A stretch of 64,000 bases of DNA, from positions 122,239 through 186,238 of the forward strand of contig JAFKFK010000013.1 of NCBI GenBank assembly GCA_017307275.1, given 5' to 3'. The notes under the pieces are model-generated. The model did no database searches and had not been told where the DNA came from. It saw only the letters and a list, made by a program, of their open reading frames with translations. The DNA is from Alphaproteobacteria bacterium (GTDB lineage Bacteria; Pseudomonadota; Alphaproteobacteria; Reyranellales; Reyranellaceae). Of the stretch, positions 1-64,000 are shown piece by piece (position 1 is the stretch's first letter; every line of letters starts with the position of its first letter). The position numbers were made by a program, and so were the translations under genes.

Positions 1-252
1 GCTGTGCTTGTGCTCCGGCATCTGAGCCTCGACGGCGATCAGCTCCGCCGGATCGCCGCCTTTGGTGCAGACGTTCAGAACCAGCGCGAAGGGCTCACCA
101 ACCTCGACACGTACCGGATCGGGCCGGAAGGCGATCATGTAGTGGTCGGAGAAGACCACCCAGCCGGTGCCGCGGCCGAGATCGAGCGGACAATCCGCCA
201 GGGCTGGCGTCGCCCCCATCAGCATCATGAGCGCGACGAAGAACCGCCTCAT
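1..252 (-). CDS. Secreted YtkA/FixH-like protein, partial at window edge
   Basis: Only the N-terminal 84 codons are in the window; the gene continues beyond position 1. The start ATG (250-252) overlaps the TGA of the upstream amidohydrolase in an ATGA arrangement, so the two are probably translationally coupled. The first 21 or so residues form a clear signal peptide (MRRFFVALMMLMGATPALA, then D-C). The exported part has a beta-sandwich-like stretch 'EVGEPFALVLNVC' followed by 'AQMPEHKHS'. That MPxHxH pattern is typical of YtkA/FixH-like periplasmic domains, some of which are linked to metal handling. The family call rests on this short motif and cannot be confirmed without the C-terminus. 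Confidence 0.6.
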   Translation of the reverse strand, partial: MRRFFVALMMLMGATPALADCPLDLGRGTGWVVFSDHYMIAFRPDPVRVEVGEPFALVLNVCTKGGDPAELIAVEAQMPEHKHS

Positions 253-1079
253 CGCTTTCCACCCGAGAGTTCACCGCCAAACAGGCGGTCGCCGTTCTCG
301 TAGGCGATCTTGCGCGCAACATCGGGCGGCAGGTCGGACAGCCACTGGCGCGACCAGCGCGCATGCTCGATCACGTAGTGCCAGCGTTCCGGCGTGAAGG
401 TGTCGGTGCCCAGCACGAAGCGATCGGGAAATTCGAGGAACGCCTCACGCCAGCCCGGCGCAACCTTGCCGTTCGAGGCATGCGAAGTGAGGAACGCGAG
501 ATCGCACCACAGCGTCGGATAGGTGCGCAGCATCTCGCGTACCTTCTCCGGCCGTTCGAAGCCGGAATGCGCCCACAGCACCTTCGCTTTCGGGTCCTGC
601 TGGAAGTGGCGCACCACCGCATCGGCGTCGGAATGCGAGTGCAGGTAGAGGCCGTATTGCTTGGCGAGTTCGACGATGCGCCGCATGTTCGGCAAGTCGG
701 CGTCGGCGCCATAGATATGGAACTCGCCGATCGCCATGTACTTGCGCTTCGACAGGAGATCCTCGACGAAGGGGATCACCGTCGGGTCCTTAGCCCAGGT
801 CGAGATCTCGCCACGTGAGCGATAGGGGCGCAGTTCGGGCACGATGACACCCGGCGCCACGTCTTGCAGCATCTTGGTGCCCTCATTGTTCGAGCTCGAC
901 ACCATGGCGCGCTTGACGCCGGCCTTCTTCAGTATCTCGACGACCTGAGCGGGCGGCACCACGGTCCAGGCATCGTGGCTGTAATGCATGTGCGCATCGA
1001 AGATCGGCAACTCGTCGGCCCTGGCGGACGTCGCTCCGAGAGCAGCAAGCAGCGGCAGCAGGACCAGAAAACGATGCAT
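249..1079 (-). CDS. Secreted amidohydrolase (TIM-barrel metal-dependent hydrolase)
   Basis: 276 residues. The start at 1079 (MHRFLVLLPLLAALGATSARA) gives a signal peptide; the longer reading frame to 1133 would run back into the upstream gene and lacks one. The mature protein opens with FDAHMHYS, the HxH metal motif of amidohydrolase_2 enzymes, followed by 'LYLHSHSD', 'VLWAHSGF' and 'FVLGTDTF', which supply the later His and Asp ligands expected of the barrel. Substrate unknown; homologues of this type are annotated only as hydrolases acting on C-N or C-C bonds. It lies 10 nt downstream of the oxygenase gene at 1090-1737 and overlaps the partial secreted gene, suggesting a three-gene operon. 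Confidence 0.8.
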   Translation of the reverse strand: MHRFLVLLPLLAALGATSARADELPIFDAHMHYSHDAWTVVPPAQVVEILKKAGVKRAMVSSSNNEGTKMLQDVAPGVIVPELRPYRSRGEISTWAKDPTVIPFVEDLLSKRKYMAIGEFHIYGADADLPNMRRIVELAKQYGLYLHSHSDADAVVRHFQQDPKAKVLWAHSGFERPEKVREMLRTYPTLWCDLAFLTSHASNGKVAPGWREAFLEFPDRFVLGTDTFTPERWHYVIEHARWSRQWLSDLPPDVARKIAYENGDRLFGGELSGGKR

Positions 1080-1089
1080 GTGATTTCTT

Positions 1090-1737
1090 TCAGCCCCGCG
1101 CCTTGCGCGCGCCGGTTTTAGGAGGACAGGCATAATTGAAGCTAATCGAGATGCGCTCGCCGGAGAAGCGCGCCGGCGGCACCTCGTGACGCAGCCAGCT
1201 CTCGAACAGCAGCAGGTCGCCGTCCTTCGCCGGCACGTTGACGAACGGCCTCATGCTCTCGGGAGCGTCGGCCTGCCGCGGCGGTGCGGCCATGTGATGG
1301 GGCAAACGCGGATCCTCGAACTTCAGCGCCCCTGCCCCCTTCGGCACCGAGACGTAATAGGTGCCGCTGATGAAGGAGGCCGGATGGAGGTGCATGGAGT
1401 GCACGGTGCCGGCAGGCATCAGGTTCGCCCAGCAGTCGGTCATCGTCAGGTCCCGGCCGGACAGGTCGTAGTGCAGGTCGCGTGCGTAGGCCTTCACGTG
1501 ACGATCGATCTTCTTGCGCAACTTGTCGAACAGGGAGGTGACGAGGTGCAGCCGGTCGAGCGAGCCGTACGAGGTGTAGCCGCCCAGATAATGCCGCGCC
1601 GACCAGCGCCGCCCGGCCTCGTCGGAGAGGCTGAGGGACTGGCATTCGTCGGCCAGGTCCTGATTGAAACGCCGCCAGCTGCCGTCGATCAACGAAGCGC
1701 GGTAAACCAGTGTCGGAAATAGGGCACGGATCGCCAT
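1090..1737 (-). CDS. Putative 2-oxoglutarate/Fe(II) oxygenase (TIGR02466-like)
   Basis: 215 residues, cytosolic. The core 'HSMHLHPASFISGTYYVSVP' (about residues 111-130) carries the His ligands and strand pattern of the 2OG-Fe(II) 'conserved hypothetical TIGR02466' family. The distal part 'LRHEVPPARFSGERISISFNY' (about 182-202) supplies the second His and the Arg thought to bind the 2-oxoglutarate carboxylate. Substrate unknown. First gene of a minus-strand operon, divergent from a second, unrelated oxygenase whose start is only 44 nt away, so the two probably share a control region. Confidence 0.75.
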   Translation of the reverse strand: MAIRALFPTLVYRASLIDGSWRRFNQDLADECQSLSLSDEAGRRWSARHYLGGYTSYGSLDRLHLVTSLFDKLRKKIDRHVKAYARDLHYDLSGRDLTMTDCWANLMPAGTVHSMHLHPASFISGTYYVSVPKGAGALKFEDPRLPHHMAAPPRQADAPESMRPFVNVPAKDGDLLLFESWLRHEVPPARFSGERISISFNYACPPKTGARKARG

Positions 1738-1781
1738 AGCGTGATTATCGGTGAACCGGGCGTCTCGTGCTATGCTTTCGC

Positions 1782-2672
1782 ATGCTTACGACCGAGCAGA
1801 TCGAAGCCTATCGTCGCGACGGCTATCTGGTGATCCCCCGCCTGATCCAAGGCGAACAGCTTGCACGCTTGCGGGCGCTCACCGACCAGATCGTGGCCGA
1901 GGCCCGCGGCGTTGCCGCCAACGACGACCTCTACGACCTCGAACCCAGCCACAGCGCCACGCTGCCGCGGGTTCGCCGGCTGAAGCCCGCCATCTTCAAG
2001 CGCTACGCCTTCTTCCATGCGCTGGCGCGCGATCCCGCGATCACATCGGTTTTGAGCCAGCTCCTCGGCCCGGCCATCCGCATGCATGGCGGCAAACTCA
2101 ACATGAAGTCGGCAGGGTACGGCTCGCCGGTCGAATGGCATCAGGACTGGGCCTTCTATCCGCACACCAACGACGACGTGCTGGCAACCGGGATCTATCT
2201 CGACGATTGCGGGGAGAGCAACGGCCCGCTGATGGTCCTGCCGGGCACCCACCACGGTCCCGTCCACGACCATCACGCCGACGGCCGCTTCTGCGGCGCG
2301 ATGAATCCCGCCGCGTGCGATCTCGATTTCGGCAAGGCCGTACCGCTGATGGGACCGGCGGGGTCGATGACCATCCATCACGTCCGGCTGGTCCATGGCT
2401 CCGCTCTCAACCACTCGAACAGCCAGCGCCGTCTGCTGTTGCACGAGTATGCCGCGGCCGATGCCTGGCCGTTGATGGGCGTGCCCGATTTCGACGAGTT
2501 CAACAGCCGCATGGTTCTGGGCGAGCCGACCATCGAGCCGCGCGTGCGCCCAGCGCCAATACGCATGCCACTACCCCCAGCCGATCACCAGGGGTCGATC
2601 TACGAGAACCAGCGCGGATCGGGACGCCGGTTCTTCGAAACCTACGAGGAGCGCGCGCGCATTGCCAACTAA
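1782..2672 (+). CDS. Phytanoyl-CoA dioxygenase (PhyH) family protein
   Basis: 296 residues. The ATG at 1782 (MLTTEQIEAYRRDGYLVI) is preferred over an upstream GTG at 1767 because PhyH proteins typically begin with 'T.eQ...f..dGyvvi'. The HxD ligand pair is in 'EWHQDWAFYPHTNDD' (near residue 124), and the distal His with the 2OG-binding Arg are in 'HHVRLVHGSALNHSNSQRR'. Expected to hydroxylate a small organic or lipid substrate using Fe(II), O2 and 2-oxoglutarate; the actual substrate cannot be read from sequence. Its 3' end overlaps the TTG start of the YceI gene by 11 nt. Confidence 0.85.
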   Translation: MLTTEQIEAYRRDGYLVIPRLIQGEQLARLRALTDQIVAEARGVAANDDLYDLEPSHSATLPRVRRLKPAIFKRYAFFHALARDPAITSVLSQLLGPAIRMHGGKLNMKSAGYGSPVEWHQDWAFYPHTNDDVLATGIYLDDCGESNGPLMVLPGTHHGPVHDHHADGRFCGAMNPAACDLDFGKAVPLMGPAGSMTIHHVRLVHGSALNHSNSQRRLLLHEYAAADAWPLMGVPDFDEFNSRMVLGEPTIEPRVRPAPIRMPLPPADHQGSIYENQRGSGRRFFETYEERARIAN

Positions 2673-3246
2673 GCTCCTGGGACTGTTCGGTCTGGCCGCC
2701 GCGACACTGCTCTCCGTCGCGGGCCAAAGTGCATGGGCTGCCGAAGACCTCAAGATCGGCGGCAATCGCGGCACCATGGAATTCGCCATCGGCGATTCGC
2801 GCATCTTCCGTACGACCGGCGGCTTCCAGACGTGGCAAGGCAATGTCCAGGTGAACGACGCGGACATGCCCAAGAGCGCCGTCCAGGTCACCGTGGACAC
2901 CCACAGTCTGAAGATGATGGACCGCCAGCAGGCCGACATGCTGAAGGATTCGGACTTCTTCGACGTCGATCGCTTTCCGCAGATGACGTTCCGGTCGGAG
3001 AAGGTCGAACGGACGGGCGCGGAAACCCTCAAGATCGACGGCTTCCTCACTTTGCGCGGCGTCACCCGGCCGATGACCCTCGATGTCACTGTGTCGGACC
3101 GCAAGCCCAATGCCGCTCCCGGCGCGCCCTATGCCCGCGTCCGCGCCAAGGGAACGATCAAGCGGTCGGATTTCGGCATGACCAAATACGTCGATCTGGT
3201 GGGCGACAACGTCGAGATCATCATCAGCACCGATGCCTGGCGCTGA
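2662..3246 (+). CDS. YceI family periplasmic protein, copy 1
   Basis: 194 residues from a TTG start inside the 3' end of the oxygenase gene. No in-frame ATG precedes the signal peptide (PTKLLGLFGLAAATLLSVAGQSAWA), so the TTG start is the reasonable choice. The body is a YceI lipocalin-like beta-barrel: 'RGTMEFAIGDSRIFRTTGGFQTWQG', 'DADMPKSAVQVTVDTHSLKM', 'FDVDRFPQMTFRSEKVE', 'FLTLRGVTRPMTLDV'. Members bind isoprenoid lipids such as polyprenyl chains or quinone precursors in the periplasm. It overlaps the next gene (cytochrome b561), a very common pairing. Confidence 0.88.
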   Translation: MPTKLLGLFGLAAATLLSVAGQSAWAAEDLKIGGNRGTMEFAIGDSRIFRTTGGFQTWQGNVQVNDADMPKSAVQVTVDTHSLKMMDRQQADMLKDSDFFDVDRFPQMTFRSEKVERTGAETLKIDGFLTLRGVTRPMTLDVTVSDRKPNAAPGAPYARVRAKGTIKRSDFGMTKYVDLVGDNVEIIISTDAWR

Positions 3247-3787
3247 GGGGCGTCGCCGGGGGCATCATCCCGGCGCCAAGGCCTTCCACTGGATCACCGC
3301 TCTGGCCGTTCTCGGCCTGCTGGGCGTCGGCCTATGGATGACCGGCCTGCCGCTCGGGCTGCTGAAACTCAAAGTCTATGGCTGGCACAAATGGATCGGC
3401 CTCGTCGTCCTGGCCCTCACAGTCGCGCGGCTGTGGTGGCGCTGGCGCCATCCGCCTCCGCCCCTGCCCGGCGCCTTGCCGAACTGGGAGCGCCGCGCCG
3501 CACACGCCGCACATTGGGCCCTCTTCTTCCTGTTGCTCGCCATGCCGATCAGCGGCTGGATGATGAACTCCGCGGCTGGCGTCGGGCTCTACTGGTTCGG
3601 CTACGTGCCGATCCCCGATCTGGTGCCGCGCGATCCCGACCTGTTCGAAACGTTGCGCACGGTTCACCGTGTGCTATCGCGTCTGCTGATGGCCGTCGTC
3701 GCGCTGCATGTCGGAGCGGTCGTCTATCACGACGTGTTGCGCCGCGACGGCATCTTCCGCCGCATGTGGCTGTCCGGAGAAAGATGA
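3233..3787 (+). CDS. Cytochrome b561 family membrane protein, copy 1
   Basis: 184 residues with four hydrophobic segments (about residues 19-38, 50-66, 94-110, 145-166). His residues that could bind two haems b are 'AFHWITAL', 'GWHKWIGL', 'AAHWALFF' and 'VHRVLSR/ALHVGAV'. Members of this family move electrons from quinol across the inner membrane. The gene starts inside the 3' end of YceI copy 1, and its TGA overlaps the ATG of YceI copy 2. The YceI-b561-YceI arrangement suggests that one electron carrier serves two lipid- or quinone-binding partners; that functional link is inference. Confidence 0.88.
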   Translation: MPGAEGRRRGHHPGAKAFHWITALAVLGLLGVGLWMTGLPLGLLKLKVYGWHKWIGLVVLALTVARLWWRWRHPPPPLPGALPNWERRAAHAAHWALFFLLLAMPISGWMMNSAAGVGLYWFGYVPIPDLVPRDPDLFETLRTVHRVLSRLLMAVVALHVGAVVYHDVLRRDGIFRRMWLSGER

Positions 3788-4368
3788 TGCGCGCCTGGCT
3801 GTTGCTTGCCGCCCTCTTGATGGCCCGTCCCGCTCTGGCCGGCCCGCAGGATCCGTGGACGGTCGACACGCGCTCGCCTTCGCTGACCTTCTCCGTGACT
3901 CAAGTCGGTTCAATCGTGAGCGGCCGGTTCCCGACCTGGACAGGCGAAATCGTGCTCGATCCCTCGGCCCTGGCGTCAGCCCGCATCGACATCAAGATCG
4001 ACACCCGCACCGTCACAGCCAACAATGCCGACGTCGATTCGCTGCTCAAGGGGCCGAACTTCCTCAGCGTCCTGAAGTTCCCAGAGGCCCGCTTCGTCGC
4101 AACCTCGATTGTGGCCAAAGGCGGCGACCGCTACGAAGCGCAGGGCAAGCTCACCCTCCGCGATGTGACGCGCGACGCCGTCCTGCCCTTCACCCTCGCG
4201 ATTGCCGACGATCCGTCGAAGCCGGGTGCGCTGCGTGCCACCGCGAAGGGCCGCATCGTCCTGAAGCGCCTCGACTATGGCGTTGGCCAGAATGAATGGG
4301 CCAGCACCGGTCAGATCGCCAACGAAGTGACCGTCGATCTCAACATCACGGCAAGCCGGCCGCGATGA
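3784..4368 (+). CDS. YceI family periplasmic protein, copy 2
   Basis: 194 residues; the ATG at 3784 overlaps the b561 stop codon. An open frame extends far upstream, but the signal peptide (MMRAWLLLAALLMARPALA) fixes this start. The lipocalin-like YceI pattern is clear: 'DTRSPSLTFSVTQVGSIVSGRFPTW', 'DSLLKGPNFLSVLKFPEARFVATSI', 'GKLTLRDVTRDAVLPFTL', 'LDYGVGQNEW'. It differs substantially from copy 1 (the internal 'VSGRFPTWTGEIVLDP' resembles the E. coli YceI form more closely), so this is not a recent duplication. Same operon and likely the same role in binding an isoprenoid. Confidence 0.88.
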   Translation: MMRAWLLLAALLMARPALAGPQDPWTVDTRSPSLTFSVTQVGSIVSGRFPTWTGEIVLDPSALASARIDIKIDTRTVTANNADVDSLLKGPNFLSVLKFPEARFVATSIVAKGGDRYEAQGKLTLRDVTRDAVLPFTLAIADDPSKPGALRATAKGRIVLKRLDYGVGQNEWASTGQIANEVTVDLNITASRPR

Positions 4369-4919
4369 TCTCGCGACGGCGCGCGCTGGCTTCCGGTGGC
4401 GCGTTGCTCGTCGCCCGCGATGCCGTCGCGCAAACCACGAACTGGCCCGACTGGGTCGACTCCTATGTAGGCGCCGTCCGCTTCTACCGGTCGATCCCAC
4501 TGGAAGACATCGTCCCCCCGCCACAGAATCCGAACGTCGACTTCGACGACCGCACGCCGTTCGGCATTCAGTTCTCCGTAACCGCTACGGGAGACGGCAG
4601 CATCGTCTGGCTGCGCATCGATGGCGGACCGATGCTGACCTCCGAACAGGGTGAGACGCTGCGCTTCGGCCTGCTGGTCGATGGCGTTGCGCTGCTGGCG
4701 TCGGCCGATGCCAGGCCGGCGCCGAGATCGGCAAATCTGACCGTAAGGCCCAATCAGCTCTCCACCGAAGCACTGTTCGCCCATGCCGATGGCAGCTTCT
4801 GGCGGCGACATTTCACCGCCAACTTCACGTCGACCGGCGCCGACGTGATCATCTGGGTGTTCGATGCCGCCGGCACGCGGGCGCGGACCTGGCGCGGCTC
4901 GACACGGCGGCGCGGCTGA
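4365..4919 (+). CDS. Hypothetical exported protein with Tat-like signal
   Basis: 184 residues. The ATG overlaps the stop of YceI copy 2 (ATGA), making it the last gene of the operon. The N-terminus MISRRRALASGGALLVARDAVAQ has twin arginines and an AxA cleavage site, suggesting Tat export. The mature region ('WPDWVDSYVGAVRFYRSIPLEDIVPPP', 'FGIQFSVTATGDGSIVWLRIDGGP', 'LTVRPNQLSTEALFAHADGSFWRRHF') looks beta-rich. I do not recognise a family. Operon position suggests a periplasmic role alongside the YceI/b561 proteins, but nothing in the sequence proves it. Confidence 0.65.
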   Translation: MISRRRALASGGALLVARDAVAQTTNWPDWVDSYVGAVRFYRSIPLEDIVPPPQNPNVDFDDRTPFGIQFSVTATGDGSIVWLRIDGGPMLTSEQGETLRFGLLVDGVALLASADARPAPRSANLTVRPNQLSTEALFAHADGSFWRRHFTANFTSTGADVIIWVFDAAGTRARTWRGSTRRRG

Positions 4920-6002
4920 CTAGGGCCGCGGCCCGACATAGTTCGACTGCGGACGGATGATCCGGCCGCCCTTCTCCTGCTCGAAGATATGGGCGCACCA
5001 GCCGGCGACGCGGCCGACGGCGAACAGCGCCGTGAAGGCGCTACGCGGCACTTCGAGCGCCTCCAGCAAGAGGGCCGTATAGAACTCGACGTTGGTGTCG
5101 AGGCGCTGCCCGGGCTTGTGCTTGCGCAACGCAGCGATGGCACTCTTCTCGACCTCGACGGCGAAAGCGAGCCGACCGGCCGTCTGCGGCAGGGTCGCCA
5201 CGGTGTTCTTCAGCACGTCGGCCCGTGGGTCGCGCACCTTGTAGATGCGATGGCCGAAGCCCATCAGTCGCGTGCCCTTGGCAAAGGCATCGTCGAGCCA
5301 AGCCGCGGCGTTCTCCGGCTTGCCGATCTCGTCGAACATGTCGAGCACCGGCCCCGGCGCGCCACCATGCAGCGGGCCCTTCAACGCGCAAAGCGCCGCC
5401 AGCACCGAGGAGATGAGGCCCGCCCGCGTCGAGGCAACGACGCGCGCCGTGAAGGTAGAGGCGTTGAAGCCATGATCGGCGACAGTCGCGAGGTAGGCAT
5501 CGAGCCCTTTTTCGAAAGCGGCGTCCGCGCGCTTGCCGCGGGTCATCCGCAGCAGGTCCTGAGCGGTGGTGAGAGTCGGATCCGGCGCCAAGGCTGACTT
5601 GCCTTCCGCGGCACGCAGCAGGGCGGCGAGAAAGACCGGCGACGCGCCACAGACCAGATAGTGATGCGGCATCGGCTCGGAGTCGGCCAGCATGCCGAGC
5701 CCGACCCGAAGCCCTTCGACCGGCGTCAGCCCCTTGGCCGCGGCGATCAGCTTGGGCACCTCGGCGAAGGCACGCACCCGCGCCGCCGCCAGCCCCTGCC
5801 GCACAGCGACCTCATCGCCGCCCCCTTGAGCGAAGTCCGTCCAGAGTAGAGCCGCGACGCCCTCGAAGCCGGTCTTCGTGGCCAGCTCCTCGATGGCATG
5901 GCCCCGCACGATCAGCCGGCCGGCCTCGCCGTCCACTTCGCTCATCAGCGTGTCGGCTACGACCACCCCGTCGAGCCCGCTGTTCACCCGTGTCTGCAGC
6001 AT
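4920..6002 (-). CDS. Citrate synthase family protein (citrate/2-methylcitrate synthase-like)
   Basis: 360 residues. It condenses an acyl-CoA with oxaloacetate if active. The family His motifs are present: 'DHGFNAST' , 'GPLHGGAPG' and 'GFGHRIYKVRDPRA' (CoA/substrate loop). The usual catalytic Asp motif NVDFYS reads 'TNVEFYTALLL', so the catalytic acid position is Glu306 (codon 5085-5087). That is seen in some citrate synthase-2-like branches, and activity should not be assumed. A purine-rich AAGGGGG stretch just ahead of the ATG could serve as the ribosome site. Divergent from a second citrate synthase paralogue that carries a DNA-binding domain; their starts are 83 bp apart. Confidence 0.85.
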   Translation of the reverse strand: MLQTRVNSGLDGVVVADTLMSEVDGEAGRLIVRGHAIEELATKTGFEGVAALLWTDFAQGGGDEVAVRQGLAAARVRAFAEVPKLIAAAKGLTPVEGLRVGLGMLADSEPMPHHYLVCGASPVFLAALLRAAEGKSALAPDPTLTTAQDLLRMTRGKRADAAFEKGLDAYLATVADHGFNASTFTARVVASTRAGLISSVLAALCALKGPLHGGAPGPVLDMFDEIGKPENAAAWLDDAFAKGTRLMGFGHRIYKVRDPRADVLKNTVATLPQTAGRLAFAVEVEKSAIAALRKHKPGQRLDTNVEFYTALLLEALEVPRSAFTALFAVGRVAGWCAHIFEQEKGGRIIRPQSNYVGPRP

Positions 6003-6017
6003 GAAAACCCCCTTGGC

Positions 6018-6080
6018 TGTTCATGCTGAACATTCGGCCGAACATATATGTTGTCAATATTTATTGAATTGATCAATAAT
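6018..6080. promoter_or_regulatory. Divergent promoter/operator region between the citrate synthase paralogues
   Basis: AT-rich island in GC-rich DNA. Symmetric elements read directly: TGTTCA-tgc-TGAACA (6018-6032), TTCGGCCGAA (6033-6042), AACATATATGTT (6041-6052), TCAATA-tt-TATTGA (6054-6067) and TTATTGA-attga-TCAATAA (6061-6079). A rightward promoter TTGTCA (6051-6056), 18-bp spacer, AATAAT (6075-6080) would start transcription at or next to the ATG at 6086. On the minus strand the same bases give TTGACA (6057-6052), a consensus -35 for the leftward gene. The last inverted repeat sits between the rightward -35 and -10, as in promoters controlled by MerR-type proteins. Regulator identity is inferred. 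Confidence 0.55.
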
Positions 6081-6085
6081 TATGA

Positions 6086-7306
6086 ATGGCAACCGAATGG
6101 CTGAGTTCCAAGGAAGCGGCGCAACGGCTGGGCGTCTCGGCGGCGACGCTTTATGCCTATGTGAGCCGCGGCCTGCTGCGCTCCGAAGGCAGTAATGGGC
6201 AGCGCGAGCGGCGTTACCGCGCCGACGACGTCGCGCAGCTCAAACGCCGCCGCGAGGTCGGGCGTAAAGCAGAGTCGATTGCCGCCAACACCCTCGACTT
6301 CGGCACGCCGGTGCTGGAATCGGCACTGACTCTCATCGAGAACGGACACCTCTTCTATCGCGGGCAGGATGCCACCCTGCTGGCGCGGACGGCGTCGCTG
6401 GAACAGGTCGCGCAGATCCTGTGGGACTGCGACGAACGCCCGTTCGGGGCAAAGAACCTGCCGCCCATGTCGGCAGCACTGCGCGGCGCCTGGCTCGCCG
6501 CGGCCGCGCTGCCGCCGGTCGATAGCTGCCTCGTCCTGCTGCCGGCCGCCGCGCGCTGGGATCATCCGAGCTGGGTCGAGGATCGCGGTGCCATGCTCGA
6601 AACGGGCGCCCGCATCCTGCGCCTGCTCGCCGCCGCGGTAACGTCGCAGCCCCTGTCGGACCGGCCCGTGCACGAGCAGCTTGCGGAGGCCTGGCATGTT
6701 CCAGCCGAGTATGCGTCGCTGATCCGCGCCGCGCTCGTCCTGTCGGCTGACCACGAATTCAATGCCTCGGCGTTCGCGGCCCGCGTCGTCGCGTCGACCG
6801 GCGCCAATCTCTACGGCTCGACGATGGCCGGGCTGGTGGCGATCAACGGCCCGCGCCACGGCGGCCTGACGCGTCGCGTGGCGGACCTGTTCAGCGACCT
6901 CAAGGAGGTGAGCGACATCGACGCCGAACTGGCGCGGCGCGTGCGCGAACGCATCTACATTCCGGGCTTCGGCCATCCGCTCTATCCCGACGGCGACGTC
7001 CGCGCGACGACCCTGCTTGCCATGCTGCGCGAGCGGATGCCCGACTCCCCGGAGCTTGCCTTTGCCGACAAGGTGGCGGCATCGGCCGAGCGTCTGATCG
7101 ACCGCAAGCCCACGGTCGATTTCGCCACCGTGACGCTCGAACGCGCGCTCGACCTGCCCAAGGATTCCGCACTGGCCCTGTTCCTTCTTGGCCGTACGGT
7201 CGGCTGGATCGCCCATGCCGTGGAACAGGCCACGCATGGTTCTGTCATTCGTCCGCGGGCGCGCTATACAGGCCCCCGCCCCACACCAGCGCCGAGCGGA
7301 AGATGA
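6086..7306 (+). CDS. Citrate synthase with N-terminal helix-turn-helix (MerR-like) domain
   Basis: 406 residues. Residues 1-60 are a DNA-binding domain of the excisionase/MerR type ('LSSKEAAQRLGVSAATLYAYVSRGLLRS', then 'RRYRADDVAQLKRRREV'). Residues 66-395 are a citrate synthase fold with 'DHEFNAS', 'GPRHGGLT', 'GFGHPLYPDGDVRA' and 'TVDFATVTLERAL', so both catalytic His positions and the Asp are kept. Such fusions could sense acyl-CoA or oxaloacetate and control transcription. No Shine-Dalgarno precedes the ATG, and the predicted -10 ends 5 nt upstream, so the mRNA is probably leaderless. Overlaps the next gene by ATGA. Confidence 0.88.
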   Translation: MATEWLSSKEAAQRLGVSAATLYAYVSRGLLRSEGSNGQRERRYRADDVAQLKRRREVGRKAESIAANTLDFGTPVLESALTLIENGHLFYRGQDATLLARTASLEQVAQILWDCDERPFGAKNLPPMSAALRGAWLAAAALPPVDSCLVLLPAAARWDHPSWVEDRGAMLETGARILRLLAAAVTSQPLSDRPVHEQLAEAWHVPAEYASLIRAALVLSADHEFNASAFAARVVASTGANLYGSTMAGLVAINGPRHGGLTRRVADLFSDLKEVSDIDAELARRVRERIYIPGFGHPLYPDGDVRATTLLAMLRERMPDSPELAFADKVAASAERLIDRKPTVDFATVTLERALDLPKDSALALFLLGRTVGWIAHAVEQATHGSVIRPRARYTGPRPTPAPSGR

Positions 7307-7842
7307 GCAACGCCCTGATCGTCATCGACATGCAACAGGGATCGTTCACCGCCGCCGCTCCCTGCCACGACGCGGCCGGTCTCGTGCAGCGCATCAACGT
7401 GCTTGCTGCTGCGGTACGCAGTGCAGGCGGCGCCGTCATCCATGTGCAGCACGACGGGCCGCCGGGCGATCCGCACCAGCCCGAGCTGCCAGGGTGGCGC
7501 TTCCTGCCCGACATCGACGTCCGGCCCGACGACACCATCGTGCGCAAGACGTCCTGCGACGCCTTCCTTCAGACGCGGCTGGAGGCCGTCCTGCGTGCCA
7601 AGGCGATCGACCGGCTGATCATCACGGGCTGTGCAACGGACTATTGCGTCGACACGACGGTGCGCAGTGCCCTGGCGCGCGGCTACCGCACGACGGTGCC
7701 CTCCGACGGCCACACCGCCGCCGACCGGCCTCACCTGCCGGCGGTGAAGATCATCGAACATCACAATGCGATCTGGGCCGACTTTCTGGCGCCCAACGGG
7801 CCTGCCGAAGTGTGCCGCTGCACCGAGGTTCGCCTCGACTGA
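7303..7842 (+). CDS. Isochorismatase-family cysteine hydrolase
   Basis: 179 residues. The catalytic triad of the cysteine hydrolase superfamily is intact: Asp9 in 'LIVIDMQQ', Lys82 in 'DTIVRKTSCD' and Cys115 in 'ITGCATDYCVDTTVRSA' with the usual cis-peptide region before it. These enzymes hydrolyse amides such as nicotinamide, N-carbamoylsarcosine or ureidoacrylate; the substrate is not determinable here. The start overlaps the stop of the HTH-citrate synthase gene, so it is co-transcribed and perhaps linked to the same regulatory signal. Confidence 0.88.
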   Translation: MSNALIVIDMQQGSFTAAAPCHDAAGLVQRINVLAAAVRSAGGAVIHVQHDGPPGDPHQPELPGWRFLPDIDVRPDDTIVRKTSCDAFLQTRLEAVLRAKAIDRLIITGCATDYCVDTTVRSALARGYRTTVPSDGHTAADRPHLPAVKIIEHHNAIWADFLAPNGPAEVCRCTEVRLD

Positions 7843-7924
7843 AGCTCGGTGCTGCGACCAAACGGTTATCCACCACAACGTTATCTTGCGAGTGCGGCAT
7901 GCGCGTGCTTAACGTCGCGCTTTA

Positions 7925-8890
7925 GTGACAAAGAAACGCGCGGGCGTGCCGAGGTTGCCCCACCTTCTCGGCATCGAAGGTCTGTCGCCTGAAACGATTT
8001 CGGGCTTGCTCGACCTATCCGAAAATTACATCGACCAGAACAGATCGATCGACAAGCGGCGCGACATGCTCGCCGGCCGCACCGTCATCAACCTGTTCTT
8101 CGAGAACTCGACGCGCACGCGCACGAGTTTCGAGGTCGCGGCCAAGCGGCTGGGCGCCGACGTCATCAACATGGATGTCGCCACCTCGTCGGTGCGCAAG
8201 GGCGAGACCTTGCTCGATACGGCGATGACCCTGAACGCCATGCGGCCCGACGCCATCGTCGTGCGCCACCATGAGTCGGGCGCGGTCAATCTCCTGTCGC
8301 AGAAGGTCAACTGCGCCGTCATCAATGCCGGCGACGGCCAGCATGAACATCCGACACAGGCGCTGCTCGACGGTCTGACCATCCGACGACGACGCGGCAG
8401 CCTGGAGGGGCTGGAAGTGGCGATCTGTGGCGACATCATGCACAGCCGCGTCGCGCGATCGAACATCCACCTCTTTCAGATCATGGGCGCGCGGGTGCGG
8501 GTCGTCGGTCCCCCCACTCTGATGCCCACCGACGTCGACCGTCTCGGCGTCGAAGTTCACTACAGCATGAAGACCGGCCTCAAGGACGTCGATATCGTGA
8601 TGATGCTGCGCCTGCAGACCGAACGGATGCAGGGCTCGTTCGTGCCGTCGATCAGCGAGTATTTCCGCTTCTTCGGCCTCGACCATGAAAAGCTGAAGGT
8701 CGCCAAGCCCGACGCATTGATCATGCATCCCGGTCCGATGAACCGTGGCGTCGAGATCGACTCCGAAGTTGCCGACGATCTCGACCGCAGCGTCATCCAC
8801 GAACAGGTCGAGATGGGCGTCGCCGTCCGCATGGCCTGCCTCGAAGCGTTGATCGGCGGCCACCGCAACCAGATCGGGGCCGTGGCATGA
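7925..8890 (+). CDS. pyrB: Aspartate carbamoyltransferase catalytic subunit
   Basis: 321 residues, first committed step of pyrimidine synthesis (carbamoyl phosphate + L-aspartate to N-carbamoyl-L-aspartate). Signature '[13 protein letters not shown]' (carbamoyl-phosphate binding, about residues 58-70), '[10 protein letters not shown]', 'HPTQALLDG' and '[12 protein letters not shown]' are all present. A GTG at 7925 is used as start; the preceding 80 bp have no coding signal. The next gene, a pyrC-like gene, overlaps by 4 nt. In many bacteria such pairs form a dodecameric ATCase in which the DHOase-like subunit is structural. Confidence 0.95.
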
Positions 8891-10236
8891 GCGGCAATAT
8901 CCATAAATCCGCGCCGCCGCACGCCGGCTCGACCGCCTACATCAATGCGCGCATCGTCGATCCCGGTGCCGACAAGGAATATCAGGGCGCCGTGCTGATC
9001 AGCGACGGCAAGATCGCCGACTTCGGCCCCAATCTGTTTGCGTCCGGCGCGCCCTACGGCATCGAGTCGATCGACTGCCGCGGCCTCTATCTGGCACCGG
9101 GCATTGTCGACACGCGCGTGCATACCGGCGAGCCGGGCGAGGAGCACAAGGAGACGCTGGAAAGCGCCGGCGCCGCGGCGGCGGTGGGCGGCATCACCTC
9201 GCTGGTGCTGCTGCCGGACAACGAGCCGCCGTTCGACGACGCCTCCCTGATCGAGTTCGTGGCGCGCCGCGCCCGTCAGATCAAGCTGGTGAACATGTAT
9301 GCCTACGGCGCGCTGACCGTGGGCCTGGAAGGCAAGGAACTGGCCGAGATGGGCTTGCTGGCGGAAGCCGGCGCCGTGGCCTTCACCGATGCCGACCATG
9401 CCGTGGCCAACGCGCAGGTGCTGCGCCGCGCGCTCTACTACGCCAAGGCCTTCGACGCGCTGATCGTTCACCTGCCGCAGGAACCCACGTTGTCGGGCGG
9501 GCACATGACCAGCGGCGAAATGGCGACGCGACTCGGCCTCGCCGGCAATCCGCCGCTTGCCGAAGTGATGATGGTCGAACGCGACATCCGCCTCGCCGAG
9601 ATGACCGGCGGCCGGCTGCACCTCGCCAAGATCTCGACGGCCGAAGCCGTGACCGTGATCGCGGCCGCCAAGGCCCGCGGCCTCAAGATCACCTGCGATA
9701 CTGCAGCGCCCTACTTTGCACTGAACGATCTCGCCGTCGGCGACTACCGCACTTTCGGCAAGCTGGTGCCGCCACTGCGCGCCGAGAAGGATCGGCTCGC
9801 CATTGTCGAAGGGCTGAAGGACGGCACGATCGACGCCATCGTTTCCGATCATCGGCCGCAGGATCAGGACAGCAAGCGCGTGCCCTTCGCCCAGGCGGAG
9901 CCGGGCGGCATCGGCCTCGAGACCTTGCTGCCGATCTCGCTCGAACTCGTGCACAACGGCCAGCTCACCTTGCCGCGCCTGTTCCAGCGCCTGTCGAGCG
10001 CCCCGGCATCTCTGTTCGGCCTGCCCGGCGGCAAGCTCGCCAAGGGTGCACCGGCCGATCTCGTCCTGTTCGACGCCGACTATGCCTGGAAGGTCGACCG
10101 CGACGAGCTGTGGAGCAAGACCAAGAACACGCCGTTCGACGAGCGGCCCGTACAAGGTCGCGTAATGGCCACCATCGTCGGTGGACGCACCATCTATCGT
10201 GACGACAGTTTTGCGGCGGCAGCAGCGGCCGCCTGA
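8887..10236 (+). CDS. Dihydroorotase-like protein, probably non-catalytic (PyrC'/PyrX type)
   Basis: 449 residues, amidohydrolase fold, ATGA-coupled to pyrB. Family landmarks are visible: '[10 protein letters not shown]', '[21 protein letters not shown]', '[15 protein letters not shown]', '[10 protein letters not shown]'. Key metal ligands are altered: the HxH motif after the first strand reads D75-T-R77-V-H79, and the His expected in 'HxxHxST' is Lys248 ('LHLAKIST'). The usual 'DHAPH' is 'DHRPQ'. Pseudo-DHOases that hold ATCase together are known next to pyrB in Pseudomonas and other bacteria. The working dihydroorotase would then be encoded elsewhere. Annotating it simply as an active dihydroorotase would be risky. 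Confidence 0.8.
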
Positions 10237-10345
10237 CAGCGTAAAACTGCTGTCGAGCTACTGTCACGAGCCACGCAATTGCTGCCTCCAAACGGCCATT
10301 TCGTCTGATATGGTCGCGCGTCTTTTCGAAACGGGGATTTTGATT

Positions 10346-11194
10346 ATGCTCCGGCAGTCTGTTCTTCTTGGCGTCGCGACGGTCGCGCTCGCCGGCACGG
10401 CCAGCGCACAGCAGCGCGGCCAATCGCGCGACGACCTGCTCGACGCGCTGACCCGGCACATCCAGATCTGCAGCGAGATCACCGAGACCCAGGCGCGGCT
10501 TTCGTGCTTCGACCGTCTGCAGACCCAGATCGGCGGCGTGCAAGCACCTGCCCCGACAACGCCCACGCCGCTACAAGCGAGCCCTGCACCGACGCCCACA
10601 CCGATCATGCCGAGCAGCCCGGCGACCAGCGGCACCATGGGCGGCAGCACCATGGGCGGCTCGTCGATCAGCGCAGCGCCGCTCGCCCCACAGCAGCTCG
10701 CCCCACAGCAGCTCACGCCTCAGCCCCTCGCCGTTCCGGGCGGCGGCACCGCGACGCTCGGAGGCTCAGGCCCGACCACCAGCCAACCATCCGGCGCGCG
10801 GACTTACGATCCCGACGCCGCCTTCGATCCACGCTCGTCGAGCTACCGTCCTCCGGATAACATCGGACCGAAGCCGCAGCCTCAGGTTCAACGCACAGGG
10901 CCGCGCCCGGTTCGCTCGTTCTCGACGCCGCAGCCGCTCGTGACGCTCGGCGCCAACAACCTGACCTATGGTCCGACGCGCTACTGGCAGGTCACCGTCA
11001 CCCTGACCTCGAACACGCAGCGGCCCGTCGAAACCCAGGCCGTGTGCACCTTCATGAACGGCGGCCGGTCGCTCGAGGACGCCTACTTCGGACCGATCAC
11101 GATCCAGCCCGGCGAGCAGATCACCACCGAACTGGTTGGGCCGCCGACCACCGCCTACATCGATTCCACCAATTGCCGGATCATGCGCCCTTAA
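10346..11194 (+). CDS. Hypothetical exported protein with Pro/Gln-rich linker
   Basis: 282 residues. The ATG at 10346, preceded by a GGGGAT ribosome site, begins a signal peptide (MLRQSVLLGVATVALAGTASA). The first 50 mature residues contain 'CSEITETQARLSCFDRLQ', a helix pair with two Cys seen in several periplasmic proteins. A low-complexity linker (about residues 65-190) contains imperfect repeats GTMGG/STMGG and LAPQQ/LAPQQ/LTPQP. The C-terminal about 90 residues ('NLTYGPTRYWQVTVTLTSNTQRPVETQAVCTFMNGG...NCRIMRP') look like a small beta-sandwich with two Cys, possibly disulfide-bonded. Not a family I can name. It lies 10 nt before plsY. Confidence 0.7.
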   Translation: MLRQSVLLGVATVALAGTASAQQRGQSRDDLLDALTRHIQICSEITETQARLSCFDRLQTQIGGVQAPAPTTPTPLQASPAPTPTPIMPSSPATSGTMGGSTMGGSSISAAPLAPQQLAPQQLTPQPLAVPGGGTATLGGSGPTTSQPSGARTYDPDAAFDPRSSSYRPPDNIGPKPQPQVQRTGPRPVRSFSTPQPLVTLGANNLTYGPTRYWQVTVTLTSNTQRPVETQAVCTFMNGGRSLEDAYFGPITIQPGEQITTELVGPPTTAYIDSTNCRIMRP

Positions 11195-11204
11195 GGCCAC
11201 GGCG

Positions 11205-11807
11205 ATGATATCGACGCTGATCCTGCTGCTGGGTCCCTTCCTGCTGGGCTACCTGCTGGGCTCGATTCCTTTCGGCCTGCTGCTGACGCGCGCCGCGGGG
11301 CTGGGCGACATCCGCAAGGTGGGCTCGGGCAATATTGGTGCCACCAACGTGCTGCGTACCGGCCGCAAGGGGCTTGCCGCCGCGACGCTTCTGCTCGATG
11401 CCCTGAAGGGCGTGGTGGCGGTGCTGATCGCCGATCAGGTCGGCCAGATTCCCGCCGTCGGTGCGGCAGCCGGCGCCGTGATCGGCCACATGTTCCCCGT
11501 GTGGCTGGGCTTCAAGGGCGGCAAGGGCGTCGCGACGACGCTCGGCGTGATGTGGGGCCTGTCCTGGCCGGTCGGCGCGATCGCCTGCGGGACCTGGCTG
11601 CTGGTCGCCGCCGCCTTCCGCTGGTCCTCGCTGGCTGCGCTGATCGCCGTCGTCGCCGCGGCCATCGCTGCCTGGTTCCTGACTGACCACCGTGCCGCCT
11701 TGCTGCTCACCCTGCTAGTGCCGCTGGTCTGGATACGCCACCACGAGAACATCGCGCGCCTGCTCAAGGGCACCGAACCCAAGATCGGCCAGCGCACGAA
11801 GAGCTGA
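11205..11807 (+). CDS. plsY: Acyl-phosphate glycerol-3-phosphate acyltransferase
   Basis: 200 residues, inner-membrane enzyme that acylates glycerol 3-phosphate with acyl phosphate in phospholipid synthesis. Start ATG at 11205; longer in-frame extensions overlap the upstream gene. The conserved PlsY loops are evident: 'GYLLGSIPFGLLLTR', 'GSGNIGATNVLRTGRKG', 'GHMFPVWLGFKGGKGVATTLGV' and the C-terminal 'IRHHENIARLLKGTEPKI'. Five hydrophobic segments match the known topology. Confidence 0.96.
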   Translation: MISTLILLLGPFLLGYLLGSIPFGLLLTRAAGLGDIRKVGSGNIGATNVLRTGRKGLAAATLLLDALKGVVAVLIADQVGQIPAVGAAAGAVIGHMFPVWLGFKGGKGVATTLGVMWGLSWPVGAIACGTWLLVAAAFRWSSLAALIAVVAAAIAAWFLTDHRAALLLTLLVPLVWIRHHENIARLLKGTEPKIGQRTKS

Positions 11808-11902
11808 GCGGCTCAAACGCCAGCTCGAACGCCGGTATCGCCATTGATCGCCTCCCGGCCCGTGTTAGGGTCGATGCATAACAACTGCAGGAGGCAATGA
11901 CG

Positions 11903-13495
11903 ATGTTCGTTGCACGTATGGCGGTGATCGCCGCGGCGACCTTGTGCCTGACATCGGTGGCGGTATCGGTTGCGGAGGCCAAGACCTTGCGCTGGGCAAG
12001 CCAGGGCGATGCGCTGACGATGGATCCGCATTCGCAGAACGAAGGCCCGACGACGGCCATGAACCAGCATGTCTACGAAGGCCTGATCAGCCGCGATCCC
12101 AAGCTCGCCAAAGTCCCGGGCTTGGCGCTCACGTGGAAGCCGATCGCGCCTGACACCTGGGAATTCAAGCTTCGGCCCGATGTGAAGTTCAGCGACGGCA
12201 CGCCCTTCACCGCCGACGACGTGGTGTTCAGCTACACCCGCGCGCTGGCGCCGACCTCCGACTTCCGTTCCTACATCTCCTCCATCAAGGACGTGAAGGC
12301 GCTCGATCCCCTCACCGTTCACATCGTCACCAACGGGCCGAACCCGATCCTGCCCGACTACACGACCTCGATCCTGATCATGTCCAAGGCCTGGTCGGAG
12401 AAGCACAACGTCACCAAGCCGCAGAGCTTCAAGGACAAGGAAGAGACCTATGCGGTCCGCAACGCCATGGGCACTGGGCCCTACACGCTGAAGCAGCGCG
12501 ATCCCGACGTGCGCACCGTGATGGCCAAGAACCCGACCTACTGGGGCGCGAAGGACTTCCCCGCCTATCCCGACGAACTGGTCTACACGCCGATCAAGGA
12601 GCCCGCGACGCGCGTGGCTGCGCTGATCTCGGGCCAGGTCGACTTCGTGCTGGACGCGCCGCTGCAGGACATCGCGCGCATCAAGCAGACGCCGGGCCTC
12701 AAGACGGAGGAGACGGCGCAGGTGCGTTCGATCTTCCTCGGCCTCGACATGGGGTCGGCAGAACTCAAGTATTCCGACGTCAAGGGCAAGAACCCGTTCG
12801 CCGACAAGCGCGTGCGCCAGGCGATGTATCAAGCGATCGACGTCAATGCGATCAAGGCCAAGGTGATGCGGAACTTCTCCGCGCCGGCCGGCCTCATCAC
12901 TTCGCCCGGCGTGCACGGCCACACGCCGCAGCTCGACCAGCGCCTGAAGTACGACGTGGCCGCGGCCAAGAAGCTGATGACCGAGGCGGGCTACCCCAAC
13001 GGCTTCAGCGTTTCGCTGGACTGCCCCAACGACCGTTACAACAACGACGAGCAGATCTGCCAGGCCGTCACCGGCATGCTGGCGCAGATCGGCATCAAGG
13101 TCGATCTGCAGGCGCGTTCCAAGACGCTGCACTTCCCCAAGCTGCAGAAGAAGGATTCGAGCCTCTTCCTGCTGGGTTGGGGTGTGCCGACGCTCGACTC
13201 GCACTATGTCTTCACCTTCCTGTACCAGACCAGCGATGCGGCCAAGAAAGTGGGCAGCTGGAACTACACCGGCTACTCGAACGCCAAGCTGGACGAGCTG
13301 GCGGACGGCATGCTGAAGGAGGTCGATCAGGCCAAGCGCGACAAGATGATCGCCGACGCCTGGGCGCTGGCCGTCGCCGACATGCCCTACCTGCCGCTGC
13401 ACCATCAGCTCATCGTCTGGTCGATGAGCGACAAGGTCACCATGCCGATCTTTGCCAACGACTCGCCCAACTTCAAATACGGCAAGATGAAGTGA
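11903..13495 (+). CDS. ABC transporter substrate-binding protein, peptide/dipeptide type (SBP_bac_5)
   Basis: 530 residues. Two ATGs are possible, 11897 and 11903. The second is favoured because GGAGG at 11890-11894 is 8 nt upstream of it and only 2 nt from the first. A signal peptide ends at about AEA-KTLRW. SBP_bac_5 pattern: 'QNEGPTTAMNQHVYEGLI', 'WEFKLRPDVKFSDGTPFTADDVVFSYTRAL', 'NPFADKRVRQAMYQAIDV', 'DCPNDRYNNDEQICQAVTGMLAQIGI'. It should bind oligopeptides or similar solutes in the periplasm and deliver them to the permeases downstream. Confidence 0.92.
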   Translation: MFVARMAVIAAATLCLTSVAVSVAEAKTLRWASQGDALTMDPHSQNEGPTTAMNQHVYEGLISRDPKLAKVPGLALTWKPIAPDTWEFKLRPDVKFSDGTPFTADDVVFSYTRALAPTSDFRSYISSIKDVKALDPLTVHIVTNGPNPILPDYTTSILIMSKAWSEKHNVTKPQSFKDKEETYAVRNAMGTGPYTLKQRDPDVRTVMAKNPTYWGAKDFPAYPDELVYTPIKEPATRVAALISGQVDFVLDAPLQDIARIKQTPGLKTEETAQVRSIFLGLDMGSAELKYSDVKGKNPFADKRVRQAMYQAIDVNAIKAKVMRNFSAPAGLITSPGVHGHTPQLDQRLKYDVAAAKKLMTEAGYPNGFSVSLDCPNDRYNNDEQICQAVTGMLAQIGIKVDLQARSKTLHFPKLQKKDSSLFLLGWGVPTLDSHYVFTFLYQTSDAAKKVGSWNYTGYSNAKLDELADGMLKEVDQAKRDKMIADAWALAVADMPYLPLHHQLIVWSMSDKVTMPIFANDSPNFKYGKMK

Positions 13496-13530
13496 GGGCG
13501 CGTTGACCAACCTGGGTTGAAAGCCGGCGC

Positions 13531-14559
13531 GTGCTGGCTTTCATCGTCTCCCGCCTTCTGCAGTCGCTGGGCGTGATGCTGGCGGTGTCGTTCCTGTGCT
13601 TCGTGCTGTTCAACTTCGTGGGCGACCCGGTGAACAACATGGTAGGCCAGGAGGCATCGCCCGCCGAACGCGCCGAGATGCGCCACGAGCTGGGGCTGGA
13701 GGATTCCGTCGGCATCCAGTTCCTGCGCTTCCTGGGCAATGCCGCGACCGGCAACTTCGGCAAGAGCTATCGACTTGCTCGCCCGGTCTCCGACCTGATC
13801 GTCGAGCGCATGCCGGCGACGCTTGAACTTGTCCTGGTGGCGGCCCTGCTCGCGCTGGCAATGGGCATCCCGCTCGGCGTGCTGACGGCGCTGCGCCGGA
13901 ACACGCTCGACAGCGGCGCGGTGATGACCTTTTCGCTGGCCGGCGTCGCGATGCCGACCTTCGTGATCGGCATCCTGCTGATCTACGTCTTCTCCGTGGA
14001 GTGCAAATCCTGGGCGCCGGGGCTCGGCCTGCCGGCCGACTGGTGCTTCCCCTCCTTCGGCCGCGGCGAGACGGTGAGCCTCGGCTGGTGGAAGACCGGC
14101 CTGCTGACCGACTCCGGCCTGAAGGCGATCGTGCTGCCGGCCTTCACCCTCTCGCTGTTCCAGATGACGCTGGTGTTGCGGCTCGTGCGCTCACAGATGC
14201 TTGAAGTCTTGCGCACCGACTACATCAAGTTCGCGCGGGCCCGCGGCCTCACCGACCGCGCCGTGCATTTCCGCCATGCGTTGAAGAACACCCTGCTGCC
14301 GGTCATTACCGTGATAGGCATTCAGGTCGGTGGCCTGATCGCGTTCTCGATCATCACCGAAACGGTGTTCCAATGGCCCGGCATGGGCCAGCTCTTCATC
14401 CAGTCGGTGCAGTTCGCCGACATACCTGTCATGGCCGCGTATCTCGTCATGGTCTCCCTGATCTTCGTCACCATCAATTTCTTCGTCGACCTGCTCTATG
14501 CCGCGATCGATCCGCGGCTGCGCCTGGACCGTGCCCGGCTGGGAACGGCCGGCGGATGA
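13531..14559 (+). CDS. ABC transporter permease, DppB/OppB type
   Basis: 342 residues from a GTG start, 35 nt after the binding-protein gene. The N-terminus 'FIVSRLLQSLGVMLAVSFLCFVLFNFVGDPVN' is the classic first transmembrane segment plus periplasmic loop of DppB proteins. The EAA coupling loop is 'DYIKFARARGLTDRAVHFRHALKNTLLPVITVIG', followed by 'ETVFQWPGMGQLF'. About six membrane segments. The gene ends in an ATGA overlap with an MFS gene rather than with its permease partner. Confidence 0.93.
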   Translation: MLAFIVSRLLQSLGVMLAVSFLCFVLFNFVGDPVNNMVGQEASPAERAEMRHELGLEDSVGIQFLRFLGNAATGNFGKSYRLARPVSDLIVERMPATLELVLVAALLALAMGIPLGVLTALRRNTLDSGAVMTFSLAGVAMPTFVIGILLIYVFSVECKSWAPGLGLPADWCFPSFGRGETVSLGWWKTGLLTDSGLKAIVLPAFTLSLFQMTLVLRLVRSQMLEVLRTDYIKFARARGLTDRAVHFRHALKNTLLPVITVIGIQVGGLIAFSIITETVFQWPGMGQLFIQSVQFADIPVMAAYLVMVSLIFVTINFFVDLLYAAIDPRLRLDRARLGTAGG

Positions 14560-15746
14560 GTTCCAAATCCTCGCGCGACCTGCCCGCGGTCCTGCCGTGG
14601 GCGCTGATCGGTGCCGCCTGCCTCGGTTCCTTTGCCGCGACCTCCAGCGGCACGACACGCGCGCCCTTCCTGCTCGACATGGCGCACGATCTCGACGTCG
14701 CCATGCCGCTGGTCGCCAACCTCGTGTCGCTGACGGCCACGGCCTGGGGCATCACCTCGGCCCTGGGCGGCTGGCTGTCGGACGTGATCGGCCGGCGGCC
14801 GCTCCTGATCGCCGCCCCCTTCGCACTGGCGCTGGCGATGGTGGCCCAAGCCTGGGCCGGCTCGTTCTTCTGGGTCGCGGTCTGGGCGGCCGTGGGTGGC
14901 GGCTGCGCCGGCGCCTTCACCGGCGTGATCTTCGCCGAAGTCTCCGGCCGCGTGCCCGACAGCCAGCGCGGCCGCGCGCTCGGCTGGGTGATGAGCGGCC
15001 AGTCCCTCACCCTGGTGGTCGGCGTGCCGATGGCCGCCGCGGTCGGCTCGATCATAGGCTGGCGCGGCTGGCTGGTCTGCGTCGGCGGCCTGTCGCTCGC
15101 CGCCTGCCTCAGCCTCTATTTCACAGTCGGACGCGGCAGCGCAGGCCACACGCGCGGCAACGCCGCACGGCCATCGTTGAAGGCCGCGCTCTCGCCCCGG
15201 GTATTGGGCCTGTTGAGCACCGGCGTCGCCGAGCGCATTTGCTATGGCCTCGCCGCCGTCTACTTCGCGACCTTCATGCAGGTGACCTATCACATGTCCC
15301 TGCTCGAACTGGCCATTCCGCTGGCCGTGTTCGCGCTGGGCAATGTCGCGGGTACGGTGCTGGGCGGCCAGCTCGCCGACCGGCTGCGCGACCGTCTGCT
15401 CACCTTCGCCATCGCCATGGCGCTGTCCGGGATCGCGGCCCTCGCGCTCTTCATGTGGCACCCCGGCCCCATCGTTTCGATTGCCGTCGGCTTCGTCTAT
15501 GTGCTGCTGAATGCGCTCGGCCGGCCGTCCTTCATGGCTTCGCTGGCCGCGGTGCCGGAAGATGTGCGCGGCACCGTGCTCGGCCTCAACGGCACCTCGG
15601 CCAGCGTCGGCTGGATCGGCGCCGCCGCGCTCGGCGCCATGATGATCGGTTCGGTCGGTTTCGAGGGCTTCGGCCCCCTGGCTGCGCTATTGTCCCTGCT
15701 CGGCGCGGGCGGTGCGCTGCTCAGCCGGCGGAGTGCGGCGACATGA
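14556..15746 (+). CDS. MFS transporter inserted in a peptide ABC operon
   Basis: 396 residues with about 12 membrane segments. MFS motif A is visible as 'GWLSDVIGRRPLLIA' between segments 2 and 3 and is echoed by 'GGQLADRLRDRLL' in the second half. Begins at ATG 14556, overlapping the dppB-type stop codon, and its own TGA overlaps an ATG at 15743. Drug/proton antiport or sugar-type efflux are both possible; the substrate is unknown. Its position between two permease genes, with tight coupling on the 5' side, suggests co-expression with the ABC importer. Confidence 0.88.
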   Translation: MSSKSSRDLPAVLPWALIGAACLGSFAATSSGTTRAPFLLDMAHDLDVAMPLVANLVSLTATAWGITSALGGWLSDVIGRRPLLIAAPFALALAMVAQAWAGSFFWVAVWAAVGGGCAGAFTGVIFAEVSGRVPDSQRGRALGWVMSGQSLTLVVGVPMAAAVGSIIGWRGWLVCVGGLSLAACLSLYFTVGRGSAGHTRGNAARPSLKAALSPRVLGLLSTGVAERICYGLAAVYFATFMQVTYHMSLLELAIPLAVFALGNVAGTVLGGQLADRLRDRLLTFAIAMALSGIAALALFMWHPGPIVSIAVGFVYVLLNALGRPSFMASLAAVPEDVRGTVLGLNGTSASVGWIGAAALGAMMIGSVGFEGFGPLAALLSLLGAGGALLSRRSAAT

Positions 15747-15771
15747 GCAATCCTTCTTCAGTGACGCGGGC

Positions 15772-16692
15772 TTGAGCGACACGGGGACCCTGGCGCGGCT
15801 GCGCGACAGCGACATGTGGTGGAGCTTCCGCCGCTCGCCGCTGGTCGTGGCCGCCTCGGTCGTTACCTTGATCTATTTCGTTGCGGCCGTGCTGGCGCCG
15901 TGGATCGCGCCCTTCGATCCGTTCGACGTTAAGGCGCTCAACCTGATGGACGCGTTCACGCCGCCGGCCTGGGCCGAGGGCGGCAGCGCCAAGCATCTGC
16001 TGGGTACCGACAACCAGGGCCGCGACGTGCTGTCGGCCATTCTCTACGGCTCGCGCGTGTCGCTGATGATCGGGCTGGCCGCCATCCTGCTCTCGGTCAC
16101 GACCGGCGTGTTGCTGGGTCTGCTGGCGGGGTTCCGCGGCGGCTGGGTCGAGGCGATCATCATGCGGCTGGCCGACATCCAGCTCACCGTGCCCGCCATC
16201 CTGATCGCGCTGACCCTCGACGGCGTCACGCGCGTGGTGCTGCCCAAGAACGTGCACGACAGCGTGGCGATCTGGGTGCTGGTCTTCTCCATCGGCTTTG
16301 CCTACTGGCCGCAGTTCGCGCGCGTGACCCGCGCCACGACGCTGGCCGAGAAGAACAAGGACTACGTCAACGCCGCCCGCATCATCGGCGTACCGGGCGC
16401 GCGCATTGCGCTCCAGCACGTGCTGCCCAATGCCTGGGGGCCGGTGCTGGTGATCGCCACCATCGAACTGGCGCTGGCCATCATCGCCGAGGCCTCGCTT
16501 TCCTATCTCGGTGTCGGCATGCCGGCGACGCAACCGTCGCTCGGCACCCTGATCCGCATCGGCAACGCCTTCCTGTTCTCGGGCGAATGGTGGATCGTGA
16601 TCTTCCCGGTCGTGGCGCTGGTGATCCTGTCGCTGTCGGTCAACCTGCTGGGCGACTGGCTGCGCGACGCCCTCAATCCACGGCTGCGCTGA
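15772..16692 (+). CDS. ABC transporter permease, DppC/OppC type (5' end uncertain)
   Basis: 306 residues from a TTG at 15772; an ATG at 15814 is the next choice. Characteristic DppC parts: 'SFRRSPLVVAASVVTLIYFVAAVLAPWIAPFDPFD', 'HLLGTDNQGRDVLSAILYGSRVSL', EAA loop 'DYVNAARIIGVPGARIALQHVLPNAWGPV', 'SLSYLGVGMPATQPSLGTLI'. The operon pattern predicts a start at ATG 15743, overlapping the MFS stop, but that frame (MSNPSSVTRA) terminates after ten residues. One extra base near 15771 would join it to this frame. No ATPase genes follow. Confidence 0.88.
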   Translation: MSDTGTLARLRDSDMWWSFRRSPLVVAASVVTLIYFVAAVLAPWIAPFDPFDVKALNLMDAFTPPAWAEGGSAKHLLGTDNQGRDVLSAILYGSRVSLMIGLAAILLSVTTGVLLGLLAGFRGGWVEAIIMRLADIQLTVPAILIALTLDGVTRVVLPKNVHDSVAIWVLVFSIGFAYWPQFARVTRATTLAEKNKDYVNAARIIGVPGARIALQHVLPNAWGPVLVIATIELALAIIAEASLSYLGVGMPATQPSLGTLIRIGNAFLFSGEWWIVIFPVVALVILSLSVNLLGDWLRDALNPRLR

Positions 16693-16744
16693 TTGCTACT
16701 ACCGGTTGATTTACAAAACTGAGATACGCGCATAGCGTCGGCGC

Positions 16745-17800
16745 ATGTTCGACGGCCCGCTTCATCTCGATCTCGACCCGCGCGAGCGCCGCGCCCGGCT
16801 GCGGCTGGCCCGCAGCGCCCGCATCGGCCCCGTGACCTTTCACGAGGCACTGGCCCATTTCGGCTCCGCCCCTGCCGCCTGCGCCAGGCTGGCGACGGTC
16901 TCCGACGCCACCATCGCCCGTGAAGAAGAAGCGTTGGCTAAGGTCGGCGGCCGCTTCGTCGTCATCGGTGAGGAGGCTTACCCCGCCGCGCTGGCCGCTC
17001 TGCCGGATGCACCGCCGGTCCTGAGCGCCATCGGCGATTGCAGCCTGCTCCATCGGCCCACTCTGGCCATCGTCGGCGCCCGCGACGCATCGGCGGCTGG
17101 CTGTCGCTTCGCCGCCGATCTCGCCGCCACCTTGGGCACGGCGGGCTTCGCAATCGCCTCCGGCCTGGCGCGCGGCATCGACGCGGCCGCCCACGAAGCC
17201 GCCCTCGCCACCGGGACGATTGCCGTCCTGGCCGGCGGTGCCGACCAGATCTACCCGCCGCAGAATGCCGCCCTCCACGCCGCCATCGCCCGGCAGGGTC
17301 TCATCCTGAGCGAGGCCTCGCTCGGCACGCCGCCGGTCGCCCGCGCCTTCCCGCGCCGCAACCGCATCGTCAGCGGCCTGTCGGCGGGCGTTGTGGTCAT
17401 CGAGGCGGCCGCCCGGTCGGGCTCCCTGATCACCGCCCAGCGGGCTGCCGAGCAGGGCCGCGAGGTCTTCGTCGTACCGGGGTCGCCCATGGACCCGCGC
17501 CATGCCGGATCCAATAGCCTCATCCGGGATGGGGCCATTCTGGTGCGCGACGCAAACGATATTCTGAGTGTACTCGGCCGGCCACAGGTCCCGCCCCAAG
17601 TGGCTGAAAAGCCTGTCAAAAAACCGCAAGACACAGCGACTGCACGGGTGGTGTCCGCGCTGGGTCCCACCCCCACTGCGGTTGACGAACTGGTGCGCCG
17701 ATGCCAAGTGTCCGCCGCCTCCCTGGCGGAGGTCCTCATGGCCCTGGAGCTGGAGGGCCGCTTGGAGAGGCACCGGGGTAACCGCGTATCTCTGATCTAG
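16745..17800 (+). CDS. dprA: DNA-processing protein DprA
   Basis: 351 residues. DprA loads RecA onto incoming single-stranded DNA during transformation. The Rossmann-like core shows 'LAIVGARDASAAGCRFAADLA', 'ASGLARGIDAAAHEAAL', 'TIAVLAGGADQIYPPQN', 'FPRRNRIVSGLSAGVVVIEAAARSGSLITAQ', 'REVFVVPGSP'. An N-terminal SAM-like helical region (about residues 10-60) and a C-terminal winged-helix DML1 domain (about 295-350) complete the usual architecture. Directly upstream of topA, the conserved alphaproteobacterial order. Confidence 0.96.
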   Translation: MFDGPLHLDLDPRERRARLRLARSARIGPVTFHEALAHFGSAPAACARLATVSDATIAREEEALAKVGGRFVVIGEEAYPAALAALPDAPPVLSAIGDCSLLHRPTLAIVGARDASAAGCRFAADLAATLGTAGFAIASGLARGIDAAAHEAALATGTIAVLAGGADQIYPPQNAALHAAIARQGLILSEASLGTPPVARAFPRRNRIVSGLSAGVVVIEAAARSGSLITAQRAAEQGREVFVVPGSPMDPRHAGSNSLIRDGAILVRDANDILSVLGRPQVPPQVAEKPVKKPQDTATARVVSALGPTPTAVDELVRRCQVSAASLAEVLMALELEGRLERHRGNRVSLI

Positions 17801-17851
17801 ATCAGTGATTTAGCTCCGGTTTTTGATGTTACACTGGAGCATGATCCGGCG

Positions 17852-20548
17852 ATGGACGTACTGGTCGTCGAGTCCCCGGCGAAGGCTAAGACCATTGGGA
17901 AGTACCTGGGCCCCGGCTACACCGTGCTGGCCTCCTATGGTCATGTCCGCGACCTGCCGCCCAAGGATGGCTCGGTCCGCCCCGACGAAGATTTCGCGAT
18001 GGACTGGGAAGTCGATGCCCAGTCGCAGAAGCGCATCGACGCCATCGCTCAGGCCGTCTCCAAGGGCGGCAAGCTCTATCTCGCCACCGACCCGGATCGC
18101 GAAGGCGAGGCGATCTCCTGGCATGTGATGGATATCCTCGGGCGCAAGAAGGCGCTCGACGGGGTCGATGTGAAGCGCGTCACCTTCAACGCCATCACCA
18201 AGCAGTCGGTGCTGGACGCCGTCGCCCATCCGCGCGACCTCGACCAGCCGCTGATCGACGCCTACCTCGCCCGCCGCGCGCTGGACTATCTGGTGGGCTT
18301 CACCCTCTCGCCCGTCCTGTGGCGCAAGCTACCGGGCAGCCGCTCCGCCGGCCGCGTGCAGTCGGTGGCGCTCAAGCTGATCTGCGAGCGCGAAGCCGAG
18401 ATCGAGGTCTTCAAGAGCCGCGAATACTGGACCGTCGACGCCCTGTTCGGCACGGCCAAGAAGCAGACGCTCAAGGCCCGCCTCACCCATCTCGACGGCC
18501 GCAAGCTCGACAAGTTCGACCTCGACAATCAGGAGCGCGCCGAACAGGCCAAGCGCGAGATCGAGCGCCGCGCCTTCGCGGTCTCCTCGATCGACCGCCG
18601 TCAGGTGCGGCGCAACCCGCCCCCGCCCTTCATCACCTCGACCCTGCAGCAGGAAGCCTCGCGCAAGCTGGGCCTCGGTGCGGCCACGGCCATGCGCATC
18701 GCCCAGCGCCTCTATGAAGGCGTCGATATCGGCGGCGAGACGGTCGGTCTCATTACCTACATGCGTACCGACGGCGTGCAGCTCGCCCCCGAGGCGATCG
18801 GCCAGACGCGCCGCCTGATCGAGAGCAAGTACGGTCAGGCCTATGTGCCGGCCAGCCCGCGCGTCTACACCTCCAAGGCCAAGAACGCCCAGGAGGCCCA
18901 CGAGGCGATCCGTCCGACCGACCTCTTCCGCACGCCACAGGACGTCGCCGCGCACTTGGACAAGGACCAGCTCGGCCTCTACGAGCTGATCTGGAAGCGC
19001 ACCGTCGCCAGCCAGATGGAAAGCGCCGTGCTCGACCAGGTCACGGTCGATATCGCCAGCGGCGACAAGACCGTCCAGCTGCGCGCCACCGGCTCGGTCG
19101 TGAAGTTCAACGGCTTCCTCACCCTTTATGATGAAGGCCGCGACGACGCCGCCAAGGAAGACGAGGAAGGCAGCACCATCCTTCCCGACGTCGCGGAGAA
19201 CGAGGCGCTGGAGCGCCGCGAGGTCGTGCCGGAGCAGCATTTCACCGAACCGCCGCCGCGCTATTCGGAAGCGAGCCTGGTGAAGAAGCTCGAGGAGCTG
19301 GGCATCGGCCGGCCCTCGACCTACGCCAGCATCATCGAAGTCCTGCAGCGCCGCAATTATGTGCGCATCGACCGCAAGCGCTTCATACCGGAAGATCGCG
19401 GCCGCATCGTCACGGCCTTCCTGCAGACCTATTTCCCGCGCTACGTCGAATACAACTTCACTGCCGGCCTCGAAGAAGAGCTGGACGACATCTCGGGCGG
19501 CCGGATCGACTGGCGCCAGGTGCTGCGCGAATTCTGGAAGGCCTTCTCCGAAGCGGTCGGCGAGACCAAAGAGCTGCGCGTCAAGGAAGTGCTCGACAAG
19601 CTCGACGAGGAGTTGGGCCCGCACTTCTTTCCGGCCAACGACAACGGCAAGAACCCGCGCGACTGCCCGTCCTGTGCCAACGGCCGGCTGGGGCTGAAGC
19701 TCGGCAAGTTCGGCGCCTTCATCGGCTGCTCGAATTATCCCGACTGCCGCTTCACGCGGAAGCTCGGCATCGTCGATGCCGACGCCGATGCGGCGAGTGG
19801 CGAGAATCTCGACGGGCCGAAGATCCTCGGCGAAGATCCCGCGACCGGCAAGCAGGTCACCCTGCGCAAGGGCCCCTACGGCCTCTACGTCCAGCTCGGC
19901 GAACCCGAAGGCAAGGAGAAACCCAAGCGCGCCTCTCTGCTGCGCGGCATGACACCCGACGACGTGACCTTGGAGAAGGCGCTGGCCCTGCTGGCCCTGC
20001 CGCGCGAGCTCGGGCCGCACCCCGAGGACGGCGTGCCAATCCTGGCCGGCGTCGGCCGCTTCGGCCCCTACGTGAAGCACGGCCCCAAGTACAAATCGAT
20101 CCCGAGCGACGAGAGCGTGCTGGAGATCGGCATGAACCGCGCCGTGGCGCTGCTGGCCGAAGCCAAGAACCCGCGCGGCCGCGCCGCCGCCAAGCCCATC
20201 CGCACCATCGGCAACCATCCGTCCGACGAAGCCGCGGTCGAACTCTACGACGGCCGCTACGGTCCCTATGTGAAGCATGGCGGCGTCAACGCCACCGTGC
20301 CGCGCGACATCAAGCCGGAGGATCTGACGCTCGACCAGGCCGTTGCGCTGCTGGCGGAGCGCGCCGCCAAGGGCGGGGGCAAGAAGCCGAAGGCTGCCAA
20401 GGCCAAGAAGGCCGCGCCTGTCGCCGCCAACGATGCCGGCGAAAAGCCTGCGAAGAAGAAGGCCGCCGCCAAGAAGAAGGCTGCGCCCAAGCGGAAGGCC
20501 GCCAAGGCGAAGACAGAGGTACCGCCGCGCACCGGCACCGATGGCTAA
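17852..20548 (+). CDS. topA: DNA topoisomerase I
   Basis: 898 residues, type IA topoisomerase that relaxes negative supercoils. TOPRIM at the N-terminus ('VLVVESPAKAKTIGKYLG', 'ATDPDREGEAISWHV'); active-site Tyr in 'GLITYMRTDGV'; 'IGRPSTYASIIEVLQ' in the core. A single four-Cys zinc ribbon follows ('CPSCANGRLGLKLGKFGAFIGCSNYPDC'), then two or three Cys-less topoisomerase repeats ('RFGPYVKHG', 'RYGPYVKHG') and a Lys/Ala-rich basic tail of about 50 residues typical of alphaproteobacterial TopA. The last 8 nt overlap rnr. Confidence 0.97.
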   Translation: MDVLVVESPAKAKTIGKYLGPGYTVLASYGHVRDLPPKDGSVRPDEDFAMDWEVDAQSQKRIDAIAQAVSKGGKLYLATDPDREGEAISWHVMDILGRKKALDGVDVKRVTFNAITKQSVLDAVAHPRDLDQPLIDAYLARRALDYLVGFTLSPVLWRKLPGSRSAGRVQSVALKLICEREAEIEVFKSREYWTVDALFGTAKKQTLKARLTHLDGRKLDKFDLDNQERAEQAKREIERRAFAVSSIDRRQVRRNPPPPFITSTLQQEASRKLGLGAATAMRIAQRLYEGVDIGGETVGLITYMRTDGVQLAPEAIGQTRRLIESKYGQAYVPASPRVYTSKAKNAQEAHEAIRPTDLFRTPQDVAAHLDKDQLGLYELIWKRTVASQMESAVLDQVTVDIASGDKTVQLRATGSVVKFNGFLTLYDEGRDDAAKEDEEGSTILPDVAENEALERREVVPEQHFTEPPPRYSEASLVKKLEELGIGRPSTYASIIEVLQRRNYVRIDRKRFIPEDRGRIVTAFLQTYFPRYVEYNFTAGLEEELDDISGGRIDWRQVLREFWKAFSEAVGETKELRVKEVLDKLDEELGPHFFPANDNGKNPRDCPSCANGRLGLKLGKFGAFIGCSNYPDCRFTRKLGIVDADADAASGENLDGPKILGEDPATGKQVTLRKGPYGLYVQLGEPEGKEKPKRASLLRGMTPDDVTLEKALALLALPRELGPHPEDGVPILAGVGRFGPYVKHGPKYKSIPSDESVLEIGMNRAVALLAEAKNPRGRAAAKPIRTIGNHPSDEAAVELYDGRYGPYVKHGGVNATVPRDIKPEDLTLDQAVALLAERAAKGGGKKPKAAKAKKAAPVAANDAGEKPAKKKAAAKKKAAPKRKAAKAKTEVPPRTGTDG

Positions 20549-22814
20549 GGGCCGCGTCCCCACCCGCGACGAACTGCTGGCTTTCATCCGCGACAGCGAA
20601 ACGCCGATTGGCAAGCGCGAGATCGCTCGCGCCTACGGGTTGAAGGGCGACCAGCGCATCGAGCTGAAGGAACTGCTGCGCGACCTGCGCGACACCGGCG
20701 AGATCGCCGCCGACCGCGCCAAGACCTTCAAGGATCCGAAGGCGCTGACCGACATCACCGTGCTCGAGATCGTGAGGGTCGACGACGATGGCCACCTGCT
20801 GGCCGTGCCGCGCCGCCACGACGAAGAACAGGACGGCCCACCCCCGCGTATCGAGATCGTGCCGCAAAGCTCGCGCGGCGCGCCGGCGCCCACCGTCGGC
20901 GACCGCGTGTTGGCGAGCCTGAAGCGCCGCGGCAAGAACACCTACGAAGCGCGGATCATCCGCCGCCTGGGCGGCGGCCCGAAGAAGATCCTCGGCCTCT
21001 ACGAGGAGCCGGACGGCCGCCATGGCCTCGGCCTGGTGACGCCGACCGACAAGAAACTGCGCCGCGTCTTCGACGTGCGTCCGGCGGACAAGAGCGGCGC
21101 CCTGCCGGGCGACATCGTCTGGATCGAAGAAGTCGGCGGCTCGCTCGCGCGCCGCGCCCGCGTGGTCGAACGCATCGGCCCGATGAGCGATCCGCGCACC
21201 GTCAGCCTGATCTCGATTGCCGCCAACGACATTCCCGTCGACTTCCCCGAGGCCGCCCTCGAGGAGGCCGAGAAGTCCAAGGCCGCCCCGCTCGGCGACC
21301 GCCTCGACCTGCGGGATGTGCCGCTGGTCACAATCGACGGCGAGGACGCGCGCGACTTCGACGACGCGGTGTTTGCCGAGCCCGATCCTGCCCATCCCGG
21401 CGGCTGGCGCATCCTCGTCGCGATTGCCGACGTCGCCTGGTACGTGCGCCCCGACCGGCCGCTCGACCGCGCCGCCTACCGCCGCGGCACCTCGGTCTAC
21501 TTCCCGGACCGGGTCGTGCCGATGCTGCCGGAGGCGCTCAGCAACCATTGGTGCTCGCTGATCCCTCACGAGGACCGGCCGGTCATGGTCGCGGAGATGT
21601 GGATCGACGCCGAGGGCCATCTCAAGCGCCACAAGTTTCACCGCGCCATGATGCACTCGGCCGCGCGGCTGACCTACAACCGCATCCAGACCGCCAAGGA
21701 CGGCGCGCCCGACGACGAGCTCGCGCCGCTGATGGACAAGGTCGTGCGCCCGCTCTACGGCGCCTTCCATACCCTGCTGGCGGCGCGCGAGAAGCGCGGT
21801 GCACTCGACCTCGATCTGCCGGAGCGGCAGGTCACTCTGGGCAAGGACGGCCGCATCGCCGAGATCGGCGTGCGCGCCCGCCTCGACAGCCACAAGCTGA
21901 TCGAAGAGTTCATGGTGCTGGCCAATGTCGCGGCCGCCCAGGCGCTGGAGCAGCGCCACATGCCCTGCCTTTACCGCGTCCACGACCAGCCCGACCTCGC
22001 CAAGCTCGAATCGCTGCGCGAGTTCCTCGGCACGCTGGGCGTTTCGCTGCCCGCCGGTCCGCGGCTGCGCCCGGGCGATCTTAACCGCGTGCTGCAACAG
22101 GTTGCCGAGAAGCCCATCAACCGCCTGGTCAACGAGACGGTCCTGCGCAGCCAGAGCCAGGCCGTCTACAGTCCCGACAATCTCGGCCATTTCGGCCTGG
22201 CCCTTGCACGCTACGCGCACTTCACTTCACCGATTCGCCGCTTCCCCGACCTGATCGTGCATCGCGCTCTGATCTCGGCCTACGGCCTAGGCGAAGGCGG
22301 CCTTGCCGAGGCCGACAAGGGACGCTTCAACGAGTTCGGCGAGCATCTCTCCATGTGCGAGCGCCGCGCAGTCGCAGCCGAGCGCGGCGCCATGGATCGC
22401 TATGTCGCGGCCTACATGGCCGCCCATGTCGGCGCTGCCTTTTCTGGCCGCGTGACCAGCGTCACCCGCTTTGGCCTGTTCGCTGCCCTCGATGGTTCCG
22501 GTGCGGACGGACTGATCCCTGTGCGCTCGCTCGGCCAGGAGTTCTTCCGTCACGACGAAGGCCGGCAAGTACTGATTGGCGAGCGCACCGGCGAGACCTT
22601 CGGGCTTGGCGACCGGTTGCGGCTCAAGCTCGTCGAAGCCGATACCGCGACCGGCGGATTGCTGTTCGAGATCGTCGATGTCATCGAGCGGGTCGAGCGC
22701 CACGCGCTGCCGCGTGGTTCGCGTTCGCCGCGTGACGCACGTCGCGGCGCACCGCGGCGTCCCGTCGCGCACGGCGGCCCCCCACGGGACAAACGGTCAC
22801 GCCGACGAAAGTAA
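20541..22814 (+). CDS. rnr: Ribonuclease R
   Basis: 757 residues, processive 3'-5' exoribonuclease acting on structured RNA. The ATG at 20541 lies within the topA 3' end; an upstream open frame is out-of-frame topA sequence. Domains in order: winged helix (about 1-65), cold-shock domains, RNB catalytic domain ('LVTIDGEDARDFDDAVFAE' with the Mg-binding Asp residues, about 255-600), S1 domain ('FSGRVTSVTRFGLFAALDGSGADGLIPV', about 635-715), and an Arg/Lys-rich tail ending RDKRSRRRK. Confidence 0.96.
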   Translation: MAKGRVPTRDELLAFIRDSETPIGKREIARAYGLKGDQRIELKELLRDLRDTGEIAADRAKTFKDPKALTDITVLEIVRVDDDGHLLAVPRRHDEEQDGPPPRIEIVPQSSRGAPAPTVGDRVLASLKRRGKNTYEARIIRRLGGGPKKILGLYEEPDGRHGLGLVTPTDKKLRRVFDVRPADKSGALPGDIVWIEEVGGSLARRARVVERIGPMSDPRTVSLISIAANDIPVDFPEAALEEAEKSKAAPLGDRLDLRDVPLVTIDGEDARDFDDAVFAEPDPAHPGGWRILVAIADVAWYVRPDRPLDRAAYRRGTSVYFPDRVVPMLPEALSNHWCSLIPHEDRPVMVAEMWIDAEGHLKRHKFHRAMMHSAARLTYNRIQTAKDGAPDDELAPLMDKVVRPLYGAFHTLLAAREKRGALDLDLPERQVTLGKDGRIAEIGVRARLDSHKLIEEFMVLANVAAAQALEQRHMPCLYRVHDQPDLAKLESLREFLGTLGVSLPAGPRLRPGDLNRVLQQVAEKPINRLVNETVLRSQSQAVYSPDNLGHFGLALARYAHFTSPIRRFPDLIVHRALISAYGLGEGGLAEADKGRFNEFGEHLSMCERRAVAAERGAMDRYVAAYMAAHVGAAFSGRVTSVTRFGLFAALDGSGADGLIPVRSLGQEFFRHDEGRQVLIGERTGETFGLGDRLRLKLVEADTATGGLLFEIVDVIERVERHALPRGSRSPRDARRGAPRRPVAHGGPPRDKRSRRRK

Positions 22815-22837
22815 CAGCTGGGCCCATCCTGTTCGCC

Positions 22838-23242
22838 ATGAACAGCGAGCCGACCCCGGTTGATTTCTGGACTGCCATTCTGCGTGGATGGAGCGGACGT
22901 TGCCCGCGTTGCGGCGAGGGCACGCTGTTCGGCTCGTTCCTGAAGATGAAGAGCCGCTGCACGACCTGCGAGCTGTCGCTGGAGCCCTACCGCGCCGACG
23001 ACGCCCCGGCCTACTTCACCATCTTCGTCGTCGGTCACATCGTGGTGCCGCTCGTTCTTCTGCTCGAACGCTGGGGCAACGAGCCGCCGCTCTGGGTTCA
23101 CGCACTTTTGTGGTTGCCACTCTCCGTTGCGCTTGCGCTTTACCTGCTGCCGCACATCAAGGGCGCGGTCATCGCGACCCTCTGGTCGCAGCGAATCGCC
23201 TCTCCCAAACCTTCAGCCGGGGGGCTCGACTCCTCGGTCTGA
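22838..23242 (+). CDS. DUF983 family zinc-ribbon membrane protein
   Basis: 134 residues. An N-terminal zinc ribbon has two CxxC-type pairs ('GRCPRCGEGTLFGSFLKMKSRCTTCELSL'), followed by two membrane segments ('YFTIFVVGHIVVPLVLLLE' and 'HALLWLPLSVALALYLLPHIKGA'). This is the DUF983 pattern, commonly found next to rnr in alphaproteobacteria as here. Biochemical role unknown. Confidence 0.92.
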   Translation: MNSEPTPVDFWTAILRGWSGRCPRCGEGTLFGSFLKMKSRCTTCELSLEPYRADDAPAYFTIFVVGHIVVPLVLLLERWGNEPPLWVHALLWLPLSVALALYLLPHIKGAVIATLWSQRIASPKPSAGGLDSSV

Positions 23243-23294
23243 AACAACGTGGCCGCCCGCCGACGGCTTGTGCTATTGTCCGGGCCTGCCGGGT

Positions 23295-24893
23295 ATGGAA
23301 GTGCCACTGCTCCCTTTTCTCCGTTCGACGCTGGCGCGTGCCGCGTCGCTTGCTGCTGCCTGTTTGGTCGTCTCCTGTGCGACCTCGGGCGATGCCCCGG
23401 AAGCCTCGCTTCCCAGCCGAGCGCCGGCCGTCGCAGCCGACGCCAGCATGGAACGGGTGGTCCTCCAAGCCTACCGGGCCATCGGCGACCGGCACCTCTT
23501 CGAGCCCAATTTCCGCAACCTGTCGAGCGAGGCCTATCGCAGCTTCGCCAGCAGCGACCCGGCCCTGTCGCTTGAAGCCAGCGACGGCGCCTTCATCGTC
23601 AAGCGCGACGGCAAGGAGATCCTGACCCGGACGACTCCCGGCGACACGGCCGATGGTCGTGCCTGGGGTGGCATGCTGGCCGAATTGATGGCCGGTTCGC
23701 TCAATGCGTCGCCTGCCCTGCAGGCAGTCGACCGTCAGGTGCTCATCCGCCAGGCCATCACCTCGACCACCAAGCAGCTCGACCGCAACAGCCGCTACGC
23801 CGACCCCGACGAGGCGCGCGACAACCGCTTTCAGCGCGACGGCGGCGGCGGCATCGGCATCACCGTCGAGCGTACCGACGACAAGAAGATCATGATCCGC
23901 GCCGTGCAGGAGGGTTCGCCCTCGGCCAAGGCGGGCGTGCAAATCGGCGACCAGATCCTGGCCATCGACGGGGAGTCGATGATCGACCGCCCGCTGTCCG
24001 ACGTGGTGCACAAGCTGCGCGGCTCGGTCGGCGCGGCGGTCAACATGACCGTGCTGCGCGCCTCGCAGGGCGCCGAGCTGACGCTCGCGATGAAGCGCGC
24101 CCGCATCATTCCGACCACCGTGGTCTACGAGCGTCGCGGCGACCTGGCGCTGATCCACCTGATGGGCTTCAACTCGGCCACCACCGAGAACCTGCGGGCG
24201 GCCATCGACAAGGCCAAGGCCGAGATCGGCAAGGACCTCGCCGGCCTGATCATCGACATGCGCTCCAACCGCGGCGGCCTGCTCGACCAGGCCCAGACCG
24301 TGTCGGAAGTGTTCATCGGTGACGGCACCATCTTCTCGACCGCGGGCCGCCATCCCGACAGCCGCCGCACCTACAAGAGCTCGACCGGTCGCAGCAAGAC
24401 CACGGAGCTGCCGATCGTCGTGCTGATGAATGGCGGTTCGGCCTCGGCAGCCGAGATCGTCGCGGCCGCCTTGCAGGACCGCGGCCGCGCCGTCGTCGTC
24501 GGCACAACCAGCTACGGCAAGGGCACGGTGCAGACCGTCGTGCGCCTCGCCAACGAGGGCGAACTGATCCTCACCTGGTCGCGCCTGCAGGCACCCTCCG
24601 GCTACACCTGGAACGAACTGGGCGTCCTGCCCAACATCTGCACGGCCAAGGCCGGCGAGGCTGCCAAGCTTGCCACGGCTTCGGTCGAGTCGAACCAGGG
24701 TCAGCTGATGCGCTGGCATGCGCTGCGCAATCCGACCAGCCAGGAAGTCTCGGACCTGCGCAAGATCTGCCCGCCGGGCGAGACCTCGCCCGAGGCCGAT
24801 GTCGAGATCGCGAGCCGACTGCTGCACGACAAGGCACTTTATGCCCACGCCGTGCAGGCTGGCACCCAGCAGGCCGCCGCAATCTCCCGCTGA
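23295..24893 (+). CDS. S41 family C-terminal processing protease, probable lipoprotein
   Basis: 532 residues. The start at 23295 gives a signal sequence ending in 'CLVVSC', a plausible lipobox. PDZ domain at about residues 175-265 ('GGIGITVERTDDKKIMIRAVQEGSPSAKAGVQIGDQILAIDG'). The S41 catalytic domain follows ('LIIDMRSNRGGLLDQA', nucleophile Ser in 'MNGGSASAAEIVAAALQD', general base Lys in 'TTSYGKGTVQT'). Such proteases trim periplasmic or membrane proteins from a C-terminal tail. The N-terminal about 130 residues and a 90-residue tail after the catalytic core are not part of the core fold. Confidence 0.88.
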   Translation: MEVPLLPFLRSTLARAASLAAACLVVSCATSGDAPEASLPSRAPAVAADASMERVVLQAYRAIGDRHLFEPNFRNLSSEAYRSFASSDPALSLEASDGAFIVKRDGKEILTRTTPGDTADGRAWGGMLAELMAGSLNASPALQAVDRQVLIRQAITSTTKQLDRNSRYADPDEARDNRFQRDGGGGIGITVERTDDKKIMIRAVQEGSPSAKAGVQIGDQILAIDGESMIDRPLSDVVHKLRGSVGAAVNMTVLRASQGAELTLAMKRARIIPTTVVYERRGDLALIHLMGFNSATTENLRAAIDKAKAEIGKDLAGLIIDMRSNRGGLLDQAQTVSEVFIGDGTIFSTAGRHPDSRRTYKSSTGRSKTTELPIVVLMNGGSASAAEIVAAALQDRGRAVVVGTTSYGKGTVQTVVRLANEGELILTWSRLQAPSGYTWNELGVLPNICTAKAGEAAKLATASVESNQGQLMRWHALRNPTSQEVSDLRKICPPGETSPEADVEIASRLLHDKALYAHAVQAGTQQAAAISR

Positions 24894-24911
24894 CCGCGGC
24901 GGCGGCAAGGC

Positions 24912-24939
24912 TTGACACAGGCGTCCCGCTGATTACTTT
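24912..24939 (+). promoter_or_regulatory. Probable sigma-70 promoter of rpmG
   Basis: A perfect -35 hexamer TTGACA (24912-24917) is followed after 16 bp by TACTTT (24934-24939), which keeps the key T, A and final T of a -10. An AAGGA ribosome site lies 6-10 nt before the rpmG ATG. The upstream protease gene ends 18 bp before the -35, so rpmG has its own promoter. Confidence 0.55.
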
Positions 24940-24984
24940 GCGGCCTCCTGCGAATTCGCCCTCCAGGGCATAAGGACAATTGTT

Positions 24985-25152
24985 ATGGCTAAGCCGACCT
25001 CGATCCTCATCAAGATGATCTCCAGCGCCGACACTGGCTTCTTCTACGTGACCAAGAAGAACCCGCGCACCAAGACCGAGAAGCTCGAACTCAAGAAGTA
25101 CGACCCGGTTGCGCGCAAGCATGTCGTCTTCAAGGAATCGAAGATCAAATAA
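24985..25152 (+). CDS. rpmG: 50S ribosomal protein L33
   Basis: 55 residues, below the usual ORF length cut-off. It begins [20 protein letters not shown] and continues '[21 protein letters not shown]', '[14 protein letters not shown]', the standard L33 sequence of the Cys-free (zinc-independent) type. Component of the large ribosomal subunit. AAGGACAATTGTT precedes the ATG. Flanked by its own promoter and an intrinsic terminator, so it is a single-gene unit. Confidence 0.97.
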
Positions 25153-25180
25153 ATCAGCCGCCTAGCGTGCCTGACGGAAC

Positions 25181-25204
25181 AGCCGCCCTTTCGGGCGGCT
25201 TTTT
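25181..25204 (+). terminator. Intrinsic terminator after rpmG
   Basis: Perfect 8-bp stem AGCCGCCC (25181-25188) / GGGCGGCT (25193-25200) with a TTTC loop, followed by a run of five T (25200-25204). It lies 28 nt after the L33 stop codon. Confidence 0.9.
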
Positions 25205-25248
25205 CGTGGGCTAGGCTCCGCCCCAATCCAACAAGGAGGAAGACAGAT

Positions 25249-26748
25249 ATGAGCGCCCAGCTTTCGCGCGACGATTGGAAAGGCCGTGTCGGCGGTCTCA
25301 GCTACCGCAACCAGGCCTTCATCGGCGGCAAGTTCACCCCCTCCCTGACTGGCAAGACCTTCGACTGCATCAACCCGGCGACCGGCCAGGTGCTGACCAA
25401 GGTCGCGGCCTGCGAACAGGCCGATGTGGATGCCGCCGTGAAGGCCGCCCGCGCCGCCTTCGAGAAGGGCACCTGGGCCAACATGGCGCCGGCCCAGCGC
25501 AAGCGGATCATGCTGAAGCTCGCCGAGCTGATGATGAAGAACCGCGAGGAACTGGCGCTGCTCGAGACGCTCGACATGGGCAAGCCCATCGCCTTCTCAA
25601 CCACGGTCGACATTCCGGGCTCGGCCAACTCCGTGCAGTGGTTCGCCGAAGCGATCGACAAGGTCTACGACGAAGTCGCCCCCACGCCGGGCAACGTCGT
25701 GGCGCTGATCACCCGCGAGGCGTCGGGCGTCGTGGCCTGCGTCGTGCCGTGGAACTTCCCGCTGCTGATGGCCTGCTGGAAGATTTCGCCGGCGCTGGCT
25801 GCCGGCAACTCGGTGATCCTGAAGCCTGCCGAACAGTCGCCGCTCACCGCCATTCGCCTCGCCGAGCTCGCGGCCGAAGCCGGTATTCCGGAAGGCGTGT
25901 TCAACGTGCTGCCGGGCTTCGGTGAGACCGCAGGCCAGGCGCTGGGCCGCCACATGGACGTCGACGTTCTGGCGTTCACCGGCTCGACCGAAGTCGGCAA
26001 GTACTTCCTGAAGTACTCCGGCGAATCCAACATGAAGCAGGTCTGGCTCGAGTGCGGCGGCAAGTCGCCCAACATCGTGCTGGGCGATGCGCCCAACCTC
26101 GACATCGCCGCGCGCCGCACCGCCTTCGGCATCTGGTTCAACCAGGGCGAAGTCTGCACCGCCGGCTCGCGCCTCATCGTCGAAGACAAGATCAAGGACG
26201 AGTTCCTCGCCAAGGTCATGGCGATCGGCCAGAAGATGATGCCGGGCGATCCGCTCGATCCCAAGACGCAGATGGGCGCCATGGTCGACGACACGCAGAC
26301 CAAGCGCGTCATGGGCTACATCGACGCCGGCCAGAAGGAAGGCGCCAAGCTCGCCATGGGCGGCAAGCAGGTTCATATCGACAATGCCGGCTCCTTCATC
26401 GAGCCGACGGTGTTCGATAACGTCGACAACAAGATGAAGATCGCCCAGGAGGAGATCTTCGGGCCGGTGCTCTCGGTCATCCCGGTCAAGGACGCCGAGC
26501 AGGCGCTGTCCGTAGCCAACGACACGATCTACGGCCTCGCGTCGGCGATCTTCACCTCGGACATCAACAAGGCGTTCAAGTTCGCCAAGAACCTGCGCGC
26601 CGGCTCGGTGTGGGTGAACACCTACGACGGCGGCGACATCACCACGCCGTTCGGCGGCTACAAGCAGTCGGGTATCGGCCGCGACAAGTCGCTCCATGCC
26701 TTCGACAAGTTCACGCAGGTGAAGACCACCTGGATCCAGCTCGGCTAA
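25249..26748 (+). CDS. Aldehyde dehydrogenase (PuuC-like)
   Basis: 499 residues, NAD(P)+-dependent oxidation of an aldehyde to an acid. Motifs: 'VVPWNFPLLMACWKISPALAAGNSVILKPAEQSPLTA', Glu in 'LECGGKSPNIV', catalytic Cys in 'FNQGEVCTAGSRLIV', 'EEIFGPVLSVIPV', 'PFGGYKQSGIGRDKS'. Overall character is closest to gamma-glutamyl-gamma-aminobutyraldehyde dehydrogenases, but other amino-aldehydes are possible. Strong AAGGAGG ribosome site before the ATG; flanked by terminators on both sides, so monocistronic. Confidence 0.93.
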   Translation: MSAQLSRDDWKGRVGGLSYRNQAFIGGKFTPSLTGKTFDCINPATGQVLTKVAACEQADVDAAVKAARAAFEKGTWANMAPAQRKRIMLKLAELMMKNREELALLETLDMGKPIAFSTTVDIPGSANSVQWFAEAIDKVYDEVAPTPGNVVALITREASGVVACVVPWNFPLLMACWKISPALAAGNSVILKPAEQSPLTAIRLAELAAEAGIPEGVFNVLPGFGETAGQALGRHMDVDVLAFTGSTEVGKYFLKYSGESNMKQVWLECGGKSPNIVLGDAPNLDIAARRTAFGIWFNQGEVCTAGSRLIVEDKIKDEFLAKVMAIGQKMMPGDPLDPKTQMGAMVDDTQTKRVMGYIDAGQKEGAKLAMGGKQVHIDNAGSFIEPTVFDNVDNKMKIAQEEIFGPVLSVIPVKDAEQALSVANDTIYGLASAIFTSDINKAFKFAKNLRAGSVWVNTYDGGDITTPFGGYKQSGIGRDKSLHAFDKFTQVKTTWIQLG

Positions 26749-26771
26749 GCCGGGCGCACAGGAACGTACGG

Positions 26772-26803
26772 AACGGGGCGGCCGAAAGGTCGCCCCGTTT
26801 TCT
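26772..26803 (+). terminator. Intrinsic terminator after aldehyde dehydrogenase
   Basis: Stem AACGGGGCGGCC (26772-26783) / GGTCGCCCCGTT (26788-26799), 12 bp with one G-T pair, GAAA tetraloop, then TTTTCTTTC. It lies 23 nt after the stop codon. Confidence 0.88.
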
Positions 26804-26825
26804 TTCTGCGGTCCGGCGGCGCCAG

Positions 26826-27374
26826 CTAAAGAGAAGCGAGAATCTCGTCGGTCGTCGTCACCGAGGCATACTCGCCGTCGAGCAGGGCCAGCGTCAGTTG
26901 ATGCACGTCCTCGGCCGGCCACAGCCTGCCGGTAAGATCGCGCTTGTCGCAGGACCAGCAGGCGTCGGCCGGCAGCCGGACCGCAAAGCCGAGGTTTGCC
27001 GCCACCCTGACGGTCGCCTCGACGGAGTTCGCGAGTTGCACGCCGCAGATCACCAGCGGCGGGCGCCCCATTTGCTCCAGCCGTTCCGTCAGGCCGGTGC
27101 CGATCAAAGCGCTGTGGACCTTCTTGGCCACCACCATCTCGCCGGGCAGCGGCGCGGTCGGCGGCAGGAAGTCGTTGCCCTCCTGCCCTGGCCGGAAAGG
27201 CGAATTCGGCTCGGTCGAATCGTGCTTCACATGGACAATCGGCTTCGCGCGACGTCGCCACGCTTCCAGCAAACGCAGGATATTGGCTTCCGCCTGCCGG
27301 TTGTTGCGCGGCCCCCAAAGGGGATGCTCCATCGCCTTCTGCTGGTCGATCAGGATCAGAACTTCGTCAGGCAT
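26826..27374 (-). CDS. Isochorismatase-like protein with Ser in place of catalytic Cys
   Basis: 182 residues; start ATG at 27374 gives the family N-terminus 'MPDEVLILIDQQ'. The triad Asp (D10) and Lys (K84) are present. The cysteine-hydrolase signature GxxTDxCV, however, reads 'CGVQLANSVEATVRVA', with Ser117 at the nucleophile position. True isochorismatases (EntB/PhzD type) also lack the Cys, whereas nicotinamidase-type members need it. It is therefore either a non-Cys hydrolase or catalytically dead. Its start is 67 nt from the start of the divergent monooxygenase gene, so the two may be co-regulated. Confidence 0.8.
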   Translation of the reverse strand: MPDEVLILIDQQKAMEHPLWGPRNNRQAEANILRLLEAWRRRAKPIVHVKHDSTEPNSPFRPGQEGNDFLPPTAPLPGEMVVAKKVHSALIGTGLTERLEQMGRPPLVICGVQLANSVEATVRVAANLGFAVRLPADACWSCDKRDLTGRLWPAEDVHQLTLALLDGEYASVTTTDEILASL

Positions 27375-27441
27375 GCATCCCGCACTCTTGCGCTCGCCGC
27401 GCGATGGTAGTGCACTCCGGGAAACAACGCAGGAGGAAATA

Positions 27442-28548
27442 ATGCAGATCGGATACTTCACGATGCCGTCGCATCCACCCGAGAGGCCGCTGAAAGACGG
27501 CCACGAGTGGGATCTGCAGGTGATCCGCTGGCTCGACGAGCTGGGCTTCGCCGAATGCTGGATCGGCGAGCATCACACCGCACCGTGGGAGCCGCATCCC
27601 TCGCCCGACCTGCTGGTGGCCCAGGGGCTCTTGCAGACCAAGAACATCCGCCTCGGACCCGGCGGCTTCCTGCTGCCGTATCATCACCCGGCCGAACTCG
27701 CGAACCGCGTGGCCATGCTCGATCACATCTCGGGCGGCCGCCTCAACTTCGGCGTCGCCGCATCGGGCCTGCCGAGCGACTGGGCGATGTTCAACGTCGA
27801 CGGCATGTCGGGCGTCAACCGCGAGATGACGCGCGAAGCACTCGACATCATCCTGAAGCTCTGGACCTCGCCCGAGCCCTTCGACTTCAAGGGCAAGTAC
27901 TGGCATGTCACCAAGCCCGACACGATGTTCGGTTTCCTGAAGCCGCACATCAAGCCGCTGCAGAGCCCGCATCCGCCGATCGGCGTCGCCGGCCTCAGCA
28001 AGGGCTCCGACACGCTGAAGCTCGCGGGCGAAAAAGGCTATCTGCCGATGAGCCTCAACCTCAATCCGGCCTATGTCAGCAGCCATTGGGAGTCGGTCGA
28101 GATCGGCGCCGCCAAGTCGGGCCGCACGCCCGATCGCGGCCAGTGGCGCATGGTGCGCGAGGTCTTCGTCGCCGATACGGACGAAGAAGCGATGCGCCTT
28201 TCCGTCGGCTCGCACATGGGCCGCATGATGCGGGAATACTTCCTGCCGCTGCTCTCACAGTTCGGCTTCTTCGAATACCTGAAGCACGACCAGAGCGTGG
28301 CCGATTCCGACGTCACGCCGGAATACTGCGCCAAGCACAACTGGATCGTGGGCTCGCCGCGCACCGTCGCCGAGAAGATCGAGAAGATCTACGACGAGGT
28401 CGGCGGCTTCGGGCAGTTGCTCGTCTTCGGCTTCGACTATGTCGAGAACCCGAAGGCCTGGCGCCATTCGCTCGAATTGCTGTCGCGCGAAGTGCTGCCC
28501 AAGGTGCAGCACCTCAAGCCCAAGGTGGCCAAGCTCGCCGCCGAATAA
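27442..28548 (+). CDS. LLM-class flavin-dependent monooxygenase (bacterial luciferase family)
   Basis: 368 residues. ATG at 27442 with AGGAGG at 27431-27436; a longer open frame upstream is antisense to the neighbouring gene. Luciferase-like barrel: 'MQIGYFTMPSHPP', 'LDELGFAECWIGEHHT', 'LGPGGFLLPYHHPAELANRVAMLDHISGGRLNFGVAAS', 'IVGSPRTVAEKIEKIYDEVGGFGQLLVF'. Likely uses reduced FMN and O2 on an unknown substrate. It resembles LadA/limonene monooxygenase-type family members rather than true luciferases. Confidence 0.9.
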   Translation: MQIGYFTMPSHPPERPLKDGHEWDLQVIRWLDELGFAECWIGEHHTAPWEPHPSPDLLVAQGLLQTKNIRLGPGGFLLPYHHPAELANRVAMLDHISGGRLNFGVAASGLPSDWAMFNVDGMSGVNREMTREALDIILKLWTSPEPFDFKGKYWHVTKPDTMFGFLKPHIKPLQSPHPPIGVAGLSKGSDTLKLAGEKGYLPMSLNLNPAYVSSHWESVEIGAAKSGRTPDRGQWRMVREVFVADTDEEAMRLSVGSHMGRMMREYFLPLLSQFGFFEYLKHDQSVADSDVTPEYCAKHNWIVGSPRTVAEKIEKIYDEVGGFGQLLVFGFDYVENPKAWRHSLELLSREVLPKVQHLKPKVAKLAAE

Positions 28549-28559
28549 TCACCGCAACC

Positions 28560-28591
28560 GCGGTCCGGACGGCTGACGCCCTCCGGACCGC
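28560..28591. terminator. Hairpin between convergent genes
   Basis: Perfect 10-bp inverted repeat GCGGTCCGGA (28560-28569) / TCCGGACCGC (28582-28591) with a 12-nt loop, 11 nt after the monooxygenase stop and 15 nt from the stop of the convergent DUF4168 gene. There is no clear U-tract on either strand, so a bidirectional transcription end is a guess from position and symmetry. Confidence 0.55.
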
Positions 28592-28606
28592 AACGCTGCG
28601 GCGACA

Positions 28607-28993
28607 TCACTTCAAGCGCTGGACGAGCTTGTCCTTCACGACAGGGTCGGTTTGCGCCACTTCGAGGATGGTCGTGTATTCCTCGACCGACAGGCCCTTA
28701 TCGGTAACGGCCTTCACGAGAGCCTGGTCGGCCTCGCCGGCAATCCGCTCCCGGTCGGCCGCCGGCGCCTGGGCGATCTTCTGCTTGTAGCTGTCCTTTA
28801 CGACAGAGATGCTTTTTACGGCCTCCGCCGCGGCATCGAGCTTGCTGTCGGGAATGTTCGTTGCAGGCTTCGCCTGCCCCGGCACGCTCTTCGTCGACGG
28901 CGATGGTGATTGCTGTTGCGCATTTGCAGCCGGCATCAAGAAGAGGCCCACCGCAGCGACGGTCGTTGCGCAAAATCCGATGATCGACTTCAT
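28607..28993 (-). CDS. DUF4168 family exported protein
   Basis: 128 residues. Signal peptide ending at about 'PAANA-QQQ', a short Pro/Ser/Lys linker, then a helical DUF4168 domain: 'DAAAEAVKSISVVKDSYKQKIAQAPAADRERI', 'DKGLSVEEYTTILEVAQTDPVVKDKLVQRLK'. The 'LtveEYnxI...a..dp' ending is characteristic. Function unknown; such proteins are small periplasmic helical proteins. AGGAGA ribosome site. It lies 28 nt downstream of the small gene at 29022-29318, same strand. Confidence 0.75.
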   Translation of the reverse strand: MKSIIGFCATTVAAVGLFLMPAANAQQQSPSPSTKSVPGQAKPATNIPDSKLDAAAEAVKSISVVKDSYKQKIAQAPAADRERIAGEADQALVKAVTDKGLSVEEYTTILEVAQTDPVVKDKLVQRLK

Positions 28994-29021
28994 GGCGAGA
29001 TCTCCTTGGTCGAACTGGACC

Positions 29022-29318
29022 TCAATGGTTGCGATCCTTGTCGAGATTGATCATGCGATCCGTCGACTCGGGAGCATGGGCCTCCAGCGATGTTCCCTTC
29101 CCATCCGTCCAGTTGGCGAGGTTCACGACCACGCCCATCTTGCCGGCTGCCTTCTCCGTGGCGACGGGTTCCACGATATTGAGCCCGCTGTTGTCGATGA
29201 AATAGGTGTGCTCACCGAACAGCCGTTCGAGTTGTGACATTGCCGGGTGTTCCGCCGGAATGGCCTGGGCATCCAACTGCTGCAAAGTCTGCTCGATCTG
29301 TGCGGCATTCAACTTCAT
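29022..29318 (-). CDS. Hypothetical small cytosolic protein
   Basis: 98 residues; start ATG at 29318 preceded by AGAGGAG. No signal peptide or membrane segment. Sequence: MKLNAAQIEQTLQQLDAQAI, 'HPAMSQLERLFGEHTYFIDN', 'NIVEPVATEKAAGKMGVVVNLANW', 'EAHAPESTDRMINLDKDRNH'. Acidic to neutral with an N-terminal helix and a beta-rich middle. I do not recognise a family. Sits between a DUF4168 gene and a DUF533 gene, all minus strand. Confidence 0.65.
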   Translation of the reverse strand: MKLNAAQIEQTLQQLDAQAIPAEHPAMSQLERLFGEHTYFIDNSGLNIVEPVATEKAAGKMGVVVNLANWTDGKGTSLEAHAPESTDRMINLDKDRNH

Positions 29319-29505
29319 CGCACGCTCCTCTTGATTGGAGTTTCGGTCGCGCAACTTCGTGCGGAGGCCTCCCACCCGGAGTGGTTCGAGAGAGTTTGCG
29401 ATCCTGTCGGCCGGTCCGCTCGCGCTTGGCTAGGACGCAGGCGGGCCGATTGGCCCACCTGCATCAATTACCGAACGCCACCCGGCTCAAATGGTGTCAT
29501 CGACG

Positions 29506-29527
29506 GCGTGCGTATTTTGACGCACGC
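29506..29527 (-). terminator. Hairpin just after the DUF533 gene
   Basis: Perfect 8-bp inverted repeat GCGTGCGT (29506-29513) / ACGCACGC (29520-29527), 6-nt loop, starting 5 nt past the stop of the minus-strand DUF533 gene. A second imperfect hairpin (29438-29461; GCAGG-c-GGGCC / GGCCC-a-CCTGC) follows. Neither has a good U-run, so factor-independent termination is uncertain. The remaining 29319-29437 shows no coding signal. Confidence 0.4.
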
Positions 29528-29532
29528 GATGA

Positions 29533-30261
29533 TCAGGCCGGACGGCCTGTCGCCGCGGCCACGCTCTGTTGCAAGTGCGCGACCAGCGCATCGTCGAGCT
29601 TGAGACGTGCTGCCAGCATGCCGAGGTAGCCACGCTCGGCGGCGTTGTCGACGTCGATGGCGAGCAGCGAGGCGGTGTAGATCTCGGCGGCCTCCTCCGG
29701 CGTCGATGCCGCGCTGGCCACTGCGTCGATGTCGAGCTTGGCGCGCAGCTCGTCCATGACGAAGGCCTTGTCGTCGGCCGCGAGCGGCAGCTTGTCCATC
29801 TCGGCGAAGATGCGGGCCTGTTCCTGTGCATCGACATGGCCGTCGGCCTTGGCCGCCGCGATCATCGCGCGCAGCAGATGGCGCGCCAGGGTCTGCTGCT
29901 CGCTGGGTGTCGACGGATTGAACGGCGTGCCGCTCGGCGCTGGAAGCATCGGCACAGGCGCCTGCTGCGGCTGCTGCGGCTGCTGCTGTGGGGCAGCGGG
30001 TGCGGGCTGCTTACCGGCCTGCCAGTCGCGATAGGCCTTGTAGGCGAGCGCGCCAACGGCTGCCATGCCGCCGAGCTTCAACGCTTCGCCGCCCAGCTTG
30101 CGTCCGGTCTTGGTGCCGAGAAGGATAGCGGCCAGTCCGCCTGCCAGCGCACCGCCGCCTGCTCCGCGCAGGAAGTCGCCGCCGCCGCTGCTACCACCTT
30201 GGCCGCCTTGGCCTCCCTGGCCGCCCATGAACTGATCCAGCAACCGCTTCGCGTCGAACAT
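29533..30261 (-). CDS. DUF533 / TerB-like domain protein (YebE-like)
   Basis: 242 residues. Gly-rich N-terminus (MFDAKRLLDQFMGGQGGQGG), a hydrophobic glycine-zipper-like segment ('GGGALAGGLAAILLGTKTGRKLGG...GGMAAVGALAYKAYRDW', about residues 34-82), a Gln/Pro-rich linker ('QQQPQQPQQAP'), and a C-terminal TerB-like helical domain ('LLRAMIAAAKADGHVDAQEQARIFAEMDKL', 'TPEEAAEIYTASLLAIDVDNAAERGYLGMLAARLKL'). The family is linked to the cell envelope or stress but has no proven activity. The start is at 30261; the longer frame upstream is antisense noise. Confidence 0.85.
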   Translation of the reverse strand: MFDAKRLLDQFMGGQGGQGGQGGSSGGGDFLRGAGGGALAGGLAAILLGTKTGRKLGGEALKLGGMAAVGALAYKAYRDWQAGKQPAPAAPQQQPQQPQQAPVPMLPAPSGTPFNPSTPSEQQTLARHLLRAMIAAAKADGHVDAQEQARIFAEMDKLPLAADDKAFVMDELRAKLDIDAVASAASTPEEAAEIYTASLLAIDVDNAAERGYLGMLAARLKLDDALVAHLQQSVAAATGRPA

Positions 30262-30340
30262 ACTGCCTCGCTTTTCCTCTTTGGCGTCGTGAGTGCATGT
30301 GGAGTGAAATTGTGGCGAAAGCGTGCGGCAGCGGGGTCCG

Positions 30341-31579
30341 TCAGCTCGGACGCTTCGACAGCATTGCAGCGGCGGCAAACCCTCCAGCCGCGACCAGCAT
30401 GATGGCCGCCAACCCCCACAGAACGGGCGTATAGCCACCGAAGGCCCCCCAGGCCAACGAGGCAAGCAATGGACCGGCCGCGCGCATGATGTTGGTCGGC
30501 ATGGTGAGCGCGCCCGACACGACACCGTAACCTTCGGGACCGATGAACTCCGGCACCGCCATGCCGCGCAGGATCGTGACGAGACCGTTGGCAACGCCGT
30601 AGATGATGGCGAACATGATCAGCCCGTAGACGTCGCTGATGCCGGTCGCCAGCATCGCCATCGAGATCGGGAACGCAAAGTAAATGCCGGCGCCGAGCTG
30701 AATGGTGGTGATATGGCGCTGTCCCACCATCAACAGGACGCGGCCCACGACCTGCATGGGCCCGATCAGGGCGATGATCGCCATCACCACGGCAATCGGC
30801 ACGTCGCGGGCTTCGAGCAGCGGGATCAGGTGGAAGCTCATGGCCGAGAAGGCGAGCCCGTAGCCGGCGAAGGCGACGACCAGCCCCCAGAAGGCCGGCA
30901 CGCGCACGGCAGCAGCGAGCGGGCTCTTCTTCTTGACCGCCCCTTCCGTCGGCGACGCGGGGACGGCCGCGATGGGCACGGCCTCCTCGCGCGGTCCCGG
31001 CACGAACAACCAATGGATCAGGAAGGCGACGCCAAGATTGATCGCCGCCAACACTTCGAGCGCCGGACGCCAGCCGACGCGTTCGATCAGGAGCTGCGTG
31101 AATGGAATGCCGAAGGTGCTGGCAAGCCCGCCCAGGAACGTCATCAGCAGGATCGCCTGCTTGTAGCGCGGACCGTAGACGCGGGTGATCACCGCGAAGG
31201 CTGGCTCGTACAGGATCACGGCCTGGCAGGCGCCCAGCCCGATCCACATGGCGTAGAAGACCGGCAGCGATTCGACGCGCGACCAGACCAGCAGAAGGAT
31301 CGCCGCCAGCAGCGAACCGCCGGTCATCAGCAGGCGCCCATAACCGCGATCGATCCACGCGCCGACGGGAATGGAGCAGAGACCGGCCGTCAGCAGACCG
31401 GCCGACAGCGCACCGAACATCGAGCTGCGCGTCCAGCCGAGCTCCTGCTCCATCGGCCCGATGAACAGCGGGAAGGTGTAATAGACTAGTCCCCAGGAAA
31501 TGAGCTGGCCGATGGAGAGCATCCACAGGATGGTCGACGGGCGTTTTCGCCACGGTCCTCCTGCCCCACTCTTCGCCAT
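30341..31579 (-). CDS. MFS transporter
   Basis: 412 residues, about 12 membrane segments. MFS motif A variant 'GAWIDRGYGRLLMTGG' after segment 2; a charged cytoplasmic loop ('GPREEAVPIAAVPASPTEGAVKKK') separates the halves. The N-terminus 'LSIGQLISWGLVYYTFPLFIGPMEQELGWTRSS' resembles monocarboxylate/oxalate-type carriers (OFA-like). Substrate not determined. Divergent from the patatin gene with 86 bp between starts. Confidence 0.9.
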   Translation of the reverse strand: MAKSGAGGPWRKRPSTILWMLSIGQLISWGLVYYTFPLFIGPMEQELGWTRSSMFGALSAGLLTAGLCSIPVGAWIDRGYGRLLMTGGSLLAAILLLVWSRVESLPVFYAMWIGLGACQAVILYEPAFAVITRVYGPRYKQAILLMTFLGGLASTFGIPFTQLLIERVGWRPALEVLAAINLGVAFLIHWLFVPGPREEAVPIAAVPASPTEGAVKKKSPLAAAVRVPAFWGLVVAFAGYGLAFSAMSFHLIPLLEARDVPIAVVMAIIALIGPMQVVGRVLLMVGQRHITTIQLGAGIYFAFPISMAMLATGISDVYGLIMFAIIYGVANGLVTILRGMAVPEFIGPEGYGVVSGALTMPTNIMRAAGPLLASLAWGAFGGYTPVLWGLAAIMLVAAGGFAAAAMLSKRPS

Positions 31580-31665
31580 AATGCTGCCGATCCCGCCGAC
31601 TTGCTTTCAGGCGAGGACTGTAGAGCGAACGGCAACCGTGTGGAATCTCGTTCTCGGGAGGCTAG

Positions 31666-32691
31666 ATGCCGGAAACCAAGCGTATCAATATCGCTTTGCA
31701 AGGCGGCGGCAGCCACGGCGCCTTCACCTGGGGCGTGCTCGACGCACTGATCGAGGATGGCCGATTGATCTTCGAAGCCGTGAGCGGCACCAGCGCCGGC
31801 GCCATGAATGCCGCGATCATGCTGCAGGGTTGGGCCAAGGGCGGACCGGCCGGCGCGCGCGCAGCCCTCGCCGCCTTCTGGGGCGAACTGGGTCAGATGG
31901 CGGTGGCAAGCCCGATCCGGCGCACGCCGCTCGATCGTCTGCAGGGCAACTGGAACCTCGACGAGTCGGCCGGCGCCTTGTGGGCCGACCTCATCCAGCG
32001 CACGCTTTCGCCCTGGCAACGCAATCCGCTGAAGTTCGATCCGTTGCGCGACCTGCTGCGCCGTCACTTCGATGCGAAGGCCGTGCACGCCTGCTACGAG
32101 GTCAAGGCATTCATCGCCGCCACCAACGTGCGGACCGGCAAGGTTCGCATCTTCACGCGGGAAGAACTTTCGATCGACGCCCTGCTGGCATCGGCCTGCC
32201 TGCCAAATGTCCACGACGCCGTCGAGATCGAAGGCGAAGCCTATTGGGACGGTGGCTTCCGCGGCAACCCGCCGATTTGGCCCTTCATCTACAACAGCGA
32301 AAGCACCGACGTGGTGATGGTCGAAGTCGACCCGCCGTCGCGCGAGGACATCCCGCGCAGCAATGCCGAAATCGCCGACCGGTTGAACGAGATCACCTTC
32401 GGCGGCGCGTTGATGGCCGAGATGCGTGCCATCGCGTTCGTGCAGGAGCTGATCGAGAATGGCGCCATCACCGGCGAATTCAGCACTCGCCTGAAGAAAC
32501 TGCTGATCCACTCCATCGCCGATCCCGCGACGCTGGTACCGCTGGGCGCGGTCAGCAAGTTCAACATCGAGCCGGAGTTCCTCAATATGTTGTTCACGGC
32601 AGGCCGTGCCGCGGGAACCCGATGGCTGCTTGAAACGTTCGATAAGGTCGGGCGCGAGAACAGCATCGATATTCGTGCCCGCTTCCTGTGA
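31666..32691 (+). CDS. Patatin-like phospholipase
   Basis: 341 residues. Oxyanion hole 'IALQGGGSHGAFTWGVLDAL' (about 8-27), nucleophile 'VSGTSAGAMNA' (GxSxG, Ser about 44), catalytic Asp in 'YWDGGFRGNPPI' (DGG). No signal peptide or secretion barrel, so cytosolic or peripheral lipid acyl hydrolase. GGGAGG ribosome site 5 nt before the ATG. Nothing resembling a nucleotide cyclase or other defence gene is adjacent. The next gene, a ROK kinase, follows after 19 nt. Confidence 0.92.
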   Translation: MPETKRINIALQGGGSHGAFTWGVLDALIEDGRLIFEAVSGTSAGAMNAAIMLQGWAKGGPAGARAALAAFWGELGQMAVASPIRRTPLDRLQGNWNLDESAGALWADLIQRTLSPWQRNPLKFDPLRDLLRRHFDAKAVHACYEVKAFIAATNVRTGKVRIFTREELSIDALLASACLPNVHDAVEIEGEAYWDGGFRGNPPIWPFIYNSESTDVVMVEVDPPSREDIPRSNAEIADRLNEITFGGALMAEMRAIAFVQELIENGAITGEFSTRLKKLLIHSIADPATLVPLGAVSKFNIEPEFLNMLFTAGRAAGTRWLLETFDKVGRENSIDIRARFL

Positions 32692-32710
32692 GATTTGAAC
32701 CGGAGACCTC

Positions 32711-33616
32711 ATGCGCATCGGCATCGACCTCGGCGGCACCAAGATCGAAGGCATCGTATTGGGCGACGACGGATCGGAACGCGCACGAATGCGTATATCG
32801 ACCCCGCGTGATTGCTACCAGGCGACGGTCGAAGCGGTCGCGGGCGTCGTCCGCGATCTCGAAGCGAAGGTCGGTAAGCGATGCCGTGTCGGCGTCGGCC
32901 ATCCCGGCGCCATCTCGCCCGCCACGGGCCTGATCAAGAACGCCAACTCGACACGCCTGAACGGCCAGCCACTCGACGTCGACCTCAAGCGAGCGACGCG
33001 TCGTGACGAGGTGCGCCTCTCGAACGACGCCAACTGCTTTGCCGTCTCCGAAGCAGCCGATGGCGCCGGCGCCGGCGCGGCGATCGTGTTCGGCGTCATC
33101 CTTGGCACCGGCGTCGGCGGTGGCGTGGTGATCGACGGCAGGCCGCTGGTCGGCGCCCAGGCGATTGGCGGCGAATGGGGCCACAACGCCCTGCCCTCGC
33201 CACGCGACGACGAACGACCGGGGCCGGCCTGCTACTGTGGCCGTCGCAGTTGCATCGAATCATGGCTGAGTGGGCCGGCCTTCCAGTCGCAGTTCGCGCG
33301 CGTTGCCGGACGCGAGCTTAGCGCCACCGACATTGCCGACGCGGCCACGCGAGGCGACCGTGTCGCCGCACAGTGCTTCGATCTCTACTGCGACCGGCTC
33401 GCGCGGGCGCTGGCCAATGTCATCAACCTGGTCGATCCGCACGTCATCGTACTGGGCGGCGGCCTTTCGAAGATGACGGCGCTGTACGACCGCGTCCCGG
33501 AGATCTGGAAGGACTACGTATTCTCCGAGCGCGACAGCATCGCCACCAAGCTGGTTCCGCCGAAGCACGGCGATTCGAGCGGCGTGCGCGGCGCCGCCTG
33601 GTTGTGGCCGATCTAG
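32711..33616 (+). CDS. ROK family sugar kinase
   Basis: 301 residues. ATP-binding 'IGIDLGGTKIEGIVLGDDG' at the N-terminus; 'GHPGAISPATGLIKNANSTRLNG'; catalytic Asp in 'LSNDANCFAVSEA'; 'GVILGTGVGGGVVIDG'; ROK signature with zinc-binding His and Cys residues 'GGEWGHNALP...PACYCGRRSCIESWLSG'. Most like fructokinase (Mak) or N-acetylglucosamine kinase; no HTH domain, so an enzyme rather than a ROK repressor. Substrate not resolved. Confidence 0.92.
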   Translation: MRIGIDLGGTKIEGIVLGDDGSERARMRISTPRDCYQATVEAVAGVVRDLEAKVGKRCRVGVGHPGAISPATGLIKNANSTRLNGQPLDVDLKRATRRDEVRLSNDANCFAVSEAADGAGAGAAIVFGVILGTGVGGGVVIDGRPLVGAQAIGGEWGHNALPSPRDDERPGPACYCGRRSCIESWLSGPAFQSQFARVAGRELSATDIADAATRGDRVAAQCFDLYCDRLARALANVINLVDPHVIVLGGGLSKMTALYDRVPEIWKDYVFSERDSIATKLVPPKHGDSSGVRGAAWLWPI

Positions 33617-33620
33617 CTCG

Positions 33621-35096
33621 TTACCTGAACGGTGGCTCGTCGAAGCTGCGGAGCTTGCGTGAATGCAGCGAGCCGATCTCGCTGCGCAGCAGATCGATCG
33701 TCTCCAATCCGATATGAAGATGCTCGCCGACCGCTCGTTGGTAGAAGCGAGTCGCCGCGCCCGGCAGCTTGATCTCGCCATGCAGCGGCTTGTCGGAAAC
33801 GCAGAGCAGCGTGCCGTAGGGCACGCGCAACCGATAGCCCTGGGTGGCGAGCGTGGCGCTTTCCATGTCGACGGCAATGGCCCGGCCGTGGTTGATGCGC
33901 CGCCGCTCCTGCGACCAGCGTAGCTCCCAGTTGCGGTCGTCGTAGCTCACGACCGTCCCGGTGCGCAGCCGCCGCTTCAGCGCATCGCCGCGTTCCCCCG
34001 TCACCCGTTCGGCTGCCGTCTGAAGCGCAACCTGCACTTCGGCCAGGGCCGGCACCGGCACTTCAGGCGGTACCAACTCGTCGAGAATGCGGTCGCGCCG
34101 CATGTAGCCGTGCGCCAGCACATAGTCGCCAATGGTCTGCGACTGCCGCAGACCGCCACAGTGGCCGATCATCAGCCAGCAATGCGGGCGCAGCACGGCG
34201 AGGTGATCCGTCGCGTTCTTGGCGTTGGAGGGGCCGACGCCGATGTTGATCAGGGTAATGCCGCCCCGGCCATCGGATCGCAGCAGGCTGTAGGCCGGCA
34301 TCTGGAAACGATGCCAGGGCGCCGCCGCAATCGCGGCATCGGCGGCTTCCGGTGTATCGCCTCGCTGGACGAGGGCGCCGCCCGGCAGCACGAGCGCCGT
34401 ATAGGGGCCGGCCGGCCGCGCCAGCTCTTCCAGTGCCCAGACCAGGAAGTGATCGACGTAGCGCTGGTAGTTGGTGCACAGGATCCAGGGCTGGATCGTG
34501 CGCCAGTCGGTGCCCGTGTAGTGGATCAGCCGCCGCAGCGAATAGTCGATGCGCACCGCATCGAACAGCGCCAGCGGTCGCGGCCGACCGTCCTCGAACT
34601 CCCAAAGACCGTCGACGACCTCGTCGCCGACATTGGCAAGGACAGCGGTTGGAAAGTGGCGTGCCAGCTCGGTGACCGAAAGTTCGCCGTGCACGAACTC
34701 GTCGCCCACCTCCGTGACGAAAGGATACGGGATCTCTTGGTCGCTGACGCCCACCTCGATCCTGGCGTTGAATTCCTCCGCAAGCGGTCGGAGCTGTTCG
34801 AGCAGGTACTGACGAAAGAATGTGGGCTGCGTGATCGTCGTCGAGTAGAGCCCCGGCGCCTGGAACTTCGCCCAGGCCCGCCGCGTGAAGTGCACGGCGC
34901 CGGATGGCCGCCAGTCGACGGAGAGCTCGGGATAGCGAAACTGCAACCGTTCTTCCGCGGTCGGCACGGCGCCGGTTTCGGTGTAGCGCGCCAGCGCTTC
35001 GCGCAACGCCGTGCTGGCCGCGGCATGGAGCTGTTCCAACCGGTTGACCGCCTGTTCCGGCGTCAATCCCTTCTGCTCGGCGCTGCTCGCCGTCAT
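33621..35096 (-). CDS. amn: AMP nucleosidase
   Basis: 491 residues. Hydrolyses AMP to adenine and ribose 5-phosphate, adjusting the adenylate pool. ATG at 35096 preceded by GGGAGAG is chosen over an upstream in-frame ATG. The N-terminal Amn domain ('RFRYPELSVDW'-like 'LQFRYPELSVDWRPSGAVHFT', 'GLYSTTITQPTFFRQYLLEQL') is followed by the phosphorylase-like catalytic domain ('TLINIGVGPSNAKNATDHLAVLRPHCWLMIGHCGGLR', 'AIAVDMESATLATQGYRLRVPYGTLLCVSDKPLHGE', 'HLHIGLETIDLLR'). Converges tail-to-tail with the ROK kinase, 4 nt apart. Confidence 0.95.
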   Translation of the reverse strand: MTASSAEQKGLTPEQAVNRLEQLHAAASTALREALARYTETGAVPTAEERLQFRYPELSVDWRPSGAVHFTRRAWAKFQAPGLYSTTITQPTFFRQYLLEQLRPLAEEFNARIEVGVSDQEIPYPFVTEVGDEFVHGELSVTELARHFPTAVLANVGDEVVDGLWEFEDGRPRPLALFDAVRIDYSLRRLIHYTGTDWRTIQPWILCTNYQRYVDHFLVWALEELARPAGPYTALVLPGGALVQRGDTPEAADAAIAAAPWHRFQMPAYSLLRSDGRGGITLINIGVGPSNAKNATDHLAVLRPHCWLMIGHCGGLRQSQTIGDYVLAHGYMRRDRILDELVPPEVPVPALAEVQVALQTAAERVTGERGDALKRRLRTGTVVSYDDRNWELRWSQERRRINHGRAIAVDMESATLATQGYRLRVPYGTLLCVSDKPLHGEIKLPGAATRFYQRAVGEHLHIGLETIDLLRSEIGSLHSRKLRSFDEPPFR

Positions 35097-35141
35097 CTGC
35101 CGCTCTCCCGTGAGACGGCCATCAGTATGCCCCAACGGGCG

Positions 35142-35945
35142 CTACTTGCACTCGGGCTTGGGCAGCGCCTCGAGGCGGGTGATGCGATATTCGATCCCGC
35201 CCTCGCTCTGTTCGTGCGTGCCGTAAAGTTCAATGCCGTTGTCGAGCGTCACGCTGCTCATCTCGAATGCAGGTTCGCCCTGCTTCTTCGTATCCTCGTC
35301 GAAGAAGCCGGCGCGGTAGTAGATCCGCGTGCGGCCGTCGGCCAGTGCTTCCGCCCCTTCCGGAATCTTCACATCGGCCAGGCGCTTGGGCACCCTGCCG
35401 ATCAAGGCGTTGACGGCCAGCGGCGGCTTCACCTTGTCGCCGAAGAAGAACAGCCCTTCGAAACCGTTTTCGCCCGCCTTCGCCGCGCGGATGGTGGCGC
35501 GCAGGATGGCCGCGGGGAAGAACGTGCCGACCGGCAGCCTTACCGTCTGCCCTTCGGGATCGCTGAAGCGCGCTTCGCCCGAGCCATCGTCTCCCAGCGT
35601 CGCCTCGCCCTTGAACAGGCTGGTGCGGCGGCCGCCCGTGGTAGAGCGATGCTCGAAGGAGAGCTTCTTGCCGTCCTTGCTCTCGGTCATCTGCGTCTGC
35701 TGTTCGCTGGTGACGGAGCCGCGTTGACCACCCAGTTCCAGCCGCAGGCGCTGGTTGGCCACATAGCCGTCGCAGGTGAGCTTGAGTTCGTAGGCGTAGC
35801 TGCCGGGCGCTCCCCCGCTCGGCTTGCCGTTCTCCAGCACGGTCACGGTATAGGCCGCACGATGCGGCGTCAGTTCCTGGGCGACGGCCGGAGCAGCGGC
35901 GGCAAAAGCAAGTACGGCAGGTGCAAGCAGGCGGAGGGTCAGCAT
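35142..35945 (-). CDS. DUF1849 (EipB-like) periplasmic protein, divergent copy
   Basis: 267 residues, signal peptide ending 'AAPAVA-QELTPHRAAY'. DUF1849/EipB pattern: 'HRAAYTVTVLENG', 'LTCDGYVANQRLRLE', 'GTFFPAAILRATIRAAKAGENGFEGLFFFGD', 'IGRVPKRLADV', 'NGIELYGT', ending 'LEALPKPECK'. The Cys in 'TCDGY' and the C-terminal 'PEC' would form the family's conserved disulfide. EipB is needed for envelope integrity in Brucella. This copy is less typical than its neighbour (for example 'FFFGD' for the usual 'FDG'). The two genes overlap by 7 nt. Confidence 0.8.
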   Translation of the reverse strand: MLTLRLLAPAVLAFAAAAPAVAQELTPHRAAYTVTVLENGKPSGGAPGSYAYELKLTCDGYVANQRLRLELGGQRGSVTSEQQTQMTESKDGKKLSFEHRSTTGGRRTSLFKGEATLGDDGSGEARFSDPEGQTVRLPVGTFFPAAILRATIRAAKAGENGFEGLFFFGDKVKPPLAVNALIGRVPKRLADVKIPEGAEALADGRTRIYYRAGFFDEDTKKQGEPAFEMSSVTLDNGIELYGTHEQSEGGIEYRITRLEALPKPECK

Positions 35946-36811
35946 CGCGGCCTCGGCAGGGCTTGGAGTTGGACAAGGCGAGCATCCACGGCAAAGTCGC
36001 CGTAGTCGAGCAGCATCGAGCGGGTGATGCCGTTGCCAAGCAGGTCGAGGGCCAGCTCATACTCCGGATGGGCACCCTGATCGCCGGCGGCAAAGAATGC
36101 AAAGCGCACGCCCCACGACGGCTGGTTGCGCATCAGGCTCACATCGCCACGCACCGCGGGCGCGCCGGTCTGGCGCGGCGACCGGCCGATCACTGCATTG
36201 ACCAGGAAGGCGCCGTCGAGCCGGGCGCCGTCGAACACCGAATAGGAGGCCGACTTGTCGCCGTCGCGCGCATGACGCAGGACCAGGGCGAGATGTGTCG
36301 TGGGAAAGAGCGTACCGGCCGGCAGGTCGAAGCTACGGACCTCGGGTAGCGTGAAGTTCGCCCGGCCCTTGCCACCCTGCGATTCCAGGTCGGCGTTGCC
36401 ACGCAACTCCTCCTCGACCTCGTCGTCCTGGATGTTACGCACGCTGAAGCGCAGGGCGAGGCCGTCCTTGGTCTCGTAGCTGGTAAAGCTCGAATCGGTC
36501 GTGAACTCATCGCCGTCGTTGCGCAAGAACTTGAGCTTGATGCGCTGCTTGACCTCCCAGCCCTCGCAGGAGTCGACGGTCTCGAGAACCATGCGGCCGC
36601 TTACCTCGACGATACCGCTATTGGGCCGCGCGACCGACAGCTTCATGTCGTAGGTGGCGCGGTGCGGCACCAGCGGCGCTTCCACCTGCTGGGGGGCCTG
36701 CTGCTGAGCGTCAGCCGCCCTTATCCACAGGGCAAGCAACACGAGCGCACCGACGGCGGTGACGATTACCGCTGTTTGGAGGCGAGGACGGCGAAAACTA
36801 TAACTGGTCAA
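35939..36811 (-). CDS. DUF1849 (EipB-like) periplasmic protein, canonical copy
   Basis: 290 residues from a TTG start; the N-terminal hydrophobic segment ('TAVIVTAVGALVLLALWIRAADA') serves as signal peptide or anchor. Family features: 'VPHRATYDMKLSVARPNSGIVEVSGRMVLE', Cys in 'DSCEGWEVKQRI', 'GTLFPTTHLALVLRHARDGDKSASYSVFDGARLDG', 'NQPSWGVRFAFFAAGDQGAHPEYELALDLLGNGITRSMLLDYGDF', ending 'LQALPRPRC'. It matches EipB well. First gene of the tandem pair, divergent from the hydroxyacid dehydrogenase. Confidence 0.88.
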   Translation of the reverse strand: MTSYSFRRPRLQTAVIVTAVGALVLLALWIRAADAQQQAPQQVEAPLVPHRATYDMKLSVARPNSGIVEVSGRMVLETVDSCEGWEVKQRIKLKFLRNDGDEFTTDSSFTSYETKDGLALRFSVRNIQDDEVEEELRGNADLESQGGKGRANFTLPEVRSFDLPAGTLFPTTHLALVLRHARDGDKSASYSVFDGARLDGAFLVNAVIGRSPRQTGAPAVRGDVSLMRNQPSWGVRFAFFAAGDQGAHPEYELALDLLGNGITRSMLLDYGDFAVDARLVQLQALPRPRC

Positions 36812-36925
36812 CGGACACTGGCGTGGGGGCTAGGCCTTGTAGCCGACCGTGTAAGCGTAATATCCATGCGCGCGGAATACCAGAATGATCGCCTGCGTCA
36901 GGGCTGCACAGGGAGGATATCGTCA

Positions 36926-37900
36926 ATGGCAAACGCCAAGCCTCGGGTTCTCGCCACCCGCCTCTTTCCTCCCGACGTGGAAGCCCGGCTGTCCTCGAAC
37001 TTCGACGCCGTGCTCAACCCTGAGGATCGCCTCTACGACGGGGCGGCCCTGGCCAAGGCGACGGTCGGCTGCGACGCCATCATGTGCGCCGCGGGCGACG
37101 CCCTGAACGCCGAGACGATCGCCGCCCTGCCCGCCTCGATCCGCATGATCGCCACCTTCTCGGTGGGCTACGAACATATCGACGTCGCCGCGGCGGCCAA
37201 GCGCAACATCATGGTCGCCAACACGCCCGACGTGCTGACCGACGCCACCGCCGACATCGCCATGCTCTGCCTGCTGGGCGCGGCGCGGCGGGCGCACGAG
37301 GGCGCCACGATGCTGCGCACCCACCACTGGGTCGGCTGGTCGCCAACCCAGCTCATGGGCACGCACGTTACCGGCAAGCGACTGGGTATCCTGGGCATGG
37401 GCCGCATCGGCCAGGCGATGGCCGACCGCGCCCGCGCCTTCCGCATGCAGATCCACTACAGCAACCGCAGCAAGCTGGCGCCCGACCTCGAGAAGGGCGC
37501 GATCTTCCATGCCGATCCCAACGACATGTTGCCCCATTGCGACTTCCTGTCGATCAACGCGCCGATGACGCAGCAGACCCGCAAGTGGGTGAATGCCGAG
37601 CGCATCGCCCGCCTGCCCAAGGGAGCCATCGTGGTCAACACAGCGCGCGGCGGTGTGGTCGACGACGACGCCCTGATCGCCGCCCTGAAGAGCGGTCATC
37701 TCGCGTCGGCCGGCCTCGACGTCTTCGACGGCGAGCCCAAGCTGCACCAGGGCTACTACGATCTCACCAATGCGTTCCTGCTGCCGCACATGGGCTCGGC
37801 AACCGTCGAGACGCGCAATGCCATGGGCTTCAAGGCGCTCGACAATCTCGAAGCCTTCCTCCTCAGGAAGCAGGCGCCGCCTGACCTCGTGAAGGTTTAG
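36926..37900 (+). CDS. D-isomer 2-hydroxyacid dehydrogenase (glyoxylate/hydroxypyruvate reductase-like)
   Basis: 324 residues; ATG at 36926 with GGGAGG 9 nt upstream. 'IATFSVGYEHIDVAAAAKRNIMVANTPDVLTDATADIAM', NAD-binding 'GKRLGILGMGRIGQAMADRARAF', 'LPKGAIVVNTARGGVVDDDALIAAL', catalytic His in 'NAFLLPHMGSAT'. The Asn-Arg-Ser after the second strand of the nucleotide fold ('IHYSNRSK') suggests NADPH preference. Closest in style to GyaR. Its 3' end overlaps the convergent lipoprotein gene by 38 nt. Confidence 0.92.
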   Translation: MANAKPRVLATRLFPPDVEARLSSNFDAVLNPEDRLYDGAALAKATVGCDAIMCAAGDALNAETIAALPASIRMIATFSVGYEHIDVAAAAKRNIMVANTPDVLTDATADIAMLCLLGAARRAHEGATMLRTHHWVGWSPTQLMGTHVTGKRLGILGMGRIGQAMADRARAFRMQIHYSNRSKLAPDLEKGAIFHADPNDMLPHCDFLSINAPMTQQTRKWVNAERIARLPKGAIVVNTARGGVVDDDALIAALKSGHLASAGLDVFDGEPKLHQGYYDLTNAFLLPHMGSATVETRNAMGFKALDNLEAFLLRKQAPPDLVKV

Positions 37901-38432
37901 GCTTCTTGGGAGCGCGCGACGCGCTCTTGACCTTCTTGGCGGGTTTGGGCGGAGCCGCCGTAGCTTTGGCTGCCACCGGGACAGGCGCCGGGGCGGCCGT
38001 CACAGGCTCTTGCACGACTGCGGGCGCTTCGGTGGTGACTGGCGCAGGCTGCGGTGCCGTCTTGTAGGCGGCCTCGTCCCAGCTCGCGGCCGGCGCATCC
38101 GCACCAGAGCGCAGCGGCGGGCTGTACTGGACACCATCCTCGGAGACCTGACGCTGCGGCTCGTTGTAGTCGACGTCGTACGGATCTTCGCCTTCGGCGC
38201 GCTCCGTGCAGATCTGGCGGCCGCGGAAGATGCGCCACATGGCGCAATCCTTCTTGGTGACGACCGAGGCCAGGTGATCGGTCGAGGTCTTGTCGGAGGC
38301 GGCGATAAACCCGCCATCGGCGGCATAGCTCGCCGCCGACACGGCAATCGGCACACCACAGGCGCCGGTCGACAGGGACAATCCCAGTGCCAGTGGCAGG
38401 ACAATATAAATGGAGAGCCTGAAAGAGCTCAT
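37863..38432 (-). CDS. Hypothetical lipoprotein with Ala/Pro/Lys-rich tail
   Basis: 189 residues. Signal sequence with a lipobox-like 'LSLSTGAC' (Cys about 25). The conserved-looking core 'AASYAADGGFIAASDKTSTDHLASVVTKKDCAMWRIFRGRQICTERAEGEDPYDVDYNEP' has two Cys that could pair. From about residue 115 the chain is low-complexity (Ala, Pro, Val, then Lys-rich 'KPAKKVKSASRAPKKPKPSRG'), suggesting a periplasm-spanning or peptidoglycan-contacting tail. I have seen similar cores in other alphaproteobacterial lipoproteins but know of no function. The upstream 80 bp are AT-rich and probably hold its promoter. Confidence 0.7.
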   Translation of the reverse strand: MSSFRLSIYIVLPLALGLSLSTGACGVPIAVSAASYAADGGFIAASDKTSTDHLASVVTKKDCAMWRIFRGRQICTERAEGEDPYDVDYNEPQRQVSEDGVQYSPPLRSGADAPAASWDEAAYKTAPQPAPVTTEAPAVVQEPVTAAPAPVPVAAKATAAPPKPAKKVKSASRAPKKPKPSRGQAAPAS

Positions 38433-38514
38433 AATCTTCTTAATGAAAAGACTATAACCTCTTGAAGGTAATGATTTTTTCCTAGCCGGTCAATTTAGGC
38501 CGGACCTACCAGTC

Positions 38515-40320
38515 CTAGTCCTTCTTCGGGGGCGGCAGACGCAACCCGATGTGCAGCTCACGCAGCTTTTCGGCAGGCAGTTCGGCCGGCGCATCCATCA
38601 TCAGATCGACCGCCTGCTGGTTCATCGGGAAGCAGATGACCTCGCGGATGTTGGGCTCGTCCGCCAGCAGCATGACGATGCGGTCGACGCCGGGCGCGGC
38701 ACCACCGTGCGGGGGCGCGCCAAACTTGAAGGCGTTGAGCATGCCACCGAAGCGCAGCTCGACATCTTCCTTGCTGTACCCGGCAATGCCGAACGCCTTG
38801 TACATGATCTCCGGGCGGTGGTTACGGATCGCGCCCGAGCACAGCTCGATGCCGTTGCAGACGATGTCGTATTGCCACGCCTTGATGGTCAGCGGGTCCT
38901 GCGTCTCCAGCGCCTCGAGTCCGCCCTGCGGCATCGAGAAGGGGTTGTGGCTGAAGTCGACCTTCTTGGCCTTGTCGTCGTACTCGAACATCGGGAAGTC
39001 GACGATCCAGCAGAAGCGGAACTCGTCCTCGGCGATTACGCCCAGTTCCTGGCCGACCTTGGTGCGGACCTGGCCCGCGAACTTCCAGGCAGCCTCCGGC
39101 TTGTCGGCAACGAAGAACACGGCATCGCCGTCCTCTGCACCGGTCAGCGCCTTCAGCTTGGCAAGACGGTCGCCCGTTACGAACTTGGCGATCGGGCCCT
39201 TCCCCGCTCCGGCTTCGAGCACGATGTAGCCGAGACCCGGCTTGCCCTCGGACTGGGCCCAGGAGTTCAGCTTGTCGAAGAAGCTGCGCGGCTGGGCAGC
39301 GGCACCCGGCGCCCGCAAGGCGCGGACGACGCCGCCTGCGCCAACGATGCTGGCGAAGACCTTGAAGTCCGAGCCTGCAAAGACTTCGCCGGCGTCGACG
39401 ATGCGCAGCGGGTTACGCAGGTCGGGCTTGTCGGTGCCGTAGGTCAGCAGCGCCTCGGCATAGGGAATGCGCGGGAACGGGAACGGCGTCACCTTGCGCG
39501 GCGTCTCGCGGCCGAAGCTCGCGAACTCCTCGAACACGCCGCCCAGCACCGGCTCGATGGCGGCAAAGACGTCTTCCTGAGTGACGAAGCTCATCTCGAA
39601 ATCGAGCTGATAGAATTCGCCCGGCGCCCGGTCTGCGCGCGCGTCCTCGTCGCGGAAGCAGGGGGCGATCTGGAAGTAGCGATCGAAGCCCGACACCATC
39701 AGGAGCTGCTTGAACATCTGCGGCGCCTGCGGCAGCGCATAGAACTTGCCGGGATGCAGCCGGCTCGGCACCACGTAGGAGCGTGCGCCTTCCGGACTAT
39801 CCGCTGTCAAGATCGGCGTCTGGAACTCCATGAAACCCTGGTCGATCATGCGCCGGCGCAGGGACGCGATGACCTGGCTGCGCAGCATGATGTTCTTGTG
39901 CAGCTTGTCCTTGCGCAGGTCGAGGAAGCGGTACTTGAGGCGCAGCTCCTCCGGCGTCGTGTCATTCTCCTGGTAGACCGGGATAGGCAGCGGATCGGCC
40001 ATCGCCTGAACGACCATCTCCGCCGCGTCCAGTTCGACCGCCCCCGTCGCCAACCGCGGGTTCACCGTGGAGGGCTCGCGGGCCAGCACCTTGCCGGTCA
40101 CGGTAATCACGCTCTCGTTACGTACGCCCTCGGCCGCCTTGAAAACGGGGCTGCTCGCGTCCACCACCACCTGGGTCACGCCATAGTGATCGCGCAGGTC
40201 GATAAACAGCAGATTTCCATGGTCGCGCTTGCGCTGGACCCAGCCCGACAGACGGGCCTGCTGGCCGACATGCTCCGGCCGCAACTGGCCGCACGTATGG
40301 GTTCGGTAGACAGAAGACAT
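38515..40320 (-). CDS. aspS: Aspartyl-tRNA synthetase
   Basis: 601 residues, class II synthetase of the bacterial type. ATG at 40320 ([19 protein letters not shown]) is chosen over an in-frame ATG 13 codons upstream, matching the usual AspS N-terminus. OB-fold anticodon domain ('[31 protein letters not shown]'), class II motif 2 ('[29 protein letters not shown]'), the bacterial GAD insertion (about 290-420), motif 3 ('[29 protein letters not shown]'). Confidence 0.97.
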
Positions 40321-40406
40321 TACGTATTTTCCGGGTTTTAGAGGCCCGGCAAAAGGCACGGAAAGCGCCGTTAAGTCAAGGGAAGGCCCTCTTTTCGCGG
40401 CGACCT

Positions 40407-40435
40407 TTGCCCCTCGCCGCGCCGCCCGCTATAGA
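40407..40435 (+). promoter_or_regulatory. Probable promoter of rnd giving a leaderless mRNA
   Basis: TTGCCC (40407-40412), 17-bp spacer, TATAGA (40430-40435). The ATG of rnd begins 9 nt after the -10, where transcription would be expected to start, and no Shine-Dalgarno lies between. Confidence 0.5.
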
Positions 40436-40444
40436 ACGCTCTTA

Positions 40445-41602
40445 ATGAAGCTCATAACCACGACCGATGAATTGGCGGCTTTCTGCAAGCCGCTGGCCGA
40501 TACCGAGTTCATCACCGTCGACACCGAGTTCATGCGTGAGCGGACCTACTGGCCCAAGCTCTGCCTGGCACAGGTCGCCGGCCCCGAGGACGCGGCGGCA
40601 ATCGACGCGCTGGCCGATGGCATCGACCTCGCCCCCCTCGACGAACTGATGGCAAACCCCAAGGTCCTGAAGGTCTTTCACGCCGCCCGCCAGGATCTCG
40701 AAATCTTCCATTTGCGCCTGAACCAGGTGCCGGGTCCGCTGTTCGATACCCAGGTCGCCGCCATGGTCTGCGGCCACGGCGAAGCCGCCTCCTACGAGTC
40801 GCTCGCCACCAAGCTCGCCAAGGCAAAAATCGACAAATCCAGCCGCTTCACCGACTGGAGCCGCCGACCGCTCAGCGAACGGCAGATCACCTACGCGCTC
40901 TCCGACGTGACCCACCTGCGCGTGGTCTACGAGAAGCTGAAGCGCCAGCTCGACAAGTCCGGGCGCTTCTCCTGGATTGCCGAGGAGATGGCCGTCCTGA
41001 ACGATCCCGCGACCTACCGCGGCGATCCCGAGCTGGCCTGGCGGCGCCTGAAGCCCCGCGGCTCCTCGCCCCGCCTGCTGGCGATCCTCAAGGAAGTGGC
41101 GGCCTGGCGCGAGCGCACGGCACAGCGTATCGACATCCCGCGCCAGCGCCTGCTGCGCGATGAGCAACTGCTGGAAATCGCCAGCCATGCGCCCAAGACG
41201 CTCGAGGAACTGGCCATGACGCGCGGCCTTGGCCGCGGGTTTGCCGAGGGCTGGCAGGGACGCGAGCTGATCGAAGCGATCGACCGGGCCCGTGCCCTGC
41301 CCGACGCCGAGCTTCCCGCCCGTGAACGCCCGGCCGAGCAGATCCGCGCCCCGGGAGCGGTCGTCGACCTGCTGCGCACCTTGCTGCGGCTGAAGGCCGA
41401 GCAGGCCGGTGTGGCGGGCCGCCTTGTCGCGAACGCCGACGAACTCGATCGCATTGCCGCGGGCAAACGCGACGTCCCGGCTCTGAAGGGCTGGCGACGC
41501 GAGGTGTTCGGCGCCGATGCGGTCGACCTGATCGAAGGCAGACTCGCGCTCGCCCTGTCGGGCGAACACGCCAAGCTCATCCCGACCCCGGTGGAGAGCT
41601 AG
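40445..41602 (+). CDS. rnd: Ribonuclease D
   Basis: 385 residues, 3'-5' exoribonuclease of the DEDD group acting in tRNA 3' maturation. 'FITVDTEFMRERTYWPKLCLAQVA' (DxE), 'VLKVFHAARQDLEIF' (second Asp), 'QITYALSDVTHLRVVYEKL' (third Asp with YxxxD). A C-terminal HRDC domain covers about residues 205-290 ('LLAILKEVAAWRERTAQRIDIPRQRLLRDEQLLEIA'). The stop codon overlaps the convergent ppx stop by 4 nt. Confidence 0.95.
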   Translation: MKLITTTDELAAFCKPLADTEFITVDTEFMRERTYWPKLCLAQVAGPEDAAAIDALADGIDLAPLDELMANPKVLKVFHAARQDLEIFHLRLNQVPGPLFDTQVAAMVCGHGEAASYESLATKLAKAKIDKSSRFTDWSRRPLSERQITYALSDVTHLRVVYEKLKRQLDKSGRFSWIAEEMAVLNDPATYRGDPELAWRRLKPRGSSPRLLAILKEVAAWRERTAQRIDIPRQRLLRDEQLLEIASHAPKTLEELAMTRGLGRGFAEGWQGRELIEAIDRARALPDAELPARERPAEQIRAPGAVVDLLRTLLRLKAEQAGVAGRLVANADELDRIAAGKRDVPALKGWRREVFGADAVDLIEGRLALALSGEHAKLIPTPVES

Positions 41603-43104
41603 GCGGCGACAATCATCGGTTTGAGATCGAAGGCCTGGGCCGCGGTCTCAAGCCGACGGGCCGTGACATCGCCCAGGCTGCGCCGCAGGTTCGACGGCAC
41701 CAGCAGGCGCAACTCGCGCTCGGTGCGGCGGAGCTGGAGCTGCGGCAGCAGGCCGGGCGCACCGCCGCTCAGATTGTAGGCAAGCCTGAGACAAGCCCCG
41801 AGGCGCTTGGCATAGGTACGTCCGCGACTGTCCGACAGGCGGAGCGCGGTATCGATCATCGCCGACTTGGGGTCGCTCTTGTAGCGGTAGGTCATCGTCA
41901 TCGCGAGCACCGCGCGCTCGCGATGGTTCATTCCCGGCGCCGGCAGATGCAGCACGCGAAAATAGGCCTGGTCGGCCCGATAATCGGGATGGTCGTCCCA
42001 GGAGATATCGCTGAGATGGCAGGCCGCCGTGCGCAGCACGCGGTCCGTCTCGCTCTCGCCGGCAAAGGCCGGCGTCAGCCAGTCGAAGATCTCCTGCGGC
42101 GAGAGATCGAAGCGGCGCCAGCCGGCGCCCTGCTCCTCGGCAAAGGCGATCAGCGGATGGCGTGCGCGCTCGGCAGCGCTCAGCCGCGAATAGTAGAAGC
42201 CCTCGCGCAAGCCGAAGGCGGAGAAGACGACATTGCGCGGCTTCAGGACGCCCAAGAGACGATCAAGTGCCAGACAGGCCAGAGGCAGTGTGTCGACACG
42301 ACGACGCGACACGCCCGGCATCTTCTCCAGCGACTTCGCGCTTTGCACCGCAATCAACCGCGCCACCGCGCGCGTCTCCTCGGCGGAGATTTCGTATTGG
42401 TGGATGATGTGCAGCGGATAGCCCGCCTGCTCCATGTGCAGACGGGCGAACGAACGCCAGGCGCCACCCACGGCATAGAAGGTCTTGCCCTGCTCTTCGC
42501 GCAGCCAGCGCACGCTTTCGACGGCCTCGACGATGGCCTTCTTCGGATCGCCGCGCCCCGACGACATCAGCCGCAATGGTCCGACCGGCAGCGTGCTCGA
42601 CGCGCCGAGCTGGCCATTCGCGAGAGCCGCCAGTTCGAGACTGCCGCCGCCCAGATCGCCCATCACGCCATCGGCATCGGGCATGCCGCAGATCACGCCG
42701 TTGCCCGAGAAGCGCGCCTCGTCCTGGCCGCTCACGGTATGCGCCACGATACCGGACCGGCTCGTGAGTTCGCGCATGAAGTCTGCGCCATCGGCGGCGT
42801 CGCGCACGGCAGCCGTCGCCAGGAGATCGAGCGACGTCACCTTCATGTTGTGTGCGAGGGTCATGAAGCGGTCGATATTGGCCAAGGCCATCTCGACGCC
42901 TTCCGGGTTCAGCCGCCCCGTCGCATCGAGGCCACGCGCAAGACCGCACAGCACCTTCTCGTTGAAGACAGGCAGCGGCGCGCGGCTCGCCCGTTCGTAG
43001 ACGACCAGTCGAATGGAGTTCGAGCCGACGTCGATGATCCCGACGCGGCCCCGATCGAGGGGGTCGCGCATCTCCGGGGCGCCTGCGGTGCGTTCGCCGT
43101 CCAT
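41599..43104 (-). CDS. ppx: Exopolyphosphatase (Ppx/GppA family)
   Basis: 501 residues. ASKHA fold: phosphate 1 loop 'VGIIDVGSNSIRLVVYERAS', 'LLATAAVRDAADGADFM', phosphate 2 loop 'DGVMGDLGGGSLELAAL', catalytic Glu in 'SGQDEARFSGNGVI'. C-terminal HD-like helical domain (about 310-500; 'AACHLSDISWDDHPDYRADQAYFRVL', 'HRERAVLAMTMTYRY'). It removes terminal phosphate from polyphosphate or pppGpp. Downstream of ppk in the same orientation, 85 nt apart, so synthesis and breakdown are likely co-expressed. An ATG at residue 12 is an alternative start. Confidence 0.94.
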   Translation of the reverse strand: MDGERTAGAPEMRDPLDRGRVGIIDVGSNSIRLVVYERASRAPLPVFNEKVLCGLARGLDATGRLNPEGVEMALANIDRFMTLAHNMKVTSLDLLATAAVRDAADGADFMRELTSRSGIVAHTVSGQDEARFSGNGVICGMPDADGVMGDLGGGSLELAALANGQLGASSTLPVGPLRLMSSGRGDPKKAIVEAVESVRWLREEQGKTFYAVGGAWRSFARLHMEQAGYPLHIIHQYEISAEETRAVARLIAVQSAKSLEKMPGVSRRRVDTLPLACLALDRLLGVLKPRNVVFSAFGLREGFYYSRLSAAERARHPLIAFAEEQGAGWRRFDLSPQEIFDWLTPAFAGESETDRVLRTAACHLSDISWDDHPDYRADQAYFRVLHLPAPGMNHRERAVLAMTMTYRYKSDPKSAMIDTALRLSDSRGRTYAKRLGACLRLAYNLSGGAPGLLPQLQLRRTERELRLLVPSNLRRSLGDVTARRLETAAQAFDLKPMIVAA

Positions 43105-43189
43105 GCGCGCTCCGTCTAGCCGAAACCGAACGGGATTGCAGCGCCGGATTGCAGCCCTCTCCGGGGCGCGACCCGACGCCGCTACCCGG

Positions 43190-45355
43190 TCAGGACTTCA
43201 GGACAAGGCGCGGTACTGCGCCACTCAGCTTCAGGGCGCTGCCGCGGCCCGACAGCGACGGGTTTGTCATAAAATAGTGATGTGCAATGAAGGGTTCCTT
43301 AGCTGCATGGGGCCGGCGGTATTCACCGTCCGGCGCCATCAGCCAGCTCTGCCCGTCATCCTTCAGGTTGGCGACCATGATCTGGTCGAGCACCTGCTCG
43401 CGCACTGTCTGGTTTTCGACGGGACACAGGAGCTCGACGCGACGGTCGAGGTTGCGCGGCATCCAGTCGGCCGACGAGATGAACACCTTGGCATCGAGCG
43501 ACGGCAGTGCCTTGCCGTTGCCGAAGCAGACGACGCGCGCATGTTCGAGGAAACGCCCGATCATGCTCTTGACGCGGATATGCTCGCTGAGGCCCGGCAC
43601 GCCGGCCCGCAGACAGCAGATACCGCGGATCACCAGGTCGATCTGCACGCCGGCGCGTGACGCCGCATAGAGATGATCGATCAGCTTGGCGTCGACCAGC
43701 GAGTTCAGCTTGGCCCAGATCGCCGCCGGACGGCCCGCCTTGGCATTGGCGATCTCGGCATCGATCAGGCTGATGAGCGTGGGTCGCAACGTCACCGGCG
43801 CGTAGGCGATCTTCTCCATCTGCTCCGGCCGCGCATAGCCCGTCATGTAGTTGAACAGACGCGCCGCGTCACGACCCATCGCCGGATCGCAGGTGAAGAA
43901 CGACAGGTCGGTGTAGATGCGCGCCGTGATCGGGTGATAGTTGCCCGTGCCGAAGTGAACGTATGTCCGGGTCGCCTGCGCCTCGCGCCGCACCACCATC
44001 GAGACCTTGGCATGGGTCTTGAGGTCGATGAAGCCATACACGACCTGGACGCCCGCGCGTTCGAGATCGCGCGCCCAGCGGATATTGGCTTCCTCGTCGA
44101 AGCGTGCCTTGAGTTCGACCAGCGCCGTCACCGTCTTGCCGGCCTCGGCCGCCGCGATCAGCTCCTTGACGATCGGCGAGTCGTGGCTGGTGCGGTAGAG
44201 CGTCTGCTTGATCGCCACCACCGCCGGATCGCGCGCCGCCTGGCGCAGGAACTGCACCACGACGTCGAAGCTCTCGTAGGGATGGTGAACGACGATGTCC
44301 TTGGCGCGGATGGCGGCAAAGCAGTCGCCGCCGAAGTCGCGGATGCGCTCGGGGAAACGGGCGTTGTAGGGCGCAAACTTCAGGTCGGGCCGGTCGTCGA
44401 CGATGATCGCCTTCACATCGCCGATGTTGAGCATCAGGTCGAGATGGAAGACGTGCACGGTCTGCGTCTGCACGGGAATCTCGAGCTGATCGAACAGGAA
44501 GTCGCGCAGCTCCGCGGGCATCGCGCTGTTGACCGAGATCGAGATCAGGTCGCCGCGACGGCGACGCTTCAACGCGCTCTCGTAGAGCAGTACGAGATCT
44601 TCGGCTTCCTCGTTGATCTCGACGTCGCTGTCGCGGATCACGCGGAAGAAGGCGCGCTCGATCACCTCGTAACCGGGGAACAGACGCGGCAAGTAGATGT
44701 CGATCAGATCTTCGAGCGGCAGGAGCCGGATCTCGGACCCGGGGAGCCGCACGAAGCGATCGACCTGCGGCGGCAGCGGCAGCAGCGCCATCAGCGGCCG
44801 GCGATCGTCCTTGCGGTGCAGCTTCAGGATGCCCGAGAAGCCGCCGTTGGGAATGAACGGAAACGGATGCGCCGGATCGATCGCGAGCGGCGTCAGGATC
44901 GGGAACACCTGGTCGATGAAATACTGATCGAGCCAGTTGCGCTCGCTATCGGTCAGCTCGCCGGCATCGAGCACGGCGATCCCCACCCCTCGCAGCTCGC
45001 CCTGCAGCGCTGCCCAGACATCCTGCTGATGTGCCATCAGGATCGAGGCACGGTCGCGGATCGCCGAGAGCTGCTCGGACGGCGTCATGCCGTCGTCGCT
45101 CAACTGCGTCGAGCGCGTCTGCAGCATGTCGACCAGGCCCGCGACGCGGACCATGTAGAATTCGTCGAGATTGGCTGCCGATATCGACAGGAAGCGCACG
45201 CGCTCGAGAAGCGGGTGGCGCGGGTTGCTGGCCTCTTCGAGGACCCGGGTGTTGAAGGCCAGCCACGACAGTTCACGATTGATGAAGCGGCGGGGGCTGT
45301 CGGATGCTATTTCGAGGGCCGGCGTCTGGTCCGCCGTTGTGTTGAGCGCGTCCAT
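43190..45355 (-). CDS. ppk: Polyphosphate kinase 1
   Basis: 721 residues; reversible transfer of ATP gamma-phosphate to polyphosphate. '[20 protein letters not shown]' (N domain), '[22 protein letters not shown]', '[20 protein letters not shown]', '[18 protein letters not shown]', phosphorylated His in '[21 protein letters not shown]', second PLD-like half with '[35 protein letters not shown]'. The start is uncertain: ATG 45355 is used, ATG 45391 is in frame. Confidence 0.95.
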
Positions 45356-45410
45356 ATGGACCCCAAGCGGGGTACTCTCCCTAAGGTTCATTGAAACGGT
45401 ATCGTCTCTA

Positions 45411-45425
45411 CATGACCATGTCATG
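45411..45425. promoter_or_regulatory. Inverted repeat between divergent ppk and sixA
   Basis: CATGAC-CAT-GTCATG, perfect 6-bp arms. It lies in the divergent intergenic region 45356-45473. The TGTCAT half resembles one half of a Pho box, but the full direct-repeat PhoB site is not visible, so the regulator is open. Confidence 0.3.
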
Positions 45426-45473
45426 GCAATTCAGTAATCCCTTGTTTTGAATGGATTTTCCCGGGCGGGTCGC

Positions 45474-45998
45474 ATGAAGACAATTCTCCTCCTGCGGCAT
45501 GCGAAATCGGCTTGGGACAGCGTCGCCCTGAGCGACCACGATCGTCCGCTGAACCGGCGGGGCGAACGCTCGGCCGCCGTCATGGCCGATCACCTGGTGG
45601 CCGAAGGCCCCCGCCCCGATCTGATCCTGTGCTCGACGGCCATGCGAACGCGCCAGACCCTGGCACCGCTCGTGAAAGCACTGGGCCTCCCTGCTCCGCC
45701 GATATCTCTGGAGAAGGAACTCTATCTCGCGTCGGAGGATGCGCTGCTTGAACGATTGCAGGCGCTGTCGGAGGAGACGCAGACCGTCCTGCTGATCGGC
45801 CACAACGATGGGATCGGCCAACTCGCCGGAATGCTGGCCGGGCGCGGCCCCGAGCCGGCGCTGGGCCAGTTGCACGAGAAATATCCGACCGGTGCGTTGG
45901 CGACGCTCCGCCTCCCGCGTGGTCCCTGGACTGCCCTGAAGCCGGGCGCCTGCGAGCTGCTGGCCTTTGTCAGGCCGCGCGATCTCGACAGGAGCTGA
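45474..45998 (+). CDS. sixA: Phosphohistidine phosphatase SixA
   Basis: 174 residues starting MKTILLLRHAKSAWD. Branch-2 histidine phosphatase core: catalytic 'RHAKS', 'DHDRPLNRRGERSAAVM', 'ILCSTAMRTRQTLAPL', second His in 'VLLIGHNDGIGQLAGML'. Expected to remove phosphate from phosphohistidine in signalling phosphotransfer proteins. Divergent from ppk; convergent and almost touching the cytochrome b561 gene. Confidence 0.9.
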   Translation: MKTILLLRHAKSAWDSVALSDHDRPLNRRGERSAAVMADHLVAEGPRPDLILCSTAMRTRQTLAPLVKALGLPAPPISLEKELYLASEDALLERLQALSEETQTVLLIGHNDGIGQLAGMLAGRGPEPALGQLHEKYPTGALATLRLPRGPWTALKPGACELLAFVRPRDLDRS

Positions 45999-46000
45999 GC

Positions 46001-46552
46001 CTAGGCGGCCTCGTTATCGCGGCGAGGCAAAGGCGCCATGGCCTCGAAGACTCCGTCCCGACGTACCAGGGCGTGAAACAGCGCCGCCGCGAGATGGAGC
46101 AGGATCAGCGCGAAGAAGGCGAAGGCCAGCCAGCGGTGCGCCGCCCACAGCAGTGTGTGAAGCGCGTCGCTCTGCGGCAGGATCGGGGGAAGCCTGATGC
46201 CGCCGAACAGCACCACCGGATAGGCTGCGGCCGACATCATGCCCCAGCCGAGCAACGGCATGACGATCATCAGGCCATAGAGCGCCCAATGCGAAAGCTT
46301 CGCGCCGAGCCGCATGACCGGCGGCAAGCTGGCAGGCAGTGGTGGCGCCCCCTGGAAAAGCCGGACGCAGATGCGCACGAGCACCAGCAAGAAGAGAGCG
46401 GCGCCCAGCGTCCGGTGCAGGGTGATCAACGGCACGTAGTCCGGGGCGATGGTTGAGATCATGCCGACACCGATGAACAGCATGGCCACGATGCCGACCG
46501 CCATCGTCCAGTGGATCAGGCGTTGCACGCCGGTAAAGCGAGTACGTGTCAT
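46001..46552 (-). CDS. Cytochrome b561 family membrane protein, copy 2
   Basis: 183 residues, start ATG at 46552 overlapping the stop of the catalase-like gene (ATGA). Four membrane segments with haem-ligand candidates 'VQRLIHWTMAVG', 'LITLHRTLGAALF', 'KLSHWALYGLM', 'LWAAHRWLAFAFFALILLHLAAALFHAL'. Probably delivers electrons from quinol to the periplasmic catalase-like peroxidase encoded just upstream. A second b561 gene is at 3233-3787. Confidence 0.9.
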   Translation of the reverse strand: MTRTRFTGVQRLIHWTMAVGIVAMLFIGVGMISTIAPDYVPLITLHRTLGAALFLLVLVRICVRLFQGAPPLPASLPPVMRLGAKLSHWALYGLMIVMPLLGWGMMSAAAYPVVLFGGIRLPPILPQSDALHTLLWAAHRWLAFAFFALILLHLAAALFHALVRRDGVFEAMAPLPRRDNEAA

Positions 46553-47604
46553 GGCTTGGCGCCCCCGGTCACAGGCGTGCGCGGATAGTATTTCGACTCC
46601 GCGGTGCGCTGGTCGTAGGACCTCGCATAGGCAGCCGAGCGGGCAGCGGGGAACGGGTCGTCGGAGACGCGGATGCCGCGCGGCAGGATCGCCGGATCGA
46701 AGTTGATGTCGCGGCACGGGCCGTTGGCCTCGGCCTCGACCTGCTTCACGACGAGCGTGCCGACCTCGACCGTGCGCCTTCCCTGCGGCCACGCCTTGCT
46801 CGGATCGGCCGTGTTGTCGCCGGGCTCCGCTACGGTCACGACCATCGTCCAGCGCTGCGGCGCGCCGGCGACGCGCTGTGCGATCTCCTGCTCAAGATAG
46901 TTCGGCCCGCGCTTGGCGAGCTCGTCCGGCGCGATGGGCACCGGCGTTGCCTCCGGGCGCAGCGACCATCTGACCGCGCGGGACGTGCCGGCAGAGTCGG
47001 TGAACAGGAAGGAATTGAGGCCGTTGAACGGGTCTTCCGCGTAGCTGGAGGTCCAGGGCGCAGTCCCTGCCCATCCGGCAAAGGCAGTGAACTCCGGATG
47101 GCGGCCGATGAATGCCTTCATCGCCTCCGCTCCCTTGGGCGCCGACTGAAGCAGCTCGTAGAAAGCCTGTGGCGTCGATACGGCAAAGACCGGCGCGTCG
47201 ATCATGGCGCTGCGCCACACATCGCCGTCCGGCGTCGTGATCTGCAGGCCCATGCCGCGCACCCGGACCGTCGCATCCGCGGCATTGGGATTGGGCGTGG
47301 CGAGATTGAACCGGCCAAGCACCGGATAGGTGCCGGGCGTGAAGACCTGCGCCGTCGAGAGCGCGGCGCCGTTGCCGTTCGACTGGAACTCGCCGGTAAA
47401 GCAGATGCCCTTGGCGTGGTTGCGCCTGTGACCCAGCGCCGGACCGCCGGGCGGCGCGAGAGCTGCGACCACTTTCGTCGGCGTCAGGCGCTGCGGCGAG
47501 AGCCAGCCAGCGGTGTAGGCGAACGCCGCCGCGCTGCCCGCGACGACCAGTGCGATCACGGCCAGGGGGATGAAGGGATTGCGGGACGGCGACGGTCGGG
47601 ACAT
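46549..47604 (-). CDS. Catalase family peroxidase (SrpA-like), exported or membrane-anchored
   Basis: 351 residues; the ATG at 47604 is used. An N-terminal hydrophobic anchor ('PFIPLAVIALVVAGSAAAFAYTAGWL') precedes a minimal catalase fold: distal His region 'HRRNHAKGICFTGEFQSNGNG', 'GRFNLATPNPNAADATVRVRGMGLQI', and the proximal haem Tyr motif 'FDPAILPRGIRVSDDPFPAARSAAYARSYDQR'. Such small catalase-like proteins act mainly as haem peroxidases. Operon with cytochrome b561 suggests a membrane-linked peroxide reductase using quinol electrons; that is inferred from neighbourhood. Confidence 0.9.
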   Translation of the reverse strand: MSRPSPSRNPFIPLAVIALVVAGSAAAFAYTAGWLSPQRLTPTKVVAALAPPGGPALGHRRNHAKGICFTGEFQSNGNGAALSTAQVFTPGTYPVLGRFNLATPNPNAADATVRVRGMGLQITTPDGDVWRSAMIDAPVFAVSTPQAFYELLQSAPKGAEAMKAFIGRHPEFTAFAGWAGTAPWTSSYAEDPFNGLNSFLFTDSAGTSRAVRWSLRPEATPVPIAPDELAKRGPNYLEQEIAQRVAGAPQRWTMVVTVAEPGDNTADPSKAWPQGRRTVEVGTLVVKQVEAEANGPCRDINFDPAILPRGIRVSDDPFPAARSAAYARSYDQRTAESKYYPRTPVTGGAKP

Positions 47605-47801
47605 GCGAACACCTGCTGGGTCGTCGGGCAGCCTGCCGCTCCAGGTGAACTCAAGCAACCGCTCGCGCTTCACGCACGATGACACTGCGGTGAACGCAAA
47701 GACGACGACACTCGGCAAGGGCCCGCGGGTCCCTACCGAATACTGCGAGGTTAGGCCGGCGCTCTCGGGACCGGCCTTCGGCCCGCGACCTTTTCTGCTG
47801 C

Positions 47802-48629
47802 CTACACGAGGCCGAACGACATGCCGCCATCGACGCGGAGAATCTGGCCCGTGACGAACTGAGCCTCGTCGGAAGCCAGATATAAGGTGGCGTAAGCGGT
47901 GTCGTAGCCCGTGCCCATCTTGCCGCGCAGAGGAACCTGCGCGTCGCGTGCGGCGCGAACCTCGGACGTCGGGCGACCGGTCGCCTGGGCAATACCGGAT
48001 ATCGCCATGGGCGTATCCATGAAGCCCATCATGATGGCGTTGGCCCTGATGCCGTGGCGGGCGTTGGACTGGGCGACGTGCGTCGTCAGCCTGTTCACCG
48101 CTGCCTTGGAAACTTCATAGGCGAGCTGCGTCGCGCCACTGGTCGCCGCCAGCGAAGAGATGTTGACGATGGCCCCGCCCTGCTGTTCGCGCATCGCCGG
48201 AATGGCCGCCTTGATCGTCTGCCACATGCCTTTCAGGTTCACGTCGAGGATGCGGTCGAAGACCGGTTCTTCGAGGCGATGGGCAGGCGCATCGCCGCCG
48301 CCGCCGATGCCGACGTTGTTCACGAGAATGTCCAGACGGCCATGGCGTGCGAGCGCCTGCTCGACGATGCGAGCGCAGTCGGCAGCGTTCGTAATGTCGG
48401 CAGCCATCGAGGACACGGTGGACGCCGCGGACGTCTCGCGGGCGATCTCGTCGGCGGCAATCAGATCGGCCGTCTTCTGTGCCCGTTCGGCGATCCTGTC
48501 GACGCAGAGCACGGTCGCGCCTTCGCGAGCAAGCAACTGGGCAATGGCTGCACCATTGCCGATCGTTTCACCCGGAGTCTGTCCGGCGCCGACAACGACG
48601 GCGATCTTTCCTGCAACTCGTTTGGCCAT
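47802..48629 (-). CDS. SDR family oxidoreductase
   Basis: 275 residues, start ATG at 48629 (the longer frame is non-coding). Rossmann NAD(P) site 'KIAVVVGAGQTPGETIGNGAAIAQLLAREGATVLCVDR', 'DILVNNVGIGGGG', catalytic Ser in 'GAIVNISSLAATSGA' and YxxxK in 'AYEVSKAAVNRL'. The cofactor loop is longer than usual ('GQTPGETIGNG'), as in dehydrogenases of some degradation pathways. C-terminal 'ASDEAQFVTGQILRVDGGMSFGLV' is typical. Substrate unknown. The 197 bp downstream (47605-47801) hold only GC-rich short hairpins and the promoter area of the catalase gene. Confidence 0.88.
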   Translation of the reverse strand: MAKRVAGKIAVVVGAGQTPGETIGNGAAIAQLLAREGATVLCVDRIAERAQKTADLIAADEIARETSAASTVSSMAADITNAADCARIVEQALARHGRLDILVNNVGIGGGGDAPAHRLEEPVFDRILDVNLKGMWQTIKAAIPAMREQQGGAIVNISSLAATSGATQLAYEVSKAAVNRLTTHVAQSNARHGIRANAIMMGFMDTPMAISGIAQATGRPTSEVRAARDAQVPLRGKMGTGYDTAYATLYLASDEAQFVTGQILRVDGGMSFGLV

Positions 48630-48740
48630 CTCTAATTCCTTGCTTGCGAGACGCGGAGTTTGGCCACCGTCGCACTGAATGCAAACGCATTGGCGTCCCT
48701 TGTGCCGCCATGCAGCTACTCCAATCGCCTTCTTTCCAAT

Positions 48741-48755
48741 TGATAACGATTCGCA
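48741..48755 (+). promoter_or_regulatory. Possible Fur-type site upstream of tonB
   Basis: TGATAACGATTCGCA has the left half of the 7-1-7 Fur consensus (TGATAAT-N-ATTATCA) almost intact, while the right half is poor. It is 68 bp before the TonB start. Tentative; rests partly on the expectation that tonB genes are iron-controlled. Confidence 0.25.
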
Positions 48756-48822
48756 CCTCGAATACTGTCCCCACGGGTTCGTGACCCGGAAGCTGCCGCT
48801 ACCGCTAACCAATGGTGCGTGA

Positions 48823-49566
48823 GTGGCTTTCACCGAAATCGTCAGATGGTCAGGCAGCTTCGTCGTCGCCCTTTCGGCGCACGCCGCCGTCTTCGCCTAT
48901 ACGCAGGATCAACCCCTGCTCGTCCCCACTCCGCGGATCGAACCACCGGTCGCGGTCATCCTCGAGCTGGCCCCACTTCCCGTCAGCCCTCCTGCCACCA
49001 TTGCGGACGCGTCTCCGAGCCCCGACCTGAACGACGTCATTCCCGAACCGGACCCGCCACCGCCGTTCGAGATGCTGCCGCAGATGGCCCGCGGCTTTTC
49101 GATGCCCGAGCCCTCGCCGATCACGCCACCGAAGCCCCCGGAGCGCCAACGACTCGTCGAGAAGAAGGTGGGGAAAACACGCCCGGAAAGACGAACCGCG
49201 CCGCCGGTATCGTCTCCGGATACACAGACGAGTTCAGCTCCCATGATCGGCGCCGCCCCGGAGACGCAATCGGCAGAGCTGCCGACATGGAAAGGCCGCC
49301 TCCTGCGTCATCTGGAGAGGCACAAGCAATACCCCTACGAAGCCCAGCGCAGCCGCCACGAAGGCACCACCTACGTTCACTTCACGATGACGCGCGATGG
49401 CCGCGTCCTGGCCGCCCGCGTGGAACGCACTGCGGGCATCGCCTCGCTGGATCGCGAAGGACTGGACCTGCTGCAGCGGGCGCAGCCGCTGCCGCCGTTG
49501 CCTGCCGACCAACCCGGTGAAACGCTCGCGCTCGTGGTGCCCGTGCAGTTCCGTATGCGGCGCTGA
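48823..49566 (+). CDS. TonB family energy-transducing protein
   Basis: 247 residues from a GTG. Short N-terminal membrane anchor ('WSGSFVVALSAHAAVFAYTQ', with the His that TonB anchors carry), a Pro-rich periplasmic spacer (residues 35-125, many PP and EP pairs), and a C-terminal TonB domain ('LPTWKGRLLRHLERHKQYPYEAQRSRHEGTTYVHFTMTRDGRVL', 'SLDREGLDLLQRAQPLPPLP'). It would transmit proton-motive force to outer-membrane receptors. No exbB or exbD is adjacent in this window. Confidence 0.88.
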   Translation: MAFTEIVRWSGSFVVALSAHAAVFAYTQDQPLLVPTPRIEPPVAVILELAPLPVSPPATIADASPSPDLNDVIPEPDPPPPFEMLPQMARGFSMPEPSPITPPKPPERQRLVEKKVGKTRPERRTAPPVSSPDTQTSSAPMIGAAPETQSAELPTWKGRLLRHLERHKQYPYEAQRSRHEGTTYVHFTMTRDGRVLAARVERTAGIASLDREGLDLLQRAQPLPPLPADQPGETLALVVPVQFRMRR

Positions 49567-49619
49567 CGCTCGCAAGGTCCTCCGGGCGTCGCGTCCGAAG
49601 GACCACGGCAGCCGATGCC

Positions 49620-51134
49620 TTACATCTTCTTCCAGTCGCCGGACTGCTCGAAGGCAAACGCCGCCTTGTAGATCGTGGGCTCGTCGAAGTGCTTGCCGAC
49701 CAGCATCAATGAAACCGGCAAACCGTCCGACATGCCGCAAGGCACGGCCATGGCGGGATGGTGGGTGATGTCGAACGGTGCGGTGTTGGAGATCATGTTG
49801 AGCGCACGCTCGACATAGAGCTCGCGCGGCGCGTCCGCCGGCGGCAACGGCGTCGCCTTGAGCGGCGTCGTCGGCATCATCAGCAGGTCGAAGTCGTCGA
49901 GCGCCTTGTCGTAGGCCGCAGTCAGGAGCCGCGTCTGGTTCATCGCCTTGCCGTAGTAGCGGCTGCCGTAGTAGCGGCGGACATAGGTGCCGAACATGGT
50001 GAACAGCTTGGTGGTGTCCGACATTTCGTTGGCGCGGTTGCGCCAATTGCGATGGAAATCCATCAAGCTCGTGACATAGAGGTCGGGCCGGCTGACGCCA
50101 TAGCCGTCGCCCCACATCATGGTCTGGGTCAGGCCCTCGGTGCCGATCGGCATCCAGAGCGCGGGCGCAACCATATGCATGGGGATCGAGACCTCGCCGA
50201 CCTCCGCTCCCAGCGCCTCGAACTTCTTGGCGGCTTCCCTGACCTTGGCGTTCACGTCCTTCTCGGCGTTGGCCTGGGCGAAGCCTTCCGTCACAAGGCC
50301 GATCTTCATGCCCTTGATGTCGCCCTGCAGCGCCTTGGTATAGGGGTGCGTCTTGACGTTGATCTGGCGCGAATCGTAACCGTCGGGCCCAGCCAGCACT
50401 TCCAGCAGCAAGGCATTGTCGCTGACATTGGCAGTCATGGGGCCGGTGTGATCGACATAGATCTCGATCGGCATGATGCCAGTGTAAGGCACCAGCCCGT
50501 GGGTCGGCTTCATGCCGTAGGTGCCGGAGAAGGACGACGGCATGCGGATCGACCCGCCTTGGTCGCCGCCCAAGGCCATGTCCGCCTCGCCCAGCGCGAC
50601 CAGCACGGCACTGCCCGAAGACGAACCGCCGGCCGAGTAGCCCATCTTGTGCGGATTGTGCACCGGCCCCGTCGCATTGGTGTGGCTTCCGCCGGAGAGG
50701 CAGAAGTTCTCGCAATGCGCCTTGCCAATGATCGTGCCGCCCGCGTCGAGCACGCGCTGCACGACGGTCGCGTCGATGTCGGGCACATAGCCTTCCAGTG
50801 TCGCAGCGCCGTTCATCATCGGCACGCCGGCCAGCATGATGTTGTCCTTCAGCACCACGGTCTTGCCCTTCAGCTTGCCGCGGGCGGCGCCTTCGACCTT
50901 GGTCTTGACGTACCAGGCATTGTGCTTGTTTTCGTCACCCGTCGGCCGATAGCCCGGCGTGCGCGGATACTTCACGCGCGGCAGGTTGTCGGGCATCGCA
51001 TCGACGACATTGTACGCCGCCACGCTCGACCGCATGAGATCGATGTACGACTTCACGTCGGCATCGGTCAGCGACAGGCCAACGTCGGCTGCCACTTCGC
51101 GCAGTTGCTCTTCGGTCGGAACTTGAACGGCCAT
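49620..51134 (-). CDS. Amidase (amidase signature family, nitrile/amide-degradation type)
   Basis: 504 residues. The Ser-cisSer-Lys triad region is complete: Lys in 'KTVVLKDNIMLAGVPMMNGA', cis-Ser and nucleophile in 'SAGGSSSGSAVLV' and 'GGDQGGSIRMPSSF'. The whole chain, from 'ADVKSYIDLMRSSVAAYNVVD' to 'NTAPFDITHHPAMAVPCGMSDGLPVSLMLVGKHFDE', resembles the enantioselective amidases of nitrile-degrading Rhodococcus. Hydrolyses an amide to acid plus ammonia. Last gene of the transporter operon (30 nt after the ATPase gene), so the imported substrate is probably its amide. Confidence 0.92.
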   Translation of the reverse strand: MAVQVPTEEQLREVAADVGLSLTDADVKSYIDLMRSSVAAYNVVDAMPDNLPRVKYPRTPGYRPTGDENKHNAWYVKTKVEGAARGKLKGKTVVLKDNIMLAGVPMMNGAATLEGYVPDIDATVVQRVLDAGGTIIGKAHCENFCLSGGSHTNATGPVHNPHKMGYSAGGSSSGSAVLVALGEADMALGGDQGGSIRMPSSFSGTYGMKPTHGLVPYTGIMPIEIYVDHTGPMTANVSDNALLLEVLAGPDGYDSRQINVKTHPYTKALQGDIKGMKIGLVTEGFAQANAEKDVNAKVREAAKKFEALGAEVGEVSIPMHMVAPALWMPIGTEGLTQTMMWGDGYGVSRPDLYVTSLMDFHRNWRNRANEMSDTTKLFTMFGTYVRRYYGSRYYGKAMNQTRLLTAAYDKALDDFDLLMMPTTPLKATPLPPADAPRELYVERALNMISNTAPFDITHHPAMAVPCGMSDGLPVSLMLVGKHFDEPTIYKAAFAFEQSGDWKKM

Positions 51135-51164
51135 GTCTTCCTCCTCTTTCAGTCGAAACCGGTT

Positions 51165-51866
51165 TCAGGGTGCGAGATGCCGCATCAGTTGCGGATCGGA
51201 TTTCACGGCGGCGGCCGCGCCCTCGAGAGCGACATGGCCGCGGTCCATCACGTAGGCGTAGTTGGCGACCTCGAGTGCGAGCTCGATGTGCTGCTCGACC
51301 AGGATCACCGCCATCTCCCGCGAGAGCTGCTTCAGGCGGTCGGCGATCTCCTCGATCACGCCCACCCACACGCCCTCGGTCGGCTCGTCCAGCATGATGA
51401 GCTTCGGGCGGCCCAGCACGGCGCGGCCGATGGCCAGCATCTTGCGCTCGCCGCCCGACAAGGTGCCGGCGGTCTGCGATAGGCGCTGCGACAGCTTGGG
51501 AAAAAAATCGAGCACGTAATCCATGCCCGAGCGATCGGGCTGACGCACACACCCCAGCAGCAGGTTCTCGCGGACCGTGAGCTTGGTGAAGATACCATGC
51601 TCCTGTGGCACGTAGCCGATGCCACGTCGCACTCGGCGCTCCGCCACTTCCCGCTCCACGGCCGCGCCATCGAAACGAATCGTTCCGGACATGGGCGACA
51701 GCTCGCCGAACAGCGCCTTCAAGAGGGTGGACTTGCCCGCGCCGTTTCGGCCCAGCACGGCGATGGCGCCGCGCGCCGGCGCCTTGATCGAGACGCCGAA
51801 CAGCGCCTGGCTGCGGCCATAGCCGGCGCAGAGACCATCGACTTGCAGGAGGTTTGCGTCAGACAC
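51165..51866 (-). CDS. ABC transporter ATP-binding protein, UrtE/LivF-like
   Basis: 233 residues. A GTG at 51866 (VSDANLLQVDGLCAGYG) overlaps the preceding ATPase gene by 8 nt and is preferred to the longer frame. Walker A 'GRNGAGKST', Q-loop 'YVPQEHGIF', signature 'LSGGERKM', Walker B 'KLIMLDEPTEG', switch His in 'ILVEQHIELALEVANYAYVMDRGHV'. Pairs with the next-upstream ATPase to drive the Urt/Liv-type importer. Confidence 0.92.
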   Translation of the reverse strand: MSDANLLQVDGLCAGYGRSQALFGVSIKAPARGAIAVLGRNGAGKSTLLKALFGELSPMSGTIRFDGAAVEREVAERRVRRGIGYVPQEHGIFTKLTVRENLLLGCVRQPDRSGMDYVLDFFPKLSQRLSQTAGTLSGGERKMLAIGRAVLGRPKLIMLDEPTEGVWVGVIEEIADRLKQLSREMAVILVEQHIELALEVANYAYVMDRGHVALEGAAAAVKSDPQLMRHLAP

Positions 51867-52593
51867 GGGTCGTAAACACCTGCTGGACCTTGGGAGAGCG
51901 CTGGATCGCCTCGACATCGCCCTGGTCCAACACCTTGCCCTGGTCGAGCACCGTCAGCCGGTCGCAGATATCGCGGATAAAATGCAGATCGTGCTCGACG
52001 ATGATCAGGGCACAATGAGCCTTGATCGGCTCCAGAAGCTCGCCGGTGACGCGCCGCTCTTCCGGGCTCATGCCGCCGGTCGGCTCGTCGAGCAGCAACA
52101 GCTTCGGCCGCAGCGCCAGCGCCATGGCGATCTCCAGCCACTGCTGCTGGCCGTGGCTCAGTTCGCCCGCCAGATCGTCGGCACGATCGATCAGCCGGAA
52201 TCGTTCGAGCAGGCTGCTGACGTCGGCATCGAGCGCCCGTCGCGACAGCGAGAGCAGCAGTCGCGGCAGGCTCTCGGTCGACTGCATCGCCAGCAGCACA
52301 TTGTCGTAGACCGACAATTCCGGCAGCACGGCGGTGATCTGGAACTTCAGGCTGAGGCCGGCGCGAGCACGCTCATAAGGCGTGGCGCGCGTGATGTCGT
52401 GGCCGTCGAACACGACGGTGCCGGTATCCGCGAAATGCGCGCCGGCAATCGCCTTGAGCAACGTGCTCTTGCCCGAACCATTAGGGCCGATCAGTCCATG
52501 GAACGTCCCCGCCTGCACGTCGATATCGACGCCGTCCAGTGCCTTCAGGGTACGGAACGTCTTGCTGACGCCGCGGATCTCGAGGAGTGCCAT
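51859..52593 (-). CDS. ABC transporter ATP-binding protein, UrtD/LivG-like
   Basis: 244 residues from ATG 52593. Walker A 'GPNGSGKST', Q-loop 'LKFQITAVLPELSVYDNVLLAM', signature 'LSHGQQQWLEIAMAL' (the LSHGQ form is typical of UrtD), Walker B 'KLLLLDEPTGGMSPEE', 'IIVEHDLHFIRDICDRLTVLDQG'. Cytosolic energiser of the amide/urea-type importer. Confidence 0.93.
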   Translation of the reverse strand: MALLEIRGVSKTFRTLKALDGVDIDVQAGTFHGLIGPNGSGKSTLLKAIAGAHFADTGTVVFDGHDITRATPYERARAGLSLKFQITAVLPELSVYDNVLLAMQSTESLPRLLLSLSRRALDADVSSLLERFRLIDRADDLAGELSHGQQQWLEIAMALALRPKLLLLDEPTGGMSPEERRVTGELLEPIKAHCALIIVEHDLHFIRDICDRLTVLDQGKVLDQGDVEAIQRSPKVQQVFTTRV

Positions 52594-52600
52594 GGCGGCC

Positions 52601-53665
52601 TCACCCGCCCCGCCGGCGCCGGCCATAGGAGCCGATGCGCTCGCGGTCCGACACCAACAGGCCGAGGATGCCCTTGGGCTGGAACATGACGACGCCCAGC
52701 AGGATGAGCCCGAGGATCACCGGCCAGATCGGCTTGATCGCGTCGATGTCCGACAGCACGTACGACAGAACCTCGACCGTCACCGCGCCGAATACAGGAC
52801 CGATCAGCGTGCCCGATCCACCGAGCAGGCTGTAGAGCACCGCCGTCGTCGACAGGCCGGGGCCCATGTTGCCGGGACCGATGAAGCCCTGATGGTAGCT
52901 GTAGAGCGCACCGCCCAAACCAGCGACCAGCCCGGCCAGGGAAAACACCACCGCCTTGAAGAGCTGCACGCGATAGCCGAAGAAGGCGAGCCGCTCCTCG
53001 TTCTGGCGCATGCCCGCCAGCACGAGGCCGAGCTGGGACTGTTTGAGGAAGCGCGCGCCCGCATAGATCAGGACGAGAAGCCCCAGCGCCAGGAAGTAGA
53101 AGGCTGTCCCCTCGACGAACTCGTAGCTGCCGATCTTCAGGAGCTTCACCGAGGAGAGGCCATTGCCGGCGCCGACATACTGCCAACCCGAAACCAGGCG
53201 CTCGGCGGCGTAGGCGCCCGTAAGTGTGCCGAGTGCCACGAAGATCGTGGTCGGCGGCTTGCGGCCAAGCAGCAGGAAGGCCGCGAACAGGCCGGCCAGC
53301 AACAGGCCGACCAGCATGGCGAGCGGCAGCGTTCCCCAGAGTTCGCTGAACTCCAGATCGCGGCCGACCAGCGCGATGGCATAGCCCGCGACGCCAAAGA
53401 AAAGCGCTTGGCCAAAGCTCATGATGCCGGAGAGGCCCCAGCACAGGTCGAAGCTGATGGCGAGCAGCGAGAGGATCAGGACATTGGTTGCGAGCGTGAT
53501 GAGGTCCATCCGCTCGCTCAGCACCAACGGCACGATCAACGCGACGACGAGCGCGCCTCCCTCGATGTAGGGCAGGATACGACGCAACACGGGGGAGCGT
53601 GTTCCCCGCCGCTCGGGCACACGCTCGGCCGCCACGGTCAACTCGGACGCTTCCTTGCTCAGCAT
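52601..53665 (-). CDS. ABC transporter permease, UrtC/LivM-like
   Basis: 354 residues; ATG at 53665 overlaps the stop of the binding-protein gene. About nine or ten hydrophobic segments; family features 'LATNVLILSLLAISFDLCWGLSGIMSFGQALFFGVAGY' and 'VFSLAGLVAGLGGALYSYHQGFIGPGNMGPGLSTTAVLYSLLGGSGTLIGPVFGA'. Forms the membrane channel with the UrtB-like permease. Confidence 0.92.
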   Translation of the reverse strand: MLSKEASELTVAAERVPERRGTRSPVLRRILPYIEGGALVVALIVPLVLSERMDLITLATNVLILSLLAISFDLCWGLSGIMSFGQALFFGVAGYAIALVGRDLEFSELWGTLPLAMLVGLLLAGLFAAFLLLGRKPPTTIFVALGTLTGAYAAERLVSGWQYVGAGNGLSSVKLLKIGSYEFVEGTAFYFLALGLLVLIYAGARFLKQSQLGLVLAGMRQNEERLAFFGYRVQLFKAVVFSLAGLVAGLGGALYSYHQGFIGPGNMGPGLSTTAVLYSLLGGSGTLIGPVFGAVTVEVLSYVLSDIDAIKPIWPVILGLILLGVVMFQPKGILGLLVSDRERIGSYGRRRRGG

Positions 53666-54888
53666 TCCTTGGGATCGACCATCTTGTCGCTTTCGATCAC
53701 CGCGTAACGCGTCTTGCCGGCGTCGACTTTGCACTGCGCGATGTACATGTTCATCTTGCAGTGCATCTTGCCCGGCACCATCTCGGCGCCGCCGCCGGGC
53801 CCCTGATCGATCTTGGCCTTGTCCATGGCCGCCGACACCGGATCGCGCGCCAGATCGCCGTTCGTCGCCTTGACCGCGGCCTCGTAGAGCTTGATGCCGC
53901 GATACATGCCGGTCGAGGCGGAGCCTGCCGTGAACAGATACTTGGTGTCGGGGAATCGCTTGGAGTAATCGGCCTGGAGTTGCTTGCTGAACGGATCGTC
54001 GACCGACTGGAAATAGTCGAGGCAGCTATAGAGCCCATCCATCTCCTGGGCCGGGTGATAGTTCAGCAGGTTCTCGTCGTAGTAGACGCAGCTCAGGACG
54101 CCACCGTTCCGCTGGAACCCGGACTCGTAGAGCTGCTTCACGAAGGGCTGCAGGCCCGGCGGAATGACGGTGTTGAAGACACAGTCGACCTTGCCGTCGC
54201 GGATCTTGCCGATGGTCGCGGAGTATTCGGCCTGGTCGAGAGGATAGTATTCCTCGAACACGACCTCGCCGCCGTTGGCCTCGATGACCTTGCGGGCATA
54301 CTTGTTCAGAAGCTGCGGCCAGACATAGTTGGCCGACGGCAAGGCAAAGCGCTTCTTGCCGGCCGTCTTGATCAGATAGGGAATGAGCTTGTCGCACTGC
54401 TGCGCCGGCGTCGGCCCCGTACAGTAGAGCGACTTGGTGCACTCCTGCCCTTCATAGAGCTGCGGATAGATGTAGAGCGTGCGACCGCGGTTCACGATCG
54501 GGTCCTTGATCGCCTGCCGCATCGCCGAAGTGATGCCGCCCAGCACGACGTTGACCTTTCGCTCCTGGATGAGCTTGCGGACGTTGCCGACCGCGATCTT
54601 GGGATCGGATGCCGTGTCTTCGAGGAAAAGCTCGATCGGCCGGCCGGCGATCCCGCCGCTCTTGTTGATCTGCTCCACCGTGAACTGCGCCACCTGCCAG
54701 TTGGCGTTGCCCGACGGGGCAATGGCGCCCGTGATGTCGGTGGCGATACCCATGCGGATGGGATCGGCGGCATAAGCGCCCTTCGGCGCCAGCATCCAGC
54801 CACCGCCCCCGGCGATCCAGCCGGCGGCGCCAAGCGCCCCTGCTCCCATGAGCCGTCGACGACCCAGAGAATGCACCTTGTCGCTCAT
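53659..54888 (-). CDS. ABC transporter substrate-binding protein, urea/amide type (UrtA-like)
   Basis: 409 residues; ATG at 54888. Tat-type signal ('HSLGRRRLMGAGALGAAGWIAGG', cleavage near 'GAYA-ADPIRMG'). Periplasmic-binding-protein type 1 fold: 'IATDITGAIAPSGNANWQVAQFTVEQINKSGGIAGRPIELFLEDTASDP', 'TLYIYPQLYEGQECTKSLYCTGPTPAQQ', 'SANYVWPQLLNKYARKVIEANGGEVVFEEYYPLDQAEYSATI'. The YEG and SxYxWP patterns match UrtA/FmdD-like proteins that bind urea or short amides. Several Cys residues in the exported protein could form disulfides. Confidence 0.92.
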   Translation of the reverse strand: MSDKVHSLGRRRLMGAGALGAAGWIAGGGGWMLAPKGAYAADPIRMGIATDITGAIAPSGNANWQVAQFTVEQINKSGGIAGRPIELFLEDTASDPKIAVGNVRKLIQERKVNVVLGGITSAMRQAIKDPIVNRGRTLYIYPQLYEGQECTKSLYCTGPTPAQQCDKLIPYLIKTAGKKRFALPSANYVWPQLLNKYARKVIEANGGEVVFEEYYPLDQAEYSATIGKIRDGKVDCVFNTVIPPGLQPFVKQLYESGFQRNGGVLSCVYYDENLLNYHPAQEMDGLYSCLDYFQSVDDPFSKQLQADYSKRFPDTKYLFTAGSASTGMYRGIKLYEAAVKATNGDLARDPVSAAMDKAKIDQGPGGGAEMVPGKMHCKMNMYIAQCKVDAGKTRYAVIESDKMVDPKEC

Positions 54889-54890
54889 GT

Positions 54891-55748
54891 TCAGAGCCTC
54901 CCCTGCGTAATGAAGCCTTGCGGACGGAACTTGACGATTACCAACGCGATAATGAAAACCAGCGGATCGGCGAGCACCGGCATGACGAGCCACGGCAGGC
55001 CGGCCGCCATGCCGCCAACGACGGCGGCGCCCAGGACCGGGCCCTCGAAGGTGCCAACGCCCCCCAGCATCACCGACAGGAAAGCCTGCACCAGGAAGCG
55101 CGTACCGATGTCTGCCGAGAGCTGATAGAGCGGCACGATGAGCGCGCCGGCCAGTCCGGCAAGGGCTGCGCCAAAGGCAAAGGTGAAGGCGTAGAGCCGC
55201 GACGTCGAAATCCCGCAGGCCCTCGCAAGATTGGGATTCTCGAGCGAGCCGCGAACCTGCAGGCCGACCGATGTGCGCGCGAGGAACAGCCACGTGCCGG
55301 CGATGACGCAGGCCGTGACGACGACGATGACGGTGCGCCAGATCGAAAAGTCGACGCCGAATAAAGTGAAGGCGCCCGGCAGAGGCTCGGAGATCGATTT
55401 GTAGTGGCCGCCCAGCAGCCCGCGCACGATCTCGCGAATGACCAGCCCCACCGCGTAGGTTCCCAGCATCGCGATGATCGGCGAGGCATAGAAGCGGCGG
55501 ATGACCAGCCGTTCGAGGATCAGGCCGATCAGCGCCAGCACCAGCGGCGCGGCCAGGATCCCGGCCCAGGCAGAAAGGCCGCTGCTTTCGAAGACGTAGA
55601 CGGTGTAGGCGCCGAGAAGAACGAACTCGCCATGGGCGAAGTTGAAGATGCCCATCATGCTGGCGATGATTCCAAGCCCCAGGACGATCAGCACCATCAC
55701 CGACATGAAGGCGAGCAGATCGAACACAAGCTTGATTTCGATACCCAT
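54891..55748 (-). CDS. ABC transporter permease, UrtB/LivH-like
   Basis: 285 residues; ATG 55748 is chosen, with a GTG two codons upstream possible. 'LGLGIIASMMGIFNFAHGEFVLLGAYTVYVF' is the LivH/UrtB signature, followed by 'LERLVIRRFYASPIIAMLGTYAVGLVIREIVRGLLGG' and 'LPLYQLSAD..FLVQAFLSVMLGGVGTFEGPVLGAAVVGG'-type segments. First gene of the transport operon, only 2 nt before the binding-protein gene. Confidence 0.92.
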   Translation of the reverse strand: MGIEIKLVFDLLAFMSVMVLIVLGLGIIASMMGIFNFAHGEFVLLGAYTVYVFESSGLSAWAGILAAPLVLALIGLILERLVIRRFYASPIIAMLGTYAVGLVIREIVRGLLGGHYKSISEPLPGAFTLFGVDFSIWRTVIVVVTACVIAGTWLFLARTSVGLQVRGSLENPNLARACGISTSRLYAFTFAFGAALAGLAGALIVPLYQLSADIGTRFLVQAFLSVMLGGVGTFEGPVLGAAVVGGMAAGLPWLVMPVLADPLVFIIALVIVKFRPQGFITQGRL

Positions 55749-55817
55749 GGTCACCGCATGCGATCGCAGCCGTTACGGCCCGACGCGTTAGCTACGCAAG
55801 AACCGCAGTCTCCATGT

Positions 55818-55846
55818 ATTTAAAACAGAAACTTTTCACTTTTCAA
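55818..55846 (-). promoter_or_regulatory. Probable promoter of the amide-transport operon
   Basis: On the minus strand, TTGAAA (55846-55841), 17-bp spacer, TTAAAT (55823-55818), in an AT-rich patch upstream of the UrtB-like gene. Two tandem ACTTTTC repeats (55831-55844) and an inverted GAAACT...AGTTTC pair (55828-55833, 55849-55854) overlap it and may be regulator contacts. Confidence 0.45.
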
Positions 55847-55871
55847 ATAGTTTCAGTTCGATACTCGAGCG

Positions 55872-57020
55872 TCAGAATTTTTCGAGCAATCGAAAGTCGA
55901 AGCCATCTGCCTCTGCGAAGTAAATCGGCATCTCGGCGCGCCGGTGGCGAACCCCGACCGGCCCCCTTCCCCCGCTATAGACGATGTTCGACGCGTTGGC
56001 CGTCAGGCTGGGCAGGTGCAGCGTCTCGGATCTGCGTGCCAGCGCCTCCAGGAAGTACAGCGCTTCATAGTTTGCCTGTGCGACGGCGCCCGGAATCGGC
56101 GCGCTGTCGCCGAACGCCTTCTGGTAGGCCGTGAGGAATGCTTCGTTGCACGTGGTCTTCACGCTGGCGAAGTAACCGAAGGCAGCGAACAGGTTCGTCG
56201 TGTTCTCCGCACCGATTCCCAACAGGACGGTTTCGTCGATGCAGTTCGCCAGCCGCAGCACTTTCTCGCTGAGACCATACTCGGCGAACATCCGGTTGAA
56301 GAGAATGCCGTCGAGGCCAATGAGCGATATGAAGACGACATCGGGCTGCAGTGCCCGTATGCGCTCGACATAGCGATGATGGTCAGGGTCGCCCAACGGG
56401 ACGAAATCCTCGCCCACGACCCGCCCCCCGGTCTCGGCGATGTAGCTCTTCACTTCCCGGTGCGAGAGCCAGGGCCAGACGTAATCGCTACCGATAAGGT
56501 ACCAGCGCTGGGCGCGCTTGCGTTCGGCCAGCCACGCAATCGCCGGCCGCGCCTGACGTGGCGGCGTCTCGCCGATGGCAAACAGTCCAGGCGTCCGCTC
56601 GCCGCCTTCGTAGATCGAGGGATAGATGTAAGGGAGATGGCCGGCGAACGTCTTGCGCAACGACATTCGGATCGCGCTGATGTGGTTGCCGACGATCACG
56701 TCCGCGCCGTCGGACTCGACGATGTCCTCGGCGTCGCGCGTGACGTCCTCGATTTCGGCGCCGGTGTCGATCACGGAGAGTTCGACCTCTCGCCCCAGGA
56801 TCCCGCCGCGTGCGTTGATCTGGTGGGCGGCGAGGACGGCGCAGTTGACCGACGACGGCCCCCAGATACCGGCCGTGCCGGTCATTGTCACAAAGTGTGC
56901 AACTCGTAGCTTGGATTTGTCCCGCTGGAGGGTTTTCGGCGGGTTGGGAAGCAGGGCGTGAGGCATGGACGCCTGTCCGCCGGATCCGAGCGCCGAATAG
57001 GACCCTCCGGGCATCAGCAT
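55872..57020 (-). CDS. Substrate-binding-fold protein without signal peptide (AmiC-like sensor candidate)
   Basis: 382 residues. Periplasmic-binding type 1 fold: 'LRVAHFVTMTGTAGIWGPSSVNCAVLAAHQINARGGILGREVELSVIDTGAE', 'LPYIYPSIYEGGERTPGLFAIGETPPRQ', 'YLIGSDYVWPWLSHREVKSYIAETGGRVVGEDFVPLGDPDHHRYV'. This last segment closely parallels AmiC, the amide-sensing negative regulator of Pseudomonas, which is cytosolic. The N-terminus (MLMPGGSYSALGSGGQASMPHALLPNPPK) has no hydrophobic segment, so export is unlikely. No AmiR-type ANTAR antiterminator gene is next to it. Start uncertain: ATG 57014 or 56966 are possible. Confidence 0.8.
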   Translation of the reverse strand: MLMPGGSYSALGSGGQASMPHALLPNPPKTLQRDKSKLRVAHFVTMTGTAGIWGPSSVNCAVLAAHQINARGGILGREVELSVIDTGAEIEDVTRDAEDIVESDGADVIVGNHISAIRMSLRKTFAGHLPYIYPSIYEGGERTPGLFAIGETPPRQARPAIAWLAERKRAQRWYLIGSDYVWPWLSHREVKSYIAETGGRVVGEDFVPLGDPDHHRYVERIRALQPDVVFISLIGLDGILFNRMFAEYGLSEKVLRLANCIDETVLLGIGAENTTNLFAAFGYFASVKTTCNEAFLTAYQKAFGDSAPIPGAVAQANYEALYFLEALARRSETLHLPSLTANASNIVYSGGRGPVGVRHRRAEMPIYFAEADGFDFRLLEKF

Positions 57021-57157
57021 GGGCTCGTCGCCCTGTCGAAAAGGCTCAAGGGAGATCGCCGCATGTCAGCCTCCGTATCCCACTATCATGGGCTTCTGGC
57101 TGCGCGTCCGAAACCATCAACCGCGTCCTCCATCGCCCAGGTAGCCCGTCACCAAAT

Positions 57158-57177
57158 ATTGTTGAATTTTCAACAAT
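57158..57177. promoter_or_regulatory. 20-bp palindrome, likely MarR-type operator
   Basis: ATTGTTGAA-TT-TTCAACAAT, perfect 9-bp arms, 69 bp before the marR start in the divergent region between the AmiC-like gene and marR. It overlaps a candidate -35 (TTGAAT, 57162-57167) that is 17 bp before CATATA (57185-57190), so binding would block transcription. The rest of 57021-57246 shows no gene. Confidence 0.6.
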
Positions 57178-57246
57178 TGAAGCACATATAAAGGCGCATC
57201 GTCGAGCATGCATGTTCCGTGCCTTTGAGAGGCTCTGGGGTCGCCC

Positions 57247-57690
57247 GTGTCAGATTCGTCTTCTGCAGATTCACCTATCACCGTGCACCTGGCTTACCTG
57301 CTTGCTCAGGCCAATCGCGAGATCAACCGCCAGCTCGATGCACGGCTGCGCGCCGAAGGCGTGCCGGTCGAACAGTGGCGTATTCTCAAGGTGCTGTCGG
57401 ACGGCAATGGACGGTCGATGGGTGACTTGGCCGAAGCCGCGCTGCTCAACCATCCGACGCTGACCAAGACGATCGATCGCATGGTCGCCGATTCCCTCGT
57501 CTATCGGATCTCCGATCCCGCGGATCGCCGAAAGGTCCTGATCTTCTGTTCAGATCGCGGCAAGGAACTCGTGAAGCGCCTGGCGCCACTGGCGCTCGGC
57601 CAGGAAGCTCACATCGCCAAGAACTACGGCGGCAAGGCGACGGCCCAGCTCAAGCGGCTGCTCGAAGACCTGATCGAGCGCGCCGGCTGA
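57247..57690 (+). CDS. MarR family transcriptional regulator
   Basis: 147 residues from a GTG. MarR fold with winged helix at about residues 35-105: 'LRAEGVPVEQWRILKVLSDGNGRSMGDLAEAALLNHPTLTKTIDRMVADSLVYRISDPADRRKVLIFCSDRGKELV'. The recognition helix is 'NHPTLTKTIDRM' and the wing 'DPADRRKV'. Divergent from the amide gene cluster with a strong palindrome between them; it probably represses itself and perhaps the cluster. Confidence 0.92.
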   Translation: MSDSSSADSPITVHLAYLLAQANREINRQLDARLRAEGVPVEQWRILKVLSDGNGRSMGDLAEAALLNHPTLTKTIDRMVADSLVYRISDPADRRKVLIFCSDRGKELVKRLAPLALGQEAHIAKNYGGKATAQLKRLLEDLIERAG

Positions 57691-57719
57691 CGCCGGTCCC
57701 TTCCCCGATCGGCCATCCT

Positions 57720-57737
57720 GACGGCTGCGTGGCCGTC
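57720..57737. terminator. Short hairpin between convergent marR and histidine phosphatase genes
   Basis: GACGGC-tgcgtg-GCCGTC, 6-bp stem, midway in the 68-bp gap between two stop codons. No U-tract; position is the main support. Confidence 0.3.
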
Positions 57738-57758
57738 TGGCCGTCGGGATAACGCGCC

Positions 57759-58391
57759 TTAGTGATCAGACGTGCCTGTCCCGGCAAACTCGTCCGACGA
57801 CAGCGCGACGATCTCACCGTTCGCCATGGGCCGCGCCGTCTCGTCGGCCCTGTAGGCCCGCATCCAGTCTGCCGTTGCCTGAAAGGAAACGCTTCGTCCC
57901 AGGAGATAGCCGCGAAAGAACTGGCCGTGGCCGACAACGATGACGAACGCAGCCTCCAGGGCGGTCAGACGACGGTGAAAGTCATTCAGCCTGCCGGCAA
58001 ATGCTCGAAACGACTCGGCGTCCGGCCCGTCGACATAGTCCGGATCGCATTGACGCCAATAGGCATCGACCCAGGGCCGCCGATCCGCCGCAGTCGTGCC
58101 TCGACATCTGGCAGGACTGAGATAGGTGAGCTCCTGAATGGGCCATGTCTCGCATCGCGTCGAAGGCCATTTCTGCCGGAGGGGATCGGCGGTCTCTCGG
58201 GTCCGCAGATACGGGGATACGACAAGCAGATCGGGCTGTCTCTCGACCTTCCCTGCCAGGGCCCGCGCCTGCTGCAAGCCAAGTTCCGTCAGCGGGATGT
58301 CGCCATAACTGTCGGCTGGCAGACCGGCATTCGAGGTGCTTTGCCCGTGTCGGACAAGCCAGGTCAGCGCTGGTGGCACAGTGCCTTCCAC
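57759..58391 (-). CDS. Histidine phosphatase family protein
   Basis: 210 residues. Phosphoglycerate-mutase-like fold: catalytic His in 'TWLVRHGQSTSNAG', 'IPLTELGLQQARALAGKV', 'LLVVSPYLRTRETADPL' and the second catalytic His in 'FVIVVGHGQFFRGYLLG'. Likely a phosphatase of a small metabolite or sugar phosphate. The start overlaps the ATP-grasp gene by 28 nt, making it the last gene of the six-gene exopolysaccharide-like operon; its relation to that pathway is unknown. Confidence 0.88.
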   Translation of the reverse strand: MEGTVPPALTWLVRHGQSTSNAGLPADSYGDIPLTELGLQQARALAGKVERQPDLLVVSPYLRTRETADPLRQKWPSTRCETWPIQELTYLSPARCRGTTAADRRPWVDAYWRQCDPDYVDGPDAESFRAFAGRLNDFHRRLTALEAAFVIVVGHGQFFRGYLLGRSVSFQATADWMRAYRADETARPMANGEIVALSSDEFAGTGTSDH

Positions 58392-59335
58392 TCGGCGGCG
58401 TCGAAGAAGTGCTCGGTCCAGTACCGCACGACCATCAGCTCCTTGAACGGCATCAATCGGTCGGGCACCGGCTTGCCCATGAGTTCGTCGACCATCAGCT
58501 TCGGCATGTCGATCCCGGCCGCCGTGGTCAGGGGCAAGGTACCAGGATAGCGCGGATTGACCTCCAGCAGCTTGAACACGCCGTCCGCTGCGCGTTTGAA
58601 CTGCACGTTGGCGATGCCGCGAATACCAATGATCTCGGCGGTGCGGATGGCCGACTGAATCACCTCTGGGATATCGACGGTTCGCGAGGCAATCGCGATG
58701 CCGGAATCGACCTTCATCCGCGCCCGCGGTACGGCGGCAATGACACGCCCATCGCTGCGAACGTAGATATCGACCGAATATTCCTCGCCCGGCAGATACT
58801 CCTGCAGCAACACCGATCCATCCATCGGCTGTTGCTCAAGGTCCTGGCGATTGCCGATCTTGGCCACGCCACGAGAGCCTGCCCCGAGCCGGGGCTTGGC
58901 GAAGCGCGGGAACGTCTCGACGCGATCGGCGACTTGTCGCGTCAATGGCTCGTTGCTCGGGATCGGCACCTGACCTTCCACCGCTTCCATCAGAAGCTGC
59001 TTGTCCCGGCATATCCGCAGACATTCGAGAGGAGAGATCGGCACGGCAACGCCCGCAGCTTCGAAGCGGTCGCGGTCTGCCGCCACGGGCATGAGCTCGG
59101 CATCGACAGTCGGCAGCAAGGCTTCGATGCGCCAGGCATCGCAGGCCCGATGCAGCGCCGGAACCAGATCGGGCGAATCGCCGCGCGGAATGATCAGGCG
59201 GCGCTCCGGTGGCACGAGATAAAGGCCTGTCGCCAGCGGATCCATGTCCGCCATGTAGAGCTCATGCTCGGCAGAGAGACTTTTCCATACGCTGATGGCC
59301 GCGGCCCCGCCCGCGCCGGTTATCAGGATACGCAT
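58364..59335 (-). CDS. ATP-grasp domain protein
   Basis: 323 residues. N-terminal Rossmann-like part 'MRILITGAGGAAAISVWKSL' and 'ALLPTVDAELMPVAADRDRF' (preATP-grasp), then the ATP-grasp fold: 'RFAKPRLGAGSRGVAKIGN' , 'VLLQEYLPGEEYSVDIYVRSDGRVIAAVPRARMKV', metal-binding 'ANVQFKRAADGVFKLLEVNPRYPGTLPLTTAAGIDM'. It resembles the carbamoyl-phosphate-synthase-large-like ligases found in polysaccharide clusters. Such enzymes couple a carboxylate to an amine or other nucleophile via an acyl phosphate. It follows the deacetylase gene by 19 nt. Confidence 0.88.
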   Translation of the reverse strand: MRILITGAGGAAAISVWKSLSAEHELYMADMDPLATGLYLVPPERRLIIPRGDSPDLVPALHRACDAWRIEALLPTVDAELMPVAADRDRFEAAGVAVPISPLECLRICRDKQLLMEAVEGQVPIPSNEPLTRQVADRVETFPRFAKPRLGAGSRGVAKIGNRQDLEQQPMDGSVLLQEYLPGEEYSVDIYVRSDGRVIAAVPRARMKVDSGIAIASRTVDIPEVIQSAIRTAEIIGIRGIANVQFKRAADGVFKLLEVNPRYPGTLPLTTAAGIDMPKLMVDELMGKPVPDRLMPFKELMVVRYWTEHFFDAAEWKALCHQR

Positions 59336-59354
59336 ACCTTGTTCTCGCCGCTCC

Positions 59355-60461
59355 TTACCCGCTTTCGGCCAACGCTCCGGCCTGCAACTGCGAATATTCC
59401 TTGCCGAAGTCTGGCACCATATCGCTGTCGCGCTGCCGGATGATCCTCAGCGGCTCGGCCAGGACGTATCCAGCGAACCGACCCCAATAGCGCGCCGTCG
59501 CCAGTATGAGGTCCGATTGAATCGACGGCATACGGTCGACCTGGCTCTTGTAGACGCTGATCAGCTCTACCTTCTGCTTGATGAATTCCGTGATGTCGAC
59601 AAACCGGTGCGGCTTGAACTCCACCGTCGAGGACGGCGTCTGATAGCAGTAGACGTTGGGAACGTTGCGGCATGCGACCAGGCTCGCCGTGTGGACCGCG
59701 CGGTGATCCTGATGCGTATCTTCGAGGCAGTGCGTGTAGACATGCGTCGGGTTGAGTTCCCGAACGGCGGCCTCGATGGCCGATATCGTCTCCGCGCCCT
59801 CTCCGATATACGTGTCGCTGAGGTTTGCGATCTTGAGGTGTGCCCCGAGAAGCGTCGCCGCGCTCTGCGCTTCGATGGCCCGAATGTTGACGTCGCCACC
59901 GGCCGACCCACGCGAAAGGGTCAGGATGTGCAGAAGGTCGTGGTTGGCGTGATGTTTGGCGAGTGTTCCACCGCAGCCAATCTCGACATCGTCGGGATGG
60001 GCGCCAATGGCCAGGACCCGCATCTGCTGGCTGTGCCGCCTCACGCTGACGGCCGTCGCCAGCAGGATAGCCTGTTCCAGCAGCTCTGCCGGCGTCACCG
60101 GCTTGAACAGCAAGCCATCAATTCGAGACTTGACCACCTGGCGCAGGAAAGACGGGGTATGGTTGCGCGAGACCACCAGCGTGCCGACCCAGCGGTATTT
60201 GTTCTTTATCTCCTTGAGCAGAGCGAAGCTCCCGGGAAGCTCGGCATCGATCACCACCAGGTCATGCCGAGTCGCTGCGATCATATGCGAAGCGGTTTCC
60301 GTGTCCGCGGTGAACTCCAGATGGATTTCCGGATTGCGGTCGAAAGCGCGCCGCACCTCGGCCGTTTCGGGTTCGTCGCGATCGACCAGCAAGATGCGGA
60401 GTTGAGTTTGAGCACTTTGCTCGACAACATTTAGCCGGGGCTTTTCCTGCGTTTGCTTCAT
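59355..60461 (-). CDS. Receiver domain fused to PIG-L (LmbE-like) N-acetyl-sugar deacetylase
   Basis: 368 residues from ATG 60461. Residues 20-135 are a response-regulator receiver: 'RILLVDRDEPETAEVRRAF' (acidic pocket D27, D29), phospho-acceptor D72 in 'DLVVIDAELPG', S98 in 'TLVVSRN', and K120-P121 in 'GLLFKPVTP'. Residues 147-365 are a PIG-L zinc-dependent deacetylase: 'RVLAIGAHPDDVEIGCGGTLAKH' (AHPDD), 'HTHQDHRAVHTAS'-type motif ('EDTHQDHRAVHTAS'). No signal peptide, so it acts in the cytosol. A phosphorelay-controlled deacetylase is unusual; no histidine kinase gene is adjacent. Confidence 0.88.
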   Translation of the reverse strand: MKQTQEKPRLNVVEQSAQTQLRILLVDRDEPETAEVRRAFDRNPEIHLEFTADTETASHMIAATRHDLVVIDAELPGSFALLKEIKNKYRWVGTLVVSRNHTPSFLRQVVKSRIDGLLFKPVTPAELLEQAILLATAVSVRRHSQQMRVLAIGAHPDDVEIGCGGTLAKHHANHDLLHILTLSRGSAGGDVNIRAIEAQSAATLLGAHLKIANLSDTYIGEGAETISAIEAAVRELNPTHVYTHCLEDTHQDHRAVHTASLVACRNVPNVYCYQTPSSTVEFKPHRFVDITEFIKQKVELISVYKSQVDRMPSIQSDLILATARYWGRFAGYVLAEPLRIIRQRDSDMVPDFGKEYSQLQAGALAESG

Positions 60462-60477
60462 GAGCGTCGATCTCTGT

Positions 60478-61815
60478 TCACCAAGTGAAGCGAAGGCCTG
60501 CGGTAACCCGCGTATCGGCATTGATTGAATTGTGCGTCGCGGCGACCTGCAAAGCTATCCGATCGGTAACGGGCACCGTCGCGCGGGCGTGCAAATCTAC
60601 GTTATCGATCAGGGGGCTGTAGCCCACGCCCGCGACCACGAGCATGTTCCGCGGCCCGTAATAGGTGACGTCGAAAACCCAGCTCCAAAGGTTCTGGTAG
60701 TTGTTGAAGATCGCCTGGGCCGAATTGTAGACCGTCGCCGTGACCTCCCAGGATGGGGAGACCGTGGCACTGAGCCCGGTCCTGATCAGGCGGCCATTCC
60801 ACTGGAAGGCGCCAAACGCCTGGCGATAGCCACCGAACCAGCGGAGCCAGTCCACGAGGTAGAGCGTAACGCTCCCTTCGATCCAGTGTTCCGTCGGGAG
60901 ATTGGTGTGCGCCCGATAGTCGTAGACGAGGGAGAAGGCGTAACTCAGCGGCACCAGCCGATGGAATCCCACGGTGATGTCGTCCGACGGCAGCGTGGCA
61001 AGGCCGATGGCGGATACTGTCTGCAGTTCGTTGGTGTAGTGCTGCCACCCCAGTTCCAACGTATCGAAGGCCGTGATGCCGGCCATTCCGCGTGCACCGA
61101 AGCCGGCCGATGTACCCTGCGCCGTCGAGACCACCGCACCGTTCACATCCAGCAAATAACGATAGACGTCCGGGGCCTCGGACAGACCGGTACGGGCCTC
61201 TTCGTTCTTCGGGTCGATCGACAGCACATGCTCGAAGCCAGCTTTGGCCTTCTCCCGATTGCGATGGGCAAGTTCCAGCCAGGCCATGCCATTCAAGGCG
61301 TCGGGATCCCGGGGATTCGCCGCCAGCAGCCGTTCATAAAGCGCCCGCGCCTCGCTCAGGCGATTTTCGCCACGCTCGACGCGCGCCAGTCCTAGCAACG
61401 CCGGCCGGTTGGAAGGATCGCGCGCCAGGATCTGCTCATAGACCTTGGCGGCCTCGCGCGGTTCATGCGCTTCCAAGGTGAAGGCAAGTTCCAGGGCCGG
61501 GTTCGGCTCCTGGGGCGCCATTTCCTGCGCCTTCCTCAGAAAGTCGATGGCCTGCTGCCGCTTGCCGGCATCGCGCGCCATGACGCCCAGGAACATGTAG
61601 ACGCGATAGTCGGTCGATCCCGCCGCCTGGCAGGCCGCCAGGATAGGCTCGACCTCCGATACCGGGCGTGGCTGCTGGCCGAACAGTCGCTGTGCCTGCT
61701 CGACGTCGCAAACCGGCTGCGCTCCCGCACCGGCCGAATAGAAACCGATCACACACAGCATGGCCGCGAAGCCACCGCGTTGCATACTTTGTTTGAGAGA
61801 GGAAACAACTTGCAT
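60478..61815 (-). CDS. TPR plus outer-membrane beta-barrel protein (YaiO/PgaA-like export porin candidate)
   Basis: 445 residues; start at 61815. Signal peptide about 1-32 (ending 'SAGAGA-QP'). TPR repeats about 70-215 ('RVYMFLGVMARDAGKRQQAIDFLRKAQEMAPQEPN', 'PALLGLARVERGENRLSEARALYERLLAANPRDP', 'ALNGMAWLELAHRNREKAKAGFEHVLSIDPKNE'). From about 220 onward, alternating aromatic strands typical of a YaiO-type barrel end in 'TRVTAGLRFTW', a C-terminal aromatic as in BAM-folded porins. The combination is a small version of PgaA, the exporter of poly-N-acetylglucosamine. Confidence 0.85.
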   Translation of the reverse strand: MQVVSSLKQSMQRGGFAAMLCVIGFYSAGAGAQPVCDVEQAQRLFGQQPRPVSEVEPILAACQAAGSTDYRVYMFLGVMARDAGKRQQAIDFLRKAQEMAPQEPNPALELAFTLEAHEPREAAKVYEQILARDPSNRPALLGLARVERGENRLSEARALYERLLAANPRDPDALNGMAWLELAHRNREKAKAGFEHVLSIDPKNEEARTGLSEAPDVYRYLLDVNGAVVSTAQGTSAGFGARGMAGITAFDTLELGWQHYTNELQTVSAIGLATLPSDDITVGFHRLVPLSYAFSLVYDYRAHTNLPTEHWIEGSVTLYLVDWLRWFGGYRQAFGAFQWNGRLIRTGLSATVSPSWEVTATVYNSAQAIFNNYQNLWSWVFDVTYYGPRNMLVVAGVGYSPLIDNVDLHARATVPVTDRIALQVAATHNSINADTRVTAGLRFTW

Positions 61816-61825
61816 GGGCTGCCGA

Positions 61826-61957
61826 TCAAACGATGAGGTAGACAAGCAAGAGGAAGCCCATGACAGCGAACACGGCGACTTCACTCCAGAAGATGCGCTT
61901 CTCCTGGCTGATGTCCTCGGCCAGGAGCCGCTCGAACTGGCTGTCAGGCGTCCTCAC
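61826..61957 (-). CDS. 43-residue single-pass membrane protein, coupled to the GT2 gene
   Basis: Too short for routine ORF calling. GTG start (61957-61955) overlaps the TGA of the glycosyltransferase gene (GTGA). Sequence: MRTPDSQFERLLAEDISQEK then RIFWSEVAVF, AVMGFLLLVYLIV, so a charged amphipathic N-terminus of about 23 residues followed by one transmembrane helix at the C-terminus. 10 nt separate it from the TPR-barrel gene. By position it is analogous to PgaD or other small partner subunits of processive GT2 synthases. That analogy is inference; there is no sequence similarity I can point to. Confidence 0.7.
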   Translation of the reverse strand: MRTPDSQFERLLAEDISQEKRIFWSEVAVFAVMGFLLLVYLIV

Positions 61958-63432
61958 GTCGGAAGCCTCGCCTTGCCGGACTTGATCGTCTTGTCCCATT
62001 TCAGATCAGCGTTCCTGAACTGCGCGAACATGGCGCCGAGAGAAATTGCACAGAGCAGCGGACCGTACCCGACGAGCACCAGCAAGACGTTGCGCAGCGT
62101 CTTGGAAGCACCCGCCTTGTCGATGCGATAGACAGCCCAGGCGAGCAGCGTCGAAATGGCCGACCAGCCGAGGACGACCTGAACGGCAACGTCTTGCCAG
62201 CTCCACCCGCCCGGCTGCAGCGTCCAGTTCGCGGATTCGGCAAAGGGCTTGAGACCGAATAGGGCGAGCGCCATGACGCACACCGACAGTACGCCGGGAA
62301 AGGCGATGCCTTCGAACCAGCATCGCTTGGCGGTCGTCGGATCGATGGCGAACGAAAACACTGTCTGGAAGAAATAGCTGGCGAAAGTGACGCCCCAGAA
62401 GGCAGAGAACGCCGCCGGCGCCCACGGCGGCCACGCATAGTAAAGGCCAACCAGCCCGATCGAGCCCGCGAGCATGAAGACCGGCATGAAGGCAATGCTG
62501 AACCACAGGAACCCGAAGGCGATGTCGCCGAGCAGGCGGCTCCTCTTTGGCCGAAACCACAGGTGACGGAAGGTCCTGGTGATCTGCAGGTTTCCACGCC
62601 CCCAGCGCAGGCGCTGCCTCCACAGTGCCGTCAGACTGTCGGGCTCCTCCGCCCAGACGACGGCATTTGCATCGAACACAGCGCGATGGCCGGAAAGCTG
62701 CGTCAGGATGGTCGTAAACGTATCTTCGGCCAGCGTGCTGGTGTCGATCTCGCCACCGATTGCCAGCAGGTTCTCGCGGCTGTGCAACTGCGCGCCACCC
62801 GCCATGCACGGCAGCCCTCCCATGACATTCTGCGCCCGCCGTGCGGCCGCCTGGGCCGTGATGTATTCGAAGGCAATGAAGCGCGAGAGCAGGCTGGGGG
62901 GCTGGCTGCCCTCCTTGACGTAGGCCGTGACGCCACCGACCTCGGGATCGGCAAGATGGCGCACCATTCGGCGCAGCGTGAGCGGCTCGAACAGCACGTC
63001 GGCGTCCATGATCATGACGGCCTCGGCCCAGTTCTCGGCCAGGATCGTATGGATGCCATGGTTGAGAGCGTGGGCTTTGCCCTGCCCGCCCCTTTCCCGC
63101 CGGAGATGAAACACCGAGCCCGGATACTGAGCCATCTTCGCGCGCATGACGTCGGGCGTGTGATCGGTGCTGGCATCGTCGACGACATAGATGCGCCAGC
63201 ATCCGGCCGGGTAGTCGATGCTCATCAAGGAATCGATGCTGGAATTCAGCACATCCGCCTCATTCCAGGCCGGCAGCACAAAGGCTACGCGCGGGGTGAT
63301 GTCACGGCACTTGGGATAGTGATTCCAGATGCCATGCAGGCCGACGATCAGGAACTGAGCGAACGTCGACAACGTCGGCACCATGCCGAGCAGTATGCAG
63401 CTCAGAAAAAGAACGACCCAAAATTCCGTCAA
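61954..63432 (-). CDS. Membrane GT2 glycosyltransferase (processive polysaccharide synthase)
   Basis: 492 residues. A TTG at 63432 is the only start before an upstream stop; ATG 63384 is an alternative. One N-terminal membrane segment (about 5-35), GT-A catalytic domain with 'VAFVLPAWNEADVLNSSI', D85-D86 ('VVDDAST'), DAD 143-145 ('IMDADV'), E236-D237 ('LAEDTF') and QRLRW at 273-277, the processivity motif. At least five membrane segments follow (295-470). This is the layout of PgaC/IcaA, HasA and cellulose synthase-type enzymes. Donor sugar unknown; the neighbouring PIG-L deacetylase points to an N-acetylated amino sugar. Confidence 0.92.
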   Translation of the reverse strand: MTEFWVVLFLSCILLGMVPTLSTFAQFLIVGLHGIWNHYPKCRDITPRVAFVLPAWNEADVLNSSIDSLMSIDYPAGCWRIYVVDDASTDHTPDVMRAKMAQYPGSVFHLRRERGGQGKAHALNHGIHTILAENWAEAVMIMDADVLFEPLTLRRMVRHLADPEVGGVTAYVKEGSQPPSLLSRFIAFEYITAQAAARRAQNVMGGLPCMAGGAQLHSRENLLAIGGEIDTSTLAEDTFTTILTQLSGHRAVFDANAVVWAEEPDSLTALWRQRLRWGRGNLQITRTFRHLWFRPKRSRLLGDIAFGFLWFSIAFMPVFMLAGSIGLVGLYYAWPPWAPAAFSAFWGVTFASYFFQTVFSFAIDPTTAKRCWFEGIAFPGVLSVCVMALALFGLKPFAESANWTLQPGGWSWQDVAVQVVLGWSAISTLLAWAVYRIDKAGASKTLRNVLLVLVGYGPLLCAISLGAMFAQFRNADLKWDKTIKSGKARLPT

Positions 63433-63502
63433 GCTTCACCCAACAACCCCAGCCGAAGGTACACGGCACGCATCGGCGACGCGAGGGTTTCAATGGCGAA
63501 CG

Positions 63503-63529
63503 CAGCTCTTCTGACTGCAAGAAGAGCTG
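63503..63529. repeat. Inverted repeat upstream of the GT2 operon
   Basis: CAGCTCTTC (63503-63511) / GAAGAGCTG (63521-63529), perfect 9-bp arms, 9-nt spacer. It lies 71-97 bp before the GT2 start and could be an operator or an mRNA hairpin in the leader. Confidence 0.5.
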
Positions 63530-63602
63530 TCCTGTTGGTTCTGAATCAGACGGAGCGCAACTGCTGGTCACCGGATATGAACAGAAATTGATCGGCCTCC
63601 TG

Positions 63603-63636
63603 CTCGTGCAATTAGTTGCACGAGTGTTTGCACGAG
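63603..63636. promoter_or_regulatory. Three copies of a 9-bp element upstream of the GT2 operon
   Basis: CTCGTGCAA (63603-63611), TTAG, TTGCACGAG (63616-63624), TGT, TTGCACGAG (63628-63636). The first two form a perfect hairpin-like palindrome, and the third is an exact direct repeat 12 bp further on. It lies between the autotransporter stop and the GT2 start. No U-tract follows on the minus strand, so a regulator binding array fits better than a terminator. Confidence 0.55.
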
Positions 63637-63658
63637 GCCGCCGCTGGCAGGGACAACC

Positions 63659-64000
63659 CTACCAGGTCATGCGGAATCCGGCGGAGAGGGCGTGGGTGTC
63701 GTCGCGGCCGGTGATCTCGCCGTCGTAGCGGGCGTAGATCGAGGTCGAGGCGCCGATCTGCGCATTGAGGCCGAGGCCGATCACGGCCGCGTCGCGCAGC
63801 GGCTGCGCCCCGTAGACGGTGAAGCCCACCGCCGGCGCACCGGCAAAGGCGGCCGTCATGGGCCGCGACGTGTCGGCATATTCATGCGCCCAGCCCAGCC
63901 GGATCGTCACCCCCAGCGGACGCTCCATGCCCACCGGGATGTTGGCCCCGAGATCGGCGCCGATCACCGTGCGCACCGACGTGGTGTTCTGCTGCGCCAC
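63659..64000 (-). CDS. Autotransporter beta-domain, C-terminal fragment at window edge
   Basis: The last 113 codons of a gene that begins beyond position 64000. Pattern 'GADLGANIPVGMERPLGVTIRLGWAHEYAD', 'AAFAGAPAVGFTVYGAQPLRDAAVIGLGLNAQIGASTSIYARYDGEI', ending 'HALSAGFRMTW'. Alternating strands, the conserved 'GWaHEy.d' and 'F.GA...F.VyG' motifs, and the terminal aromatic are typical of the type V autotransporter barrel. The passenger domain is out of view. Possibly a surface protein working with the neighbouring polysaccharide system, but no direct link is seen. Confidence 0.85.
   Translation of the reverse strand: MAQQNTTSVRTVIGADLGANIPVGMERPLGVTIRLGWAHEYADTSRPMTAAFAGAPAVGFTVYGAQPLRDAAVIGLGLNAQIGASTSIYARYDGEITGRDDTHALSAGFRMTW

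Follow-up and report, generated by a model that had tools for sequence, protein, structure and literature searches.

The six genes at positions 57759..63432 of the window (the 64,000-nucleotide stretch of DNA analysed here) are one copy of a recurring system, in which a GT2 glycosyltransferase accompanies an ATP-grasp ligase homologue and a PIG-L de-N-acetylase homologue fused to a receiver domain. There is a slightly better than even prospect that the cluster makes and exports an N-acetylhexosamine glycan, whose amines the deacetylase likely exposes and the ligase likely caps again.

All six open reading frames lie on the minus strand and are tightly packed. Re-derivation from the frames bears out the gene order, gaps and overlaps given in the original prediction, with the junctions from GT2 to phosphatase being a 4 nt overlap (GT2 end and small protein), gaps of 10, 16 and 19 nt, and a 28 nt overlap (ATP-grasp and histidine phosphatase genes).

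61954..63432, minus strand: GT2 glycosyltransferase of 492 aa, likely a glycan synthase (start codon TTG; an ATG at 63384 is the alternative)
61826..61957, minus strand: 43-aa one-helix protein with a GTG start, likely the partner of the GT2
60478..61815, minus strand: 445-aa protein with a TPR domain and an outer-membrane-type beta-barrel, likely an exporter
59355..60461, minus strand: receiver::PIG-L de-N-acetylase homologue (368 aa; Pfam and conserved motifs)
58364..59335, minus strand: ATP-grasp ligase homologue (323 aa; Pfam and structure model)
57759..58391, minus strand: histidine phosphatase homologue (210 aa; Pfam and neighbourhood)

In the alignment, two relatives of the GT2 (loci L004 and L006) begin with ATG at the position of its TTG start, and for the small protein a 57-aa frame from ATG 61999 is open as well. 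Rfam gives no RNA element at gathering score within the window.

Recurrence of the gene set

Recurrence was assessed in 80 loci, of which 42 carry receiver::PIG-L and 38 serve as controls with a receiver-less PIG-L; as all were drawn from the top matches to a single query and include many close kin, the locus counts are not independent. A GT2 matching that of the window at the 300-bit threshold is present in 32/42 receiver::PIG-L loci and in 0/38 controls, the latter figure hanging on the threshold since L045 and L054 hold a divergent GT2 (146-150 bits) with an ATP-grasp gene. The hosts are Proteobacteria and Actinomycetota. This conservation of the neighbourhood supports the single-system reading proposed at the outset, and the recurrence in other genomes excludes a chance assembly of the gene set.

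It is very improbable that two unlinked modules, one a synthase with its exporter and the other a cytosolic pathway of PIG-L, ATP-grasp and phosphatase, merely share a neighbourhood. Such an arrangement would suit the ten of 42 receiver::PIG-L loci without the GT2, some of which are cut by contig ends while six are not plainly so (L017, L018, L033, L038, L040 and L043), and also L061, a haloarchaeal contig on which PIG-L and ATP-grasp lie at the contig end with no GT2. Against it, all 32 loci with the system GT2 have the ATP-grasp gene, across phyla, and the gene sets survive rearrangement: within the genus of the window the order is changed and the set kept together (L105, L106, L108, L109). 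A sister cluster without the receiver likewise retains PIG-L, GT2 and ATP-grasp.

A wide distribution is not seen in the genome samples. In the phylum sample of 398 genomes the system GT2 occurs in at least 1, which is the genome of the window itself; in the family sample of 61 it occurs in 11, again counting that genome, and in the Cellulomonas phylum sample of 296 in at least 2, one being the query genome. The phylum and Cellulomonas phylum counts are lower bounds with at most 3 or 5 candidates scored per genome. Presence and absence of the system vary inside one genus. A second copy was not found in the window's own genome, where the PIG-L search turned up a receiver::PIG-L standing as an orphan, together with one weak match, and the GT2 search a single match. 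Among plasmid records, 222 match receiver::PIG-L and 477 match the GT2, none covering more than 80% of the query.

Component proteins

The GT2 (Pfam Glyco_tranf_2_3, 107.8 bits) carries the DD, DAD, ED and QxxRW motifs originally noted, and these are invariant across 19 aligned system GT2s. In a 34-row tree, 18 system GT2s form a single clade (support 99/100) separate from PgaC, NodC, YaiP, BcsA and NfrB. The best curated models are PgaC/IcaA (116 bits) and NodC (83 bits), both below cutoff. ArnC and HpnI are GT2 enzymes that put sugars on lipid acceptors, and the cluster could by the same token be one in which the GT2 adds a single amino sugar, or a small number of them, to an acceptor that is a lipid or lies at the surface, with the remaining enzymes editing that head group. 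Scores of 66 bits with the HpnB model and 44 bits with HpnI lend this some colour, yet it is improbable, as both are exceeded by the PgaC and NodC models, and ArnC lies outside the clade and reaches 18.8 bits with the system GT2 profile versus 103 and 121 for two PgaC proteins. The enzyme is thus nearer to the PgaC and NodC models than to the lipid transferases among which its placement would have undermined the single-system reading.

The small protein has no Pfam match above cutoff. In 27 of the 32 GT2 loci the GT2 gene is followed by a similar one-helix frame, and in two more, both from Legionella, the two are fused, so that a GT2 with synthase motifs has an adjacent or fused membrane partner in 29/32; the frame was not found in the other three. 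The fusions indicate that the one-helix protein belongs with the GT2.

The third protein (Pfam TPR_19, 63.8 bits) is modelled with a barrel of 14 to 16 strands. Its nearest solved fold is OmpG for the barrel and BcsC when the TPRs are included, rather than unrelated porins, the placement that had been named as counting against a single system. The best Foldseek match is BcsC, covering TPR and barrel (TM-score 0.35, rmsd 19.8), and the best VIA-align rows for the barrel model are OmpG, with no PgaA, AlgE or BcsC entries among the best 50. By model and fold searches, the window protein thus appears to combine a TPR domain with an outer-membrane pore. Its family profile reaches 100 bits in 9/42 receiver::PIG-L loci and in none of the actinobacterial loci, for which reason the TPR-barrel protein is, judged by profile score, an optional part of the system. 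The lack of a barrel in the actinobacterial clusters is an observation that speaks against polymer export.

The deacetylase homologue matches Response_reg (41.0 bits) and PIG-L (85.9 bits). Across 39 aligned rows, the phospho-acceptor Asp of the receiver is present in 37 and the Thr/Ser in 36, while the PIG-L motifs AHPDD and HQDH are present in all, giving the layout of a response regulator with an enzyme as output. A histidine kinase lies within 12 kb in 29/42 receiver::PIG-L loci versus 0/38 controls; none is seen beside the operon in the window, whose upstream flank is truncated where the contig ends. The absence of a visible signal peptide fits the proposal that a cytosolic PIG-L stands in for PgaB. 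Among curated models as among solved structures, its nearest relatives are deacetylases of small molecules, with BshB1 the closest, and the protein is an equivalog of neither BshB1 (89.5 bits, cutoff 182.5) nor MshB (14.8 bits, cutoff 224.35).

The ligase homologue (ATPgrasp_Ter 106.4 bits, ATP-grasp_3 52.4 bits) is modelled at a pLDDT of 95.2 and is nearest in fold to 2pn1, followed by biotin carboxylases, PylC and YwfE; its acylation of the amine freed by deacetylation is plausible. The last gene encodes a histidine phosphatase homologue (His_Phos_1, 79.9 bits), and a phosphoesterase of this or the PHP type adjoins the ATP-grasp gene in 38/38 loci holding both, none being found at L009 and L011. 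The first four genes had been read as reproducing the logic of known exopolysaccharide systems; the ATP-grasp and phosphatase genes prove to belong to the core, and the TPR-barrel gene to be optional.

Predicted product and pathway

The sister cluster without the receiver (L045, L054, L125, L126) combines PIG-L, GT2 and ATP-grasp with a UDP-GlcNAc 2-epimerase, which in L126, the sole sister locus scanned, scores 250 bits with the WecB model (cutoff 210). The epimerase gene sits between ATP-grasp and a HAD hydrolase, the ATP-grasp/phosphoesterase pairing thereby being looser, and its presence points to N-acetylhexosamine as the sugar.

A low-mass or lipid-linked glycosyl amide of the mycothiol/bacillithiol kind is a rather unlikely product. 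The mycothiol pathway runs through a glycosyltransferase, phosphatase, deacetylase and ligase, an order that the four activities of the cluster fit; the closeness of PIG-L to BshB1 and the constant ATP-grasp/phosphoesterase pair would also suit small-molecule chemistry. The glycosyltransferases of these pathways are soluble GT4 enzymes, unlike the PgaC-like GT2 with its one-helix membrane partner, and the addition of a TPR-barrel protein in diderm loci and the PIG-L score below the BshB1 cutoff further argue against such a compound. As an observation that runs counter to a polymer, the small-molecule nearest relatives of PIG-L also suit a mycothiol-like compound.

The cluster looks, from its encoded domains, like a variant of synthase-dependent polysaccharide secretion with a predicted product. 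For an exported N-acetylhexosamine glycan, the GT2 and its partner would polymerise UDP-HexNAc across the inner membrane, like PgaC/PgaD, and PIG-L would work in the cytosol on the donor, a primer or the growing end, its activity being set by histidine kinase phosphorylation of the receiver. The ATP-grasp enzyme would couple the free amine with a carboxylate, which may be an amino acid, the phosphatase may strip phosphate off the substrate or product of that enzyme, and in diderms the TPR domain and 14-to-16-strand barrel would let the chain out. The overall logic would be that of NodC/NodB/NodA editing joined to Bcs/Pga-type export. A more specific version is possible though doubtful: a two-component signal would cause the phosphorylated receiver to activate the cytosolic PIG-L, and the ATP-grasp enzyme with its own phosphatase would decorate the freed amines with amino acids, yielding an N-aminoacylated (peptide-decorated) polymer secreted by one- and two-membrane bacteria.

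Relation to known systems

The PNAG system (pgaABCD/icaADBC; E. coli K-12 locus L085) is alike in its GT2 with small membrane partner, TPR-barrel exporter and N-deacetylase. PgaB of that system is periplasmic, while in the window a receiver::PIG-L with no visible signal peptide is joined by genes for ATP-grasp and phosphatase. The GT2 is rejected as a PgaC/IcaA equivalog (TIGR03937, 116.2 bits, cutoff 422.3; apart from the two PgaC sequences in the tree), the TPR-barrel as a PgaA exporter (TIGR03939, 32.5 bits, cutoff 366.65), and a PgaB/IcaB-type deacetylase is excluded with PIG-L the only deacetylase among the six genes by Pfam. The GT2 is likewise no BcsA/CelA synthase (TIGR03030, 57.8 bits, cutoff 699.1), and compared with the cellulose exporter BcsC the TPR part of the window protein is much shorter. 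Rhizobial NodC/NodB/NodA similarly pairs a GT2 synthase with an N-deacetylase and an N-acylating enzyme, but NodB and NodA have folds other than PIG-L and ATP-grasp and the Nod product is a short oligomer with ABC export; the GT2 is not a NodC equivalog (TIGR04242, 83.2 bits, cutoff 550).

The enterobacterial yaiS-yaiP-yaiX-yaiO cassette resembles the window in having, in a single run, a PIG-L, a GT2, an enzyme that transfers an acyl group and a barrel of the outer membrane, and YaiS is 37% identical to the window PIG-L over 167 residues. In the place of ATP-grasp the cassette has an acetyltransferase, which in the copy on an E. coli plasmid is of hexapeptide type; it lacks receiver, TPR and phosphatase, and its YaiP falls outside the system GT2 clade; the window barrel has no PF19413/TIGR04390 match and is rejected as YaiO, the plasmid YaiO matching both. 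A search of open-access journal papers found none on the function of the cassette and none that looked related to the present cluster. The original prediction, which knew of no described system with this exact set, overlooked the parallel of the yai cassette (PIG-L, GT2, acetyltransferase, YaiO barrel), for which E. coli and Salmonella records already carry annotation.

The NfrA/NfrB system, the N4 glycan receptor, also joins a GT2 synthase to a TPR-barrel protein; its precursor is argued to be UDP-ManNAc made by WecB and, unlike the window, it is under c-di-GMP control via an MshEN-like domain (PMC8669472). No PIG-L, ATP-grasp or phosphatase genes stand beside the NfrA/NfrB locus. Five synthase-dependent exopolysaccharides are counted in a 2020 survey (PMC7112194), and the present cluster looks like a further one, common to Proteobacteria and Actinomycetota, with the unusual traits of a receiver-fused deacetylase, an ATP-grasp ligase in the place of the acyltransferase and a phosphoesterase slot taken by unrelated folds. 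If true, this would offer a route to amide-linked polymer groups and to polymer charge set by signalling, and the conserved motifs and within-genus presence and absence leave the system open to direct testing.

Gene set and family assignment

For the cluster at 57759-63432, the original prediction of gene order and tight spacing is borne out by the open frames and their junctions, which give six minus-strand genes encoding a GT2, a 43-residue one-helix protein, a TPR-barrel, a receiver::PIG-L protein, an ATP-grasp enzyme and a histidine phosphatase. The cluster and the features beside it are as follows.

57759-63432, minus strand: the six-gene cluster
54891-57020, minus strand: ABC transporter components, branched-chain amino acid type
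57247-57690, plus strand: MarR regulator, adjoining the cluster
63659-64000, minus strand: C-terminal autotransporter beta-domain (PF03797), truncated at the contig end

Pfam assigns the five larger products to GT2, TPR repeats, Response_reg plus PIG-L, ATP-grasp and His_Phos_1, and the small protein has no Pfam match over cutoff. None of the listed NCBIfam matches to the six genes reaches its cutoff: the GT2 is nearest to PgaC/IcaA (116.2 bits; cutoff 422.3) followed by NodC (83.2), and the PIG-L is nearest to BshB1 (89.5 bits; cutoff 182.5). The five larger genes thus lie in known superfamilies, outside the curated NCBIfam families. Elsewhere in the same genome, an orphan receiver::PIG-L paralog that is 54% identical is found at G000:C31:31089-32141 (loci L002 and L087), and none of GT2, ATP-grasp and phosphatase was seen in the surrounding 20 kb.

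Recurrence across genomes and rearrangement within the genus

The cluster is real and recurring. A protein search with 7996 scored candidates gives 2633 receiver::PIG-L relatives at E <= 1e-20, the window's own counted, and scanning genomes with 36 of them, aligned, as query confirms 576 loci, the best 80 of which were retained; neighbours were counted with profiles from these loci as matches within 12 kb, with a threshold of 300 bits for the system GT2. The counts among these best 80 of 576 are not independent, because the loci were all picked as top scorers against a single query, and many of them are closely related. Record titles place the hosts in Alphaproteobacteria, Burkholderiales, Comamonas, Marinicella, Legionella, many Actinomycetota, and Lysobacterales, the last on a cut contig without a GT2. 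PIG-L carries the receiver at 42 of the 80 loci, and these have ATP-grasp in 37, GT2 in 32 (all with ATP-grasp), histidine kinase in 29, TPR-barrel in nine, and histidine phosphatase in seven or PHP phosphoesterase in 27, never both. The predicted conservation of the neighbourhood holds, as GT2 is present at 32/42 of these loci versus 0/38 of the control loci with receiver-less PIG-L, which also have no phosphoesterase or kinase and have ATP-grasp in three; two of the control loci, L045 and L054, encode divergent GT2s of 150 and 146 bits, below threshold.

Phosphoesterase accompanies 30 of the 32 GT2 loci (exceptions L009 and L011), and across 48 loci examined it adjoins ATP-grasp on the same strand with a gap under 200 nt in all 38 that have both, a minor stretch of the same frame being used for L108. 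Proteobacterial loci with a phosphoesterase have a histidine phosphatase, and PHP proteins occur in Actinomycetota and at one Myxococcales locus (L033) that has neither GT2 nor ATP-grasp. In Actinomycetota the genes commonly run receiver::PIG-L, ATP-grasp, PHP, GT2 and one-helix protein, and a receiver and histidine kinase often follow. The L018 locus has receiver::PIG-L, ATP-grasp, PHP and kinase in the usual order and no GT2, and the system GT2 is duplicated in tandem at L031:12981-15999. At L017, L038, L040 and L043 a receiver::PIG-L has a histidine kinase within 12 kb and neither GT2 nor ATP-grasp; the deacetylase at these loci may serve another pathway.

Within the family sample, the system GT2 occurs in 11/61 genomes (own counted), all of a single genus. 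It is rare outside this genus, as the lower bounds are at least 1/398 genomes in the phylum sample (the query's own counted) and at least 2/296 in the Cellulomonas phylum sample (query genome counted). Two of the ten other genus loci, L101 and L104, duplicate L006 and L004, and of the remaining eight, five (L102, L105, L106, L108, L109) have all six parts. PIG-L is divided between two frames in L103, the contig end falls inside the GT2 in L110, and L107, which begins at a contig end, has PIG-L, GT2 and the one-helix frame within the 4500 bases examined out of 11385. GT2 and partner are oriented toward the remaining four genes in L105, L106 and L108, and in L109 PIG-L and barrel are faced by GT2, partner, ATP-grasp and phosphatase. 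The gene set is retained despite changed order, as for linked function.

Putative synthase, probable cytosolic enzymes and a receiver-less sister cluster

In a 34-row tree, the 18 system GT2s (the window's and those from 17 loci out of the 32 with GT2) are split from all other rows by a branch with support 99/100. The outgroups are PgaC (two), YaiP (two), NodC, BcsA, OpgH, ArnC, NfrB and seven other GT2s, and their branching order is unsure because several of their branches are long. The catalytic motifs are unchanged across 19 aligned rows. A one-helix frame begins no more than 60 nt from where the GT2 stops at 27/32 GT2 loci, and at two Legionella loci the GT2 C-terminus itself is a similar stretch with an FxxxLAxD motif and helix, scoring weakly with the one-helix profile (9.1 and 7.1 bits) though at the expected position; the frame was not found at L030, L031 and L035. 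This recurrence and fusion argue that the 43-residue frame is a genuine gene whose product partners the synthase. In Legionella drozanskii (L012:1154-3286) a family GH81 gene lies immediately upstream of the GT2.

The receiver retains its phospho-acceptor Asp in 37/39 aligned rows and the Thr/Ser in 36/39, PIG-L retains AHPDD and HQDH in 39/39, and no signal peptide is seen by eye at the N-terminus. In ATP-grasp the LLE(V/I)N motif is among the residues retained (32 rows), and the enzyme's predicted model (pLDDT 95.2) is nearest to 2pn1, followed by biotin carboxylases, PylC and the L-amino acid ligase YwfE, with Ddl lower. These structural neighbours fit a fold compatible with amide formation and indicate no particular substrate.

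Tracing from L045 and L054 reveals a sister cluster, whose ATP-grasp is found in 4/296 genomes of the class (L054's own included). L045, L054, L125 and L126 share PIG-L, GT2, ATP-grasp and UDP-GlcNAc 2-epimerase; an exosortase-like gene is present in the last three and was not found in L045, and a HAD hydrolase lies downstream of the epimerase in all except L054, whose contig stops short of the position. This may be a second, separate glycan system. L127, in the fourth genome, has PIG-L, ATP-grasp, PHP, GT2 (668 bits) and likewise the one-helix frame, and no receiver. From these receiver-less clusters, the receiver looks like added control. The haloarchaeal L061 has PIG-L and ATP-grasp with a HAD hydrolase between them on the opposite strand, and across the related clusters three unrelated folds (histidine phosphatase, PHP and HAD) may act as the phosphatase. 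The epimerase, predicted to make UDP-ManNAc, points to an N-acetylhexosamine, at least for the sister cluster.

Proposed function and comparison with known systems

From gene content, the cluster is predicted to be a new form of synthase-dependent glycan secretion, and no description of it was found in the literature searched. Most likely, GT2 with its partner would synthesize an amino-sugar chain and extrude it, PIG-L would uncover amines under receiver control, ATP-grasp and its phosphatase would place a new group on them, and in diderms the barrel would export the chain. Both PIG-L and ATP-grasp seem to be cytosolic, so their expected target is the donor, a primer or the growing end and not the exported polymer. 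The main rival is that the cluster makes a mycothiol-like small molecule.

The survey by Bundalovic-Torma and colleagues covers five synthase-dependent exopolysaccharides, and "PIG-L", "ATP-grasp" and "YaiO" are absent from its main text (PMC7112194). NfrA/NfrB is described as a GT2 and TPR-barrel pair that requires WecB (PMC8669472). E. coli K-12 has yaiS-yaiP-yaiX-yaiO, with yaiX interrupted by an insertion element, and E. coli and Salmonella plasmids carry PIG-L, GT2, acetyltransferase and YaiO as a single run. The combination of synthase, N-deacetylase and acylating enzyme, the last a predicted role for ATP-grasp, is thus seen three times, in the yai cassette, in nodABC and in the present cluster.
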